Assembly (NCBI GenBank): GCA_027919835.1
Contig: JANVFP010000004.1
Location: 1,364,001-1,428,000, forward strand
Direction of reading: 5' to 3'
Length of the DNA: 64,000 nt
Source of the DNA: Lentinula raphanica
Lineage: Eukaryota > Basidiomycota > Agaricomycetes > Agaricales > Omphalotaceae
Each line of letters starts with the position of its first letter. Position 1 is the first letter of the stretch. Below the pieces are notes generated by a model. That model ran no database searches and had not been told where the DNA came from. It worked only from the letters and a program-made list of their open reading frames with translations. The position numbers were made by a program, and so were the translations under genes. Below, one piece after another: positions 1 to 64,000 of this stretch.

Positions 1-12
1 GGCCTGAGTCGC

Positions 13-3000
13 TTAATCTTTTCCCGAGTTCTCTACTAGATTCCAGGAATCACCAGTTGGATCAATTTGATACAGCAACTGCATTTCCTGATCTCCCTGA
101 TCTTCCACAGTGAAGGCAGCATGGGCGGTGCAGTCCCCATCTATTACAACTTCTGCAGTGGATTCCTCTTCAGTAGTCGTGGTAGGATCTGTCCCTAAGA
201 ATTCCTCTTCTAGTTGGCAGTCATCACAGCATTGACATCCGACACATGCTGCACGGATAACTTCAGTTGCATTTCTATGTTCAGGGCAGTTTCGACCAAA
301 GTGACCCTTCTTCCCACAACGAATGCATAGACGGTTAGCCATTCGATAGTCTCGTTCCTCCTTAGAGATCTGATTGGGAGGAGAGGGTTGATTGGGTTCC
401 TCAGTCACTGCCGCTTTACCCACCACTGGTTTGGTAGTCATAGTATTCGTATTAGCACCAGGTTTCTTTTGCTGGGCAGGAACAGTAGTGGATGGATTAT
501 TGTTGGCATTTCGGTTTGCAAAGTTATTCTGGTAACCTCCGGGTCGGTTTCCTTTAAAAGGATAGTTGGGATTGTTATACTGAGTTCCTGTATTCCGCAA
601 CACCTCCCGGGCACCATCTAACTCCAACAAACGATCCACAACTGCACTGAAGGAATCTGGGATACGGCCAAACAATGTCAAGCGGCTTCTCAGATCATAG
701 CGAATCTGATCAACAAGGTGCCAACGCAGGGCTTCCTCATTGTATCCCGTCCGAAGTGCCTGGTCCTCAAAACGGACAATGAAGTCAGCAAAGGACTCAT
801 CCGATTTCTGGAGAGCATTGCTAAGGTTCGATTGTGCTTGTAGTTTCTCGTCATATAGACCAAAGAGTCTTCCAAATACTTGCACGAATGCACTCCATTC
901 ATGTAATGCAGGGTTGTAGTTCCCAGCCAATTCGGATTCTCTTTCAACCAAGGTCTGGAAATAACGAGCTGCTGCACCACTAAACCAGGAAGCTGCATAT
1001 TGCACGCGAGATTCCGAGCTAGAATATAGAGTTGGTTTTGCTGTGAACATCCGGAAGCAACCACTAAGGAAAGGACGCCATGCTTCACGGTTAGTTCCAT
1101 CAAAGACATCAGGTTTCCGAATTTCTAGCTTGGATTCCCTTGCAATAGCATCTCGTTCTGCTCTACCTGGATCAACAGGATGGGGAGCAAAATTAGCACC
1201 TTGGTTTCCAAATCTTCCTTGAGCTCCCGGTGTACCCCTAGACCTATTGGAACCCTGATTCGATGGAGGTGGTGGTGGTGGGAAATTATTATTACCATTA
1301 CCATTATTTCCTGGTGGAGGAGGATCATTCGGAGGATCTCCAAAAGGGGGTTCCGGAGGTGGAGGAGGTGGCGGTGGAGGCCCAGCTGGATTTTCAGAAG
1401 GTCTCCTGGGAGGCTCGTTTGGAGGAAGCGGTGGTCCAAAGGGAGGATTTGGTGGTGGTGGCGGAGGTGGTCCCCATGGATTATTTGGTGGAGGTGGACC
1501 CATCGGTGGAGGTGGACCCATCGGTGGAGGTGGACCCATCGGTGGAGGTGGACCCATAGGTGGAGGACCATATGAATTCCATTGTACCGTATTTGGATTA
1601 ATGAAATTTTGATCTGTCATATTATTCCAGGGCGTAGAGGGGTACGGTGTAGGCTGATTATATAAGCCTGTAGGCTGATGACCCCAAGAATTGGTATACG
1701 GAGTACTCTGGAATGGCATTTGGGGTGCCATCATCATTTCTGGGGTAACAAAGGGATTGACTGAAGTTCCTAAAGTTGGCAAGATCCTGGGAGGAGATGG
1801 AGGTCTAGGACCCACTGGTCGCATTGGCCTCTTTCCCTTTTCTTCCGCGGAAATTCTTCCTGCAAAACTTCCTTCAACCGAAATGGGCGATATCGGTGAT
1901 TGTTGACGAGTTGTACTGGAGGGTCCAGGGTCCTGAGGGATTCCTTCCACAATACGATCTATTGTTTCTTGTCCCTCAATGGTAGTGGTATGCAGGAAAC
2001 TCTTCCCATCCCAGTCCCAGTAGCCTCCTGAGTCTGATTCCTCACCAAATTTCTCATCTTTCGACCCATCATTTGTAGCAATCTCAATAGTTTCTGGCTG
2101 CTCTCGTATGGTAACGGTTCGGGTTTCTGCGACCGTACGAGGAACATCCAGAGGTTCTTCCTTCTCCTGTTCACCCTGATTGTCCTCCGGAGATTCCTGT
2201 TCCTCTGTTTCTTCTGGTTGTTCAGGAATTGTTTCCTCCCGAGGACTAGTCATGGTACCTGTTTGGACATACTGTCCGGCTCGAGGCATGCCAGGCTTCC
2301 ATTTGGGTGATATAGGAATATTATAACGGAGTTTGATGGGAATGTGGTGCTCGGGGTAGGCCATATAAATTTGGCGAACCACTTTGTCAAATTCCCAACG
2401 GATATAGTCATGACGTAATGCCCTTGACAGGAAGGCTGGATACTCTCCAGGTGCTACGCTGTACCTCAACTGCGAGATCAAACTGATCCAGTCCTCCCTG
2501 GAACGTTCAGGGTGATCACGTAATCCTAGCAAAAGGGCTAATCGTCTGCACCGAGTGGCCAGTAGGTTCACAGTATCTTCCTCTAATACATCTGGCACTG
2601 TAGTAGGTTCCATGGATAATGGGGGTAGATTCCGTGTACTAACTGTATTCTGTGGGTACATGACTTGTGCAGGGCTTGCAGGTGGCCCAGAGGTCTGAAA
2701 CGTGGATACTCCTAGTGTTTCTGGAGTTCGACCTCCCCAGGGTTGAGCCTGTTGTTCCGCAGTTCGGATATGTGGCCAGGGGTTAGGTGGCGGAGGTAAC
2801 GGATTCAGGTTCGGAACCTCTTGTTGCATAGCCCTGGGCAAAGCAGACTGTTCCCCGATGGAAGGCATCTGTGGGAATGTTGGAAAACGAGTAGGGGTCG
2901 GTGGAGCCATTCCCGATCCCATGGGAGGATAGATCTGTCCCACATATGCACTACCCTGATTCATGGGTTGCGACATCTGGGACTGATGGGATGCTACTGA

Positions 3001-3375
3001 AGTTCGTCGTGAACCAACATTAGCATACTGTTGTATCCCAACAGAGGGTGGTGTGTAGTTATATTGGATCGGGGGAGGAGGTGGCGGTAGAAAAGGAGGT
3101 GGTGGTGGTGGTGGTTGCCACCTGGGTCCGCCCGATATAGGTGGGATTGGCAAAGATGGTTGGTTTAGGTTAGGGACAATGGTGTTAGGAGGGGTCGGCA
3201 TTACCATGTGTGGTGGTACCTGTCGGGGTTCTCCTCCCAACATTCGTCCCGGAGTCAGGAATCCAGGGTTCGAGTCTGGGTTTCCTGGTGATCTATTGTA
3301 TCCTGGAGGATAAGTATGTGATGCTTGTGGTTCAGTTTGAGACCGAGTCTCCGTCCGGATAGTCTGCGTAGACAT
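13..3375 (-). CDS. Gag-like polyprotein of a Ty3/gypsy retrotransposon
   Basis: This 1120-residue open frame encodes a capsid-type protein that would package retrotransposon RNA. The first ~740 residues are strongly proline-rich and low in complexity. Residues about 757-930 form a retrotransposon Gag domain (AWRPFLSGCF at its start, then YLDEK-like helices around GLYDEKLQAQ). A CCHC zinc knuckle, CIRCGKKGHFGRNC, lies near residues 1016-1029, and an acidic tail follows. The start is the ATG nearest the candidate LTR, only 27 nt from it. No protease or polymerase domain is present, so pol must lie beyond the left edge. The long proline-rich extension makes the protein about twice the size of a usual fungal Gag. 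The family call is firm; expression is not shown. Confidence 0.85.
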   Translation of the reverse strand: MSTQTIRTETRSQTEPQASHTYPPGYNRSPGNPDSNPGFLTPGRMLGGEPRQVPPHMVMPTPPNTIVPNLNQPSLPIPPISGGPRWQPPPPPPPFLPPPPPPIQYNYTPPSVGIQQYANVGSRRTSVASHQSQMSQPMNQGSAYVGQIYPPMGSGMAPPTPTRFPTFPQMPSIGEQSALPRAMQQEVPNLNPLPPPPNPWPHIRTAEQQAQPWGGRTPETLGVSTFQTSGPPASPAQVMYPQNTVSTRNLPPLSMEPTTVPDVLEEDTVNLLATRCRRLALLLGLRDHPERSREDWISLISQLRYSVAPGEYPAFLSRALRHDYIRWEFDKVVRQIYMAYPEHHIPIKLRYNIPISPKWKPGMPRAGQYVQTGTMTSPREETIPEQPEETEEQESPEDNQGEQEKEEPLDVPRTVAETRTVTIREQPETIEIATNDGSKDEKFGEESDSGGYWDWDGKSFLHTTTIEGQETIDRIVEGIPQDPGPSSTTRQQSPISPISVEGSFAGRISAEEKGKRPMRPVGPRPPSPPRILPTLGTSVNPFVTPEMMMAPQMPFQSTPYTNSWGHQPTGLYNQPTPYPSTPWNNMTDQNFINPNTVQWNSYGPPPMGPPPPMGPPPPMGPPPPMGPPPPNNPWGPPPPPPPNPPFGPPLPPNEPPRRPSENPAGPPPPPPPPPEPPFGDPPNDPPPPGNNGNGNNNFPPPPPPSNQGSNRSRGTPGAQGRFGNQGANFAPHPVDPGRAERDAIARESKLEIRKPDVFDGTNREAWRPFLSGCFRMFTAKPTLYSSSESRVQYAASWFSGAAARYFQTLVERESELAGNYNPALHEWSAFVQVFGRLFGLYDEKLQAQSNLSNALQKSDESFADFIVRFEDQALRTGYNEEALRWHLVDQIRYDLRSRLTLFGRIPDSFSAVVDRLLELDGAREVLRNTGTQYNNPNYPFKGNRPGGYQNNFANRNANNNPSTTVPAQQKKPGANTNTMTTKPVVGKAAVTEEPNQPSPPNQISKEERDYRMANRLCIRCGKKGHFGRNCPEHRNATEVIRAACVGCQCCDDCQLEEEFLGTDPTTTTEEESTAEVVIDGDCTAHAAFTVEDQGDQEMQLLYQIDPTGDSWNLVENSGKD
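1487..1558. repeat. Four 18-bp tandem repeats in gag
   Basis: Four consecutive 18-bp units, beginning GGTGGAGGTGGACCCATC, encode repeated PPPPMG on the minus strand within the proline-rich part of gag. Copy number of such a unit is likely to vary between element copies. Confidence 0.9.
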
Positions 3376-3402
3376 TCTGGGGGCAGAAGAGATCGGTTAT
3401 TA

Positions 3403-4255
3403 TGTTAGGTGACCGTACACTCTAACCTTCGAATACACCTGAGTTCGACGGCTACGAGTTAGTCGTCCTGAGAAACGGTGCAAGATCTGCTAAGCAGAAT
3501 GTCTTACGTCGTGAATCGGGACTTGGAAGGACTTGGATGATCCTTAGTATGAGACTTGGTCAGACAAGAGAGAGAAAAGAGGTTCAACAAAGTTAGAGGA
3601 AACAGTGGTCAAATAGCTAGAATAACCGATCTAGGGAATACATGCAAGTACTTGGGATTTTTATAGGTAATTTGTAGGTAAGATATAAAAGGTAAGTAAT
3701 ATAAAAGAATGTCGGTCGCGAGTCGAGTCAACAGGAGTAGGGAGGACTCGAGTTGACTCGATGAGCGCCGGGACTTCAAGTCCTTATTGAATGGAAGTGA
3801 ACATGACTCGAATCGACGTGAACAGCGTCGATCCGGTCGTAAAGTACAATGATCAGAGTAAGCGAAGAAATGTAACCGTACGATATCCACCGTTCCTCGT
3901 AGCGGATGCAAGTAAGTGCAACAGAAAGGAGCGACCCGACCAGAATCTGCAGAGAGAGTCAGCGAGAGCGACAGGAATACATACAATATGCGAGAGGGAT
4001 CCAGGCGACGAGGCGGGGATCTTGTGAGGAGGAAGCAAGCAGGTAAAATTGAAGATGGAGGATCTTCGGTTCCGGTTGTCTGGGGACTGAGGTGTCGTTG
4101 GGAGTATACGAAAGTGGTAAGAGCAATAGAGGTCATTAGGAGTGTCCAGAGCCGAGGTTGAAGGGATAGCAGCGAGTCATTCGCGGAGGCGATGACTCGC
4201 TGAGTTTGGTTAGACATAGGGAACACGGAATCTGTAGAGAAAAGCGGGCCCAACA
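3403..4255 (-). mobile_element. Candidate 5' LTR of the left gypsy element
   Basis: Read on the minus strand, this 853-bp segment starts TGTTGGGCCC and ends CACCTAACA, giving short inverted termini (TGTTGGG / TGTTAGG). It sits 27 nt upstream of the gag ATG. A TATAAAA box lies near 3659-3665 on the minus strand, suitable for a U3/R boundary. The matching 3' LTR would lie outside the window, so the ends cannot be confirmed, and the sequence after the LTR (TAATAACCGATC) is not a primer site I recognise. A 215-codon open frame inside it is probably fortuitous. Confidence 0.45.
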
Positions 4256-4439
4256 TGTTCCTTATCTTCTAGAGCGTGTCAGGGAATGTGGAAACCCCGA
4301 CGTTCGTACACGGAACTTGACTGGTTCCATTGAGTTGAGAGACCAAAGGAAAGGCATCAGCAAAAATGTTCTGTGCTCAGGGCTACCCAACATAGATCTC
4401 AAAGAATTCCAGGTTGCCTGGGGTCTCTAAAGTCTTCAG

Positions 4440-5440
4440 TGTCTTTGGTGTCTCCTGAGACACCCCCCAAAACCTAAAGCCTTCAGAGTTCCCTGAATGT
4501 CTTTCAAAATCTCTGAATTTCTTTGAATATCTTTAGAAATCTTTGAATATCTCTGAGAATCTCTGAGAGTCTTCCAGAGATATTTAGATATCTTTCAAAG
4601 ATTTTCCAAAGCTCTTTAATGAGTTCAAATGATTCAAAAAGTTATTCAATCACATTTACTTCATTATATGATACTCTATCTATTGCTCTTATATTGACTA
4701 TATCTACTAACACTCATATATTATGATATACTGTATTTGAACTTGATGACTATTAATTTCGGAACACATTCTGATTATATGTATCATAATATATTATTAC
4801 AACCATTATATATGTGTAATGTTAACAAATATAATAGATAACAATGTATATAGTATATGTTATTATAGCTATATTCAGATTTTGACCTGGTGAAGTTCTT
4901 TTTGATTGTACACAGTCTACGGTGGCAGGTCATGTGACCACCTATATTATTGACAACTGTGAGTTGTAATATTTTAACTGATATTTACACTGTATTACTA
5001 CACTATACTATCTTCTAGATGTTAAGATGCAATAGTATCTTATTTCATATTCAATATCTCAAATTTTGAATTTTTGAAAACACTCAAAGTCTTCAGAGAA
5101 GCTCAAATATCTTTCAAAGATGTTCAAAGATGTTCAAAGATGTTCAAAGATATTCAAAGATCTTTCAAAGATATTGAGAGAACATGAAAAATCTCAAGAA
5201 ACCTTCAGGATATTGGAAAAAACCTAGGCAGCTCAGAGTATCCAAGCTCTCTAGAGTATCTGAAGAGCTCAGGTTATTCCCAAAAACCTGGAGCATTTTG
5301 GAGATCTCTGAGTTACCTTTGAACAACTCAGAAACAATTCTAAAGAATTTCAAGGAAACCAAATTTTGAGCCCTTTTCCCAAAGAGTTCTGAGACTCTAG
5401 ATACTTTAAACTATTTGAGAGACTTTAGACTTTTGGGGGA
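4440..5440. repeat. AT-rich degenerate short-period repeats
   Basis: This stretch is built from diverged copies of words such as CTTTCAAAGAT and ATCTCTGAG. The clearest tandem run is at about 5109-5180, where TTCAAAGATG recurs several times. No credible coding frame is seen. Similar words recur at about 7780-7970. Confidence 0.6.
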
Positions 5441-5786
5441 ATCTCTGGTGTCTTTGAAAGACCTCTGGTCAGGGGTATTTTTCCTGATGGGCAGAACCGG
5501 CCTTCCACTGGAAGCAGCAGAGTCTTCTTGTCACGCCGCTTACGCGTTGAAGGCTTCGTTAAACGAGTCATGGTTCTATGGTATAGCGGAGCCGAGGTTT
5601 TGGGAACCAGGATAAATGGACCAAGCAGGAAAAAGCCAGGGTGTGTCAGGAGGAAAGGGACCGAGGGTTTCTGGAAGGAAGAGATGGGCGGCCAAAGAAG
5701 GAAGGTTCAAGGAAGATGAGAGGAAAGGGCCTGAGGTGTCAGCGGACGACGTCTACTGGCACTTCCCTATAGCCTAGTCAGTACTT

Positions 5787-5812
5787 GTAATCCGTTCTGT
5801 CGAACGGATTAC
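5787..5812. other. Perfect 11-bp hairpin
   Basis: GTAATCCGTTC and GAACGGATTAC form a perfect inverted repeat around the loop TGTC. No T-run or gene end is placed to make it an obvious terminator. The rest of 5441-6140 shows no recognisable gene. Confidence 0.6.
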
Positions 5813-6149
5813 GCACAAAAAGGTATCTTGAATGGCCGACCGTTTCCTTGCGGTCTCCATTCCTCAGGTGTTCCCTAGATCTCCTTGTCCTTCCCTAGAT
5901 CATGAGTTGGCGTTCCGTTGGCGTCCATAATGAGCGAGGGCGAGTAAATGGTGTCGAAAGAGCGAAGGTGACGGTGATGATGGTGGAGGTTGAGAGACGA
6001 GAAGCGAAAATGTGTTTAGCACCGAATAAACGCCAGTTCGGCGACGGTTCGGCCATCGGCTACAACGCTGAAAACTTGTTAGGAAAATCCGCGAAAAATG
6101 GAAGAAAATCAGGAAAAATTGGGGGTGGGCCTTGTTATGATTCATAACA

Positions 6150-7545
6150 ATAAAACACTGTTATATTTCAAAAGATCACAATATAGCTAACCCGACAGGT
6201 TGAATTTTCGAGTTCTCTGAATTGTATTTAGAAGAATATGATATAGACAACATCCTGACACAGTATAGAGCCCAGACAAACATTATTGAGTGTGCTATTA
6301 ATGAATTTCGACTCAAAAACACCAAATAAGCGCCCATAAGCGCCCAAAACTCGTTGTTATAAGTGTGTTATAGTATAACAATGAGTGTGTTATGTATATA
6401 AAGTAACATTGTTCCGACTTTTTGACTGTTAAGTGTGTTAAGTATAGTGACTGACAACACTGTTTTAAGTATTTTCATTGTCAACTGTGTTAAGTATAAT
6501 ACATATAAGTACTGTTATGAGTTTTCATGTGTGAGGTTTGATGAGTGTTAAGTGTACTGAACATATTGAGTAATATAAATTGTTCTGAGTCATCAAGGGT
6601 ACTAGGTGTGTTAAAAATATCATGTACAATATGTTTGATACCCCAAATCATTCAGTTTGGTAGGATTCTTGAGTGATATAAGTGATTGAGGGTACTAGGG
6701 GTGCTATAAATAGTATATACATGATATATACTGACTGTGTAGTGGATTTGGTATGATTTGGAGTAATGTTGTTTTTCAATTGTGTCATGTAAATTTTTTT
6801 ATTTTGCATTTTCAGGGCCAATAAGGCACCCCTGAATTTTTTGAGTATTTTTTATGATTTTTTCAGATTTTTTGCTATCAGATGAGATCAAGTTCTATTT
6901 TTAGCCCAATAAAGGTACTAGGATGCTAAATATAGCATATACATCATATATACTGACTGTATAGTGGATTTGGAATGATTTGGAGTGATGAAAATTTTTA
7001 CACTTGTCGCGTATATTTTTTAATTTTCCATTTTCAGGGCCAACAAGGCACCCCTGAATTTTTTGACTATTTTTAGGATTTTTTTCAGATTTTTTGCTAC
7101 AAGATGACATCATCATCAAAAATTTCCTTTTTTGGTAATTTTTGGATGCCTCGATCTGCAATAGGCTATATACCATTCCTACATATTTTTAGCATTTTTA
7201 GTGATTTTTTTTGGCTATTTTTAGCACCTAGATAGATCCTACAGCATTTTTTACCATATAAGGCTATTTTGTTTACATACCCCAATTTGACCTAATTAGG
7301 TTTTTTTGGGTTTTTCTGAATTTTTATAGTTTATCAGGATTTTTTACAAATGTACCGCTTATTTAATATCTGGATAATTATTAATTACCCAAAACAGTAA
7401 ATATAGGTCAGATGTGACAGGTGGTGACAGGCATGCCCACCCCCCGGAGCCATTTCCGGAGCCCCCTCTGTGTCGTCACAACTATTTTCAAAAGCTCCTG
7501 GATAACTCATCAGGTCTTTTTACAAAAGCTTTACAGTATCAGCTG
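6150..7545. mobile_element. Foldback element, single arm (copy A)
   Basis: This segment is homologous, in the same orientation, to the right arm of the palindromic element at 18886-21787. It ends at the same terminal sequence (TTTACAGTATCAGCTG) and shares the GC-rich subterminal block GTGACAGGTGGTGACAGGC near 7420 and the block with GCGCCCATAAGCGCCC near 6330. It carries two copies of an internal ~215-bp unit, like the left arm of the other element. No inverted partner arm is found to its left, so it is a half element or a deletion derivative. Confidence 0.8.
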
Positions 7546-8143
7546 GACGATCAACATGTGCCCCCTCTTGTTGCTGTTCATGGCAACACGCTGGTGCAAG
7601 GACCACATTCGTCGTCTCTAGAACATGTAGATCAGCACCACTCAATGGACATTGATGTTGAGAACCATACCAATCCTCCTGCTCTACAGCAGGGACAACT
7701 CATGTTTGCTTCCTCCTCGTATGCCCCGCCTCCCAGCAGCATCTGGAAAACTATATAAAGCTCCTGGTCCCTGAGGCTCCCCCACAGAACCTGGGCTCCC
7801 CAGAGCTCCTCAGGGACCTCCGGTATCCTAGGCATCCTTGGATGCCTAGGGAAAGGGCCAAATCCTGGTATCCCTCCAGGACTTTGAAAAGAACTCAAAG
7901 ATATCATGGGAGACCTCAGAATCTCTCTATATATTTCAGAGAGACTCCACAAAGAGTTCCGATGACCTACATGGTAATCAACTCAGAGGCTGGAGCAAGT
8001 ATAAATACCCCTCATGCCATCACAATGATCACATAGACTACTGAGGTGATCTGAAGTTTATGTAGTAAAAGAAAAAGTCTCTTGTGCGACAATGGGCAAA
8101 ATTAATTGAACAAGAGACTTCAAGACTCTCATACAATTAAATA
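7546..8143. other. No gene recognised
   Basis: A 114-codon plus-strand frame starts inside the foldback arm at 7414 and runs to 7758. Its part after 7546 looks protein-like (ENHTNPPALQQGQ) but matches no family I know, and it may be a transposon remnant. At 8076-8119 an inverted repeat (AGTCTCTTGT / ACAAGAGACT) flanks a copy of ATGGGCA next to the tRNA-like gene. Confidence 0.4.
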
Positions 8144-8242
8144 TGCCCATTGCGAGAATCGAACTCACATCAGCCAGATATTGCACATATTATCTCATCA
8201 TACAGATATCTATCTAGCGCTTTACCATTAAGCTAAACGGGC
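8144..8242 (-). tRNA. tRNA-like gene with interrupted anticodon loop
   Basis: The minus strand folds as an acceptor stem GCCCGTT/AATGGGC, a D arm GCTT-AATGGTA-AAGC, and a T arm GTGAG-TTCGATT-CTCGC with canonical T loop. The anticodon stem CTAGA/TCTGG encloses a 34-nt loop, so an intron of about 27 nt is implied. The nucleotide at position 33 by this fold is A rather than U, so I do not assign an anticodon. It may be an intron-containing tRNA or a tRNA pseudogene. Confidence 0.6.
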
Positions 8243-8460
8243 AATGTACTAAATGGTTGTGAGCCAACTTTATACTTCGACCAGTTCTCTCTCCATTGCT
8301 TGAATTAATTTCGTTCCGCTGAATATCTTCTTCTGTGCTACGAGTCACAAAAAAGAACAGCCAGATAGGAAATATCCTGTCTTTTACTACGGGAGGGCGA
8401 AGACCAACAAAATTTCAGAAAACGAAGCTCAGGAAATTGATTTGATATAGTACCTTGACC

Positions 8461-8890
8461 ATGGATCATTCGCCAGCTGTGCATAATGGGCGGAAGGTGT
8501 CGGAATGGACAAGTTATATAGAGGAGACGGTTGAGCAGTTGAACGAGGTCTACCAGTATTTGTCCCAGCAGATCTGGGGGAGGCAATTGCGGAAAGGTGA
8601 TAACAGAGCTGAAGAACCAAGATAACGGCATAAACTCGAACACGTACCTTCTAGCAACCTTGAACAGTATCTAAAGCTGTTCGCCTTTCTTCGAACTCGC
8701 AGAATATCTAGAGGAAGACGAGAAAGTGATGGAGACAGTGTTTGACACATACGCTCGGCCAGCTTGAGAGCACCTCATTCTTCCCTCTCCAAGAATTGAT
8801 CTATGACACTATCAAGCTGCTCGCCCGGTCTCTTGCGAAACGAGAGAGTGGGAAGAAAAGTAAAGTCTATTCGGATATGATGATAGTATT
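8461..8890 (+). other. Possible exons of an unidentified gene
   Basis: A frame starting at the ATG at 8461 reads MDHSPAVHNGRKVSEWTSYI and continues with a helical, glutamine-rich stretch to a possible GT donor after 8600. Further plus-strand segments read FELAEYLEEDEKVMETVF around 8690-8750 and ELIYDTIKLLARSLAKR around 8798-8850, each in a different frame. They look like exons of one gene or a frameshifted remnant. I do not recognise the family. Confidence 0.3.
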
Positions 8891-8959
8891 GTCAACATGC
8901 AAGAATTCTCGCCTTTACATTGAGTATATGAATGTCTGTGGCCCGTGTACTAGTTAGAT

Positions 8960-10000
8960 GGAGGAGTCAAGAACCAATGATATCGTGGTTCTGAGCGGTC
9001 CTGGTCCTGGTCACTGAGAAGGATGAAGAGTAAGGGTGACGTGCAGTGTAAAAACGACGGCTGAATCACGAATACTAGATCGGTGTGTCGCGTGCAGGTC
9101 GTGTCACGATAAAAGCGCACGATTCACTACCTGGAAGTTGGCTCCTTAAATTTTTCGACAGAGGCGATGATGGTATCAGGTGTTATTATGAGGCCGACGT
9201 TGTGAGTATAGGCAGTTATATTTTGCGACTCATAAACTGAAATTGTTGAGCATCAGACATAGGACACGTACACTGGTAGGTGAACTCACCGTCTGTAAGG
9301 ATAAATCATCCGTTTGAGTCATGTTCCCTGGCAAATCCAGAAGTATCGGGCGCCACTGCTAAGTACAAGCACAAGATGGAAGAGGTAGTTTGAGCATTTT
9401 TAAATTCGACAAAAAGCAAGGCGACCATGAAACATTTGGGCAAGGGGGTTCGAGACCCCCAGGAATCTTGACCGCCCATCCGACTAAGACGACCAAAAAG
9501 TTTCCATTCTTGTCGAGGTAGAGTGATCCTATACACCGGATAAGCGAGGGACGAGGCTACCCTAGTGGAATCGTATTGCGGCGCAGGTTGTGTTTGGCTG
9601 GGTTGGCCCCGCGCGGGTGGGCTAACTATATTAATCAAGCTGTAAGCCCTAAGTGCGCAGAGTCAGTCCAGAGCACTGGTCTTCACCTGTGCCTGTAAGA
9701 GACTAAGTTCGACGAAAGATTTTGGACCAGGGAGAGAGGTGGGCGCTGAGAATTTGAGCTCGATGTATGCAGAGGTGATGAGAGTTTGGAAGCAAAGAGT
9801 TAAGCGCTCAACCGAACTCTCACGCCTCTATTCAGCTTATCCTCCGATAGGCTAGGATTATAGACTATAGTTCAAACAAGTTTGCTGAACGTATCGAGTA
9901 CAAGATAGAAGGAAGAGCACTATAAACTATGAGCAGGTACTATCGTACAAGATCCGTTCTGCATCTAGTGCACCATCATGTCGTTCGACTGCGTTTTCAA
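8960..10000. other. No gene recognised
   Basis: No convincing coding segment is seen. A perfect T-arm-like inverted repeat (GGGGGTTCGAGACCCCC, about 9446-9462) occurs without a matching acceptor stem or D arm and is probably fortuitous or a tRNA remnant. The C-terminal exons of the neighbouring RPA1 copy may reach to about 10000. Confidence 0.4.
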
Positions 10001-10321
10001 TTGCTGCTGACCCCAAGGGGTGCCCATCAAGTTCAGCAGGCTTTGTTTTCTTCCTTGTAGTTCAACGGCAAGATGCAAACGACTCCATACCTGATACGGT
10101 TGTGTTCCTACGATCGATAGACATCAGGAGTCAGACGAAGAGATAAGTCATAGACGTCGGACGAACATTATAATATAGAACTCGCGTTTCGCGCGAAGCA
10201 AAAAGTTGTACGACTTGCAGCAAGCCTTCGTCAATATGGTGTTGTATTGTACATCATCACTGTCCTGGTTACTTAAATTCAATCAGTTGCATGAATAGAG
10301 CGTATTTGCACCTCAACCTAC

Positions 10322-11915
10322 CTTGATCTCCGTCATTTCGTTTGCGGATTTCCCAAAGAGCGTATTACCGACGTCATTGAACCCATGGAACCAGGCTTGG
10401 CCTGTGTGATCGGAAACAGCGAACGACATGATATACTTATCTGTGAAAAGGAGTCCAACACTGGACGAGAATAGAACAGACATTGGTATACCTGTAAGTA
10501 GGGCGACTCAGTATTTTGTCGCACTTATCGCATCTCCACGAGTCCCCTTCCTCAACGACCTTCTTGTTACAAGTCTCGCAGGCAGGATAAGCAATGTTCT
10601 CGTTTTGTCTACCAGGGTTGAAGGTCTTGGCTTGGTCGCCCCAGAGAGTCACCCTCGCTGAGAACCCTGATTTGTCGACCAGTGTCAGATCTCTCTTCTG
10701 CATTTGCAAAGAAAAGGTTACGATTAGATATTTGCGCAAGCATTCGAATTGTCATGAATGCTGACCAGGCGATCAGTGGCTTTCGGAGAAGCGATTACAG
10801 AAACATCGCCATATTCCTTCAGGATGCCAATCACATCTGCTAGGCAATGAGGTCAGTAGATACTTATACGATTAGATGTACATACTGCAAATAGAGCTCT
10901 TGGGCGAACCATGCAACTCCCGCAAAGCTACGAAGCTATACTCCATGATAGGAAGATTTAATGTCTCCAAACACTGGAATAGATATGCTCAGACAGAGGA
11001 ATTGTCGAAGTGACATGGGCAAATCATACCTCTGTGATCTCAGATTTTTTCTCTAGAGTGATCTCGAAGTCATTGTGGACATTGGAGAATTTCTTGTTCG
11101 CGAGGTTGACCTTTCCTTTCGAGACGTAGTAGACCTTTCCTTCCTCCAGTTTGGGGAAAAGGTTTTCGGCGAGAGTATTGAACGCGGCGGCTCTAATTTC
11201 ACCAGTTTCATCCTTGAAAGTCACGTTGAATACCTTGCCTTATACCTTGCCTTCTCCGCGTGCGTTCGAATATGATTTCAGTTCTGACTTCCGTGTAATC
11301 TTTGCTTTGATCGTCCAATTGTTCTGATAAGGACTAAGAGCCTCGATAGGAAGACAGTTGCCCCTCTGGGGAGGACGACAGACAGATAGTGCTGGAATAT
11401 CGCGGATGGAAGTGGATTCAAGTTGGGCAGTAGGCTGCCGAAGAGATTTTTCGACTGTAGGAGGAGTCGGAGCTTCCGGAAGATTTGTTTCCAGAGGAAT
11501 AGGTTTGCCTATTTTCTCATCCGCTTGTCCAAGTATTCTTAAGGCCATGATGACGACGAGGCTGTATCACAAATTCAGTGGCTTCACCACGACCGAAGGG
11601 ACGCGTCGCTAACCGCTTTTCTTGCACATAACTACAAGACAACCTCTCTAGAGAGATTATAGAGTACTTCTTGATATTTTCTTCTACCACCATAAAATTG
11701 AGGTTAGTCGCTAATACGGTTTGCAGGAAATGGGCGCCGTCCGACAAAACGATACGGTAACGATCAGAGGAAACATCCGTATTATCCTGTTTTTTGACAA
11801 ATTTCTTCAAGGAGAGCACTTGAAGCGTAGGAGAATGATCAAAAAACTCGCCTTCGTTGAAGGTAGCACTATCAATTCTTCGTTGGCAAATGCCCGTGTC
11901 GAGTTGGAAGCTCAT
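10322..11915 (-). pseudogene. RPA1: Replication protein A 70-kDa subunit (RPA1), interrupted
   Basis: RPA1 is the large subunit of the nuclear single-stranded-DNA-binding heterotrimer used in replication and repair. The ATG at 11915 opens the N-terminal OB fold (SDRYRIVLSDGAHFLQTVLA). After an intron comes the linker and DNA-binding domain A (PIEALSPYQNNWTIKAKIT, then FKDETGEIRAAAFN). The zinc-ribbon domain C (YPACETCNKKVVEEGDSWRC...C) lies at about 10500-10600, and FAVSDHTGQAWFHGFNDVG at about 10370-10430. In domain A an imperfect 12-bp tandem duplication (GGCAAGGTATAA GGCAAGGTATTC) at about 11228-11251 puts an in-frame TAA after RGEGKV. The last ~80 residues after 10322 are only partly traceable (YNFLLRAKRE near 10200). 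It is a pseudogene, a lower-quality allele, or a sequence error in an otherwise recognisable gene. Confidence 0.85.
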
Positions 11916-12094
11916 CGTGGTTTAAAAAAGAATTTGTGACCAAGCGCGTTCGCCGTGCATAAATCACGGGATGTAGTGATTGGCCGAGGCAGTTTGCCGA
12001 AGCACCCGAAAATCGGAAATTCGAATACTTTACACTAATCCAACCCAAATGGTCGAGAGTTGACCATATAGTGAAGGTAGGCATATAATACAAT

Positions 12095-12191
12095 GTCCAC
12101 TTAGCTCAATGGTTAGAGTGCTTGAAGTATGTTCACGTTTCAAGGATTTTCCGTCACTCAAGCGATGCGAGTTCGAATCTCGCAGTGGACG
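12095..12191 (+). tRNA. tRNA-like gene with interrupted anticodon loop
   Basis: Acceptor stem GTCCACT/AGTGGAC, D arm GCTC-AATGGTTA-GAGT and T arm GCGAG-TTCGAAT-CTCGC are all good. The anticodon stem CTTGA/TCAAG encloses a 32-nt loop, implying an intron of about 25 nt. A T-run suitable as a polymerase III terminator starts about 25 nt downstream. As with the tRNA-like gene at 8144, the base before the inferred anticodon is not U, so the isotype is not assigned. Confidence 0.7.
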
Positions 12192-12599
12192 TATCGTGGT
12201 ATCTATAATTGATCTTCTTTTTTTTTTCTTGCTATTTTGCTATTATTGGTAAAGAAAGTGCCTGCGCTTCGCTTCGGCGGGTACGAGACTACGAGACTAC
12301 TATAGTTTATATAGTGTACTAACAGATGTTCGATGGAAAGGAGCTCGGGTATGCAGCCCACTGATTTATTGCCTGAGAGCATGATGAAACGTGTTGTAAA
12401 CGAGTGGACTGGTCCAAGTGCTTGGATTCAAATCTCAGTTACTTGCTGATGGAGTCAATTTACGAGGCGCAGGCGAAAACGGAGAACGGAATCAGAGAAT
12501 ATCACCGAGGGGAGGAAACTCACCGGTACCGATATAGGAGGAGGAGGAGAAGGAGAAGGAGCTCCACCCCAAACAATCTGTCACATTCATCATATTAAC

Positions 12600-13545
12600 G
12601 GCTAGCCCCAGAGGATGGACTTCGAACGCCGCCATGGCGCTTGTGTATTCAGAATCTTGATTGTCTTCGACTGCAATGGCATTGCGGAGGTTGATTGTGG
12701 CGGTTACCCGTTTGGTTACATCGTTGAAGACGACGATTTGAACCGATCACGCGGGATGGCCGATGTCGCCAGGACTGATGACCGAATCATAGGAGTGAGG
12801 AAATGGATAGGCCTGAATCGCAAAAATGGCACTCACGCTACTCTCCTCCGTTCTGTGGCAGAGTTCCTTCAAAGTAAGTCATCTTATGCCAGTTCGCATG
12901 TTCAAGTTCCCTCTAAGCTTTGAGGGTGTTCTTCTGGAGGAAGAACAGGCAACAGAGGAAGCCTAGACTCATCTGCAAAACAAGTTCTCCGACCTGAAGT
13001 GTGGAGTACTTCAGCTCTCTGTTCAATGAGCGGGAACGTCATTTCGAAGAGGCGTGTATCGCAGCGGTTCGTAATATCTTGAATGACAAAAATGCCCTCG
13101 CGAGGGTACCATCTGGTTTGAGATACCTCGCAAGATTCTGTGTCAAACGTGATGGAGGAAGTTGTGGAGGGGGAGGCGGCGGCGGCGTATTGTGCCATTT
13201 ATCTTTATTATTCTAAGATGAAGAATGGAAGAAACTTCTCATTCCACTGCCTTTGGATGATAAAGATGAAGGAATTGTTGTCATAGGAGGTGGTCGAGGA
13301 GGGGCAGGAGGGACAACAGCCTTAAATTGCGCGATGATATGAGGGTCGCGACGGATTTGGATCGTGAGTGTGTGAACTTTAGTTTACTATGTTCAATTCT
13401 GAGGAAGGTTAAATCAGAGGATGTACTAGAACGATGGACAAGGAACACTCGCAGCTCGAATTCTTGTTCCATTATTGAGAGTGCAGGAGACCGCAGCTGG
13501 CTCCGCAGGCATGGGTACTACGAGACTTGTGACACCGAGTACTAG
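12600..13545 (-). pseudogene. Bud4/anillin-like PH-domain protein fragment
   Basis: Minus-strand segments resemble the C-terminal part of Bud4/anillin-type septation proteins. In order they read VTSLVVPMPAEPAAVSC (~13480-13520), QIRRDPHIIAQFKAVVPPAP (~13310-13350), LARYLKPDGTLARAF with CDTRLFEMTFPLI (~13030-13150), LPPEEHPQSLEG (~12905-12940) and YFEGTLPQNGGE (~12850-12870). The last two correspond to the lead-in and first strand of the PH domain, and QIVVFNDVTKRVTATINL (~12680-12740) to the next strands. The expected end of the PH domain is not found, and frame changes occur between segments. Such proteins organise septin and actomyosin structures at the division site. The assignment rests on motif memory and is tentative. 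Confidence 0.45.
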
Positions 13546-13821
13546 ATTCCGAGATTAACAAAACGTTTGAGGAGTGGTCAAGTTGACTTACCTTTGACAA
13601 ATTTCTCTTGATTTCCAGACTCTATGATTTGTTTAGCATATTCGTTCTGGAGACAAAGTGGTCAATGGGAGCCGCTAACAGGACAGTACAACCGTCGTAC
13701 CACATCCGAGGGTTTACGAACTGTACGCCATGCCTTTCCTGCTTTCTCATCTCCTGGACCAGCCATGTAGGAGACTTCTAAATGGTCCCTTCATGCTCAA
13801 GAATAAAGTCCTTTTTCTGGT

Positions 13822-14380
13822 TCAAAGAGATCCGTCAGTTTCAATATCAATAGCAGTATGAAAAGCGAACACTAAACCAACTCCACCAGTGTCCTTTTCA
13901 AGCTCTTTTGCGATCTCCTCACTCAAAGCACCATCCCAGCCACTGGGCGACGTATTCGCACCAAGTGAAAATTGGGAATCCTGTCCTCGCAAAGCTGCAC
14001 CGCGTTTCTGAGCATGTAGATCCTCTGCATTTCCAGTACTCATACTTCTCGTCATCAGCTGATCGTCGTTCGAAATGAAGGAGTCTTATGCAGACGGGCT
14101 GGGTCATGAAGACCTCCAGAAGGTGATCAGAGTTGATTCTGTCCGACTTGCTGATGAATCGCTCCAAGATATGCAGTTCCTTGAGCGTGAAGACGTAGAT
14201 ACCTCTGTACTTGAGCATGTTGGAGGTAGGGTCGGCACCGTTTTCGATGAGACGTGCATCCGTAAAGTGCAGGCTCATGGCCTTTGCTATATCTCGGGTG
14301 TTGGAGAACGTCGTAGTCGTCGTCGTCGTAACCACCCGTCAGGGTTGTCTGGGATCCGGCCCTCAATTTGACGGTGAAAA
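13822..14380 (-). pseudogene. DEP domain of an FlbA/Sst2-type RGS protein, partial
   Basis: The segment at about 14127-14330 reads RDIAKAMSLHFTDARLIENG and then YVFTLKELHILERFI and TQPVCIRLLHFERR. This is the DEP-domain pattern of fungal FlbA/Sst2 regulators of heterotrimeric G-protein signalling. A downstream segment (KYEYWKCRGSTCSE and AKELEKDTGGVGLVF) may continue it. No RGS domain follows in the minus direction, where a Bud4-like remnant lies instead. Either the gene is truncated or I cannot trace its remaining exons. Confidence 0.55.
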
Positions 14381-14399
14381 CTTAAGGGAAGCTCTGAGC

Positions 14400-15069
14400 T
14401 GCTTCATCCCTGTTGAAAGAAAAGAAAAAGACGTTGGCAGAGCATCACGATGAGAAGCAAAAACCTCCCACGTAGAAAACGGATTCGGGAATGTAGGAAT
14501 TGCTTGAGGGGTGAGCTGGAGAGAAACTTGAATCAAAGTGGCAAATAAAGCAGGGTGTCCTGAGGAGAGTAGAGTTTAGAAGTCAGAGAGGAGAACAGAA
14601 CAATGTATGTTGGATTCACCTTCAGAAAAGGCCTTGCGCTTTGTCGTCCTCATTGTGTTAAACGATGCCTGCGGGTCCGTGTCGGGCATTCTGGACATAG
14701 AGAAGCACATATTAGAGAAGCGGTGCTCCTGAGGATACGAAACTTCTGGGAATTTTCACTCACCATCCGGAAGGAGCACACCTGTATTGCATCGTTTCGG
14801 CAATGGTACGAACAGAGCGAATGCGGCGAGCCTAACGCATTCTTATTAACGGGGAAATCAGCATGAGCATGTATACTGTAAGACGTAGCTTATGGCTTTT
14901 TTTCGCATTTTGTTGCGAGGTTTTTGGATATTTAGATTTGGAGAGGGTTGCGTGCTCGGTTCGTTTCAAACTACACTAACAATTCAATACATTTGGTATA
15001 AGTTCCCCGTTACCATAACTGATGAAAGTCAGCGAAGAACTTGAGAAAAGTAAGAACTATGTACATACC
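14400..15069. other. No gene recognised
   Basis: Only short frames without recognisable motifs are present between the DEP fragment and the MUG113-like gene. Confidence 0.4.
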
Positions 15070-15572
15070 TCACGCCGTCGATGACCTGACGAGGACAGGA
15101 CGAACAATGGTCAACCAGTCTGAAACCCAATCGTCCGAAAATAGGAAGATCTCGATGTGCTTTCTTCGGCCTGGAAGAAGGAGAATTGGCGATTAGGTGC
15201 TCAGAAATTGAGAGACGTACAATTGTTGCAATAATCTTTGGGTCGTTGAGAGCATTCGAGCTCTAAAGAGAGATGCGCTAGTGATTCTACGAAAGCGAAT
15301 TTGAAGTCGGTATCTCGATAATGATCATTTGACTCACCTGCTCGACGTCTCCTCGTCGTAGCAATAGGATCCATCCAGACCCGATCCTCGCAAGGGCACC
15401 ACTGGTCCCATTCTTTTTTCCTTCGCTCGAAATCGCGACTCATCCCAATCTTCCATCGGCGACCGTGATCAACGAACGCGTAAAGATAGCCCGGTCCATC
15501 AGCCGACGAGGTAGCGCGAGCCCGGCGAAACGTGTAGAGAGCGCGCACGATGAATCTGGGTCGTTTGGCCAT
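15070..15572 (-). CDS. MUG113/T5orf172-type GIY-YIG-like protein
   Basis: Three exons can be joined by canonical introns: 15572-15338, 15286-15221 and 15170-15070, with introns GTGAGT...TAG and GTACGT...CAG. The product has about 133 residues and starts at the ATG at 15572. The core reads GYLYAFVDHGRRWKIGMSRD, then WCPCEDRVWMDPIATTRRRR, and after the first intron ESLAHLSLELECSQRPKDYC. This is the T5orf172 (MUG113) domain, a relative of GIY-YIG nucleases found widely in Agaricomycetes. The last exon gives CRRKHIEIF before a TGA. The family's biological role is not well defined. All splice sites and the frame are intact, which sets it apart from most neighbours. Confidence 0.8.
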
Positions 15573-16130
15573 TGAGTGGAGAGCCGTTTAGGGAATAAGG
15601 ATGATTTGTTGTGAAAAGGAGCCTGTTATCAGGAGGATGTGAAATCAAGGCAAGCACTGATTTGTTGAGTTTGGAGCGCGGTGGATGGGATTAAGAAGGG
15701 TTTTAGCTGCTGCTGTCGATGGGATCAAGATGAATAATCGTTTGTGATCATTTGGCTTCAACAACTTCGAGAATCCTGGGAGACAAACAAGAACAAGAAA
15801 AATGAATCATATAACGAAGACAAGGTTGATGAGTAGAGCTGGAGAACAAACGAGGTTTGTATGGGCGACAAAAATTTCAGCCAAAACGCAAAACAGGCGA
15901 TCTTTCACAGAGTGATATGCGAAGCCATTTATCCGGGATATGAAGCCTTTCGCTAGGATATTTGAGACGTTGAACTCCTTGTGGATGTGAGCTACACTCA
16001 CCCTCATTTTCCTTCGGCGATCCCTGTTCGATATCTCCTCCCCGCTAAGTAATGGTCGATGATCGGGGCGGGCTTCTTTTCGCACCGCCACCCTGTGCGG
16101 ATCACGACGGAGACACCCGATCTTGATCGT
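15573..16130. other. No gene confidently recognised
   Basis: A minus-strand ATG at 16091 opens MAVRKEARPDHRPLLSG and reaches a good GTGAGT donor near 15999. It could be the first exon of an unidentified gene, but no following exon is recognised. Confidence 0.3.
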
Positions 16131-16840
16131 ACCTGGCTACATATTGATCGGTACCATCGGAGCGATTCGAGCTCATCCTTTCTATGAGCTTCAGGAAGTT
16201 TTTCGTTCGGAAAAAGCAGTCCTTGTTTGACGATGTAGCTGAGGATGGTAGTGAGCCGATTGGTTAATGCGTTTACGGTGACGGTGACCGAGGATGCATA
16301 CCCGCAAAGTTGGTCTCGCAGTGATTGAAGTTGGTGTGAGTGAGAACGGGGAGAAAGGTGTAACGTGTTTGCACGGACCTAAATGAAATTGAGGACTTCT
16401 CCTAAGAGGGCAGAATGGACATGATGTATGCATACCTCATCACATAACTCAGAGCCTGAAGGCTATATCAGACGCCTTTTGAGGTTGTCAGAGTCCTGTC
16501 CCCTGATGTTGGAATGGATTCGCCGATCGCCTTGACACCGATGAGTTCTTGTCAGACATCGAAGGCTCTTGCTGCAACCGTGCGGACGTCACTTTCACAT
16601 CGTTACAGTCCTTCCCATACTCTGAACCACCATCAAGAGTAACGCTATCACCATTCTGGGAAAATGTTCGAATGAGAGTCAGAGCACCTAGCAAGGAGAA
16701 AGCGCACTCGTCGAGCGTGCATAACTCCGCATGTTGCGCCTTAGCGAGTTCCTGAAGCTGGCCTTCGGACAACGAATCTAGTCCATCAAAAGGGGTCAGT
16801 CGAGGTCGGTAGTGGATGATCGATACAGTCATGCAGCATA
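16130..16840 (-). other. Coding-like segments, gene not identified
   Basis: Two minus-strand stretches look like real coding sequence: QLQELAKAQHAELCTLDECA with FSLLGALTLIR at about 16660-16780, and NALTNRLTTILSYIVKQGLL with FPNEKLPEAHRKDELESLRW at about 16150-16270. They may be exons of one small helical protein lying downstream of the EF-G2 gene. I do not recognise the family. Confidence 0.4.
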
Positions 16841-16856
16841 TCCTCGAAGATCTAAC

Positions 16857-18885
16857 CATCTTTCGTGGTTCAGTGACAACACGGAATCCGGCACTGAGCA
16901 TATTGAATTGACCGTGTCCTCCAGACAAGGCGCGAAGACGGCTGTTATAATCCAGCATTTGGCTAAGTGAAGTGAAGCCAGAGCATGAACAATAGTTTGA
17001 GTTCTGGGAACTTACCGGCACTGTTGAGATTGGAAGACGAGAGCGAGATAATATCGGGAGAGATATAGTTCCCTTCTTCAGGATACCCAGTTCCATCACC
17101 AAGATCCTGTAGTTCTGCACCATGCTCAGTCGGATCCTTAGCCACTTTGCCAAGTGTGTCTTCAGTCACAGACACCAACACAAAGTAAGGTTCCATTGGC
17201 GATCCCATACCGGCTTTGCGTAGCCGATTGCGCATGACGATCGCACTCGCGCCTGTGAGTAAAGACAACGGCGAGGGGGTAGACCGTTCTCCAATCCGAA
17301 TGCGTAGACGCGACATCGGCAAGAAAGAATGAGGAGAGCTCGACAAGGCAGTGGCAATCCCCGAGGCTATCAATAGTTCTGGATTGGCGGTTGAAGATGA
17401 TTCTGGGGAAGATATAGGGACACCTGCTTTGTCGAGTACGAGATTTCCGTCCCTGAGTGAACTTCCATCTTCGTCTTCTTGTAGAGGGCGGATATCTAAA
17501 GCTACAGTGACAGAGTTTCCGGCAGATTCCGCCTTGACATCTTTAGTTATCAACGATTTCTCGAAATGCGGTGGGTAGTGGTGGGGACCCAACGCCTCCC
17601 GATAACTGACTCGGCGCTTTCCAAGCTCGAAATTCGCATGAAATCGACCCTCGACGCTCTCAAGGTGTAAGGCGCCCAAACCGTGGATTAGAGTTTGTCC
17701 CTCCTGAAGATCATATCAAGATTCAAGGATTCCAGAGCGAAACCGGGTCCAGAGCTGAATGGGAGTGCGGTATCACAGAGGCGAAAATGACTGCTTTCTG
17801 ATGTTTTGCCTGACTGCTCGACTCGCGGAAGGAGCTCCTGGAGATACGAGGGTGTCTCCCGTGCGGATGAACTTGAGACACAACACAACGCCTACTGCAC
17901 CGAATGGCAACTCGTCGACTTTTACAGGGTCAGCTGCGTACATGAGCAAGAGTTTGCACACTTTTTCTTCTTTTGATTACGGATTGCGTTCAGGACTGCG
18001 CTTTGTCTTGTGAGTATTCCTAGATAGTTTGAACTCAGCATGCGATCCAAAAGTTTTGTCAAGAGAGCTTGGAAATACCTGAATATATCCGCACGTGAGT
18101 CATCCAGCCTCGTTTATGATCCCAACTGACTTGCCAGCATACGCAACGGAGCAGGATCGTGAAGGTCATCCACAGGACTCGCGGACAATTCCCCATCGTA
18201 GTCCATCGCAAGACTGGTTCTGATGTGATTGATGGCTAAACCACAAACCACGGGCAGTATTTTGTTCTCGAAAGTATTTTTTCGTATATGGGGTATGATA
18301 TCAGAATGGTGGACCCCTAGATATGAAGAGGGTTCGGAGGGTATTGTGAGCAGTGTCTCCATCAAATCTTCAGAGAACATGGAAAGATTCTCGAGCAGCT
18401 GAGTGCGTGCGGGAGCAAGATGAGGTATGATGGGGTGGTTCGAGAGCAAGAACTTGAGCGCCACCAATGCGTTCACGTCAGTAGGCAGTGGGTAGCAGGT
18501 GGGGTTCCCGTCTTCGTCCCAACGCCACAACTTCCACTTGACAAGGTCGACAAGCCCTTGTATGCCAGGTTCTGCGTGTAGATAATCCTACGGTTCGAAG
18601 GATGCGATGGGCAGGGTCGATACCATTGGATGACGCTGGAGACGGTTTTTGAGGAGTGAACGGAGGAAAAACTTGAAGGAAGCGACTGGACGGTCCTGCT
18701 TGTTCGAGAACATCATGCGCGTCGGGACACCATACCTGACCGGTTGATATTTCAGCTTTGCATTTCCGTACTGACGATGTGAATCTCACCTAGACGACGC
18801 ACCTGTCTAATTGCTTCCACACGCCTTTAGTCTGTGCTTCGACTCCTTCTACAGAGTCGATTAGGACGACAGCACCGTCAATGAC
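16857..18885 (-). pseudogene. MEF2: Mitochondrial elongation factor G2, C-terminal part
   Basis: This is the larger, downstream piece of an EF-G2-type mitochondrial GTPase, which with ribosome recycling factor splits ribosomes after termination. Next to the insertion site it reads DGAVVLIDSVEGVEAQTKGV. Further along come ENLSMFSEDLMETLLTIP and ILPVVCGLAINHI (~18190-18400), KLLLMYAADPVKVDELPFG (~17900-17950), then LIHGLGALHLESVEGRF (~17640-17690). The C-terminal domains contain PEEGNYISPDIISLS-type sequence, and MLDYNSRLRALSGGHGQF and VVTEPRKM mark the end near 16857. Introns separate the blocks. The usual last residues after PRKM are not traced. A 2.9-kb foldback element at 18886 separates this piece from its N-terminal part. 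Confidence 0.85.
18879..18885. repeat. Target-site duplication CAATGAC, left
   Basis: This is the same 7 bp as at 21788-21794. On the minus strand it encodes part of the EF-G2 VID codons. Confidence 0.85.
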
Positions 18886-20306
18886 CAGCTGATACTGTAA
18901 AACTTTTGTAAAAAGTACTGATAAGTTATCGGGTACCTATTGCAAATAGTTGTGATAACCCGGAGGGGGTCCCGGAAATGGCCCCGGGGGGTGGTCATGC
19001 CTGTCACCACCTGTCACATATGGCTTATATTTACTGTTTTGGGTAATTAATAATCCAGTACATTTTCAAAAAAACCCGAAAATTCATAAAAATTCATAAA
19101 AAACCTAAAATGGCCTGATTAGGTCAGATCAGGATATGTAAGCAAATGACCTCATATGATAAAAAAATGATGTAGGGCCAATCTAGGTACTAAAAATAGC
19201 CCAAAAAATCACTAAAAATGCAAAAAATATTTAGGGATGGTATAGAGCCTATTGCAGGCCCAGGCACATCAAAATTACCAAAAAAGGAAAAAATTGATCA
19301 TGATCTCATCTAGTAGCAAAAAATCTGAAAAAAATCCTAAAAATAGTCAAAAAATTCAGGGGTGCCTTGTTGGCCCTGAAAATGCAAAATAAAGAAAAAT
19401 ACGCGACAAGTGTAAAAATTTTCATCACTCCAAATCATTCCAAATCCACTATACAGTCAGTATATATGTTGTATATGCTATATTTAGCATCCTAGTACCT
19501 TTATTGGGCTAAAAATAGAACTTGATCTCATCTGATAGCAAAAAATCTGAAAAAATCATAAAAAATACTCAAAAAATTCAGGGGTGCCTTATTGGCCCTG
19601 AAAATGCAAAATAAAAAAATTTACACGACACAATTGAAAAACAATATCACTCCAAATCATACCAAATCCACTACACAGTCAGTATATATCATGTATATAC
19701 TATTTATAGCACCCCTAGTACCCTCAATCACTTATATCACTCAAGAATCATACCAAACTGAATGATTTGGGGAGTAAATATATTGTACATGATATTTTTA
19801 GCACACCTATTTAGCACACCTAGTACCCTTAATGACTCAGAACAATTTATATTACTCAATATGTTCAGTACACTTAACACTCATCAAACCTCACACATGA
19901 AAACTCATAACAGTACTTATATGTATTATACTTTACACAGTTGACAATGAAAATACTCAAAACAGTATTATCAGTCACTATACTTAACACACTTAACAGT
20001 CAAAAAGTCGGAATAATGTTACTTTATATACATAACACACTCATTGTTATACTATAACACACTTATAACAACGAGTTTTGGGCGCTTATGGGCGCTTATT
20101 TGGTGTTTTTGAGTCGAAATTCATTAATAGCACACTCAATAATTTTTGTGTGGGCTCTATATTGTGTAAGGATGTTGTTTATATTATACTACACTTGATA
20201 CAACTCGGAGAACTCAAGATTACAGCTTTTGGAACTGGCTATATTGTGATCTTTTGTGATATAACAGTGTTTTATGTAAATGTCAATGCATACACCCATG
20301 TTATGA
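18886..20306. repeat. Left inverted arm (two internal units)
   Basis: The arm is about 1.4 kb and is the reverse complement of 20573-21787. It contains two tandem copies of a ~215-bp unit, each with CAGGGGTGCCTT and GGCCCTGAAAATG, at about 19310-19510 and 19525-19730. A GC-rich subterminal block with GTCACCACCTGTCAC lies near 19003. Confidence 0.85.
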
Positions 20307-20572
20307 AGTCAAACTGCTACTGGGTCATGAGAAGAGTTATCCTACAACCTATTCTATGCTAACCCTATGTGATACAGCAAAGAGATCTGTAATGGGGGTC
20401 ATTGAATATGACATCTATTGTTACATGTAAGTGTAGACATCTATAGTGTACATGAAACATGTACATGTATATCACAGAGTCCAATAGTCATAGTGAGTAT
20501 CTGAACCATGTCCAGACACTTCTAATAGACTGTAGGAGTGATTCCCTCATGAACCACCATCAGTATACTTGC

Positions 20573-21787
20573 ATTACATGGACATATGCATTGACATTTA
20601 CATAAAACACTGTTATATCACAAAAGATCACAATATAGCCAGTTCCAAAAGCTGTAATCTTGAGTTCTCCGAGTTGTATCAAGTGTAGTATGATATAAAC
20701 AACATCCTTACACAATATAGAGCCCACACAGAAATTATTGAGTGTGCTATTAATGAATTTCGACTCAAAAACACCAAATAAGCGCCCATAAGCGCCCAAA
20801 ACTCGTTGTTATAAGTGTGTTATAGTATAACAATGAGTGTGTTATGTATATAAAGTAACATTATTCCGACTTTTTGACTGTTAAGTGTGTTAAGTATAGT
20901 GACTGATAATACTGTTTTGAGTATTTTCATTGTCAACTGTGTAAAGTATAATACATATAAGTACTGTTATGAGTTTTCATGTGTGAGGTTTGATGAGTGT
21001 TAAGTGTACTGAACATATTGAGTAATATAAATTGTTCTGAGTCATTAAGGGTACTAGGTGTGCTAAATAGGTGTGCTAAAAATATCATGTACAATATATT
21101 TACTCCCCAAATCATTCAGTTTGGTATGATTCTTGAGTGATATAAGTGATTGAGGGTACTAGGGGTGCTATAAATAGTATATACATGATATATACTGACT
21201 GTGTAGTGGATTTGGTATGATTTGGAGTGATATTGTTTTTCAATTGTGTCGTGTAAATTTTTTTATTTTGCATTTTCAGGGCCAATAAGGCACCCCTGAA
21301 TTTTTTGACTATTTTTAGGATTTTTTTCAGATTTTTTGCTACTAGATGAGATCATGATCAATTTTTTCCTTTTTTGGTAATTTTGATGTGCCTGCGCCTG
21401 CAATAGGCTCTATACCATCCCTAAATATTTTTTGCATTTTTAGTGATTTTTTGGGCTATTTTTAGTACCTAGATTGGCCCTACATCATTTTTTTATCATA
21501 TGAGGTCATTTGCTTACATATCCTGATCTGACCTAATCAGGCCATTTTAGGTTTTTTATGAATTTTTATGAATTTTTGGGTTTTTTTGAAAATGTACTGC
21601 TTATTTAATATCTGGATGATTATTAATTACCCAAAACAGTAAATATAAGCCATATGTGACAGGTGGTGACAGGCATGACCACCCCCCGGAGCCATTTCCG
21701 GGACCCCCTCCGGGTTATCACAACTATTTGCAATAGGTACCCGGTAACTTATCAGTGTTTTTTACAAAAGCTTTACTGTATCCTGTG
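20573..21787. repeat. Right inverted arm (one internal unit)
   Basis: The arm is about 1.2 kb, the inverted partner of 18886-20306. It is shorter because it keeps only one of the ~215-bp internal units. This matches a deletion by recombination between the tandem units. Confidence 0.85.
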
Positions 21788-21794
21788 CAATGAC
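21788..21794. repeat. Target-site duplication CAATGAC, right
   Basis: The second copy of the 7-bp duplication flanks the foldback element. In the minus strand the frame runs VESVSRVI into it. Confidence 0.85.
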
Positions 21795-22159
21795 GCGACT
21801 AACGCTTTCGACTTCCAGGCCAAAGTCGGCGTGACCTACTTAACTGGTAGATTGTATTATGATATCGCGTTCTCTCTCTCTGCAGGAAGGAAGTCTGTGA
21901 TGGTGCTACCTGTGTCAACTGAGCCAGAGGTAAAGAGAGAGATAGGAAGATTGAATGAGTATTGATTCTGTTGGAGTGGTTTTGCCAGAATTTTGAGATA
22001 GATGAGAGTATTGTCTGTCGAGTTGAAGGATGTCGACGTACCGATGTGTGCTGCCATATTGCGTATTGTACTGGGATCACGAGGAACGACTTTTGCGGAT
22101 ATTTTGCGACGATAATTTGGTGTTTTTCTGAGGAAGGAGAGCGATAGTCGAGGTCGCAA
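21788..22159 (-). pseudogene. MEF2: Mitochondrial elongation factor G2, N-terminal part
   Basis: This is the N-terminal GTPase region of the same EF-G2 gene. Visible blocks are STIRNMAAHI (the strand before the P-loop), SGKTTPTESILI (P-loop), VDTGSTITDFLPAERE (switch I) and GHADFGLEVESVSRVI (switch II and after). They are in different frames. Between AHI and SGKTT I find no clean splice site, and after AERE the usual RGITIQSAA sequence has been lost. This part therefore looks decayed independently of the transposon. It abuts the truncated end of the NOT1 copy. Confidence 0.75.
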
Positions 22160-22169
22160 GTGATGAGAG

Positions 22170-25100
22170 CACCCCAGCGATATGGCCTGTGGACGATGAA
22201 ACGTTCAAAAATTTTGGTCATCACTTCTCGGAATTTGTCGTTCACCTCCAAGAATAGATGAAGACGTAGAGCATTGAACCAATGAGTCTGTGCGTTTGGG
22301 TATCTCCTTGAGTTAAAGTGCCATGGCACTCAGGAGATGATGTTGTCCTTTATGAGATATTTGAGTCGGCGTTATCACGAGATAAGTAGGGTACATACCT
22401 TCGACATCGATGCTTATTGCCATATATTCGAGAGCGAGGATTCCTAGATCGGTGGGTACGAACACGGAAGTGCCGCTTCTTGCTTTGGCGTGGGCAAGTT
22501 GGCAACTGATGAGACATCACCACAGTGTTGACACTATATTAGTGGGGCATTGCGTCGGTCATTCCAGCGAAACGAAATTTATCCTTTAGCGTTAACAGGA
22601 AAGCAGAGGAACCACGGTCCAGAAGGTACTGGTCAAGATGGCTTCGAAGCTCTGTATTTGTGAGGGGAGGTGAAGTCAGAGAGACAGGTGGGATGGGGCC
22701 CATTTCGGGTATAGGGTCGAGGGAAGTATTGCGAAGATGAGGATTGGGTAGAGTGATAGTACAAGGGAATGCGCTGAGGATGATGTTTCGAAGTTGCATA
22801 CAACGTGACGAGGGGGGATTACGTCGCAAAAAGTGAAATAATATTCACTCAAGAATTAGGGGAAATTGGAGCGCTTCACGGTGTAGATCTCTGGCACCGG
22901 TTTTAAGAACCGCTTTCTCAGGAAAGGAGCTAGAAACTTGAGCAGGGAACCCAACAGTTCATGGAACCCTGACCAGCCCTGTGACACAAGGCGTTATCGA
23001 CGGGAATATAAAATGCAAACAGGACATACCTCTCTGTTTCCAGGGAGTATCAGTTCTGGCATGAATAAGCGATGAGATAAGAGACACATCCAAGAGAAGG
23101 CAAAGCCAGGGAAATTGGTGGCTTGCAAGGATATGAAGGTATCGCTGAGAAAGTAACATGAGGTTTGACTCACAAAATGATTGAGAGTCAAACATACCTG
23201 ATGCGGAAAATTAACTGGAAGTATGCCGTTCCCAAATGAACCTCCATGGAATAAAGTATCTTCGACAGATAGTGTGCATTGGCCTGATCCACGTTGCCGC
23301 CCGAAGGATCACCGTGACTTTTGACGATCAGACGAGACATTGCATCCAGGGTTTGGAAAGCGTATTCGTATTCTCTTGCCGTCACCAGTTCAGTTTACTG
23401 GCTGACACTGGCTTCAGCGTAGACTCGGAAGAAGAGTGAGGAGGTGTCATCTTCTTGACAATGAGAGCTTTAGCGAGCTGAGTAATGAACGGGATAAATT
23501 TCTTTTCGGGGGGATGCGACCGTTAGTAGATATTGATCCATTGCTGGAACCAGCTTACAAGCTTTCCCGCATATTTCCTACACCAGGTTTCGTAGACGTT
23601 TGACGCGGTTCCGGCAGTACGACCGTAAATGGGCGTCTGATGCCTCATATATCGTCCAAGTGTTCGAATACCCTATCACAGACTCGTCTGTGAACAGGCA
23701 TACAGACGCAGAAGAAAACTAGACAGATCAGCTGCCTTTCCTTCTTGGACCGTGTTTGTCAACAATTCAATGCTATACTGAATTTGTGCTTGGGAAGCGA
23801 CTGGAGGGTTGCTTAGCAAACACTCTCATATCAGGCCCGCTATGAAATATTCAAGAAGCTAGGACGGGGACCCATCGATCCCATGTACATGGTTTTGGCG
23901 AGGGCCCGATCAAGCACTCCGACTTTCAGTAAGCTGCTACGAAGGAGAGTCAGTCAAAGGAATGTTGAACTCGCGCTAGATGGATGCCTGAGCACCGAAT
24001 CAGTATGGGTGAGAGGACCACGAACCTCATCTTCAGCGTACATAAACCATGTGATAGCCTCCTTCGCCACATCTTCCAAAGCGTCCGTTGACATCAGTAG
24101 CACGAAATCAAGGAGGAGTTATGTATATATATCTACAAGTGAATTCTCCCCGAGAAATTGACGAGTTCTTTGCAGGTGACAAGAGCCGAACTTCCGGCAA
24201 GTTTCGGTGCCGTGAGATGACCAGCCTTTCGCATCTTCTCTTCGTTGCTCTCTGTTGCTAAATCTTTCGCGACCAATTCTTGAGTTGATATAACAGCAAT
24301 AGTGACTGATCGCTCGACAACAGGTAGGATAATCTAGAGAGCCTCAGTATTGCAAGAAAAGGTAAAGATGGAGCACTCATTTCTCGCACTGCACGCTCCA
24401 CAGCAAGGGCAACCGCTCGCGTGAAAGTAGGCTGCGTGTTCAAAGGACTTCGCTGTAAAATCACTTGCGCGCTATTCATCAAATTTGATTTGGGGGCATA
24501 GTATCCTCGAAGGATCCGAGGGCTCGAGGGTCCCAGCAGCATTTGACCATCTCCAGAACTAACCAAACGCCCATCTCCACCCTGGAACAGCAGAGTCGTA
24601 TGGACGTATGGGCAGAGAGTCGATGAACGTGGCATATTCGGGAAGAGGAGGACAGTAAGTGAATCGGCAAGAGGGCGTGTTCGAACAATGGTAGAAGGTT
24701 CGACTGCATCCAAATTGATGTCAAGTAGAGTATACGCAGCTCGATCTCAAGCTTGTACTCCAATTTCACGTCCGTGAGGATCAATTTCGAGGAGAAAGGC
24801 TCATTACTCCCATGAGCTAGTACGGATTAGGGGGTTTAAACACTTTAAAGTGCACACAGCCTTCGAGAACTTCGCACACGAAGGATATAGAGATAATGCT
24901 TCGCCCAGATTCATATCCTTCGATGAGCAGATCTCTGAAGGATATATTCTTGTGTTTGATGGGTATGTCCAGGGGCCCAACCAAACTTTGACATCATTCG
25001 CCGGATTCGTTCTCTGCCAAATTGCAGTGCCTGTTCCGAATTGAGCATGCTAGCAGGACTTGACAAATGTCTCGTGAAGAATGTATTCCGACAATTTTGC

Positions 25101-27850
25101 CAATTGAGAGAGTCCAGAAAACGGAGGTATAGGGAGTGATTGTTGGGTTCGGTACTGATTCGCTGGTCAACTAGGTAGCCGGAGAGAGTACATATCTTTG
25201 AACAACACCTGCATTCCCTCAAGCTGAGCGCTGAAATTATTAGGGGCGAGATCATCGATGATGAACAGGATTTTGTCCGAGATTTCGTCCACGGGTACTG
25301 TAACAGCTTCGTTCACCACATCCAACTGGAAGGCAGAAAACAGGAGTTGCTTTAACTGGGGGAACATGGACGACATGTCCCGTTGTCCATTCTGCAATCG
25401 CTGCCAATTCCTTTTGGAGATTTGCAACCAGTTCCGACTTCGCTTCAGCAATATTCGCATTCTGCACCCACGTTTCACAGTGGTCTCCATTCGCGTAGTC
25501 AGTGTTCAAACCGAGTACGTGTTTAGATCCCGAACTTGAAGAGAAACGTCTCAGAGGACAATTCAGGGCCCAAGACGTATCGGGTGGCCATCCCTAGAGG
25601 TATGTATTCAATGAGCTGGTGTTGGATCAGGCTTCCGAAGAGCTAGCCGGTCATAGCCAGCTCGCGGGCGGGGTACTAGTAGGATTGGAAGAACTTATAT
25701 TCGTCGAATAGGAAATGGAGCATGCAAGAGAAGACCTCGTGTTCCCGGAGATTCCTAGAGTTCTTGTATCGCTGCAGCATATCAATCACCTCGTCGATGG
25801 TGGTATTTTCGTCGTACATCTGCTCGTAGATACCATTTACTTCTGCTTCGAGTTCGGCGGAGTAGGCGATCATGGTATATCCAGGTTCGATATCCGAATT
25901 GTGCATCATACTCATCAATCGAGGATGGACTTGAATGGTTTTCGACATCCAACCAGAACTACTTGTCCTCGTCTGCCATTTGGTTTGACTACAATATGTT
26001 AGAAACTAGAGAAGCATTCTCAAATTCATGACGTACCTATTCCGTACCATCCTGAGGATAATGGGGTTCGTGTTAGATTTGAGAGTCATTGTTCTGGTGC
26101 CAGGTTGGAGATCCGCAATCATCTTGTCCTCCAGAAACATCAACACAGAATGCAAAAAATTGACGCCATGGTTGGTAACATTGACCATCAACCATTTGTC
26201 CAAGTTCGGATATTCTCTTCGGGACGCTAACGACGTCTAATGCAAAGCCAAACGGACGGACTTCTAAGAGAGCTTTGAGGATCTGAGAGAAGGAACAATG
26301 AGCCGTGGAAAGACACAAGCAGAGATTGACGCACTTCAAGGTCCTGAGCTACATCTAGAATACGAATGATATCAAGAGGATCGTAAAAATCACGGGAAGA
26401 ATGGTGAGATAAGTAGATTGTATTTGCCAGATTCGTATGAAAACAAGTTGGGTACGGCAAGAAACATGGTGAGCAAGTTGCGAGAGTACTCGAGGTGCGT
26501 CACATTCCAGGGAGCATCCTGTACATGGCGGTAAGAGATCAACAGAACCGTGAAAACCATGCCACTTTGCTCACCGGAACTTGCAAGAGACCCCTAAGAA
26601 CATGCTCGGCACTGATTTTGATGGCCTTGTCTGACATCTCGCATATGATGCCTCGAATCTCTCTGGATTTTGAATCTGCTAACTTCCTCAAACAAATTGA
26701 GCGAATTCCAAGTGCGACCGGAAACATTCGCCGCAAGAGACTTGATAGTAGCACTGGTAATTGCAACGTCCTCGACTGTTACTATTCTGCGGCGAGGAAG
26801 CTGGACAAATTTGAATGTGTCTCCCTGAAGGGAGAGAAAGGCAAAAGGCGGAATTGGTAAAGGGCGTTAGACCAGATAGGTCAAAAGCCAGTTCCAGGGT
26901 GGGAATTGGCGTCACGAGAGCAACCTAGAAGGATGGCAATGAAGAGTTTAAAAGTTGGCGTGTCAACACCGTATCGGTCGGGAACGGGAACATCAAAAGG
27001 TTTGATCACAGTTACCGAATTGAGGCTGGCATTGGGAGAACTGCTTGGACTAGAGCTGCTATGTCGTAGATGACCGCTCCTTCAGTGGTCTTCCGACTCT
27101 AATTCTACACTAGGTCAACAACTTGTTCGTCTTGCGGAGGAGAATGATGCCAGAGTGGGCCAAGAGCGCACGAATGGCATCAGGATCAGCTGTGAATGTA
27201 AGCTGCATGAGAGCTTGAACAAGTGTTGTACCGGGGTGTAAACTGTAAGAGTTTGAAGTTTGCATTGGTATATTGATTTGGTGACAAGTCTGCAATCTGC
27301 GTTTTGAACTCCTGCTGCACGACCGTTTGTGCTTGCGCTGAATTCTTTCCTGACTGGGAAGAAACGATTGGAGCTGCAAGGACCAGTCGTTCAAGAGCCC
27401 ACGCGATCAACGAATCCTACAAGTCAAAATTCCTGAAGACTTCTCCTTCACCTCTATCAACACCGTCCGGAACGCGTTCAGCAAGATAAGGGTCTCGGGC
27501 TAATTTCTTCGTTTCTTGTAAGCACAGCCGAAAGTGAGTAAGTTCGAGGCGGCGAAAGTCGTGGAATTATTGTTGGAAGACATGAGAGTGCGTAATCAAG
27601 CGCCTGATGAAGTGCAAATACACGGTATCTATACCATGTTGCTCCGAAAGCTGTAGGGCATAATGAGTTCCTGTTGGGTGTAGTTGATTGTAAAGACGCA
27701 CTGATCGAATTTCCAGTGCATTCTGTTCATAATTATTCTCCGTTAAGGTCGACAGCAAGAATACCTGGGCTTTGACGATAGTAGGAATGTTCGTCGTGCT
27801 CCCGGGCGAGTTTTCCCTATGCAAGCTGGTCCTCGACGGTGTGACCGAGG
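22170..27850 (-). pseudogene. NOT1: NOT1, scaffold of the CCR4-NOT complex, decayed
   Basis: NOT1 is the large cytoplasmic/nuclear scaffold of the CCR4-NOT deadenylase. Domain blocks occur in the right order. The N-terminal segment is FLLSTLTENNYEQNALEIRS with LSEQHGIDT (27600-27760). The CAF1-binding MIF4G domain is TIDEVIDMLQRYKNSRNLRE with HEVFSCMLHFLFDEYKFF (25690-25850), then SDKILFIIDDLAPNNFSAQ and YLVDQRISTEPNNHSLYLRF (25100-25290). The DUF3819 region is ILPVVERSVTIAVISTQELV (24240-24330). The C-terminal domain has MQLRNIILSAFPC (22750-22800), DLGILALEYMAISIDVEG (22400-22470) and RRYPNAQTHWFNALRLHLFL (22230-22300). A one-base frameshift lies between LSAMA and RYPNAQ near 22317. One intron donor reads AT instead of GT near 24383. 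The sequence stops at RPYRWGALIT, losing about the last 70 residues. Confidence 0.85.
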
Positions 27851-28125
27851 ACCGGTCTGCAGCGTTTTCGAGTAGGGTCGCCGTTTGAGATCGGAATGTT
27901 AACGAATAGCGATAGCGGGAGGTTGAGATGTGAAAATGGATGGATGGTAACTTGGAGGCGACGCGACGCTGCTGAGGCTCCGAAGCCACTATGACTGAGT
28001 TCAACGAGAGAGAGACGACCTTTGCCAAGAGGAGCCAGAGATAAAGTAAAATTGATCGAGAGGTACGACGTTAAACTGTACGCAGAAGGCGAGACTGGCG
28101 ACCGAATGAGAATCATATTCAGATT

Positions 28126-28900
28126 TCAAGATGAATATACACCTACATTGCTTCGTTGTGAAGTCAGCCACGCTGTCTTGCCGAGTCGTTGTCCCAATTG
28201 ACCTTGCATGGTATTCATGCCCATGCTGTGGATATAACTCATCAGTGATTTTGCCTCTTGCATGTACCGCTTCTTCGTTCCAGCCAGCAAGACCTGACAA
28301 AAGGTCAGATAGAGTAACGAAAGCAGAGAGTCACAGACCTTCTGGCGTTTCAGCTCGTCTTCCAGAATCTTGATCTGTGGCACACTAGCTTGCGCGTCTT
28401 CTAACATGCCTTCAATTTCCGAATCAAGCTCAGTACCAAAAGCATACGGAATTACGCTCACAGAAGCATTTGCAAGAGCTTTGCCAGCTTGCTCTTCTCT
28501 GTGCAGCTTGTCTTGATTCTTGATAGCCTGTATACAGTCTAAGTGAGTATGAGGTAGACTATATCAATATACCTTGACGCGTTGGCCAAATTCATCAGTC
28601 TCCTGCAGCTTCTTCTTGTACTTTTCCAACACGTTCTCGACTTTGTTCAATTTCTCAGCAGTATTGATGTCTGATCAATAGCTGAGTTGTTCCGATTAGA
28701 AGCAGAATAGAGTGTTCCTTACTCGTCCAGCTCGTCCTTCAATTTGGCTGCTTCGTCTGCTTTGGATTGTAGGCCTTCGACTTTCTTATTCAAATCGGTC
28801 ACGATCGCTGGTTGCTTGTCTAGATCAGGTTCAACTATTGACAGATTGTTCTCGCTCTTTAGCAGACCTTCTCCGCATGATTAGCTGAGAGTATATGAAA
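28126..28900 (-). pseudogene. Hook-type coiled-coil protein, C-terminal part
   Basis: Hook proteins link dynein to cargo such as early endosomes. The segments read LNKKVEGLQSKADEAAKLKD (~28740-28800), AEKLNKVENVLEKYKKKLQE (~28600-28660), EEQAGKALANAS (~28470-28510), then KRYMQEAKSLMSYIHSMGM and TAWLTSQR near the end at 28150. This is the C-terminal coiled-coil and tail pattern of fungal Hook proteins. A possible upstream block with LQTTHDGVLSEREEVLF lies near 29030-29080. The N-terminal calponin-like HOOK domain is not seen, so it is probably truncated or too diverged to trace. Confidence 0.6.
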
Positions 28901-28959
28901 AAAGATTGTGGCACGTACAAATCTGTTCGTAATCGGTCACTGATCTAAGCTCACGTCTG

Positions 28960-30886
28960 CTGTCCCGTCATTCCTTCTGTATTCTACGTCTCTTCTTGCT
29001 TCCTTCGACTGCCAGTGAACAAGACCTCCTCTCTCTGATAGTACGCCGTCGTGCGTAGTCTGCAGCTGTCGATGTTCATCCAACAACAGTTAGTTGACCT
29101 TCTCTAACGTCTCATTCTGGTTGAGTATCGCACTTTTCTACATTTGTATTCGATGGTAATGATCGTCTCTGCGAGGTGATGTTCAGAGATTATGAGACTC
29201 TCTGTGAAGATGACCACGTACTCTGTGGCCTCACTATGTCATATCGGCTAACTCAAACATGCACGCGCGCGACATTGTCTGTGGAACTTATTTCAATATA
29301 CCGTCACTACGCGTTCATATGGATTCGCGAATGCGCACCTGTTCAATAACCCTCATTAGATGATGCTGATCTGTCTGGCACAGTCCTTGTTTCTTTGATT
29401 AATACTTTATTCTTCTCGCGAACACCGATAGCTATCGTTAGTCTACACATAACAAGTGTAGCTCTCTCATCCGCCTTCTTCGCCATGGCTTGTAGGTCTG
29501 GTACATCCAAACCATTGAGTAGAAGGTTTCTGAATCGCGTCCGAGAAATATTGGGTCATGAGCCGTCGTTTCAGTGAACTAAACCAGAGGACCCAGTCGT
29601 CTGCATTTTGGGCTGTCATACGAGTCGTTGGGCAGGAGTAGCAAGAGTCGCTATATTGATTCATCTCAGTACAAAATATATGAAGCAAATCATCTGGGAA
29701 GGCACGTACACCAGCGACAAAACCTCGGAATAGAGCCTGTCCATCACCGAGGCCGCGAAGATAGCAACAAGTCAAGTCGAAAGCGGTGAAGAAGTTGAGA
29801 AAGGCCTTAGGCATAGATCCCAATTGACAAAGGAGGATATGATATCAATCGCTCAGAAAAGTCCAAGTTGAGAGCGTTCAAACTTCAGATGAGTGGAAAG
29901 TTCAAGTCAGTGGTCACGTTCCAAGTCAGAATCACGGCGGCAGGTCCGGAAAACTGATCGATGTCAATTATATTTATCGTCCGACCAGACTCCGAAAACT
30001 ACCTTCATAGGAAAGTTCTCTGATGCTCGTGAAGACCTGGCTGCTCTCGAGAAAGACAAACCCTTGCTGAACGCTTCATCTGTCCTCTTACTAGTCGACA
30101 ATCCAAAGCGTTCATTCTGTCGTCTCCGCATCAATATTCAGCTAAGAGCTTGGTTTCCACTTCCATACATAGAATTTACATGGTAAGTTGATCATTATAA
30201 CACTCAGTCACTTTTTCGCTCTCATAGCTCACTCTCCAGTGAGCTTAAGTTTCACACGTTGAAGATGCTCATGAGCGGTCGTGCTGTCGTGTTTTTTTTA
30301 CAACCATGTCGTATCTCATTCCATCATACTACACCAACCACATCTCGCTTTCCAAGCTCCCATGTCCAGTCTTCGTTTGATCACGCTCCGACCCGAAGGC
30401 GTTATTTTTTACGGTGTTGAAATAGTGTTGAACACCGTATCATCATCGATCCTGGTTCTTTGATATGGAATGTTTCAGTGAAAGGGGTCGACCAGGAAGT
30501 CCTTCACGCCGATGGAAAATCTGCAAAGCCTATACAGGATAAGCTCTGCATATCATATACCAAACCATCTCCGGAATGCCGTCCACTACGTCTTCCGTGC
30601 CTCTTAATGCCCCTTCAAACACCTCTGTCAGATAGGCTGCGGTCTGCTATCGCATTCGACTGCTTCTACCTTCTGTCAAAATGGACCAACAACGACGATC
30701 GTGCTTCGTCTCCTCGACATGCAGGCAACGCCGGGTATGCCCATCGCTTGAATCTTAAGCTCTTCAGCTTGTTTCTAACCTGGCGTCGGTGTTCAAAGCT
30801 TCATGAACGACATCTGCATTCTATTGAACCACTACCAGCCCTGCAACATCCCACACTTTTCCTACAAATGAATCTGCTCCTCCGCT
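28960..30886. other. Unassigned, coding-like fragments only
   Basis: A minus-strand frame at 29467-29823 (FVAGVRAFPDDLLHIFCTEM) and a plus-strand frame at 29893-30186 look somewhat protein-like but have no recognised family. The remainder shows nothing. Confidence 0.3.
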
Positions 30887-33800
30887 TCACTCAGACGAGA
30901 AGGCTTTCTTCACTCCAGTGGATTTCATGATCTCCGCAGTGAGTTCTTTAGGAGGATCATAACTTGCATACTCTGGAGTTACGCGGTCGTTGATGAACAT
31001 GGGCGTGTAGTCACAAGGATCGATCGAGTCTGAGCACTTTCCAGTTTTTGATGTCCTGATAGATAACATGCATCGTCGGGGGCAATACTTCTCGTCGCTG
31101 ATCTGTTCAGCTGCGTTCGTCATGTATCTTTGCTTCTTGATAAAATGTAACTACCTAGTCTATCGTTAATTCCATTTTTTCCGAACGCTACATCGCTTCT
31201 CCTCAAGCAAGGGTTCAGGCGCCGCTTTCCTAGTGTAGTATACGGTCACAATCCAGCAGGTCCAAATCAGGATATCGGAATGAAATGATGTCGAAGCAGA
31301 GTCATTGATACCTATGAGAGTCAATGTTATGATTTCCGGTTCCATCAAGATCTCCAAGAGTAGCCAGCTTATTATCCAATCCATGATTTCGCTGAGATCG
31401 GGAACCAGCATCGAACGGAGACAATTCCTGAAGCAGCATGTTCCATTGGTTACATGACGTTACATGCCGCATACGTTCTTGGCTCTGAGTACTGTGGCGA
31501 CTCTGATAGTATTGGGGAGTCGTCGTCAACATGGCAAACCTGTAACTATGCCATGAGAAGATAGTTCAGATGATGAGAACAATTACACACTTCGATTGAA
31601 AAACGAGGAGGATATGAGGCACTCCGGACGATGCCCAGCAAAAGCATCCTCGTTCGATACCCCTTCTTAGACACATCGTCAAGCGATAGTATAACGTCTG
31701 CGAACCTGTCTCGTAAGTCTTGCACGGTCAGAGGTGGCGGTAATCCTGAAGCCTCCAGGAACTCATGAAAGACAGCAGGAAATCCCTTGTTCTGGGAAGC
31801 TCAACTCCAGTCCATCCTGGATAGCGACCCGCTTCACTGATCTTGCTGCTGTAATCGAGTCGAAGCATGGCATAATCGCCTGTAATGCGAGTTTACAGCA
31901 GTGTTGTAACGAACTCGCTGGGACCACCGTAGAACGGTTTCGAGATCTAGAGATGACGCACGGTAAGTATAGCCATAGAGTGGAATGCACGAAAATATAC
32001 GCGTACGTCTGATGGATTGAAACCCAGCGGCCCACACGGTAAAAGGAAGCCTTTCATAAAGGCTACGAAATAGGATGTTCGGCAGTTTCTGGACCATTGT
32101 GTAGCATCGTCCAGGCAAGCGACTGGTGAAGCCGTTCAGAGCGATCGCGAAGAGCGTAAAGCTAAGGAAATTTAAGTATGTACTACGGTGTTACTGTGAA
32201 CGCACATTCCGGTAAATTGTGATATGTTGCAAAATGCGATTGAAAAAGAGTGAACTGTGATTGTCACGATAGCCGAGCGCAAGCCATTGTGTGAAAGTTT
32301 GATATAATGCACGGAAGAATACAACGACCAGTGGCTTCGAAATCGAACTCAAATTGCAAGCATTGAGGAGATATACCAGGAGCAAAGGATTGAGGATTGT
32401 ACTAGGGATTGCCATGTACAAGCGCTATCCCAACAACAGCCCAAAAGTGGATTGACTCATCCTGCTTGGTGTTTGATATGTCCGAAGCTAGTGACATGAG
32501 GCGACATGGAGATCGTGGTGAGTGTGGAAGGAAGGAAGGAAAATACTCAGCTCCACCCGAAGGTGGGGTTCGGCAAGGGGTCAGTCAAGCCCTACTACCT
32601 TTCTACAGCGATTGCTCATCTCACACGAAGACGGTAGACTGCTACGAGTACAGAGGGGAGGATGGCTTGAACGAGATACACAGTCAGTCAAAGATGTGGT
32701 AGAGAATTGTCGAATAACACACCCAGGTTCAACACTGACTAGAAGCTAAAAGATGGTCTCTAGTTTGGCCATTGAGATAGTGCCTTGGGAAAAGCCCTCG
32801 GATGTGATGGGGTACACCGCCAGACTGGAGCGTCTGGCATAGACATGCATACTGAACCGACAGTGATCATGAGATAGAGCCGAGGTACGGGCTCCATGCA
32901 TGTTGGCACGGGCAGTCGACAGAACAGTCTTGGGAAGGGCTGGACTGCAGGGGGATATGGATCCGTCTGCAGGGCTTGTTGATGCCTGGGAGCTTCAGAG
33001 AGGGCCAGGGGCCTATTAGATAGTACTATGCGCATCATGAGGTTCGCCTCCAAGCGCAATAGATTGATTCAAAAAAAAGAGCCGAGGTATGATGTTGCCT
33101 GCGTATTGTACAAGTTGACAGAGGTCGGCCAGATTGTGTCGGACAGGTGACGTAGAGCATCGAATAGAGCCGTGTCTGATTAAAGGACACGATGATGAAT
33201 GCAAAGGTCAATCCGTATGAATTAAACGTACAAAGCTCTGCAAGCATCAAACTTGGGCTTTTCAGAGCTCCCACGAACCAATTCCTGTAGTTTGTTTCGT
33301 TGGTATGAGTTAACGAACGTGTATCAAAAACATACCAGATTCTTCCTCGTATCCGCTGAATCTTTCAACAGTATTCAAAGCCTCGCTGAGAGTCCTCCGC
33401 TAACGTCAACCGCCTGAATCTGCGACAAGGTTGTGCAGCTTGATCATTGGGTCTGTTGGCCGGATGGACATCCGGACCCGATTTTAGGCATTGAACTTGG
33501 GATGATCTACCGAGTGCCACTCCTCATGAAAAAGGACAGTCGGAACTCGGGTGGAGAGGACAACTTTTTGAGTCTGTGTGGCAAATCGTTCCGAGCTTAA
33601 TAAGGAGTTCATTGTGGAACAGTAGGACGATGACCTGGAGCCCGGTGAGAATACAAATTGTACTACGATTGTCGTCAGAAAGACTGGAAAGCTTCAACCA
33701 ATGAAATATTTAAATAACATACTGTTGTGTGAGATGACAGGAGATGACACCGAGTTCGTATTGCCGCTTGACGTCCTTGTCTCACAAATCTTGTTGATTA

Positions 33801-36226
33801 GCTTTGTGGGATGGGAGTCTGTAACCAACGTGGTTTCGTCCGAGATGAAGTTTTGACTGCATCGTCGAGCGTGAGGAATCTCCTTGGATCCCGTAGAACA
33901 TGCAAGATAAGACAGTGATGGATAGGAGATTGTCGTATGAAGGGAAATGAAGAGACATTGTTTGAAGACCTGTAAGTCTGCTATATGCAAGGACGGCACG
34001 AGCTTGACTCCATCTCTCCGCTTCCGAGGCCCGTTGTTGCTCGCACAAGTCCAGAATCCAGAGACTCGATTTGAAGCAAGTTCATGATGAAGTTTCGGGC
34101 CAGTCATCAGATGAGATGAATTGAGATGTGTAGGGAATATATTGAACAAGAGTGAGCAGGGTAGGATTCGAAGGAAGATAAAGCAAAAGACAGAAAGTGA
34201 TGTGACCACAAGCTCCAGTCCTGTAGGCGTTTGCGATGGAAGTTATCCGAAGAAAGTTGGTCTCATCAAGGAAGGAGAGACAAGATTCCAAAGGACAGCC
34301 TCCATCGCATTGGCCGCGTCCGATAGGTATAATAAGTTCACGAGCACGGTAAGGAGCGAAGGGGCGAAGAGAATCAATGCTGACATCGGAAGGGAGAAGC
34401 ATATGTTAGGAGGAGTTTCGAAATGTGCAATGAGATCAATAGCAGGCGAAATGGTGACCAGATCTAAGAAAAAGAGTTCGACATTAAGCGCATCAGGGTC
34501 ACTCGAAATCACATAATAGTAGCTGTTTCGGGTGAAGGAGTAACCAAGAATGAATTTGCTAACTTCCTTTACACAGACAGAATTCGCAACAACGTCCGCT
34601 TCAAGTTTATCGCAACAAGGAAGTGAATGGCAAGGCCAGAAACCAGAACGTGAACCCTTGAGAGAATGTTCAGGGTGACGATGTGAGCACGAGCCCCCGG
34701 TGACAGAGCCGCAAAAATATTAGACCTGATCAGAACTTCTTGTATGCAACTCGCTACTCCCAATTCTCTGAGCTCTTCGAGCGATGTGCTCAGTTTTGCA
34801 GTCACTAGCTTCGGCCGCTTGAGGTTCTCCTCGACAGACTAAGCAGACTCTATGTGTTTGACTGTAAACACACGGATCATCGCACCTGGCGCCGTTCCAG
34901 TTGAGACAAATAGCTCTGCTGACGCGGTTTGCTTTCCCAGAAGAAGTCGAATCAAGAGGACGTTTGACTCCAGACCCGGGGGATGTTCGGTGGACGAAAG
35001 CCATAACCGCGGCCTGGACACGATTACTGTCATCCAGATGAAAAGGGCTCTTGTGATATCTCCCAAGCTTCGTGTTCTGCACGGATTGGAATTGATGGAT
35101 CACGAGCGAAATTCCGAAAGAGATTTAAGATGATGTTTTCGTAGTTGTTGAGCTCGTCCCTACGACGGGGATATGCCTGGATAACACCATTCTTCCATGC
35201 TCGCTCTATTCCATTCAAACTCGAACCTGACAGATTTTTTCGCAGAAAGATTATCCTTTTTGACCAAACTGTAGCCTCCTCCAAGGTCTTGTCCTTCGTC
35301 TCTGTGATCGTACTCAGGGTCAATGCCTGTGAGAAGTTTCTCGAAAGATACATATGCGTCTTTGAGGATGAGTTTCCAATTGGAACGAGGAAGGGTGCAA
35401 GAAGAAGCCGACCCTGGAAAAGATCGATGAGGGCGTCGGAATTCTGTTCCTTGAGGTAGACGCGTTTGGTACGAAGTGTTTCGTCGGTGTGAGGATCCCC
35501 AGTCGAAGATGCTTTGTCTCGAAGATGGGGAGGACTGTCCAAGGTCGATAGTGACACACTTCCCGCATCAACGGAACCAGGTGTTGAATAGCCTCGAGTT
35601 GTCGAATGAGGGCATCTGCATCTCCAGATCGCGTCTCTTTTCCAGCACGAGAATTGACCAACCCGGATGACGAATCAGGGCTGTCGATTCTTCGTCCTTC
35701 ATCTCCTCTGGTACCTTCTCCTGCTGATCTGTTTCGTCCGTCTTCTCCAAAGATCTTGAATCGTCTTTGTCTGAACTCCTCTCTCGACAGTTCTCGGATG
35801 GACCGGAAGACCCGGTTCCTTGATTCGATGCAGGGCTCTGGAAGCAAACGACGTAAGATTCGAGGATGGTGCCCGAGATTCCTTCAGCACGTAGTTTCTA
35901 AACACCTTCGTCCGCGCGAAAGGCTATGTGAAGGGATAAAGAGGCCAAACTGCAGGAGTGTGAGAGGGCGAAGGAAAGGAACTGTCTTCGCGTACCTCAG
36001 TCATCAACGACGAAAATTGAAAGTTGAGTGAAGCCAATGATAGAGGGTCGTTGATATCTGTAGAGACCGGTGTTAGTTCCAATATGTATGGAACGTATAA
36101 CGACTGAGAGTGAGGCTCACCTTCCACTGATGGTGGTGGTAGTGAGGAAAGAGTCGCCTGTAAATATCTTGTTGAACGGACAACATGATAAGCGAGACAC
36201 ACAGCCGACGGAGACTCAGGTTCCAA
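30887..36226 (-). other. Unassigned minus-strand coding fragments
   Basis: Several minus-strand pieces look like exons but I cannot name them. They are FINDRVTPEYASYDPPKELT (30887-31010, ending in a stop), FHEFLEASGLPPPLTVQDLR (31590-31790), ALKSPSLMLAELCTFNSYGL (33190-33270), KRVYLKEQNSDALIDLFQGR (35350-35470), ALIRQLEAIQHLVPLMREVC (35540-35610) and PSAVCLAYHVVRSTRYLQAT (36150-36210). They belong to at least two genes. Frame breaks between them suggest decay. Confidence 0.35.
34800..35103 (-). pseudogene. CCCH-type zinc-finger fragment
   Basis: The minus strand reads ICLNWNGARCDDPCVYSQTH and then RVCLVCRG, a compact C-C-C-H cluster like those in proteins of fungal mobile elements. No recombinase or transposase domain is traced next to it. 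The assignment to a mobile element is a guess. Confidence 0.3.
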
Positions 36227-36427
36227 CAGAGGCTGAAGAGAGCACGTGAAATGAAGCCGCGTTCATTCTGAAAACACTCACTCGCTCGTCATGTGTTCTG
36301 CTGTCCTCGTGAAACTAACTAGTAGTATATGGCTTTTACTTCGCTCACGATCACTGTAGCCACAAACCGTTTCTTGAACATCATGTCTAGTACAATTTTT
36401 ATGATATAATAATTCTTACGGCGATTC

Positions 36428-38484
36428 CTATACTGCACTAGTTAGTGAGCCAAGACTATTCAAGATGTCCTTCTCTTTCTCTTTCTCTTTCTCTTTCTCT
36501 TTCTCTTTCTCTTTCTCTTTCTCTTTCTCTTTCTCTTTCTCTTCCTCTTTCTCTTCCCCGGAAGACCAGGAATGGATGGACTCGTCATCCCACTCTGAAC
36601 CTACTCCCGAGCTTTGTCGGAATATGGAGTTGGAAGGCGTAGACACTAGTAGGTCCTGGAACAGAGATGCCCCCTCAGAAAGGGAGCAGTGAGAGGGGAG
36701 AAGCCACGGGAAAATCAGCGCATGACATCCTGCGCTCAATTGGATATGTCCTGGTTCTCCATTGTGCCTAATTTGGAGGAAAAGCAGGTAGCAGAGCAAG
36801 CAACATCGCTTGCAAACCCCTATGTAGAGCTAACAGAGTATGAGAGACGGAAAATCAGTGCCTAACAAATCAAAGACTTGCCTTTGACTTCTTGTTGCTG
36901 CTACCAGTTCTGCTGGCAAATCTTGCCATCAGAAGAGCTTCTGCATGGAAGCTGCAGTCAACAAAGTTTGAGACTTCACCTTCGTCTTCGGAGATCAGCT
37001 GCGAAGCCGGCACATAATACTGGTATCTTGTTTTCTTCGGATCTAGAGTTTCTCGCAGTGATAAATTTTGCAAAGTGCGGCATATGATCTGTGGCACGGT
37101 GATGACAGTCGTTAAAGAATCTAGCCAACGTAGAAACGGATCGTGGGGGCTCTCTTTAACTTCTATTGGCAGGGTATTTGAGGCTACTGAGAGGGATATA
37201 AGTTGGAAGCTCAGGTATGTCATGTGAGATAACTACCTTGCACGTCTCCTTGCACGCCTTCTTGCACGTCTTCTTGCACGTCTTCTACAGAGAAGGATTG
37301 ATATGAGTAGTTAGCGATCAGACCAGCATTCAGACTAACCTTCAGTGCAAGGAACGTTACTGTATGCTTCCTCCAATGCGCTCATATGTTCGTCCATATT
37401 TGGGGGTTCAGCGTCATCTGAAGTCTCTGGTTCTGGAAGAATGTTATGAGCGCAGAACAATATTATACACACAATCCTTACCAGAGTCATCCCGTTCACC
37501 TGCGTCATATACAATGGATAGGTATCTTATGATTTTTTTTAGCGCTCTGAGGATACCCAGAGCGTTGACGATTTTTTCAGCAGAAGCAAGATCGGGGGGT
37601 CCAGCCTTCACTTGGGGGCGCGATTTCTTCCGAGTTTTGATCAGGTAGGCGTCATTGAGGCAACCTCCTAGTGCCAAAAGAGCATCCAGTATTTTAGAAA
37701 CATTGTCGGGTCGGACAGCAAGTTTGTAGTAAGAGCCGTCAGAGGAAACCTTCGGGATACAGTGAACTCCATTGTCATTCATGAACTCGGCGGTGACTTC
37801 ATCTACTTCAAATTCAGTGGTCTTCCGGAGATGTTTACCACCACGCTCTTTACACGCGTCAACAAAGGACGAGAAGATATTCCTTTCCCCGGTGGTGGAC
37901 CTGTATAGGTGCAGAATTGAGGCCAACCGGTGCCCGATCTTCTCAAAGCACGTCCGTGCCATGAGTATTTGCAGATGTTGAAGGTTATCTTGCTTTGACG
38001 CATTGCCGTCGTCAGCTAAGTGAGCGACGACGTCGACCATCAGAAGAAGTCAGTTTTGGAAACTTTGGTATTCAAAGTTTCCTCTGGAGGGACATCAGCT
38101 GGATAGCCTTCAATAGTGAAGAAATTCGACTTGCTTTCGATTTTCTCCACATGACTCAAGTAATACCTTGCCTCTGCCAGCATCGGCGAACAGGTCCCGA
38201 AATTCTTCTTCCCTGGCTTCGTTGGTTAAAGGAAAATTGTGTGTAAAGACGAGTCTTTTTGTATCACGTTCTACATCAATTTCCAGAGCGATAGCATTGA
38301 TCGTAGGTGAACCACCCCTCCCAATGTAAAGCAGATTGGACAGCGCGTCCAAGAACCTAGATAGATGACCCTGGTCGGAGTGATGAACGACTTGATTGAG
38401 GACTATTTTCTTCTTATGGTGGATGGTCCAAGAAGATAATGACCACTGTATATCCGCCAACAACGGGCCAGCCTGTTCGACCAT
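36428..38484 (-). CDS. OTT_1508-like deaminase-fold protein
   Basis: The N-terminus (MVEQAGPLLADIQ at 38484) is followed by a helical region (ARTCFEKIGHRLASILHLYR, ~37900-37960). The zinc-binding half of a cytidine-deaminase-like fold follows: FHAEALLMARF (H-A-E motif, ~36920-36960) and, after a GTCTTT...TAG intron, IGVCKRCCLLCYLLF (C-x2-C motif, ~36770-36840). After that comes SAGCHALIFPWLLP, which matches the conserved ending of fungal OTT_1508 deaminases. Acidic/basic KE repeats end the protein. A 12-bp tandem repeat near 37237-37290 encodes EDVQ units in the middle. Exon joins near 38045-38150 are uncertain and a TGA lies in one candidate frame there. Family members are common in Agaricomycetes; their substrate is unknown. 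Confidence 0.65.
36466..36556. repeat. (TTTCTC)n hexanucleotide microsatellite
   Basis: About 15 near-perfect copies of TTTCTC. On the minus strand they encode alternating Lys-Glu in the C-terminal tail of the deaminase-family gene. Confidence 0.95.
37237..37290. repeat. 12-bp tandem repeat, about four copies
   Basis: Variants of TTGCACGTCTTC recur four times. On the minus strand they encode (E/G)DVQ-type units inside the deaminase-family gene. Confidence 0.7.
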
Positions 38485-38499
38485 ATCTAAACGAAGAGA

Positions 38500-40244
38500 G
38501 CGACGACAAGGAGAGCGGCTGTTTGGGATAGGTTGGCAGGTCTGAGTATGCGCTCATGCATTCGAGCCCAACACATTAGAAAGGGATAAAAATTTGGTGT
38601 ACAAATCGTACCAACCAAAGCAGATAACCCAGGAAAGATGGTGTTCCATCTATATGGCGGGGTGGCAAATCAGGACGTAGGTATGAAAGAACGACCTAAC
38701 CGAGCCGCGTTATGATCAAATCTGGATGCAGAACCAAGGACACTATCAAGCCTCTGCACGATAAGATGATCATAGCGATATACGACCGAGTACCAGGGGA
38801 TAACGAGTAATGGCCATCTGGATTTGACAACAATTATTGGAGATTGATGTAGTACGAGAGTCGATCCGCCGACAGAAATGGAAGCGGTCCTCTAAATGAA
38901 TGAAACGTGTATTGATCCTCGACTTTTTGGTCGACGGCATCGCCCTCCTGCCAAGTTCTAGATAATCAACCGCAGTAGCATTACGTTCTGGGACAACCTG
39001 TTTCATGGACGTGTAAATATCTTCCTGTAAGTAACTGACAAAGGCTAAGTAATCTTACTCAAAACGCCTCCTTCAAGGTCAATGAAAAGACCTCGCAAGA
39101 ATTCAACAAGCCTTGAGACTCCCGGCATTTAAGCTCATTTAAGGTTTGGCAAGCGGGGTGCAAGAATAGCAGTCGAGGAATCTGGTAGTGGCCTCGACCA
39201 AGACTTGATCAAGACCATCTGATTGCGTTGAGTAAACAAAACCGCACAAGGTTGGGAACAGACCTTCATTGTCCAAACGTTGAATTGACGGGCGACCTAG
39301 AAAAGATCACTCAAGTTACTTTCTATCGGAGAGATTGACGAAAAACTTGCGAAAAACGCCGGAGTAGTACTTAGATGAAGCCAGCAAAGATGGAGAAGAA
39401 AAGTTGTATAGTTATGTATCATACTATGAGAGTTCTCAGTTGGATGAATTTCTAAAAGTGTACTAGCGCTCGAGTTCGTTTACTGTTCCTGATAGTATTA
39501 TATAAGATAGATTAGGCGCCGAGCATATAACTAACTGTAGAAATTCGTAGACGGTACTAGTAGAGTCTCAGTTCACCTGGATTAAACGTTATTCCTGTTA
39601 GCGCAAGTGACTCTGAATCTCTTCGTGTGTTCGTCACAGTAAGCACCCGATTCCAGCAAAAGACAGCAAAAGAGACCCGGGCCAGAGATGACGACGCTTC
39701 GTAACACCTTCGCCTTGTAAACAAGGTATACACGTTCCACTGTGGTACGGTATTGTGTTGGCGAATCTTAATCAGAGAATGTTATGCGAACGTCGTCACG
39801 TCCTGCAAATAACATGGGATTCCCTGAAATTCCGAGTCCTAATCCCAAAATCTCCCAAATGTACAAAGCTCAAAACCTGGACTCCGAATGACACCACTAA
39901 AAAACCAGATAAATCAGTCTCAAGACTCAAGGTAGGCATGTTCTGAGAGCCTATCAGCCAAAAAGAACAGGATTTGAATAAGCAAGCAAGCATATATCTC
40001 AAAACAAGAACCTGCCATCGTTCTAAAGTTGTTGGCCCATTTTTTGTCAAACAAGTAGGAACGGGCCAGACTAACACAGGAATGTTGTACATAGATTCGG
40101 AACGAAGAGACGCACTAGTTTGGGATACTCCTATGATAATGTAAGTAGTAGGGTATGGAAAATAACTATTTCAAGATACGCATCAAATTGGGCACAGTGA
40201 CAGTGAGCTGTGACTACTTCAAGTGCTCATTATCAAACATCATG
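38500..40244. other. No gene recognised
   Basis: Short frames only (38770-39006 minus, 39796-40092 minus), with no motif that I can assign. Confidence 0.4.
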
Positions 40245-42459
40245 TTATTCAGCGAAAATTTGCATACAAACCCAGCAGATAACTTCGTTACAACAAGCTA
40301 GGACAGTCACTTTTCACATCATGAGTCGCCGCCCAGCGATTGAAGAGGGAATTTTCGTCTGCCAGATCGGGCCCACAGTCAAGGCCGCCGTCATGGTATA
40401 CATCGTGGCATTGGGAACATATTCTCAGCAAACATGAGGGACAGAGTCGGAGTTTGCTTCCCCTTGGAGCGGTTCTGTAGACTTGCATGCAACTCGGGGA
40501 GGGACAACGATGAAATTCCTTAGGACTTTGATGAATGTAGTCCTCGAACACAGCTTTAACAAGGGAGTCAAAGTCATCGTATGATAACAGCTGGTGAGCA
40601 AGTGAGATTGGGAATAGACATGAGCAACTGTTATCGTCCCCAAGGCATGTCAGTGGAAACCACTTGTTGTCAATGGCGGCCTTAAGGTAGTGAACCAGAC
40701 AAGAACGACACGACTTGTGATCACATTCAAAAACGGTCACGGCGCAGTCAAGCTCCTCAAGGCATATGGGACAGCGAGGAACAACTTGCTCGATACGAGG
40801 GTTGAGTCGGCGTCGAGTCCTTTGGATTGCCTGGGAAATCTTCGCCGCGGCCTATGACATGTAATTCACGCTTCCCAAGGCTCAGGATCAGTTTCTCAGA
40901 ACCCAGGGTTTGAGAGAGCGCCGAAAATTCCATACGTATGAAGATTGGAGTGAGAGAACCAAGGGGAAAAGAGCGTTTTTCTACTATAGTTTGAATTTCG
41001 GAATACTTGTGGAGGATAGCAGCTTTGACCATGTTCCGGATGCCATACCGGCCGAAGAGTACGATTTTGTGTCGTGACATCTCCGAAATCATGATTCCTG
41101 GATATATAGCTTCAAGTTCTCGGAGATAAGATCTACCTGCGGGAAGACCAAAAAACTCTTCCCATATCACCTTGCCTTCATGTTTGACGGTCTCGCCTCC
41201 GCGGAGGTTTTCAAATTCTGACTTCAAGAACTTGAGGTCGTGCAATCTTGTGGCAGATAAAAGAACAGTAATGGAACCTGGACCTCGCCAAAGATCAAAG
41301 CTCACGCCGGGAATTTCCCGAAGCAGCCTACTGCAGAGGACAGCCAGGTCTTCACGCATCCAGCAATATTCGTCCAAGGGGATCGAGTAAGAGAGTGTTT
41401 GTTCATATCTTGCGATTATGCGAATTCTACCTGTGCACATGGGTTTTTGACGATTCAAATAACTGGTTGCCGTTCTTGCAGCGGCAGGAGAGAAAAATTG
41501 GATGTTAGCTCTAACCAGGCCATCACGATAGGGTGGGGGCAGTATAGTAAAGTTGAGAATATCTAAGCCCGAACCCTGAAGTCGGTGCTGGAGACATCTG
41601 CCCACATCGTCAACAGACATATAGTTTGGCTCCGTGAGGGTAACATTGGTCGGACGAGAGTATTTGGCGATGTCTTCCTTTGTCGTGCCTAAGGGAAGGT
41701 TGTAAAATTTGACCGTGAAACGATCCATTTCAGGGAGACCTGAGTACATTTGCGCCGAAACGTATGTTCGCGCATAAGATTTTCTGGCAATGGAGATGGC
41801 ATTCTTTGCTTCTTGTTGAGTCTTGTATCCAGCATAACCTATGACGCTTGGCGCCGACCATTCCAGTTTGACGTCTGCATCCCGAATTAACGCGTCGCGA
41901 CCGTGAGCGTTGCTGATAGGAACTTGGGATGATATGGTGGATTCCCACAAACGCGCACCGTCGGTGAGGAGATTTGCCTCTCTTGCTTGACTAGGATCAG
42001 AGAAACGTGCCCGCACTCGGACCTTGCCCTGGCCCACCGGTCCACCAGCGTCAAAACGAGCTTATAGCACTTTTCCATGTGCAGAGAGGATTTCGTAAAC
42101 CTCGTGCAACGAAACATGAGCTGGAATATTGTCGAGCGATAGCCAAGGTGTGTCAAACCCAGTTGCTACCGCTTGCACTTTGAAACCTGCCCCAAATTTC
42201 ACTAAGATGTGGTCGTGTATCCTGACTCTGTAGCAACGAGATATTGGCATGGAAGGTTGGTTGCCCTGAAGCTGCGATGAACTGGTGAAGCCAAAGGATT
42301 ATTGTAGGCGAACCTCACCAGGTTGAGTTGATCATAGTGAAAGCTATGAAAATTTTTGCAAGTCTCGCCTTGATCGCATCTTCCTCTTAGTAGCCAGTGG
42401 ATGCAGGTCTCAACTTTTTGATGTGCGGGGACCACCGAAGACAGAATTGCCTCGTTCAT
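40245..42459 (-). pseudogene. CCCH finger / RBR E3 ubiquitin ligase, broken
   Basis: The ATG at 42459 opens a CCCH finger (CIHWLLRGRCDQGETCKNFH, ~42350-42410). RRM-like segments follow (NIPAHVSLHEVYEILSAHGK, then DRFTVKFYNLPLGTT). The C-terminus is an RBR module: RING1 (CDHKSCRSCLVHYL...C, ~40690-40740) and an IBR domain (FHRCPSPSCMQVYR with CPSCLLRICSQCHDVYHDG, ~40390-40520). Two lesions are visible. An in-frame TAA at 42062-42064 follows AHGKVL in an otherwise continuous frame. In RING2, SDCPSL jumps to VICWVCMQIF, deleting the segment that should carry the catalytic cysteine in the GCNHMTC-like motif. RBR ligases pass ubiquitin through that cysteine, so activity would be lost even without the stop. 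This architecture is common in Agaricomycetes. Confidence 0.8.
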
Positions 42460-42599
42460 ATTCAAATCTATCTGCGTCCGATGAGAAATCGATACCGAGA
42501 TGTGAATAAACAAGATACTCACAGAGCTACGCTCGTCGGAGTCAGCCAACTGCTGGACGTTTTCTGGCTTTATCTGGACAAGGAATGAGCGACGAACAT

Positions 42600-43140
42600 A
42601 ATTTTGAACCGCTGACCATAGTAGCCGCTGAATGACAGAACACTATACCTACGAACACAAACGGACGACAAATGTTAATGAGGACGCAGAGTTGACGCAG
42701 AGAGTTCAGTGAGTGATCTGTCAGTAGCGCTGAAGCGCTGATAATTCCTGGCGTCTAAATTTGTCCGACATTACTTAAGGACTCTGGGTCGAATACGACA
42801 TGAATGTCGGATCCCCCACTCCCTGTCCTCCGAATAACACAGGCTACTAAATCTCTCAGCTACAGCGGAAATGCAAGAGGAGCACTCACACAATGTGCCA
42901 CCTCAAAAGCCACAGTGCCTCTCGAAACAACCGTTCGAGGTACGTCGAAAGGTTATGAGTTGGTCCCGCCTTAGTGTTCAGGTATGAAGACGACATGGTG
43001 CTCCGATTGTAAGGCGGTCTAGCGTTGCCAATGCTAGATATCTGAAACGCCTCTATCCAGTTTCCCACTCTTCGCTCTTGGAGCCTTATAAAGACTTCAC
43101 TATTCCATTCACACGCGTATTTCTACCGAGCTTTCGTTGG
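42600..43140. other. No gene recognised
   Basis: Nothing assignable is seen between the RBR gene and the chromovirus remnant. Confidence 0.4.
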
Positions 43141-43149
43141 ACTCTTTTC

Positions 43150-43430
43150 CCGCTATCAATACCATCGTGGACGCACGCAAGCTTGAAAGATTAGAGACAC
43201 GAGTGACCACGGGCGATTACGAAACACAGGTGTAGACTAAATCTCCACGATACGATTATCTCATACGATGGAAAAACCAACCCGAATCAGAAACCCTCTG
43301 GGTCACACTTACGGAACTACCAGCCTCAAAACTCATCGACAGATTCCATCGCCTTCACCCTCAATCAAAACGACCTCCTTCCTCTGTCCTTTCTGCAACA
43401 CGGCAATTCATCCCTACCCCGTAATCTGAC
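43150..43430 (+). pseudogene. Chromodomain end of a decayed gypsy pol
   Basis: The plus strand reads ARKLERLETRVTTGDYETQV, a stop, then YDYLIRWKNQPESETLWVTL and ELPASKLIDRFHRLHP. This is the chromodomain at the C-terminus of chromovirus integrase. No integrase or polymerase precedes it, so only the 3' end of an older element survives. It is followed by a purine tract and an LTR-like end in the expected order. Confidence 0.7.
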
Positions 43431-43608
43431 GACGTCGAGATTGATTCCGCGGATTCATCTCGACCTGTACCACCAATCGACGTCGCCGGCACCTACCAAT
43501 ACGAACCTTCACATGCTTCACAATCAAATACGAACCGCCGGTACAAAATACGACTCGTTCCGGACGCGTTGCCAAGCCTCCGTCTCGACTCATATAGATT
43601 CCACACCT

Positions 43609-43622
43609 AGAGGAGGGAATAA
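43609..43622 (+). promoter_or_regulatory. Polypurine tract of the decayed element
   Basis: AGAGGAGGGAATAA directly precedes the TG of the LTR-like segment. This is where plus-strand priming occurs in Ty3/gypsy elements. Confidence 0.6.
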
Positions 43623-43874
43623 TGTAAGGGTTCGCTTACCCTTTCCCCGCCTCGTCTGCTCCTTGTTTGCTCCTGTATGATCTCCTGTTCTGCATATCTT
43701 CTCCTAGTTCACTTAGTTTCGTTGGACTCTCCTGATGGACTTACAAATATCTTACATTGTTGCTCTAGGCCGACTTGTCTCGTACTCCTGACTCCTCTCC
43801 GATTCTGTACATATACTTGTACTTTCTCCTAGATTTCCTTCGTCGAATCAACACCAGTTATCGTCCACTTTACA
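43623..43874 (+). mobile_element. Candidate 3' LTR of the decayed chromovirus
   Basis: The segment begins TGTAAGGGTTCG and ends CACTTTACA, giving imperfect inverted termini (TGTAAGG / TGTAAAG). It sits just after a polypurine tract and chromodomain. No second copy is in the window to prove the ends. Confidence 0.5.
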
Positions 43875-44151
43875 GTCCTCATTCTCTCTACGTAAGTTTT
43901 TTTTAGCTGGAGCCATAATATCCCATCAAAGTCAAACTTCAAAGGACGTAGTGAAATGTCTTTGGATTGACAATGTATCGATCATAACACAACTAGGCCA
44001 ACTCTTCTTTCCGACCAATTAGCGTCTTTCAAAGCGACATGGTACTTGTCGATGTTGTTCTCGTTATTCCTATGAACTATTATCGATGTGATACAGTCTC
44101 CGATATTCAGGACGCTTCGAAAATACTCTGTGAGCTATTTGACGTCAAAAA

Positions 44152-45432
44152 TTATAGCGCGTAGTATGTGGACAGACACTCAACGTCAACTGCCAAGGGA
44201 GATGTCGTAAACTCTATCATAACCAACTTTTTGCATGTATTACACAGGCGATTCAAGCCTGTTAACTGGCATCCCCAGCCTTGTCGCAGTATTAATTCTT
44301 GTAGCCTGTCCGCTCTTGATAAACATTTTGCCACCTTAATCCACATGTCGTCGTCCATGTCGCGTCCTTCGATGGTGATCTTTCGTACAGGACGCAAGAC
44401 TGGTCCGCACAACGCACACACGACGCTTGCTTCGCCAGAGAAAACCTTCAAGTTTGGAAGAGTTCTATGAAGCGATAGACTGGGCACGAGATCAGAACCG
44501 TCGTAATCGATACTGGTCATGTATCTCAACTCCATGATACACCTATGACGGATAATGAATGCTGCTGCCGTTATCTTGATATAGTCCGCAATGAAATGTA
44601 GGTACTCCAGTTGGTGAAATACCACTACGTCGTTATCTAACACTTCCTGCAGTGATTGTGTTTCGCCTTGAAAGCGGGAATGGACTAAGTTCAACGATAA
44701 CTTGTTGAGCTTCTTGGCCGTCTGCGCAAGTACGTGGATTGTTCTTCCTAACGTCTGATACGATGCTAGAATGTTTTTCAGTAAACTGTTCTTTCGCAAA
44801 CAAAACGAAAATCACCTTACGTTGATTATGACCAAACCCGACCGCAAAATCTAGATTCAGACTGGTCAAATTTGACCCTGTAACCTGGCTCTACATTGAC
44901 CTCAGCTCTCTGAGAATATATATTGTCTGGGGCATCGACTCACAATCATGTTCATATAGCCTGCTTCGAACTGAGGTTTAGTGGTGCATTTTAATGACAC
45001 TTGTTGAAAACCAGGAAAATCGGTTTCAACTGTTGAAAAGATTTCTGCAAAGTCAAACCGGGAATCAACAAGGAGAGAAAACGGCGGATGATTGGCCGAT
45101 GTGTATTTTGCGATATTTTGAAAAGCGTCGGCGAAGTATCGCCAAACAACTTCGTCTTCGACAGGGTATCCGGGCCATTTCGGGTCGATGATCAAGATTT
45201 TACGCACGAAGGCCGCCAGGTGGTGTCCTCCACAGATTGATTGAGAGGCAGTCACAGGTAAAGCGAGAGACGGGAGGGCATCGACATAAGCCGTTTCGTA
45301 TACAATGGCATTCGCTCTTCTGTTCATTGTCCTTGATAGTTGACTGAGAAGGAATGCGATTTCGCCAGTTTTGGGAGCAATTAATCGTAAAATATCCAGA
45401 GGCAATTCTTCCAATCTAGTCAAGGGCGACAT
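44152..45432 (-). CDS. F-box protein with leucine-rich C-terminal part
   Basis: The chosen start is the internal ATG at 45432, directly before the F-box (MSPLTRLEELPLDILRLIAP, then FLLSQLSRTMNRRANAIVYE). The upstream extension in the same frame looks like leader sequence. Two introns give a continuous product: one after YMNMI (GTGAGT...CAG, ~44950 to ~44877) and one after GFGHNQRK (GTGATT...TAG). Later parts have leucine-rich character (QLEYLHFIADYIKITAAAF, LHRTLPNLKVFSGEA). F-box proteins recruit substrates to SCF ubiquitin ligases, and basidiomycetes carry large species-specific families. No lesion is obvious. Confidence 0.7.
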
Positions 45433-46650
45433 GTCTGTCGTTGAGTTCTGACCACCGTTTGACGCAAGGGGAAAGGCGAGGAGAGAGAGCAGTATAGATA
45501 TGACGGTACTTATATGTAGAGAGAAACCAAACAGTGATTTTTTACATAAATTTAAAATGAAAATTCCGCAACCTCTATGTAAGCGCCCGCGCAAAATTCC
45601 TTTCACAAAGTGCTTTCTTCGGAGCTTTCACAGCAGCGAAAACGGAGCAAAATAGAGGTAGAGGTAGAGTAGAGGTGGAGCTCCAAGTAGAGAAGTTGCG
45701 AGGAGCGGTGTTGGCCTATGTAGTCTAGGAGTAACACCTCTACAATCCATTGAAGTCATCTGGCGACCAGTCGGAAAGTTGCTGCCACTGTGCCAGAAAA
45801 ATTTTCAGCAAGCTTGTGTAAGCACAGAAAACAAGAGACTTGTACAGTATCTAGTATGCCATTCTTGGCAGGCAATTCCAGTAAGAGACATTCATGCGAA
45901 CAACTTGCCTGGCTGCCTTATCGCCTTCAGAACTTGCCAAGTGGGTGTGATGGATATCAACATTCATCAGGCTGTGTAAGTCCTCGTACTCTCTCTTCTC
46001 TATTGTATTCTTTCTAAAGGCAGTGTTTGGGGAATTTGCCAGAACTTTCTAATACTAAGTCATGTATTATAAGTACGAGAAAAGTAGATGTAAGGAGTAC
46101 CTTTCTACGACTCAACAATATCAGTGTAACTTTCGAGCTTTACCTTCGTGTGAACGTAAGCTTAAGATTGAGTTTCGACGCTTGTGCTCGTACTCGATCA
46201 TCCTCTTCTCGACGTCTGAAGCGTGTGCTCGACGACGAGCTTGATATTCGAGTCTCATAGGTAATCGATTGATCGTTCAAACGAGAGTTCTATTCTAAAT
46301 CTAACTCAGGACTATTACAGTGGGCCATTGGTTGCCGGATAGTTCATGGTCAATTCGAACAATTCGGCGGTGAATTTCTTTCATTTTGCTTGGTTGGTGC
46401 ATGCAAATCGAGGAGTTACAGATACAAAACTAGATGTAGGGGACTTGGAATGCATGCTATGTTGCATATTTAACCTCAGTTCATTGGTTTCCGGGAGTCC
46501 TAGATGTCTCTTAACGTCGAGTGAAGCGGAACTCAGTGAATCAAGGAACTTGGATGAAAATTTCATTCCTTGTCCATGGCAAGTGTATCTGCAAGAACAT
46601 GAGCAGCGCAGCTAGAGTTATTCTACACCAGAGATTAGCTTTTCTTCCCC
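45433..46650. other. No gene recognised
   Basis: Short AGAGGT-type repeats occur near 45653-45680. A stretch at about 46520-46650 resembles 62825-62960 (shared words such as GAACTCAGTGAATCAAGGAA versus GAGCTCAGCGATTCGAGGAA, and AGAGATTAGC). This is probably a small dispersed repeat. Confidence 0.4.
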
Positions 46651-47137
46651 TTGGCTAAGACCCTTTGTCCATCCGCCCTTTGTTTTGTCGATTGTCTTGG
46701 AGTCATTGAGCCTATCGCCTCGGTAAAAGTCCCAATAGAACACCAACTATGCTCTCAACCATCGCAATAGATTGGAGGTGTAGCATCCAATATAACGATA
46801 TGTATGGCGTAGTATTGATGGATGATGAGAGCGAACTATAGGTATTATAGCGAATTGAATAACATAAATGGTGAGATAGAAGAGGGCTCGAGCACGGAAA
46901 ATAAGCAAGGATTGGCTCAACACCGTCGTAGAAGCCTTTGGAGCTGTCGAACGAACGTAGAATGAGTTCAATCAAAGCGTACAATGAAAAAGATAACGCA
47001 CCTTGGAATTGAGTACCGAGATAATCAACCTCCTCACAACCTCTAAGTTGTCCTCTTCCCGCGATGCGCGTCAGTTGCCAATTGACGGCGCATTTGAGGC
47101 TCTTCTTTGTTGAAGCCTTTTACGAGTATGAATGGTT

Positions 47138-48300
47138 TCAGTTGCCGGGGTACGATAGTTTCTCGCTCCTCCTCGCTCCAATTTTGCAAAATTCTCCAGG
47201 CCTGACACAGAGAATCACTGCAAGGACAGTCGTGATGAGGTTCGTGTGTTCGCTGAAGGCATTGTGAAGCACATCAATGTCGTTGACTAGGATATAGTTG
47301 TTAGAAAATTGCTGAAGAAGATTGGTCCGGCACGATTTGGTCCATGAACTATCCGGCAACCGTAATGGCATATACGAGCTCAGTGGACAGTGACAAAAGT
47401 CGATAGAAACCCGATGGATTTTATTCGTATGAAGAACGACAAAGTCAGAGGGGCCAGAGATAGGATTTGGGCAGATTGAACCGTCGGGGTGCCCCAGTTG
47501 AATCCTGAGACCTAGTTCTTGTAAAGACGTATTTTCAAAAAACAGCCCGTTCCAACGCTAGAGGAGAGCGCAACAGTCAGCCCTGGTCTAAAAAAAGTCA
47601 AATACATACAAACTCACCTTGATCGAATCCAAAGGTCTATCATGATGACTCCTTACACAGCAGGTAGCACAGGTAAGTTGCCGCAAAAAGCAATCGACGC
47701 AGGAAACTCCGGGAGTTTTTGGTCTTCGCCTAATGGACAGCTTGAACAGCACTCCAAATGCGGGTCAGATCGAGCCTCAACGGTCAGGAGTATCTTCAGA
47801 GCATCGTCGCGGCAGTTTTTTGTCCAGTTGAGCAATGGAAAGTCCTAGAGAGTGAGACTCGTTGAGCACAAGTACGGTTCATCAGTGAGGGAATCGTACG
47901 ATTTTCGGTAGCGTCTCGTTGATTCTACAGGGGAAGGTGGAACTTCGGTGATCAATTCGTCCGCAGGTATAGGGTCAAGAGATTCATGGGAGTTTGAAGT
48001 GAGAGAGTCCTCGATCTGGGTAGCCGATGAATGTTCGAAAGTCTTCCTCAGAGCAACAGGAACTTCATGCCGGATGATTCGACGTTTATCGGAGGTGAGG
48101 GATTCGGAAACGATAGTAGAACGCGCGGAAGAGGAAGATGAGGCGTTGAGTCCAAAATCTGCAACTTGGAGTCCTTCCAACGGATCCAAACTTTCGATTT
48201 TGCGTTTTTGCGAGCTATGCCGGTCACTGTCAGGACTCAGAGCGAAGACCAGATGAAGAAGAGTGCAGTGCACGTGGTTGCGTTCAACAATGATATACAC
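47138..48300 (-). pseudogene. KDZ-transposase N-terminal fragment with CxC cysteine cluster
   Basis: The minus strand reads NWTKNCRDDALKILLTVEAR, then SDPHLECCSSC (~47760-47830). CATCCVRSHHDRPLDSIK follows (~47640-47680). After a GTGAGT...TAG intron come RWNGLFFENTSLQELGLRIQ and PSDFVVLHTNKIHRVSIDFC (~47410-47560). This is the CxC2-type cysteine cluster that precedes KDZ (Kyakuja-Dileera-Zisupton) transposases in basidiomycetes. A lysine/serine-rich N-terminal region (PVALRKTFEHSSATQIEDSL) lies upstream to 48300. The transposase catalytic core is absent and frame changes occur, so it is a remnant. Confidence 0.7.
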
Positions 48301-48391
48301 GTGATGTCAGCGATACTACAACGAAGTTCAAGTGGTACTACTAGTACAAGTCATTTCTTTCAAAAAAGTCCGATGATTCTGACATCCGCTC

Positions 48392-49541
48392 TCACTCATG
48401 TTCGAGGTGATTGAGCCACATTTCTGCCTCCATGATGCTGTTGACTTCCTTAATAAGTATCATTTCTCCTCGGTTTCGGGCGTCCTTGAGCACACCATCT
48501 GCTTCTTCACTGAAACACAGTGATTTGAGTGAATCAATGAGACTCAGAGTACAGAGAAGGATTTACTCACGCTTGTACAACACAATTCATATAATTTGTG
48601 TGTATAGCCCAGAGACGTCGGGGAAGGGGAAGCGGACCAGAAGATAACAGCGGAGATCCCAGAGAACTGGGACTGGAAATAGTCGAAGAAGCGGCTTCCT
48701 GTTTAGATGGAGACGCGGGGGTGGTGTGTTTAGACGGAGACCCCGGAGCGGTGTGCTTAGATGGAGACCCGGGAGCCTCATGTTTAGCAGAAGCATATTC
48801 AGAGGGAGAAGCATCGTTCACAGGCAATTTAGATTTCAAAAGAGATTTAGACATATCAACCTTGTTTATTGGTGTAGCAACTGTAGGAGATGACCTCAGG
48901 ATCGAAGTAGATGCTTTCGAAGGAGATTTCAAGACTGAATCCTTTAGAGGGGCCTCTGCAAAAGGAGAGGAAGCTCTCAGGACAGATTCTTTGCTAGGAG
49001 AGGTGACAGTAACAACGTTATGGTTAGACGGCGCCGGTACCACGGAAGGACGCAGCGACGAAGCACGCGGCGAAGGCTGGTAGGTAGATCCGTCAACGAA
49101 ATCCTCAGCGTGACAATGGTGCCCAAGGCAGTACTGTTTCCACCCTTCCATAGCTTCCTCATATTTGTTGTATTTTTTGTGCAGGTTATTGGGGAATCCA
49201 GTAACGCGGCCGCCAGCACTCGCCCTGCACAACAGTGAGACTTTAGAACAACGGGCAAACGGCAGTACCTACCAGTCTCGATAACATCCGGGTAAGTCAC
49301 CAACATATACGTTGTAAAAGCCGGTGGATTTCTTCGTGGTTCCAGGACCGTCATATATAGACGGGACACATGTTGGCTTTCGTGCATCCATCTCTAGGAT
49401 GTATGGATCCCAATCGGACAGTCCCGACCAGACACTGCTTTCAGAGAGACCGGAACCTTCGGGTGAAGGTGAAGCTTGCCTGGTAGCGGGTTGGGAGTCC
49501 TTCGAATCGTCCTCAGGGAGATAGAGGCCCACTGTGCTCAT
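48392..49541 (-). CDS. Protein with RNase H1-type N-terminal (viroplasmin) domain
   Basis: Three exons, 49541-49273, 49224-48571 and 48509-48392, join through good introns (GTAGGT...CAG and GTGAGT...CAG) to about 346 residues. The start is the ATG of MSTVGLYLPEDD. Residues ~77-110 read GFYNVYVGDLPGCYRDW then GRVTGFPNNLHKKYNKYEEA. This is the small RNA/DNA-hybrid-binding fold found at the N-terminus of RNase H1 and in viroplasmin-like proteins. A low-complexity Ser/Pro/Lys region follows with repeated SPSKHTAPG. The C-terminus is short and helical (GEMILIKEVNSIMEAEMWL). There is no RNase H catalytic domain. Agaricomycetes carry many such proteins of unknown role. The gene looks intact. Confidence 0.7.
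48702..48782. repeat. Three 27-bp tandem repeats
   Basis: Units start TTTAGATGGAGACGCGGG and differ at a few bases. They encode the repeated nonapeptide SPSKHTAPG on the minus strand. Confidence 0.85.
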
Positions 49542-49937
49542 TGTGGCTGGAGAGAGAAAAAAAAGAGACTGTGGGCGTTCAAACTTCAGGACAAGAACAT
49601 CCACGTGTCGAAAAACCCACCATCAAGCACTGATATTAATAAGTCCGGTTAAATTGGGCGTCTATGGGCGTCTATCGATAACGCTACTCGAATCTTTCAC
49701 TCCCTCCTGTCCCCTGCGACGCGTTCAAGCCAAAGAAAAGGATTCATGATGATATTCGTCAAGGGAATGACTCTTCTTGCTATTGATGCTTTTGAGCCTC
49801 CCCTTCTTCCTGTAGACAAGCTACAAAATTGGCGTCACAGTGCCTGTCAGTCGTGTTGAGATAGATATCATCAACAACGGATTGGTATACTGAATCTTCA
49901 TTCGTCTTCATTCGTCTCATTCATCTTCATGTCTCTA

Positions 49938-50206
49938 GGAACATCTTCCCAAGGATACCGAGTCCAGCATAGAAACATCGCTTCCGACTCTAAGAATGAC
50001 GCCGTTTCCAAGTTCAATGCTCAGGTCACTGTTCTCAACCACCCCGCTGGTCAAATCAGTATCCTTGACTGCCACACTCCCCATATCAAATTCAAACTCT
50101 CCGATTGACCGACAAACTCCTACTTATATCACTCAAGAACAACCCCAAGTTCGTCAAACCGGGTCAGGCATGCATCGTCAAGCTCATTCCTTCCAAGCTC
50201 ACGGTC
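49938..50206 (+). pseudogene. EF-1alpha domain III fragment
   Basis: The plus strand reads [26 protein letters not shown] and [14 protein letters not shown] before a TGA. The next frame reads LKNNPKFVKPGQACIVKLIP. These are the consecutive motifs of the C-terminal domain of translation elongation factor 1-alpha. The frame breaks after KLSD and the SGKS-type linker is shortened. No GTPase domain precedes it. It is a truncated, frameshifted copy. Confidence 0.8.
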
Positions 50207-50352
50207 AGTGTTGATCCCACCTGGCGGTGTTCATTTCTTCTCAATATCAGAAGGGAATCAGAAGGGACTTGGAGAGACTCGAGAGGACTGGGATTCGAGA
50301 AACAAACTGCGATTGGAGGAAGCTACTTCTAAAGTTTTGTACATATATCGTC

Positions 50353-51904
50353 CTAGAGAGAAAACATCTTCAGACCGTTGCCCCAACGAGCTTTCCTGTC
50401 CCATTCTCTCTCTCGTATGTCCGCAGGACTCCTGGTAGCTAGAAACTCTTTATCAGACATATATCCGTTGTACACCCATTGAAATAAACCAGAAGACGAA
50501 TATTGTAGGACAGAATAACGATCCTCCCCCTCTTGAATAGGGAGGTTGGAATGTGTAAGCAATGCAGAGGGAATAAGGATGGTCGAACCGGGCGGGAACC
50601 GTACAATGAGACCCAAGTCCCAGAGAATGAGGTGGCCTCCCTTATCGGGATCGAATCGTCCAAGAGCGGTTATAGCGCACCAGCCGAAAGCCAAGTTGTA
50701 ACTGTCAGTATGCGGCCAAGAAACAGAGTAAGGTCCCAAGTTGAAGCTGACGCCTGCGAAAGCGCTCTTCATCCAGCGTTTGAGTTTTGGGTCGGAGGAG
50801 AAGATAGAGTTCAGAGCGTCCTGGTAAAGATTGAAGATCTTGCTGGCAAAACATTCAAATACACCTAAGAGAGTGTGAGAGAGGCGCTCAGAATTCTAAG
50901 GAAAAGTTGCGGTACAATTTGTGAACCCGATTAGCCGTTGAAAGCCCTGGGAAGCGGCGATGCTTGTGAGAATCTTTCGGTTGGAAACGGTGGGTCTCTG
51001 TTTTATGTAATACTTCAATATAGCGATGAATGGGAGAGGGCCAGTAACTACTTACCAGACTCCCCCCTCCAAAAGATGTACCCATAGATACTGAGGGGCA
51101 GGGCGCACGCTTGTTCTTGGTTTGTTTCTCTGAAAAGGTCATTTCTTTCCTGGCGGAGCGCACTTGCTCTTCAAGATCCTTCATAAGGCTGTCCCATTTT
51201 GGGTCTCGAGGCTGTCCCGCTAAGAGAGATATCACGCGCCCGGACTTGTCGAGCACAGAAAAGCTCTCCCTGGTCTTAGATCAGTAAAGTTGAGGAGACA
51301 GAACGGAACGCGTACCTTCCGTTCCAGTTAACAACCTGCAGCTCAAAGTCATCTAAAAGCTCCTGAAGCGACGGGTAGATCTTCTCGAACTCCTGTCTGA
51401 GGCCAGACCAACCTCCGGAGTTCGCCGGAAGTTCCTCTGTATGGAACGACGGCAAACAGACAGAGTCTGAGACTCAGACGCGCGTCGAAGAGCTATCTCC
51501 TTGAGCCCCGTGAGGAGTCGTGCTTGAGCTTCCTCCCTAGCAAGTCTTCTCTTCTTCCTTTTCTTCAGAGTCTTTCTGTGTCTCCGGGCCCGCATGCCAG
51601 TGCCTTTGGCAAGGGAATCATCCTCTTCCTCGTCAGAAAAGTCCTCAGGAGCAACAAAGGGTTGAAGAGGGAGAGGAAGCGGGAGCGCAGGATCGCTTGC
51701 TTCCGAGAGGCTGACAGAAGAATCTTCGCTCTCTGCGTCAGAAAGTTCTGAGAGGCTTCTCTCCAAATCGATATCGTATTCCTGGTCTTGAGAGCCATCC
51801 AGATCTTCATATTTATCGAGTGCAGTTGCGAGGTCGAACTGGGGAGGAGTGATAGGGGTGTCCAGATTGGAGATTGTAAGCGCGGAATTCTTTGCCAGAG
51901 CGTA
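50353..51904 (-). CDS. TET/JBP-like 2-oxoglutarate/Fe(II) dioxygenase
   Basis: An acidic then basic N-terminal region (LSDAESEDSSVSLSEASD, RHRKTLKKRKKRRLAREEA) precedes GGWSGLRQEFEKIYPSLQEL, then VLDKSGRVISLLAGQPRDP and VSMGTSFGGGSL. The C-terminal catalytic block reads FNLGPYSVSWPHTDSYNLAF, CAITALGRFDPDKGGHLILW, PGSTILIPSALLTHSN and GEDRYSVLQY. The Fe(II) ligands H-x-D (HTD) and a distal H (THSN) are present, and so is a downstream R suited to 2-oxoglutarate. This is the fungal TET/JBP family, whose relatives oxidise 5-methylcytosine. Exons join by introns near 51270-51315, 51010-51056 and 50870-50930. The frame around 51440-51470 needs a one-base shift unless an intron is hidden there, and the first exon is not resolved. 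The start may lie in the duplicated segment just upstream. Confidence 0.7.
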
Positions 51905-51991
51905 CTAGAGAGCTAGTCAGTCGATACTCTCTTTCAAAGAACGGAGGAATGAGGGAGAATCGAGCTGAGAAGAGAGAATAGGGGAACAAGG

Positions 51992-52132
51992 CGTCCTGAC
52001 AAACTTCACCAGGCTCCAAAGTCGGGCCCTCGGAGACTATCGGGAAGAGAGTACCCCCACTCCGCGAATTAGAGACCACTCGTCCTGAGTAGCTTCGCCA
52101 GGCTCCAAAGTCGGGCCCTCGGAGACTACCCG
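51992..52132. repeat. Tandem duplication of a ~51-bp segment
   Basis: CAGGCTCCAAAGTCGGGCCC with its flanks occurs twice (51992-52043 and 52081-52132), ~89 bp apart. It lies just upstream of the first traced exon of the dioxygenase-like gene and may duplicate its start region. Confidence 0.75.
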
Positions 52133-52489
52133 GCAGCAGAGTCTCTGGCTACATTGTACAGATACCTACTTGAAAATTGAACGAAAAAATGACTCACATC
52201 CCCGACTCATAGCAGGCTTGTCTATGAAGACCGAAAGAGCAGCAAGATTGAAAAACTGGCACCGTGGTTGTTCTTGAGAGAAACAGAAATTCAAAGAGGG
52301 GAACGGTTAACAAGCGCTGCAGCTCAGTCAACAAAAGTGACAAAGCGTGTTGTCACATTTACAAAAGTTCCGCCTCCCAAACCATTCTAATCATTTCTGG
52401 GAGTACTTCACTGATATGCCATAGATGCCGAGAAACCAGCCGAATGATGGCCTGGGCGCTTAAATGACCATACCCGCCACCTGGATAGA

Positions 52490-52580
52490 TTGCCGGGGCC
52501 CGACCGTGTTGTCACAGATCTTTTCAAAAGCCCCCCGATAACTCATCGGGACTTTTTACAAAAGCTTTACAGTATACTGG
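52490..52580. mobile_element. Terminal fragment of the foldback family
   Basis: The sequence TTTTTACAAAAGCTTTACAG near 52553-52572 matches the right terminus of the foldback arms, and the preceding 60 bp match their subterminal block. Only about 90 bp is present and no partner arm is nearby. Confidence 0.7.
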
Positions 52581-53112
52581 GGCCTAAGTTTTGACTCGAA
52601 ATGAGAGTGAGAGTCGGAAGTATCTCGGACTGATCAATTTCATCTGAGAAGTACCACATCATTGGCACAATCTGATGTTCATTTATTCCGACTTCATTAT
52701 CCTGCTCAGAATGTCATATTTCATAGTGCTTTACAAACCCTCTGACGAGACTACTACGGGTGGGGCTGAACATACCAAGAATCGATGGAAGGGGGTTATG
52801 AACCGGTTGCAAATTGCCAGGAAGACTTGAGGGAAGAGGGCAAATAAACCTGAGTTGCTTCGACGACAGAGCTCTATGGAAAGTACAAGTATATGCGTAC
52901 AAGAAGAACAGGAGTAGACAATCAGTCGAGTTTCGAGCAGTTAATAAGAAACTAGTAAATATTCTGAGTAGCATCGAGCGTAGTGAGATCACAGTGGGTA
53001 AAACTCAGGCTAAAGAAACAGGACAATGAAGCCAAGACAGAGTAAGTAGCTAGTAGAGCGAAAGAGACGTATCGAGACGTATTGTTACAAGTACTAGTAG
53101 TATGTGTCTATG
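52581..53112. other. No gene recognised
   Basis: Nothing assignable is seen between the foldback fragment and the end of the split F-box gene. Confidence 0.4.
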
Positions 53113-53665
53113 CTACTCTTGATGCCGGCGCCAGATCACATATCCATTGAGCCAGAATTGCTCCAGCGATATCCCATCTTGATTCTCTTCGATCTTTGAC
53201 CGAAGCAAATCCGGATTGGCCGTCCTCACATCTAGCTCATTGTATTTCAAAATGGAGATATTGGACTTGAAGGTCAGGTTGTTTATCTGCGAAAGAGGTG
53301 TCAGAATTTCTCAGTCTCCCTTGAAAGTGGACTCACTATTTCTTGGCCATCAACCCAATCGGCCTCAATCTCCTCCAGCCCTACAATCTCTTCGACCAGA
53401 CGTGTCAACCGATTGCTTTCGTTGAATTCGTTCTCTCCCATTTGAACTCGCAGCTTTCGGAGAGCTCCCACCTGTTGTAAGTTCAAGGGTATTATGTTGT
53501 CATCGACCTGTTTGAAGGGAGTAGGGATTGACAGCTCCTCTAATTGGCAACTCGGATTGTTGAAGCAAACCAGTAACTCCCAGGGTGCTTGGACCTTCGT
53601 GATCTTGGCCGTAACCTTTGCGGCCCCTATGTGAGACTCCTTGAGTCGAGGTGCTGTCAGGACCA
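53113..53665 (-). pseudogene. Split F-box gene, C-terminal part
   Basis: The frame continues from the retrotransposon junction with LTAPRLKESHIGAAKVTAKI and LREL-like repeats (SCQLEELSIPTPF, VGALRKLRVQMGENEF). After a GTGAGT...CAG intron near 53287-53335 it ends NLTFKSNISILKYNELDVRT ... WLNGYVIWRRHQE and a stop at 53113. The other half lies at 61376-62165. Removing the element and one GACCA joins the halves in frame across ELEELV/LTAP. The last ~48 codons are nearly identical to the partial gene at 63861-64000. Confidence 0.8.
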
Positions 53666-54199
53666 TATCACAACTTAGAACTCACCTAGTTGTAGTTGCA
53701 AAGGTTGGGGATAGTGACAGAGTATGAGCACAAGTTGATCACAAGAGGATAAAAGATGTTCTTGAATCTGGGGGATCCCAGAGATACATGAGAGTATTTA
53801 TACTACTCTAGAGTGGAGCTACTATCTAATGATATCATAGTCCATGTCATAGTTGGAGCTACATGAAGTCATTTATGAAGTCACTATGATTCATGGTGAA
53901 GTCATGCATGAAGTCATCTATGAAGTCATCCTGTGGAGACTGTGGATGATTCATGGTGAAGTCATCTATGAAGTCATCTATGAAGTCATCCTGTGGATGC
54001 TTCACTTATTACATCATAAGACAACCTGTTGTAATGTAGATATGGTGCAGAGCAAGCATGTCCCATCACTGGTTGTACAAATGAAAATATGTATGGCACA
54101 GAGATGATCAAATGATAAACTACTACTGATAATATGATAAGATAGAGATAGGAGATAAGATAAGTGATTAAGGTAGAGAATAGAGAGAAATCTGTGACA
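53666..54199 (-). repeat. 3' LTR of the complete element
   Basis: On the minus strand it begins TGTCACAGATTT and ends GTTGTGATA, so the inverted termini are TGTCACA/TATCACA with one mismatch. Read against 60842-61375 I see no difference. About 135 bp near 53862-53996 is made of ATGAAGTCAT-based tandem repeats. Confidence 0.95.
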
Positions 54200-57100
54200 T
54201 TACCCCCTCTTCTGATTCGAGCTCCGTTGAGAATATGTCCAGTTCCACACTTTCAATTGAATGATCAATCTGTTTTTTATATTCTCGAATTTTCTCTGGT
54301 GCATTTTTGAGATTTGCAGCAGGTTCCCAAGTATCATGATCTCGAGTAAAACCTTTCCATCTCACCAGATATTCCAGTCTCTTTCTCTGAACTCGGTGTT
54401 GTAAAATTTTCTCCACTACCCATTCTTCCTCTCCATCAACTATTATAGTTTCAGGAGTAGGAGCCTTTTGTCCTGGAATGGTAGATTCTGTATAGGTGGC
54501 AAGCTTGCTAGCATGAAAAACAGGATGTATCCCACGGTATTTTGGAGGTAGTTTCAGTTCAAAGGTCACATCTGATAGTTTTCTGATGATTTTAAATGGA
54601 CCTTCAAATCTTGGCTGGAGAGCTCGTTCTGTAGTTTGATAGTCTTTAAGATTCAATAGAACCTTGTCTCCAACTTTAAAAGGTATGTTTTGAACTCCTT
54701 TGTCATAATACCATTTCATTCTTTCAGCTGCAAGCTTTAGAGCTGCTTTTGCTTGCTCTTGAGCTTCAAGTCTTTGTTGCATTATGTCATTAAAATCAAT
54801 GGATCCCTGATTTTTAATGAGCATAGGACCTGCACGAGGATGTCGACCATATTCCAGGAAGAAGGGACTCTCCTTGGTACCTTCATGTGCTTGATTGCTG
54901 TATGCAAACTCTGCTGTGCTTAGAAGATCGGCCCAGTCATTGAGATTATAGTCAACATAGCACCGAAGGTATTGTTCCAAAATCTGGTTAACACGTTCTG
55001 TTTGTCCATCAGTTTGTGGATGATAGGCAGTTGACATAGTAGATTCAATTCCAAGTAGCCTGCACCATTCTTGAAAAACTTCAGCAGCAAACTGTGTTCC
55101 TCTATCAGATATTATTTGCAATGGGAGTCCATGCAGTGGATATATCCTGTCATAAAGTAACTTTGCTAAGTCTTTGGCTGTGAAATTATTTGTGATTGCA
55201 AAGAAGTGTGCACGCTTAGTCAAGCGATCTACCACAACACATATGGCATTGTGCTTTCCAGATGGTGGTAATTGAGTAATAAGGTCTATGGAAATAATTT
55301 CCCAAGGTCCATTTGGTACTCGATTAGGTTGTAAGGGTCCAAAAGGCTGTTGTGAGCGATTTTTCATCCGCTGACAAGTATCACAGCCTGAGACATAATT
55401 TTTTACAAAGACTGACATCCCTGGCCACCAATAGTTTCGAGAAACGAGTTCATAGGTTTTCCATCTACCAGGATGTCCTGCTGATGGTAAATCATGATGC
55501 ATTTGAACTATGCGTCTTCGTAGATGATCATCTGTGCTCTTTGGAATATATATTTTACCACGGTAAAGTAGTAGACCATTTTCATAGTTCCACTCTTTTA
55601 GTGATTTCTTGAATTCACGTGGTCCTGATGACAGAAGTGATTTGTAATCCTTCGTAACTTCATCAGTTAGCAAGGCTTCTTTGACCTCCCTTAGGATTTG
55701 TTCATCATTGATAGGCGATTCATGAGCAGCCTCAATAGCCTGAATGGCAAAAAATTCAGGTTTGAGTAAAATTTGATCTCGATTGTCGAGGTTTACCCCC
55801 TCCTCATGATCTGGCCTCCTGGACAGAGGGTCTTCAGCCTGCATTGTTTTCCCTGGCTTATGCCGTAGAGAATAATCAAAGCGAGTAAGATACAGAGCCC
55901 ATCTCGCTTGTCTTCGTGTTAGCTTCTGGGCAGACCGGAAATAAGTCAAATTCTGATGATCTGACCATATTTCAAATTTTTCTGGATGACCTTCCAAGTA
56001 ATGTCGATATTCTTCCAATGCTCGTATAATTGCAAGCAATTCCTTGTCATATATCTCATAGTTACGTTCATGAACACTGAGTGACTTGGAATAGAAGGCA
56101 ACTGGATGCCACAGATTGTCATCTGGGTCCAGTTGGTACAATACAGCTCCGACTGCAAAATCACTGGCATCTGTGCCTAGTCGGAAAGGATTAGTGTCAT
56201 CTGGTATTCTTAAAATGGGAGCAGTTGTGAAAGCCTTTTTCAGCGCTTCAAATGCTTCCTGTGCTATGTCATCCCAGAGCCAAGGTTGATCCTTTTTAGT
56301 GAGATTGGTGAGTGGCCTTGCAATCTTGGCAAAATCTTTAATAAATCTTCTGTAGAAATTTGCAAAGCCTAAGAATGCTTGAACATGTTTTACTTTTGTT
56401 GGTACAGGCCACTCAAGAACTCCAGCAAGCTTCTTTGGATCCATCTTCACATAACCCTTAGAAATAATCATTCCAAGGTAGTCTATACTGTCCTGCTCAA
56501 AGAAGCATTTTTCAGCTTTTGCATAAAGATCATTGTCTCGAAGTCTTTGCAGCACTTCTCGAACAATCTCCCTGTGTTCTTCTTTGTCATTGCCAAATAT
56601 AAGAATATCATCCAAGTACACCATTACTTTTCCTTTACGTATCAAGTCTCCGAGAATATCATTCATCATTGCCTGAAAGGTAGCTGGTGCATTGGAGAAT
56701 CCAAAATACATGACTGTTGCCTCAAATAAACCCCGCTTTGTAATGAATGCTGTTTTCCATTCATCCCCTTCACGAATTCGAACATTGTTGTATCCCCAGC
56801 GTAAGTCAATCTTTGTAAAGATTGAAGCCTGGCTGAGAGAGTCTATTAAGTCTGATATTCGAGGGATTGGATAGCGATTCTTAACAGTGATATCATTGAG
56901 AGCACGATAATCCATGACTGGCCGTAAGGAACCATCATGTTTCTTGACAAAGAAGAATGGAGCAGCAATAGGACTTTGAGATGGTCTAATATAGCCTTTC
57001 TTAAGTTCCTCATCAATCCATTCATCCAAAGAATTCCTTTCTTTTAAAGACAGTGGATAGATTTTTGATGGTTTGGGAAGAGTAGACCCTTCCTCAAAAT

Positions 57101-57836
57101 CAATTGGATGGTCGTATGGTTTACGTTCTGGCATCCGCTCTGATCTTTTCTTTGAGAAGACGTCACCATAATCATATAACCATGGTGGTATAAGAGATTT
57201 CCACTTAGTGGTATCCTCGTCTTCCTCAACAAATTCTTCTTCTAAATGTTTTTCATCAAACATAGCGGCAATAGTTGCTGCTTGTTTTTGCTCATCTGGA
57301 TTGTGCATGTCAATCCAGTTAATGTAAGGATTATCCATGTCCTCTTCTCCTAAATTGTCCAGTGAAGATTCCCATGGTAAATCTGGTTTGAGGTGAAGCT
57401 CATCAGCTCCAGCTTCATCAACTCGTATTTTACGGGCTCTAGATGCACATGTCTCTGAACACCTGGTGAACGCCCATTCCCCTGAATGCCAATCTATTTC
57501 TGGATTGTGTTTGTAGAGATAAGAGTATCCAATCATCATGTCCTTGTCACCTAGCTGAGTTTTATGTGAACCAATTTGGACATATGCTCGAACATACTCT
57601 TTTATCTCTCCTGCAACATTTGGCGTTCTATCCGCATTCAAAACTTGATACGGTTGTGCTATCTTATTTGTTACCAGGTGGTTTCTTTCAACATATCTTT
57701 TGTCGATGAAATTTGTTGTTGCTCCAGAGTCAACAAGAGCCTCGGCCTGCACTTTAAAACCGTATACCCAAAGTGTTACTGAAAGTCTAAAAGATGATTT
57801 CTTGTTACGAGCAATATTATTTAAACAAGCTTCCAT
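54168..57836 (-). CDS. Ty3/gypsy Pol polyprotein with chromodomain
   Basis: The 1222-residue frame has all the enzymes in gypsy order. Aspartic protease is at residues ~25-120 (VDSGATTNFID). Reverse transcriptase is at ~260-440 (VYLDDILIFG at ~405). RNase H is at ~530-650 (TDASDFAVGAVLYQ). Integrase has its zinc finger at ~780-826 (HH...CDTCQRMK) and a DDE core (SIDLITQ, SDRGTQF, YHPQTDGQTERVNQ). A chromodomain is at ~1140-1195 (YLVRWKGFTRDHDTWEP). The frame stays open upstream of the ATG across the gag stop and lies in the -1 frame relative to gag, so a Gag-Pol fusion by -1 frameshifting is possible. Pol reads through the polypurine tract and ends 32 bp inside the 3' LTR. No broken motif is seen. 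Confidence 0.95.
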   Translation of the reverse strand: MEACLNNIARNKKSSFRLSVTLWVYGFKVQAEALVDSGATTNFIDKRYVERNHLVTNKIAQPYQVLNADRTPNVAGEIKEYVRAYVQIGSHKTQLGDKDMMIGYSYLYKHNPEIDWHSGEWAFTRCSETCASRARKIRVDEAGADELHLKPDLPWESSLDNLGEEDMDNPYINWIDMHNPDEQKQAATIAAMFDEKHLEEEFVEEDEDTTKWKSLIPPWLYDYGDVFSKKRSERMPERKPYDHPIDFEEGSTLPKPSKIYPLSLKERNSLDEWIDEELKKGYIRPSQSPIAAPFFFVKKHDGSLRPVMDYRALNDITVKNRYPIPRISDLIDSLSQASIFTKIDLRWGYNNVRIREGDEWKTAFITKRGLFEATVMYFGFSNAPATFQAMMNDILGDLIRKGKVMVYLDDILIFGNDKEEHREIVREVLQRLRDNDLYAKAEKCFFEQDSIDYLGMIISKGYVKMDPKKLAGVLEWPVPTKVKHVQAFLGFANFYRRFIKDFAKIARPLTNLTKKDQPWLWDDIAQEAFEALKKAFTTAPILRIPDDTNPFRLGTDASDFAVGAVLYQLDPDDNLWHPVAFYSKSLSVHERNYEIYDKELLAIIRALEEYRHYLEGHPEKFEIWSDHQNLTYFRSAQKLTRRQARWALYLTRFDYSLRHKPGKTMQAEDPLSRRPDHEEGVNLDNRDQILLKPEFFAIQAIEAAHESPINDEQILREVKEALLTDEVTKDYKSLLSSGPREFKKSLKEWNYENGLLLYRGKIYIPKSTDDHLRRRIVQMHHDLPSAGHPGRWKTYELVSRNYWWPGMSVFVKNYVSGCDTCQRMKNRSQQPFGPLQPNRVPNGPWEIISIDLITQLPPSGKHNAICVVVDRLTKRAHFFAITNNFTAKDLAKLLYDRIYPLHGLPLQIISDRGTQFAAEVFQEWCRLLGIESTMSTAYHPQTDGQTERVNQILEQYLRCYVDYNLNDWADLLSTAEFAYSNQAHEGTKESPFFLEYGRHPRAGPMLIKNQGSIDFNDIMQQRLEAQEQAKAALKLAAERMKWYYDKGVQNIPFKVGDKVLLNLKDYQTTERALQPRFEGPFKIIRKLSDVTFELKLPPKYRGIHPVFHASKLATYTESTIPGQKAPTPETIIVDGEEEWVVEKILQHRVQRKRLEYLVRWKGFTRDHDTWEPAANLKNAPEKIREYKKQIDHSIESVELDIFSTELESEEGVMSQISLYSLP
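54200..54213 (-). promoter_or_regulatory. Polypurine tract
   Basis: On the minus strand AGAAGAGGGGGTAA directly abuts the 3' LTR. It is the expected plus-strand primer and lies within the pol reading frame. Confidence 0.8.
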
Positions 57837-57913
57837 AACTACTTTATCTGATTTTTTATCAGTGCTGATATTGGGTACACTATTTCCTGACTGTAGATCG
57901 CAGACATTATCCT

Positions 57914-59380
57914 CTACAGTCCCTCTGGAAAATCCGCCTTGTATTGTTGACTTCTAGCCCATCGCGATGGCTTAGAAGGTCCTGCCTGCACTTCACCGAC
58001 ATGTGCAGTCGCTCCTTTTGCAGTGAGCTCAGGTAAACTAATATCAGGGGTGCTCGTGGAGTTGACATTGAGAGCATCAGCTGGGGGCGCTGGCTCTTGG
58101 CTGTCTATTTCATCAAATAATTCCATCAACCGCGCTTTGAATGATTTCTTATCACTCGGTGGTGGTTGTTTCCCTTTGTTTCCTTGACCAGATGCAGATG
58201 CAGATGATGAAGAGTTTTTATTGAAATTTGGCCTTTTGCCTTCATTTCCAGGCTTATCCCAGCAATCCACTGTATTGTGAGTCTTTGATTTTGCCTTTAA
58301 GCCCTTTCCGGCGCATATTTGGCAATATCGTTGTTTTTGCTCCTGAGAATTAACCTTTTCTGGGGTTTTGCCTTTACTCTTTTTTGCCGCATCTATCTCC
58401 ATTGCATCTGGTTCATGACTGCCATTGCCTTTAGCATTATTGCCTGTGCCAAATATTACACTTTTAGTCTTTTCTGGATGTAAGGCTTTATATGATAAAA
58501 GGAGAAGTTCCAGATAATCTTCCCATTTAGTAGGAGTCTTTCCGGAAATTTCCAACACAACAAGTGCATTACGCAACTCTTGTGAAATAACATCACGAAG
58601 CTTGTCGATGTGAATACTATCTTGGTAGTCCACAATACGTGCAAGAGTGCGATATTGTTCAGCATATTTGATAAAGTCCTTACTAGCCAGTGACTTGTTT
58701 GTCCAAAGATGTGTGATTTCATTTTTTGCACCTTCTTTGTTATCACGGCGACCATAAATGGCATTGAGCTCATTGGCAAAGTTGTCCCAAGATCCCAGAT
58801 CGTTTCCCAAACGTGTGTCATCAAAGTACTTTCTCATATAGTTTGTGGCAGGAGAACGCAACCTAGTAAGAGCAGTCATAATTCTTTGGTGATCTGTCAC
58901 AATGCCTAAAGATGAGCAGTACAATGCAACTTGATTCATCCAATCTTCTAAGGTCATCTTGTTGTCTGTTCCAGAGAAGGTTGGTGGGTCAGGTACTTTG
59001 GGACCTCTGAATGGGCCAGCTCCAGCATCAGCAGGAAGCTTATCAAGCTGTGCCTTATAAGCTCGTAAAAGTTCTGCCTGAGTTTCGACAATCTGTCGAA
59101 GGCTACGAACTTCATTTGTTAAGTTCTCTTGATTGGTGAAGGCTGTAGTAAAAGCCTGATTCATCCAATCAGCAAGTCCATTGACATTTCTGTTGATATA
59201 TCCAATGGAAATGTTGGTAGTAGCCTCGTGAGCATTGCGAAGGAGTCGTCCAATTTGATTTTTCTGTTCATCAGTTTGAAATCCAATTGCTGCCATATCA
59301 ATTCCTTGAGAGACAGCATCGGACCAAACTTGTCCATCATCGACTAATTCAACAACAGGGGTGAAAGGTGTGTAAGACAT
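57914..59380 (-). CDS. Gag of the complete gypsy element
   Basis: The 488-residue product starts MSYTPFTPVVELVDDGQVWS. The capsid-like domain covers residues ~130-300 (PPTFSGTDNKMTLEDWMNQV, then YIKYAEQYRTLARIVDY-like helices). A zinc knuckle of unusual spacing, C-x2-C-x11-H-x4-C (CQICAGKG...HNTVDC), lies near residue 352. A Ser/Gly/Lys-rich linker and a short C-terminal tail follow. It packages element RNA into virus-like particles. Its stop is 78 nt before the first ATG of pol. Confidence 0.9.
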   Translation of the reverse strand: MSYTPFTPVVELVDDGQVWSDAVSQGIDMAAIGFQTDEQKNQIGRLLRNAHEATTNISIGYINRNVNGLADWMNQAFTTAFTNQENLTNEVRSLRQIVETQAELLRAYKAQLDKLPADAGAGPFRGPKVPDPPTFSGTDNKMTLEDWMNQVALYCSSLGIVTDHQRIMTALTRLRSPATNYMRKYFDDTRLGNDLGSWDNFANELNAIYGRRDNKEGAKNEITHLWTNKSLASKDFIKYAEQYRTLARIVDYQDSIHIDKLRDVISQELRNALVVLEISGKTPTKWEDYLELLLLSYKALHPEKTKSVIFGTGNNAKGNGSHEPDAMEIDAAKKSKGKTPEKVNSQEQKQRYCQICAGKGLKAKSKTHNTVDCWDKPGNEGKRPNFNKNSSSSASASGQGNKGKQPPPSDKKSFKARLMELFDEIDSQEPAPPADALNVNSTSTPDISLPELTAKGATAHVGEVQAGPSKPSRWARSQQYKADFPEGL

Positions 59381-59477
59381 TTTTCTAGTTGTTTTGAAGT
59401 CAGATTATTTTTCAGACATAATATTAAAAAATGAATATATGAAAAAACACAAATGTTTGCCAGATTACATAAGACTA

Positions 59478-60356
59478 TCATGCTTTGGCTGCATCAGGAA
59501 GTACAATATTCAGGTCTAATAGCTCCTTGCAAATTTCAGGAAGCCTAGTATACAGACTCTGAAAATTGACTTTCCCAATTTTGGTACATATCCCTTTTAT
59601 CTCTCTCCAATTTTTGTTACTCAATTGGTGTCCCCTCTTATCTAGATCCTGGTATAAATCCTCTAAATCATTATACCATCCCCAAAGAGAATTTCGATCC
59701 TGATTGGAAATTCTAAAAGCCTGTCCATTATATTCCTTGTACTCTTCCGAGTTTAACTCCCTGAAAACTGGCTCGAGACGAATTTTGGTAGCCTGCAGAA
59801 CACCTTCAAACTCCTTGATACGCTTAAGGACAGCATCCTGTTTAGGATAAGTATCAAGAGGAGTGAGCTGAGAGGGTTCTTCAAGGCATTGAGCGAGGGT
59901 TGGAATTCGTTGGAAGTGGAGATCAGAGGGAATAGGTGGAGGAGGAACATAGACAGGGTCAGGAAAGAATTTATGGGTTGGAGAGGTATCATAATCCTGA
60001 GAAGGTAGATCATGGAGCCTATTCATCAGGCGCTCTCGCTCGACGTATTTAAGATGACGTTTACGGAGCTTAGCGAGGTATTTCTTGTGAGAGATCGAGA
60101 TTTGGAGGCGTTGGAGGAGAGTGAGTTTATGAGTACGCACAGGTGCGTAGACAGGGATTTTGGTATAGCAAGGACGTCCGACATGATCATACTTCTTCCG
60201 TTTGTCCTTGGGAATGGTGATTCGTTCCCAAAGACCTGTCGATTTATCCATGGCCATGACAGACACATGGTTACGACGATTGGAAGGAGTATATTTCATG
60301 GGAAAAGTGGGAATAATTTTGCAAGGCATTGTCTGGCAGAAATGGCATAAGTACAT
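59478..60356 (-). CDS. Extra ORF upstream of gag, function unknown
   Basis: A 292-residue frame lies between the 5' LTR and gag, 97 nt before gag on the same strand. It starts MYLCHFCQTMPC, with two cysteine pairs that could bind metal. The N-terminal ~120 residues are basic (KDKRKKYDHVGRPCYTKIPV, KYLAKLRKRHLKYVERERL). A proline-rich segment (DPVYVPPPPIPSD) follows, then a long helical C-terminal half (RIKEFEGVLQATKIRLEPVF). Gypsy elements usually have no ORF here. Because the element appears young, an open frame alone does not prove selection. I recognise no domain. Confidence 0.75.
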   Translation of the reverse strand: MYLCHFCQTMPCKIIPTFPMKYTPSNRRNHVSVMAMDKSTGLWERITIPKDKRKKYDHVGRPCYTKIPVYAPVRTHKLTLLQRLQISISHKKYLAKLRKRHLKYVERERLMNRLHDLPSQDYDTSPTHKFFPDPVYVPPPPIPSDLHFQRIPTLAQCLEEPSQLTPLDTYPKQDAVLKRIKEFEGVLQATKIRLEPVFRELNSEEYKEYNGQAFRISNQDRNSLWGWYNDLEDLYQDLDKRGHQLSNKNWREIKGICTKIGKVNFQSLYTRLPEICKELLDLNIVLPDAAKA

Positions 60357-60741
60357 TGTCCCTTTTCAGCAGACAAGTACAAAGAAACAAAGGGAACCAG
60401 ATGCAGTGTGCAAGTCTTGATGATCTTGATGTCAAATGGATGGGGGGATCTCTACATGTCCTCATGTAGCAAATGAGAGTGTGTTACACACTCCCTGGTT
60501 CTTGCCCAAGAGCTGGCTTGCCGTCTACTCCAGTTCAAAAAGAACCAGATCATGGCCTACCCAAAGGTACCAGTCTTGTTGTAATGAAATACAGCAAGTC
60601 CCCTTACGCCTAGGGTCCGGCAAATCAAGAACAACTGTCCCTTTCAGCAACAGTGTTCAAAGTCCAGAAGGACCAAACAAGGTGGTGATGCCCCCACAGC
60701 CATGACAAGAAGTCAGACTGCACAACCTGCAAAAGGTCCCT

Positions 60742-60818
60742 GCCTGTTGCCCTTGACAGCAACAACAGGCAAGAAAGAAAAAGAAGTGTCTGTTGTCCTT
60801 GACAGCAACAACAGACAC
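60742..60818 (-). promoter_or_regulatory. Paired hairpins in the retrotransposon leader
   Basis: Two related inverted repeats stand 16 bp apart: GCCTGTTG/CAACAGGC (60742-60770) and GTGTCTGTTG/CAACAGACAC (60786-60818). Both enclose CCTTGACAG. They are within the untranslated leader, where packaging or dimerisation signals of retroelements usually lie. That role is inferred. Confidence 0.6.
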
Positions 60819-60841
60819 ACAAGAAGCAAGATTCAAGAAAC

Positions 60842-61375
60842 TATCACAACTTAGAACTCACCTAGTTGTAGTTGCAAAGGTTGGGGATAGTGACAGAGTA
60901 TGAGCACAAGTTGATCACAAGAGGATAAAAGATGTTCTTGAATCTGGGGGATCCCAGAGATACATGAGAGTATTTATACTACTCTAGAGTGGAGCTACTA
61001 TCTAATGATATCATAGTCCATGTCATAGTTGGAGCTACATGAAGTCATTTATGAAGTCACTATGATTCATGGTGAAGTCATGCATGAAGTCATCTATGAA
61101 GTCATCCTGTGGAGACTGTGGATGATTCATGGTGAAGTCATCTATGAAGTCATCTATGAAGTCATCCTGTGGATGCTTCACTTATTACATCATAAGACAA
61201 CCTGTTGTAATGTAGATATGGTGCAGAGCAAGCATGTCCCATCACTGGTTGTACAAATGAAAATATGTATGGCACAGAGATGATCAAATGATAAACTACT
61301 ACTGATAATATGATAAGATAGAGATAGGAGATAAGATAAGTGATTAAGGTAGAGAATAGAGAGAAATCTGTGACA
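60842..61375 (-). repeat. 5' LTR of the complete element
   Basis: The same 534 bp as 53666-54199, by eye without a difference. It would supply the promoter. Immediately inside it the minus strand reads GTTTCTTGAATC, which I cannot assign to a tRNA primer. Confidence 0.95.
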
Positions 61376-62165
61376 GACCAGTTCCTCAAGCTCTTGACAG
61401 CGGTTGACGAGCATGATCGCCGAGGCCACCATGTCTGGTGTCGACCATTCATTATCATACCAAGGTGAGACCACAAGGTTGATCTTCAAGTGTCTCGGTG
61501 TTTGTCTTATCCAGTAATCCTCCCAACCTGGACTCCGCGGCCACATAACGCTATCGACATCGACTTCGACGCGTACAAGGTCGCTGAAATGGAGTTGGAG
61601 TATGCGAAGGCTGAGTTGAACACTCTGGTAAAACCAGTCCATCTCGTGTCCGGGGGGGGGTCATGGCCAGGAGTTTCAGAGAACTGAACTGGATGTTCCG
61701 GGTGTCCTCTTGAGCTGGGAAGAACGACTCGAACAGGTGGCACCGAATCAGATTAGCCTCAATTGGTCGTGGGAGGCCAACAGACCATTCGAAAAAATTG
61801 TGGTCCAAGTGGACCTTCTTCAACGAGAGAGTAGACAGGTTTGTGCATCTGCGGAGGACGTCGGAAAAGAGATTGGTATAGTGTGGATCTACTAGCGCTT
61901 CACAAGAACAATCGTAGGCGTGACGACAGCCGGCGAAAACATGTCGAACTTGTCCCGCGCATTCCTGTCGGACTTCTCTGGTTGGATCCGGAAAATAAAC
62001 TACGGTTTTTAGGACAGCCTTCGCTATCCGATGCCACTTTGTATTGAGGAGACTGAGTTTGATGATGGTGTCTGGGCTTGGATAAAAGACATTGGTGTTG
62101 CCGTAACAATCCAATGATAATTTACAAATCATCGTTAGCAATTCTTCGGGGAGATCTATTGTATG
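61376..62165 (-). pseudogene. Split F-box gene, N-terminal part
   Basis: The F-box begins near 62165 (DLPEELLTMICKLSLD, then NTKWHRIAKAVLKTVVYFPD). It continues LRRCTNLSTLSLKKVHLDHN and QFSSLKLLAMTP. At the nine-G run at 61652-61660 (plus strand) the open frame changes: downstream coding (MDWFYQSVQLSLRILQLHFS, DMVASAIMLVNRCQELEELV) needs a one-base shift. The piece then ends at the retrotransposon. The true initiation codon was not found. It would have been an SCF substrate-recruiting F-box protein. Confidence 0.75.
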
Positions 62166-62169
62166 ATGT

Positions 62170-63197
62170 GAGTCTCAAGAGTTTCGGAAGGCTTTCTTCA
62201 CTTAGTCTTACTTTCGACGGTTATCGGCATGATGTGGAGGTGCTATTTGAGGAAGAACTAGGTTAATCCGAAGGGACGAAACTGGTTTTCTTTCGATGGT
62301 TTGCCAGCTGATACAATTAGACGAATATGTACGCGAGCGACGATGAGAGGCAGGAAGTGAGAAAGTATGGGCGCTAAAAGGCGCTAAATGATACCGCCGA
62401 GGGAAACTTTGCCGTCCAATGCTAACTCTTTCCTAGGGAGGTGGGGGTGGGCTACAATGAATACATCTGTAGTACGTTTAGGGTAGAAGGTTTTGATGCA
62501 AGTTTTATGGAATCCAGCTCGATTTTCTGTTGGCTCGTGTCGTGAGCCTGTGGACGGAACAAAAGAATTAAGTTCACTCAGACAGAGAAGAGAGGAAAAA
62601 GAGCGAGAGAGAAAAGAGCCTTCCTAATTGCTTTCTATACTTACAGTAATGACCGTCGATGCAATCGGGCCGCTACGCATCCCAGCCGAACTAGGGTAAC
62701 AACTTACAAATGTCCAACGTCAACATCCATTGAATATGGCCCAACGGTACTAGCTCAGTTTGAGCTCAGTCACTCAGTGGTACATACTTAAGTTGAATGC
62801 TATAGTTCTTGTATAGGCGAGTGACGCGGAGCTCAGCGATTCGAGGAATTCATCAACATTTCCATGCCCATGGCGCACACAGTGACTTTATAGAGTTGTT
62901 ATACACTATGTACTTAGAGATTAGCATTTTCTTTTCGGCTACACCGTTCGTCCATCTGTGTTAGGAACCGGGTTGAGAGGCGAGTCGCGAGAGAGGCTCG
63001 AGAGCGGTAGAAAGTGGGCGAAAAGTGATAAGAGTTGATTCGACAACGATACTACGAGAGATACAACGGTTTATATACATGGAAAGTAGGGAGCTAGGAG
63101 TAGAATCAGGAGAATGTAGTGAGTACATGAGTAATAACGAGACTGAGATGTATGAGAATGAAGTAAGAACATACGAGACGTTTAAGAGTCCTGATTA
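62170..63197. other. No gene recognised
   Basis: GCGCTAAAAGGCGCTAAATG near 62372 recalls the GCGCTTATGGGCGCTTA motif in the foldback arms. TGTTAGGAACCGGG near 62958 resembles an LTR start, but no partner end is seen. No coding sequence is assigned. Confidence 0.35.
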
Positions 63198-63632
63198 CAG
63201 CGTGTACGGAAAACCTTGTCAATGCACGTTATTTCGCCGGCACAAAAAAGAAAATAAAAAGAAAAGGTACCGAGTACAAGCGACTCTAAGCGACTCTAAG
63301 CGAGCCAGATCACTGTCACCCTTGAAGTGTGCATCACACTCACAAGCCTTTTTCTCTCTTAGAGTGGCCTACAATGGGCAGTTATATGATGTTTTGTATT
63401 GCTGGAAGCTAAATACCAGTACTTGATGTGCTTGAAGGCCATACAGAACTGAAAATCCTTGGAAAATGGACTGCAGTAATCATGCCAACCCTGATAGTAT
63501 CCAATATCTTACTTCGCTTATACTCAATTACTTGCCTCGCTAAGGCTCGCTTAGACTCGGTACCTTTCTGTTTTATTTTATTTTTTGAGCGGCCAAAAAA
63601 ATGTGCACTGACAAGGTTTTCTGTACAGGCTG
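63198..63632. mobile_element. 435-bp MITE with TA target duplication
   Basis: The element has long imperfect inverted termini, CAGCGTGTACGGAAAACC on the left and, read inward from the right, CAGCCTGTACAGAAAACC. The similarity extends inward for about 90 bp on each side through CTTGTCA.TGCAC and GGTACCGAGT. TA dinucleotides flank it (63196-63197 and 63633-63634). This fits a non-autonomous Tc1/mariner-type element. It has no coding capacity of its own. Confidence 0.8.
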
Positions 63633-63860
63633 TAAGTTCTAAGTAACCCTGAGTAGCGTCGTAGGAGAGGAGAGCGAGAGGAGCGAGGGAATCCTGACAA
63701 TCTGCTTCTGTGGGTTCTCAATTGCATCATACGAGCTAGCAATATCAGTCCAAGAGTACAATTTCAAGTTAACAAAACCTTGATCGAAATGAAGATCGTC
63801 CAAGCACCGAAAAGGTCCGCAAAGTTGAGCAGACACAACGTATCGAGGTTAGTGACTTTG

Positions 63861-64000
63861 CTACTCCTGATGCCGGCGCCAGATCACATATCCATTGAGC
63901 CAGAATTGCTCCAGCGATATCCCATCTTGATTCTCTTCGATCTTTGACTGAAGCAAATCCGGATTGGCCGTCCTCACATCTAGCTCATTGTATTTTAAAA
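63861..64000 (-). CDS. F-box paralogue, C-terminal end (partial)
   Basis: The last ~46 codons before a stop at 63861 match the end of the split F-box gene at 53113-53253 with only a few substitutions (both end WLNGYVIWRRHQE). The gene continues past the right edge of the window. It is a recent duplicate in the same orientation. Confidence 0.8.
   Translation of the reverse strand, partial: LKYNELDVRTANPDLLQSKIEENQDGISLEQFWLNGYVIWRRHQE

Follow-up and report, generated by a model that had tools for sequence, protein, structure and literature searches.

The window, i.e. the whole stretch of 64,000 nucleotides that was analysed, covers C4:1364001-1428000 of the assembly of Lentinula raphanica (49.06 Mb in 75 contigs). 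It contains a palindromic element flanked by two copies of the 7-mer CAATGAC and inserted in an EF-G2-like gene copy, together with one arm of a related element. The features are listed below in window coordinates.

6150 to 7545, minus strand: one arm of a sister ('c3') element with the terminus CAGCTGATACTGTAAAGC, 89% identical to the left arm of the window element (inner end approximate)
18312 to 18885, minus strand: EF-G2-like gene copy, cut by the element; the portion that follows the insertion when the gene is read (protein, Pfam and PDB matches)
18879 to 18885, plus strand: left target-site duplication CAATGAC, present once at the empty site C24:85960-86080
18886 to 21787, no strand: whole palindromic (foldback) element, 2902 bp (flanking 7-mers, inverted arms, empty site)
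18886 to 18919, plus strand: left ('L') terminus CAGCTGATACTGTAAAACTTTTGTAAAAAGTACT (comparison of termini across copies)
18886 to 20353, plus strand: left arm (inverted-repeat search)
19289 to 19714, plus strand: tandem repeat of the left arm, two units 222 bp apart, with one unit only in the right arm of this copy
20354 to 20523, no strand: centre between the arms, without coding match (inverted-repeat search, Pfam scan)
20524 to 21787, minus strand: right arm (inverted-repeat search)
21754 to 21787, minus strand: right ('R') terminus CACAGGATACAGTAAAGCTTTTGTAAAAAACACT, read inward (comparison of termini across copies)
21788 to 21794, plus strand: right target-site duplication CAATGAC (flank sequence)

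The original prediction, made from the sequence alone, had described a foldback structure with long inverted arms around a small centre, and the inverted-repeat search bears this out. Three pairs of inverted blocks were found, 19511-20353/20524-21366 (843 nt at 96% identity), 19046-19492/21163-21609 (447 nt at 94%) and 18891-19072/21601-21782 (182 nt at 92%), with a spacer of 170 nt separating the innermost arms; the right arm of the window copy is shorter than the left because one unit of the 222-bp repeat is missing there. The inverted arms thus make up most of the length of the element, a defining feature of the foldback type. A Pfam scan of all six frames returned no domain, neither a transposase nor a hAT domain, in agreement with the predicted absence of a transposase. 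The window element is a non-autonomous foldback-type DNA transposon, and its nature as a transposon can be regarded as practically certain.

The insertion is defined by its target. The flanks joined with a single CAATGAC read VESVSRVIDGAVVLIDSVEGVEAQT in frame, and removal of the element plus one CAATGAC restores ...EVESVSRVIDGAVVLIDSVEGVEAQT..., confirming the in-frame rejoining that had been proposed. An empty site is present within the same assembly at C24:85960-86080, where 121/121 bases are identical to the joined flanks and the 7-mer occurs once. Insertion took place at a CAATGAC that had been present once and became duplicated. Two further copies of the gene were located by protein search, on C24 (99% over the longer match) and on C47 (88%), both uninterrupted across the site at which the window copy is cut; the C24 copy may belong to the other nucleus or be a duplication.

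The claim that the element had entered EF-G2 stands as to the type of protein and the precise site of insertion, but the host is a duplicated copy which looks already broken. Against PDB, the target peptide matches best a bacterial EF-G (3.8e-24), followed by mitochondrial ribosome-releasing factor 2, which is of EF-G2 type (2.8e-19), and mitochondrial EF-G (8e-11), and against Pfam it matches GTP_EFTU at 1.7e-15. An in-frame stop (QSTS*VGHADF) lies just upstream of the insertion site in both the window and the C24 copies, and DTPG, which we take to be the G3 motif, is absent from every minus-strand frame of the joined region, although an intron may lie there. Since the stop is common to both copies and DTPG is missing, the insertion appears, from sequence features of this kind, to have hit a duplicated and decaying copy. 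Beside the EF-G2-like copy and on the same strand, fragments of a Not1 domain occur in three frames (window 22159-23161, minus strand); together the two may be a block of two genes that was duplicated and has decayed.

The element belongs to a family whose extent was assessed with its arms and termini, a search against the rest of the genome that the original prediction had recommended. The left arm gave at least 43 genome matches, 40 of 1009 candidates having been scored (the window is included, and both arms of one copy can match). An inner terminal pattern, which left positions 1-11 and 30-31 unconstrained, set position 17 as A and allowed up to three mismatches, gave 280 genome matches against 0 in the reversed control, and an outer terminal pattern with at most one mismatch gave 495 termini in the 49-Mb genome, again against 0 in the reversed control. 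We sampled 40 loci from the best arm matches and the listed inner-pattern matches, mostly with both ends in view, a sample that is biased toward close and complete relatives. One locus (L078) had one end only and two loci held two copies each, so that 41 complete copies other than that of the window were parsed. Full copies measure ~3.0-3.1 kb, compared with 2902 bp for the window copy.

A 7-bp duplication was exact in 25 of these 41 copies, had one mismatch in one and was absent from 15; with the window copy included, the figures become 26/42, 1/42 and 15/42. The duplication is exactly 7 bp long, the eighth base agreeing at chance level (5/26 and 4/26), and no strong target motif was found. 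The predicted ends, length, 7-bp duplication and transposon nature are therefore upheld both by the empty site and by 26/41 other complete copies with a duplication (one mismatch allowed). In four pairs of copies (L046/L047, two in L056, L060/L061 and L065/L066) one arm is 100% identical over 840 bp; the members of each pair lie no more than 11 kb apart on the same contig and each has its own 7-mer. Such identical-armed neighbours with different 7-mers therefore represent separate, recent and local insertions, a hint of local hopping. The foldback family is large and recently active, and the insertion in the window is real and well bounded. As far as our searches show the family is new, its kind being already known: no palindromic KDZ-type or foldback family of mushrooms was found by title and start of abstract, in a search with most subscription papers and the repeat libraries outside its scope.

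The part of this analysis most worth specialist attention is the coexistence of fixed unlike ends with homogenised arms. We aligned the 84 arms of 42 copies, some of them truncated or with inserts, and compared left with right in the 27 copies with a duplication. Fixed differences between L and R occur only at positions 3, 4, 5, 11, 17, 30 and 31, in all 27 duplicated copies (one mismatch in the duplication allowed), and position 34 shows a partial difference. The mean difference in allele frequency between left and right arms, |pL-pR|, is 0.96 for the eight sites of the outer 35 bp, falling to 0.11 at the one site between 35 and 100 bp and to 0.01-0.07 from 100 to 1200 bp; close to the centre, at 1200-1360, where the arms align less well, it reaches 0.17. 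Inward of the outer ~34 bp the arms have no fixed left or right identity. Outside the ends, the median arm identity is 99.4% within a copy versus 96.7% between copies, and 0/10000 permutations reach the observed mean.

The unlike ends are associated with the duplication, being present in 27/27 copies with a duplication versus 10/15 copies without (Fisher p = 0.0035). They also occur in 29/31 close pairs among 100 listed of the 495 termini, a set that overlaps the 42 copies and so is not independent of them. From the presence of unlike ends in 27/27 duplicated copies, and of like ends only in copies without a duplication, we infer a transposase acting in trans which would need one end of each kind, a requirement that we hold to be evenly poised between right and wrong. 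Stated more generally, a eukaryotic unlike-ends rule, analogous to the 12/23 rule of V(D)J recombination, might fix 31-bp ends on a homogenised palindrome with 1.4-kb arms, copies made like-ended by conversion or recombination leaving the mobile pool; our confidence in this formulation is likewise evenly divided.

The same pattern could arise without any selection on the ends if gene conversion from arm to arm simply halted before reaching them, the flanks being non-homologous. The step from fixed to unfixed positions is indeed sharp, at ~position 34, the 7 to 8 mismatches would themselves hinder conversion, and none of the five like-ended copies was made in place with its duplication retained (0/5). 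This explanation is nevertheless doubtful, although possible, in view of the termini of the family and of its sister subfamily. Mixed ends, combining L and R types at positions 3-5 (e.g. G-A-G), were absent from the 100 listed of 495 termini, even though the pattern permitted them. In the sister subfamily one end reads CAGCTGATACTGTAAAGC and the other CACAGGATACTGTGAAGC, as seen in two copies which have the 7-bp duplications GGGCTAC and ATTTCTT and which were picked because the KDZ genes that they cut revealed their location. Both subfamilies keep GCT/CAG at positions 3-5, so that this difference is common to both. The two sister ends differ at 3-5 and 14, yet are equal at 11 and 17 and also at 30 and 31 (the L end being read in the sister arm of the window only). 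Since they are equal at 11 and 17, identity between the arms can extend to within 15 bp of the end; the remaining differences were either lost in the sister or gained in the main family.

In the window, the sister arm at 6150-7545 is bordered by DNA which looks by eye like that of an LTR retrotransposon, at about 3600-6150, and a gag-like open frame of 1120 aa with a CCHC knuckle, also seen by eye, occupies 13-3375 on the minus strand; a retrotransposon seems to have landed in this sister copy. A further palindromic family is represented by L079 (C7:978200-981200), which is about 79% identical to the window family over 982 bp.

The original prediction had considered that other copies with different ends and without a 7-8 bp duplication would speak against it. 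This is partly the case, 15/41 lacking the duplication and five of these being like-ended, whereas 26/41 have it. In our reading the duplication-less copies are derived products and do not argue against transposition. The five like-ended copies (two LL and three RR) all lack the duplication, and the remaining ten copies without it have unlike ends. Chimeras of the Galileo kind, described at inversion breakpoints in the available parts of two reports (PMC2775673, PMC3573991), were considered for the duplication-less copies and rejected, the arms of these copies being no more divergent than those of duplicated ones (median identity 0.9928, n=15, versus 0.9940, n=27; p = 0.54). The result argues against a simple and recent crossover from one copy to another, unless rapid homogenisation followed.

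Assembly errors, instead of recombination or deletion, might also account for the copies without a duplication. In favour stands like-ended L063 (C11:9727-13622), at 10-13 kb of its contig. Its mirror symmetry continues into both flanks for 389 bp, and the outer 1700 bp contain 2 mismatches; fold-back repair would give such a near-perfect palindrome, and so would a misassembly close to the contig end. The junctions point in the same direction, no reciprocal partner being found for the four of 30 halves that were effectively tested, GACTCAC, ACAATAC (0 places), CTCCCTA and TTTGAAC (7 places, other sequences). The junction search was able to find a true partner end, as the match at C20:97509 demonstrates, where the 7-mer is the complement of the one beside the L end of L024. 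When the 7-mers of 100 ends were compared, one match versus 0.3 expected by chance was obtained, GATCGTC, which is common to the c3 end in the window (7546-7552) and to the R end of the duplication-less copy L076 (C22, positions 354-360). The other 14 copies without a duplication, however, lie on contigs of 0.49-2.1 Mb and no closer than 25 kb to a contig end, and random misjoins do not predict that 5/5 like-ended copies lack the duplication. We consider assembly error a rather unlikely explanation.

Taken as a whole, the explanation that we find on balance somewhat probable is that of a non-autonomous foldback element moved in trans by a transposase that uses unlike ends and is most likely a Kyakuja (KDZ) enzyme. 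In this mechanism a transposase encoded elsewhere in the genome would bind two unlike ends (CAGCT... and CACAG...), excise the element and insert it, often at a site in the neighbourhood, where the target is cut with a 7-bp stagger. The arms would be homogenised by conversion or crossing over with each other, while selection by the transposase would keep the two ends different, and copies with two like ends would cease to jump. Against this mechanism stand the ten unlike-ended copies that lack the duplication and the finding that copies without it are not chimeric by arm divergence.

The assignment of the mover to Kyakuja is by analogy, and we judge its merits to be finely balanced. It is favoured because Kyakuja matches in its 7-bp duplication, its CA..TG termini and its unlike ends, a likeness of form and not of sequence; a sequence link between Kyakuja and the window family was not found. 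The Kyakuja elements of Laccaria are described, in the portion of the source available, with 7-bp duplications, CA..TG termini and no TIRs (PMC12730594). The genome contains 158 matches to the KDZ domain and 28 to Tet_JBP, 5 of the latter above the curated cut-off. The autonomous relative with the same termini which the original prediction had suggested looking for was not found, none of the listed termini belonging to a transposase-bearing element, and no KDZ gene lay inside a terminus pair when 100 listed of the 495 termini (all on C1-C7) were set against 107 of the 158 KDZ matches. Two flagged cases of a KDZ gene in a pair were rejected, for they are KDZ genes cut by copies and not cargo. 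In addition, ends with CACAGGATAC but without the G that the family has next to it, at position 12, were found at 20 places versus 7 in the reversed control, one of the 20 being evidently a changed family member; by reading, no listed KDZ match was closer than 10 kb to any of these 20 ends. The inserts of two long copies (L039 and L045) contain no Pfam domain in six frames. The KDZ copies with the longest open frames, of 808, 805 and 782 aa, are at C36:100106, C36:120409 and C20:974645. As a separate observation, copies of the family or its sister cut three KDZ transposase genes, at C7:828881-832039, C3:338273-341377 and C1:623787-626897.

Among other candidate movers, a hAT transposase of the hAT7 kind, producing 7-bp rather than 8-bp duplications, is suggested by rust-fungal families in the accessible text of PMC12730594 and by 78 matches to the hAT dimerisation domain in the genome, two of which, pieces of one gene, lie between c3 and c4 termini on C7. 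This hAT gene abuts a truncated copy, and arm DNA begins, by eye, ~200 bp past the hAT stop codon; the gene is therefore a neighbour and not cargo. The interval C7:973913-984453 (c3..c4, hAT inside) was accordingly rejected as an autonomous partner, for it breaks down into a remote relative of the foldback type (about 79%), an independent hAT gene and one truncated copy; it was the one candidate seen among the 100 listed of 495 termini. The same portion of PMC12730594 reports hAT7 from rust fungi only. We consider a hAT7 mover unlikely.

The element could also be the fungal counterpart of Galileo, moved by a transposase of the P superfamily. Galileo has long foldback arms, with >99% identity inside one copy and a divergence of about 7% from one compared copy to another; it also has 7-bp duplications and some copies with non-matching flanks, as far as the available parts of the sources describe it (PMC2775673, PMC3573991). 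The P-type domain PF21787 has no match in the genome, with control genomes likewise unmatched; the GTAGTAC-like target consensus given in the part of PMC2775673 available is absent, so that duplication length alone agrees, and the duplication-less copies are without the divergent arms typical of Galileo chimeras. Such a P-type mover appears highly improbable. As for MULE transposases, 14 matches were found in the genome, none of them, by reading, inside a listed terminus pair (100 of 495 termini). Mutator duplications are 9 bp long.

If a trans-acting transposase that needs unlike ends is indeed responsible, the genome would be a record of mobile (unlike-ended) and dead (like-ended) copies. 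The combination of near-identical arms and fixed unlike ends would separate what the transposase needs, the outer ~31 bp with one end of each kind, from the effects of recombination, and the natural copies, which can be counted, would allow one to test directly which ends the KDZ enzymes, still poorly characterised, require. Furthermore, long palindromic copies mark places of possible rearrangement of a fungal genome.

The family shares features with several known systems. MITEs are likewise non-autonomous, with many similar copies, inverted ends and target duplications, and remain below about 800 bp; the window family, of about 3.1 kb and palindromic almost throughout, contrasts with their few hundred bp, and membership was rejected on account of the size of the window element (2902 bp) and of full copies (~3.0-3.1 kb). 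The foldback shape is common to the window element and to Foldback/Mutator elements such as Tm1 of root-knot nematodes (PMC3169594). hAT7 has the 7-bp duplication in common with the family, but is reported from rust fungi, and the window copy is without a hAT domain (PMC12730594, in the part available). Galileo, of the P superfamily in Drosophila, resembles it in its long, internally repetitive and near-identical arms, its 7-bp duplication, the majority of copies without a transposase and a class with non-matching flanks, but the fixed unlike ends of the window family have no mention in the accessible parts of PMC3573991 and PMC2775673. Kyakuja (KDZ) of Agaricomycetes, in the available portion of PMC12730594, agrees with the family in its 7-bp duplication and CA..TG termini and in having two ends of which neither repeats the other. 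It encodes a KDZ transposase, and in its TET+ families also a TET/JBP enzyme, whereas the window element encodes nothing recognisable, and it is without TIRs, whereas the window family has 1.4-kb arms whose outer 31 bp differ at 7 positions.
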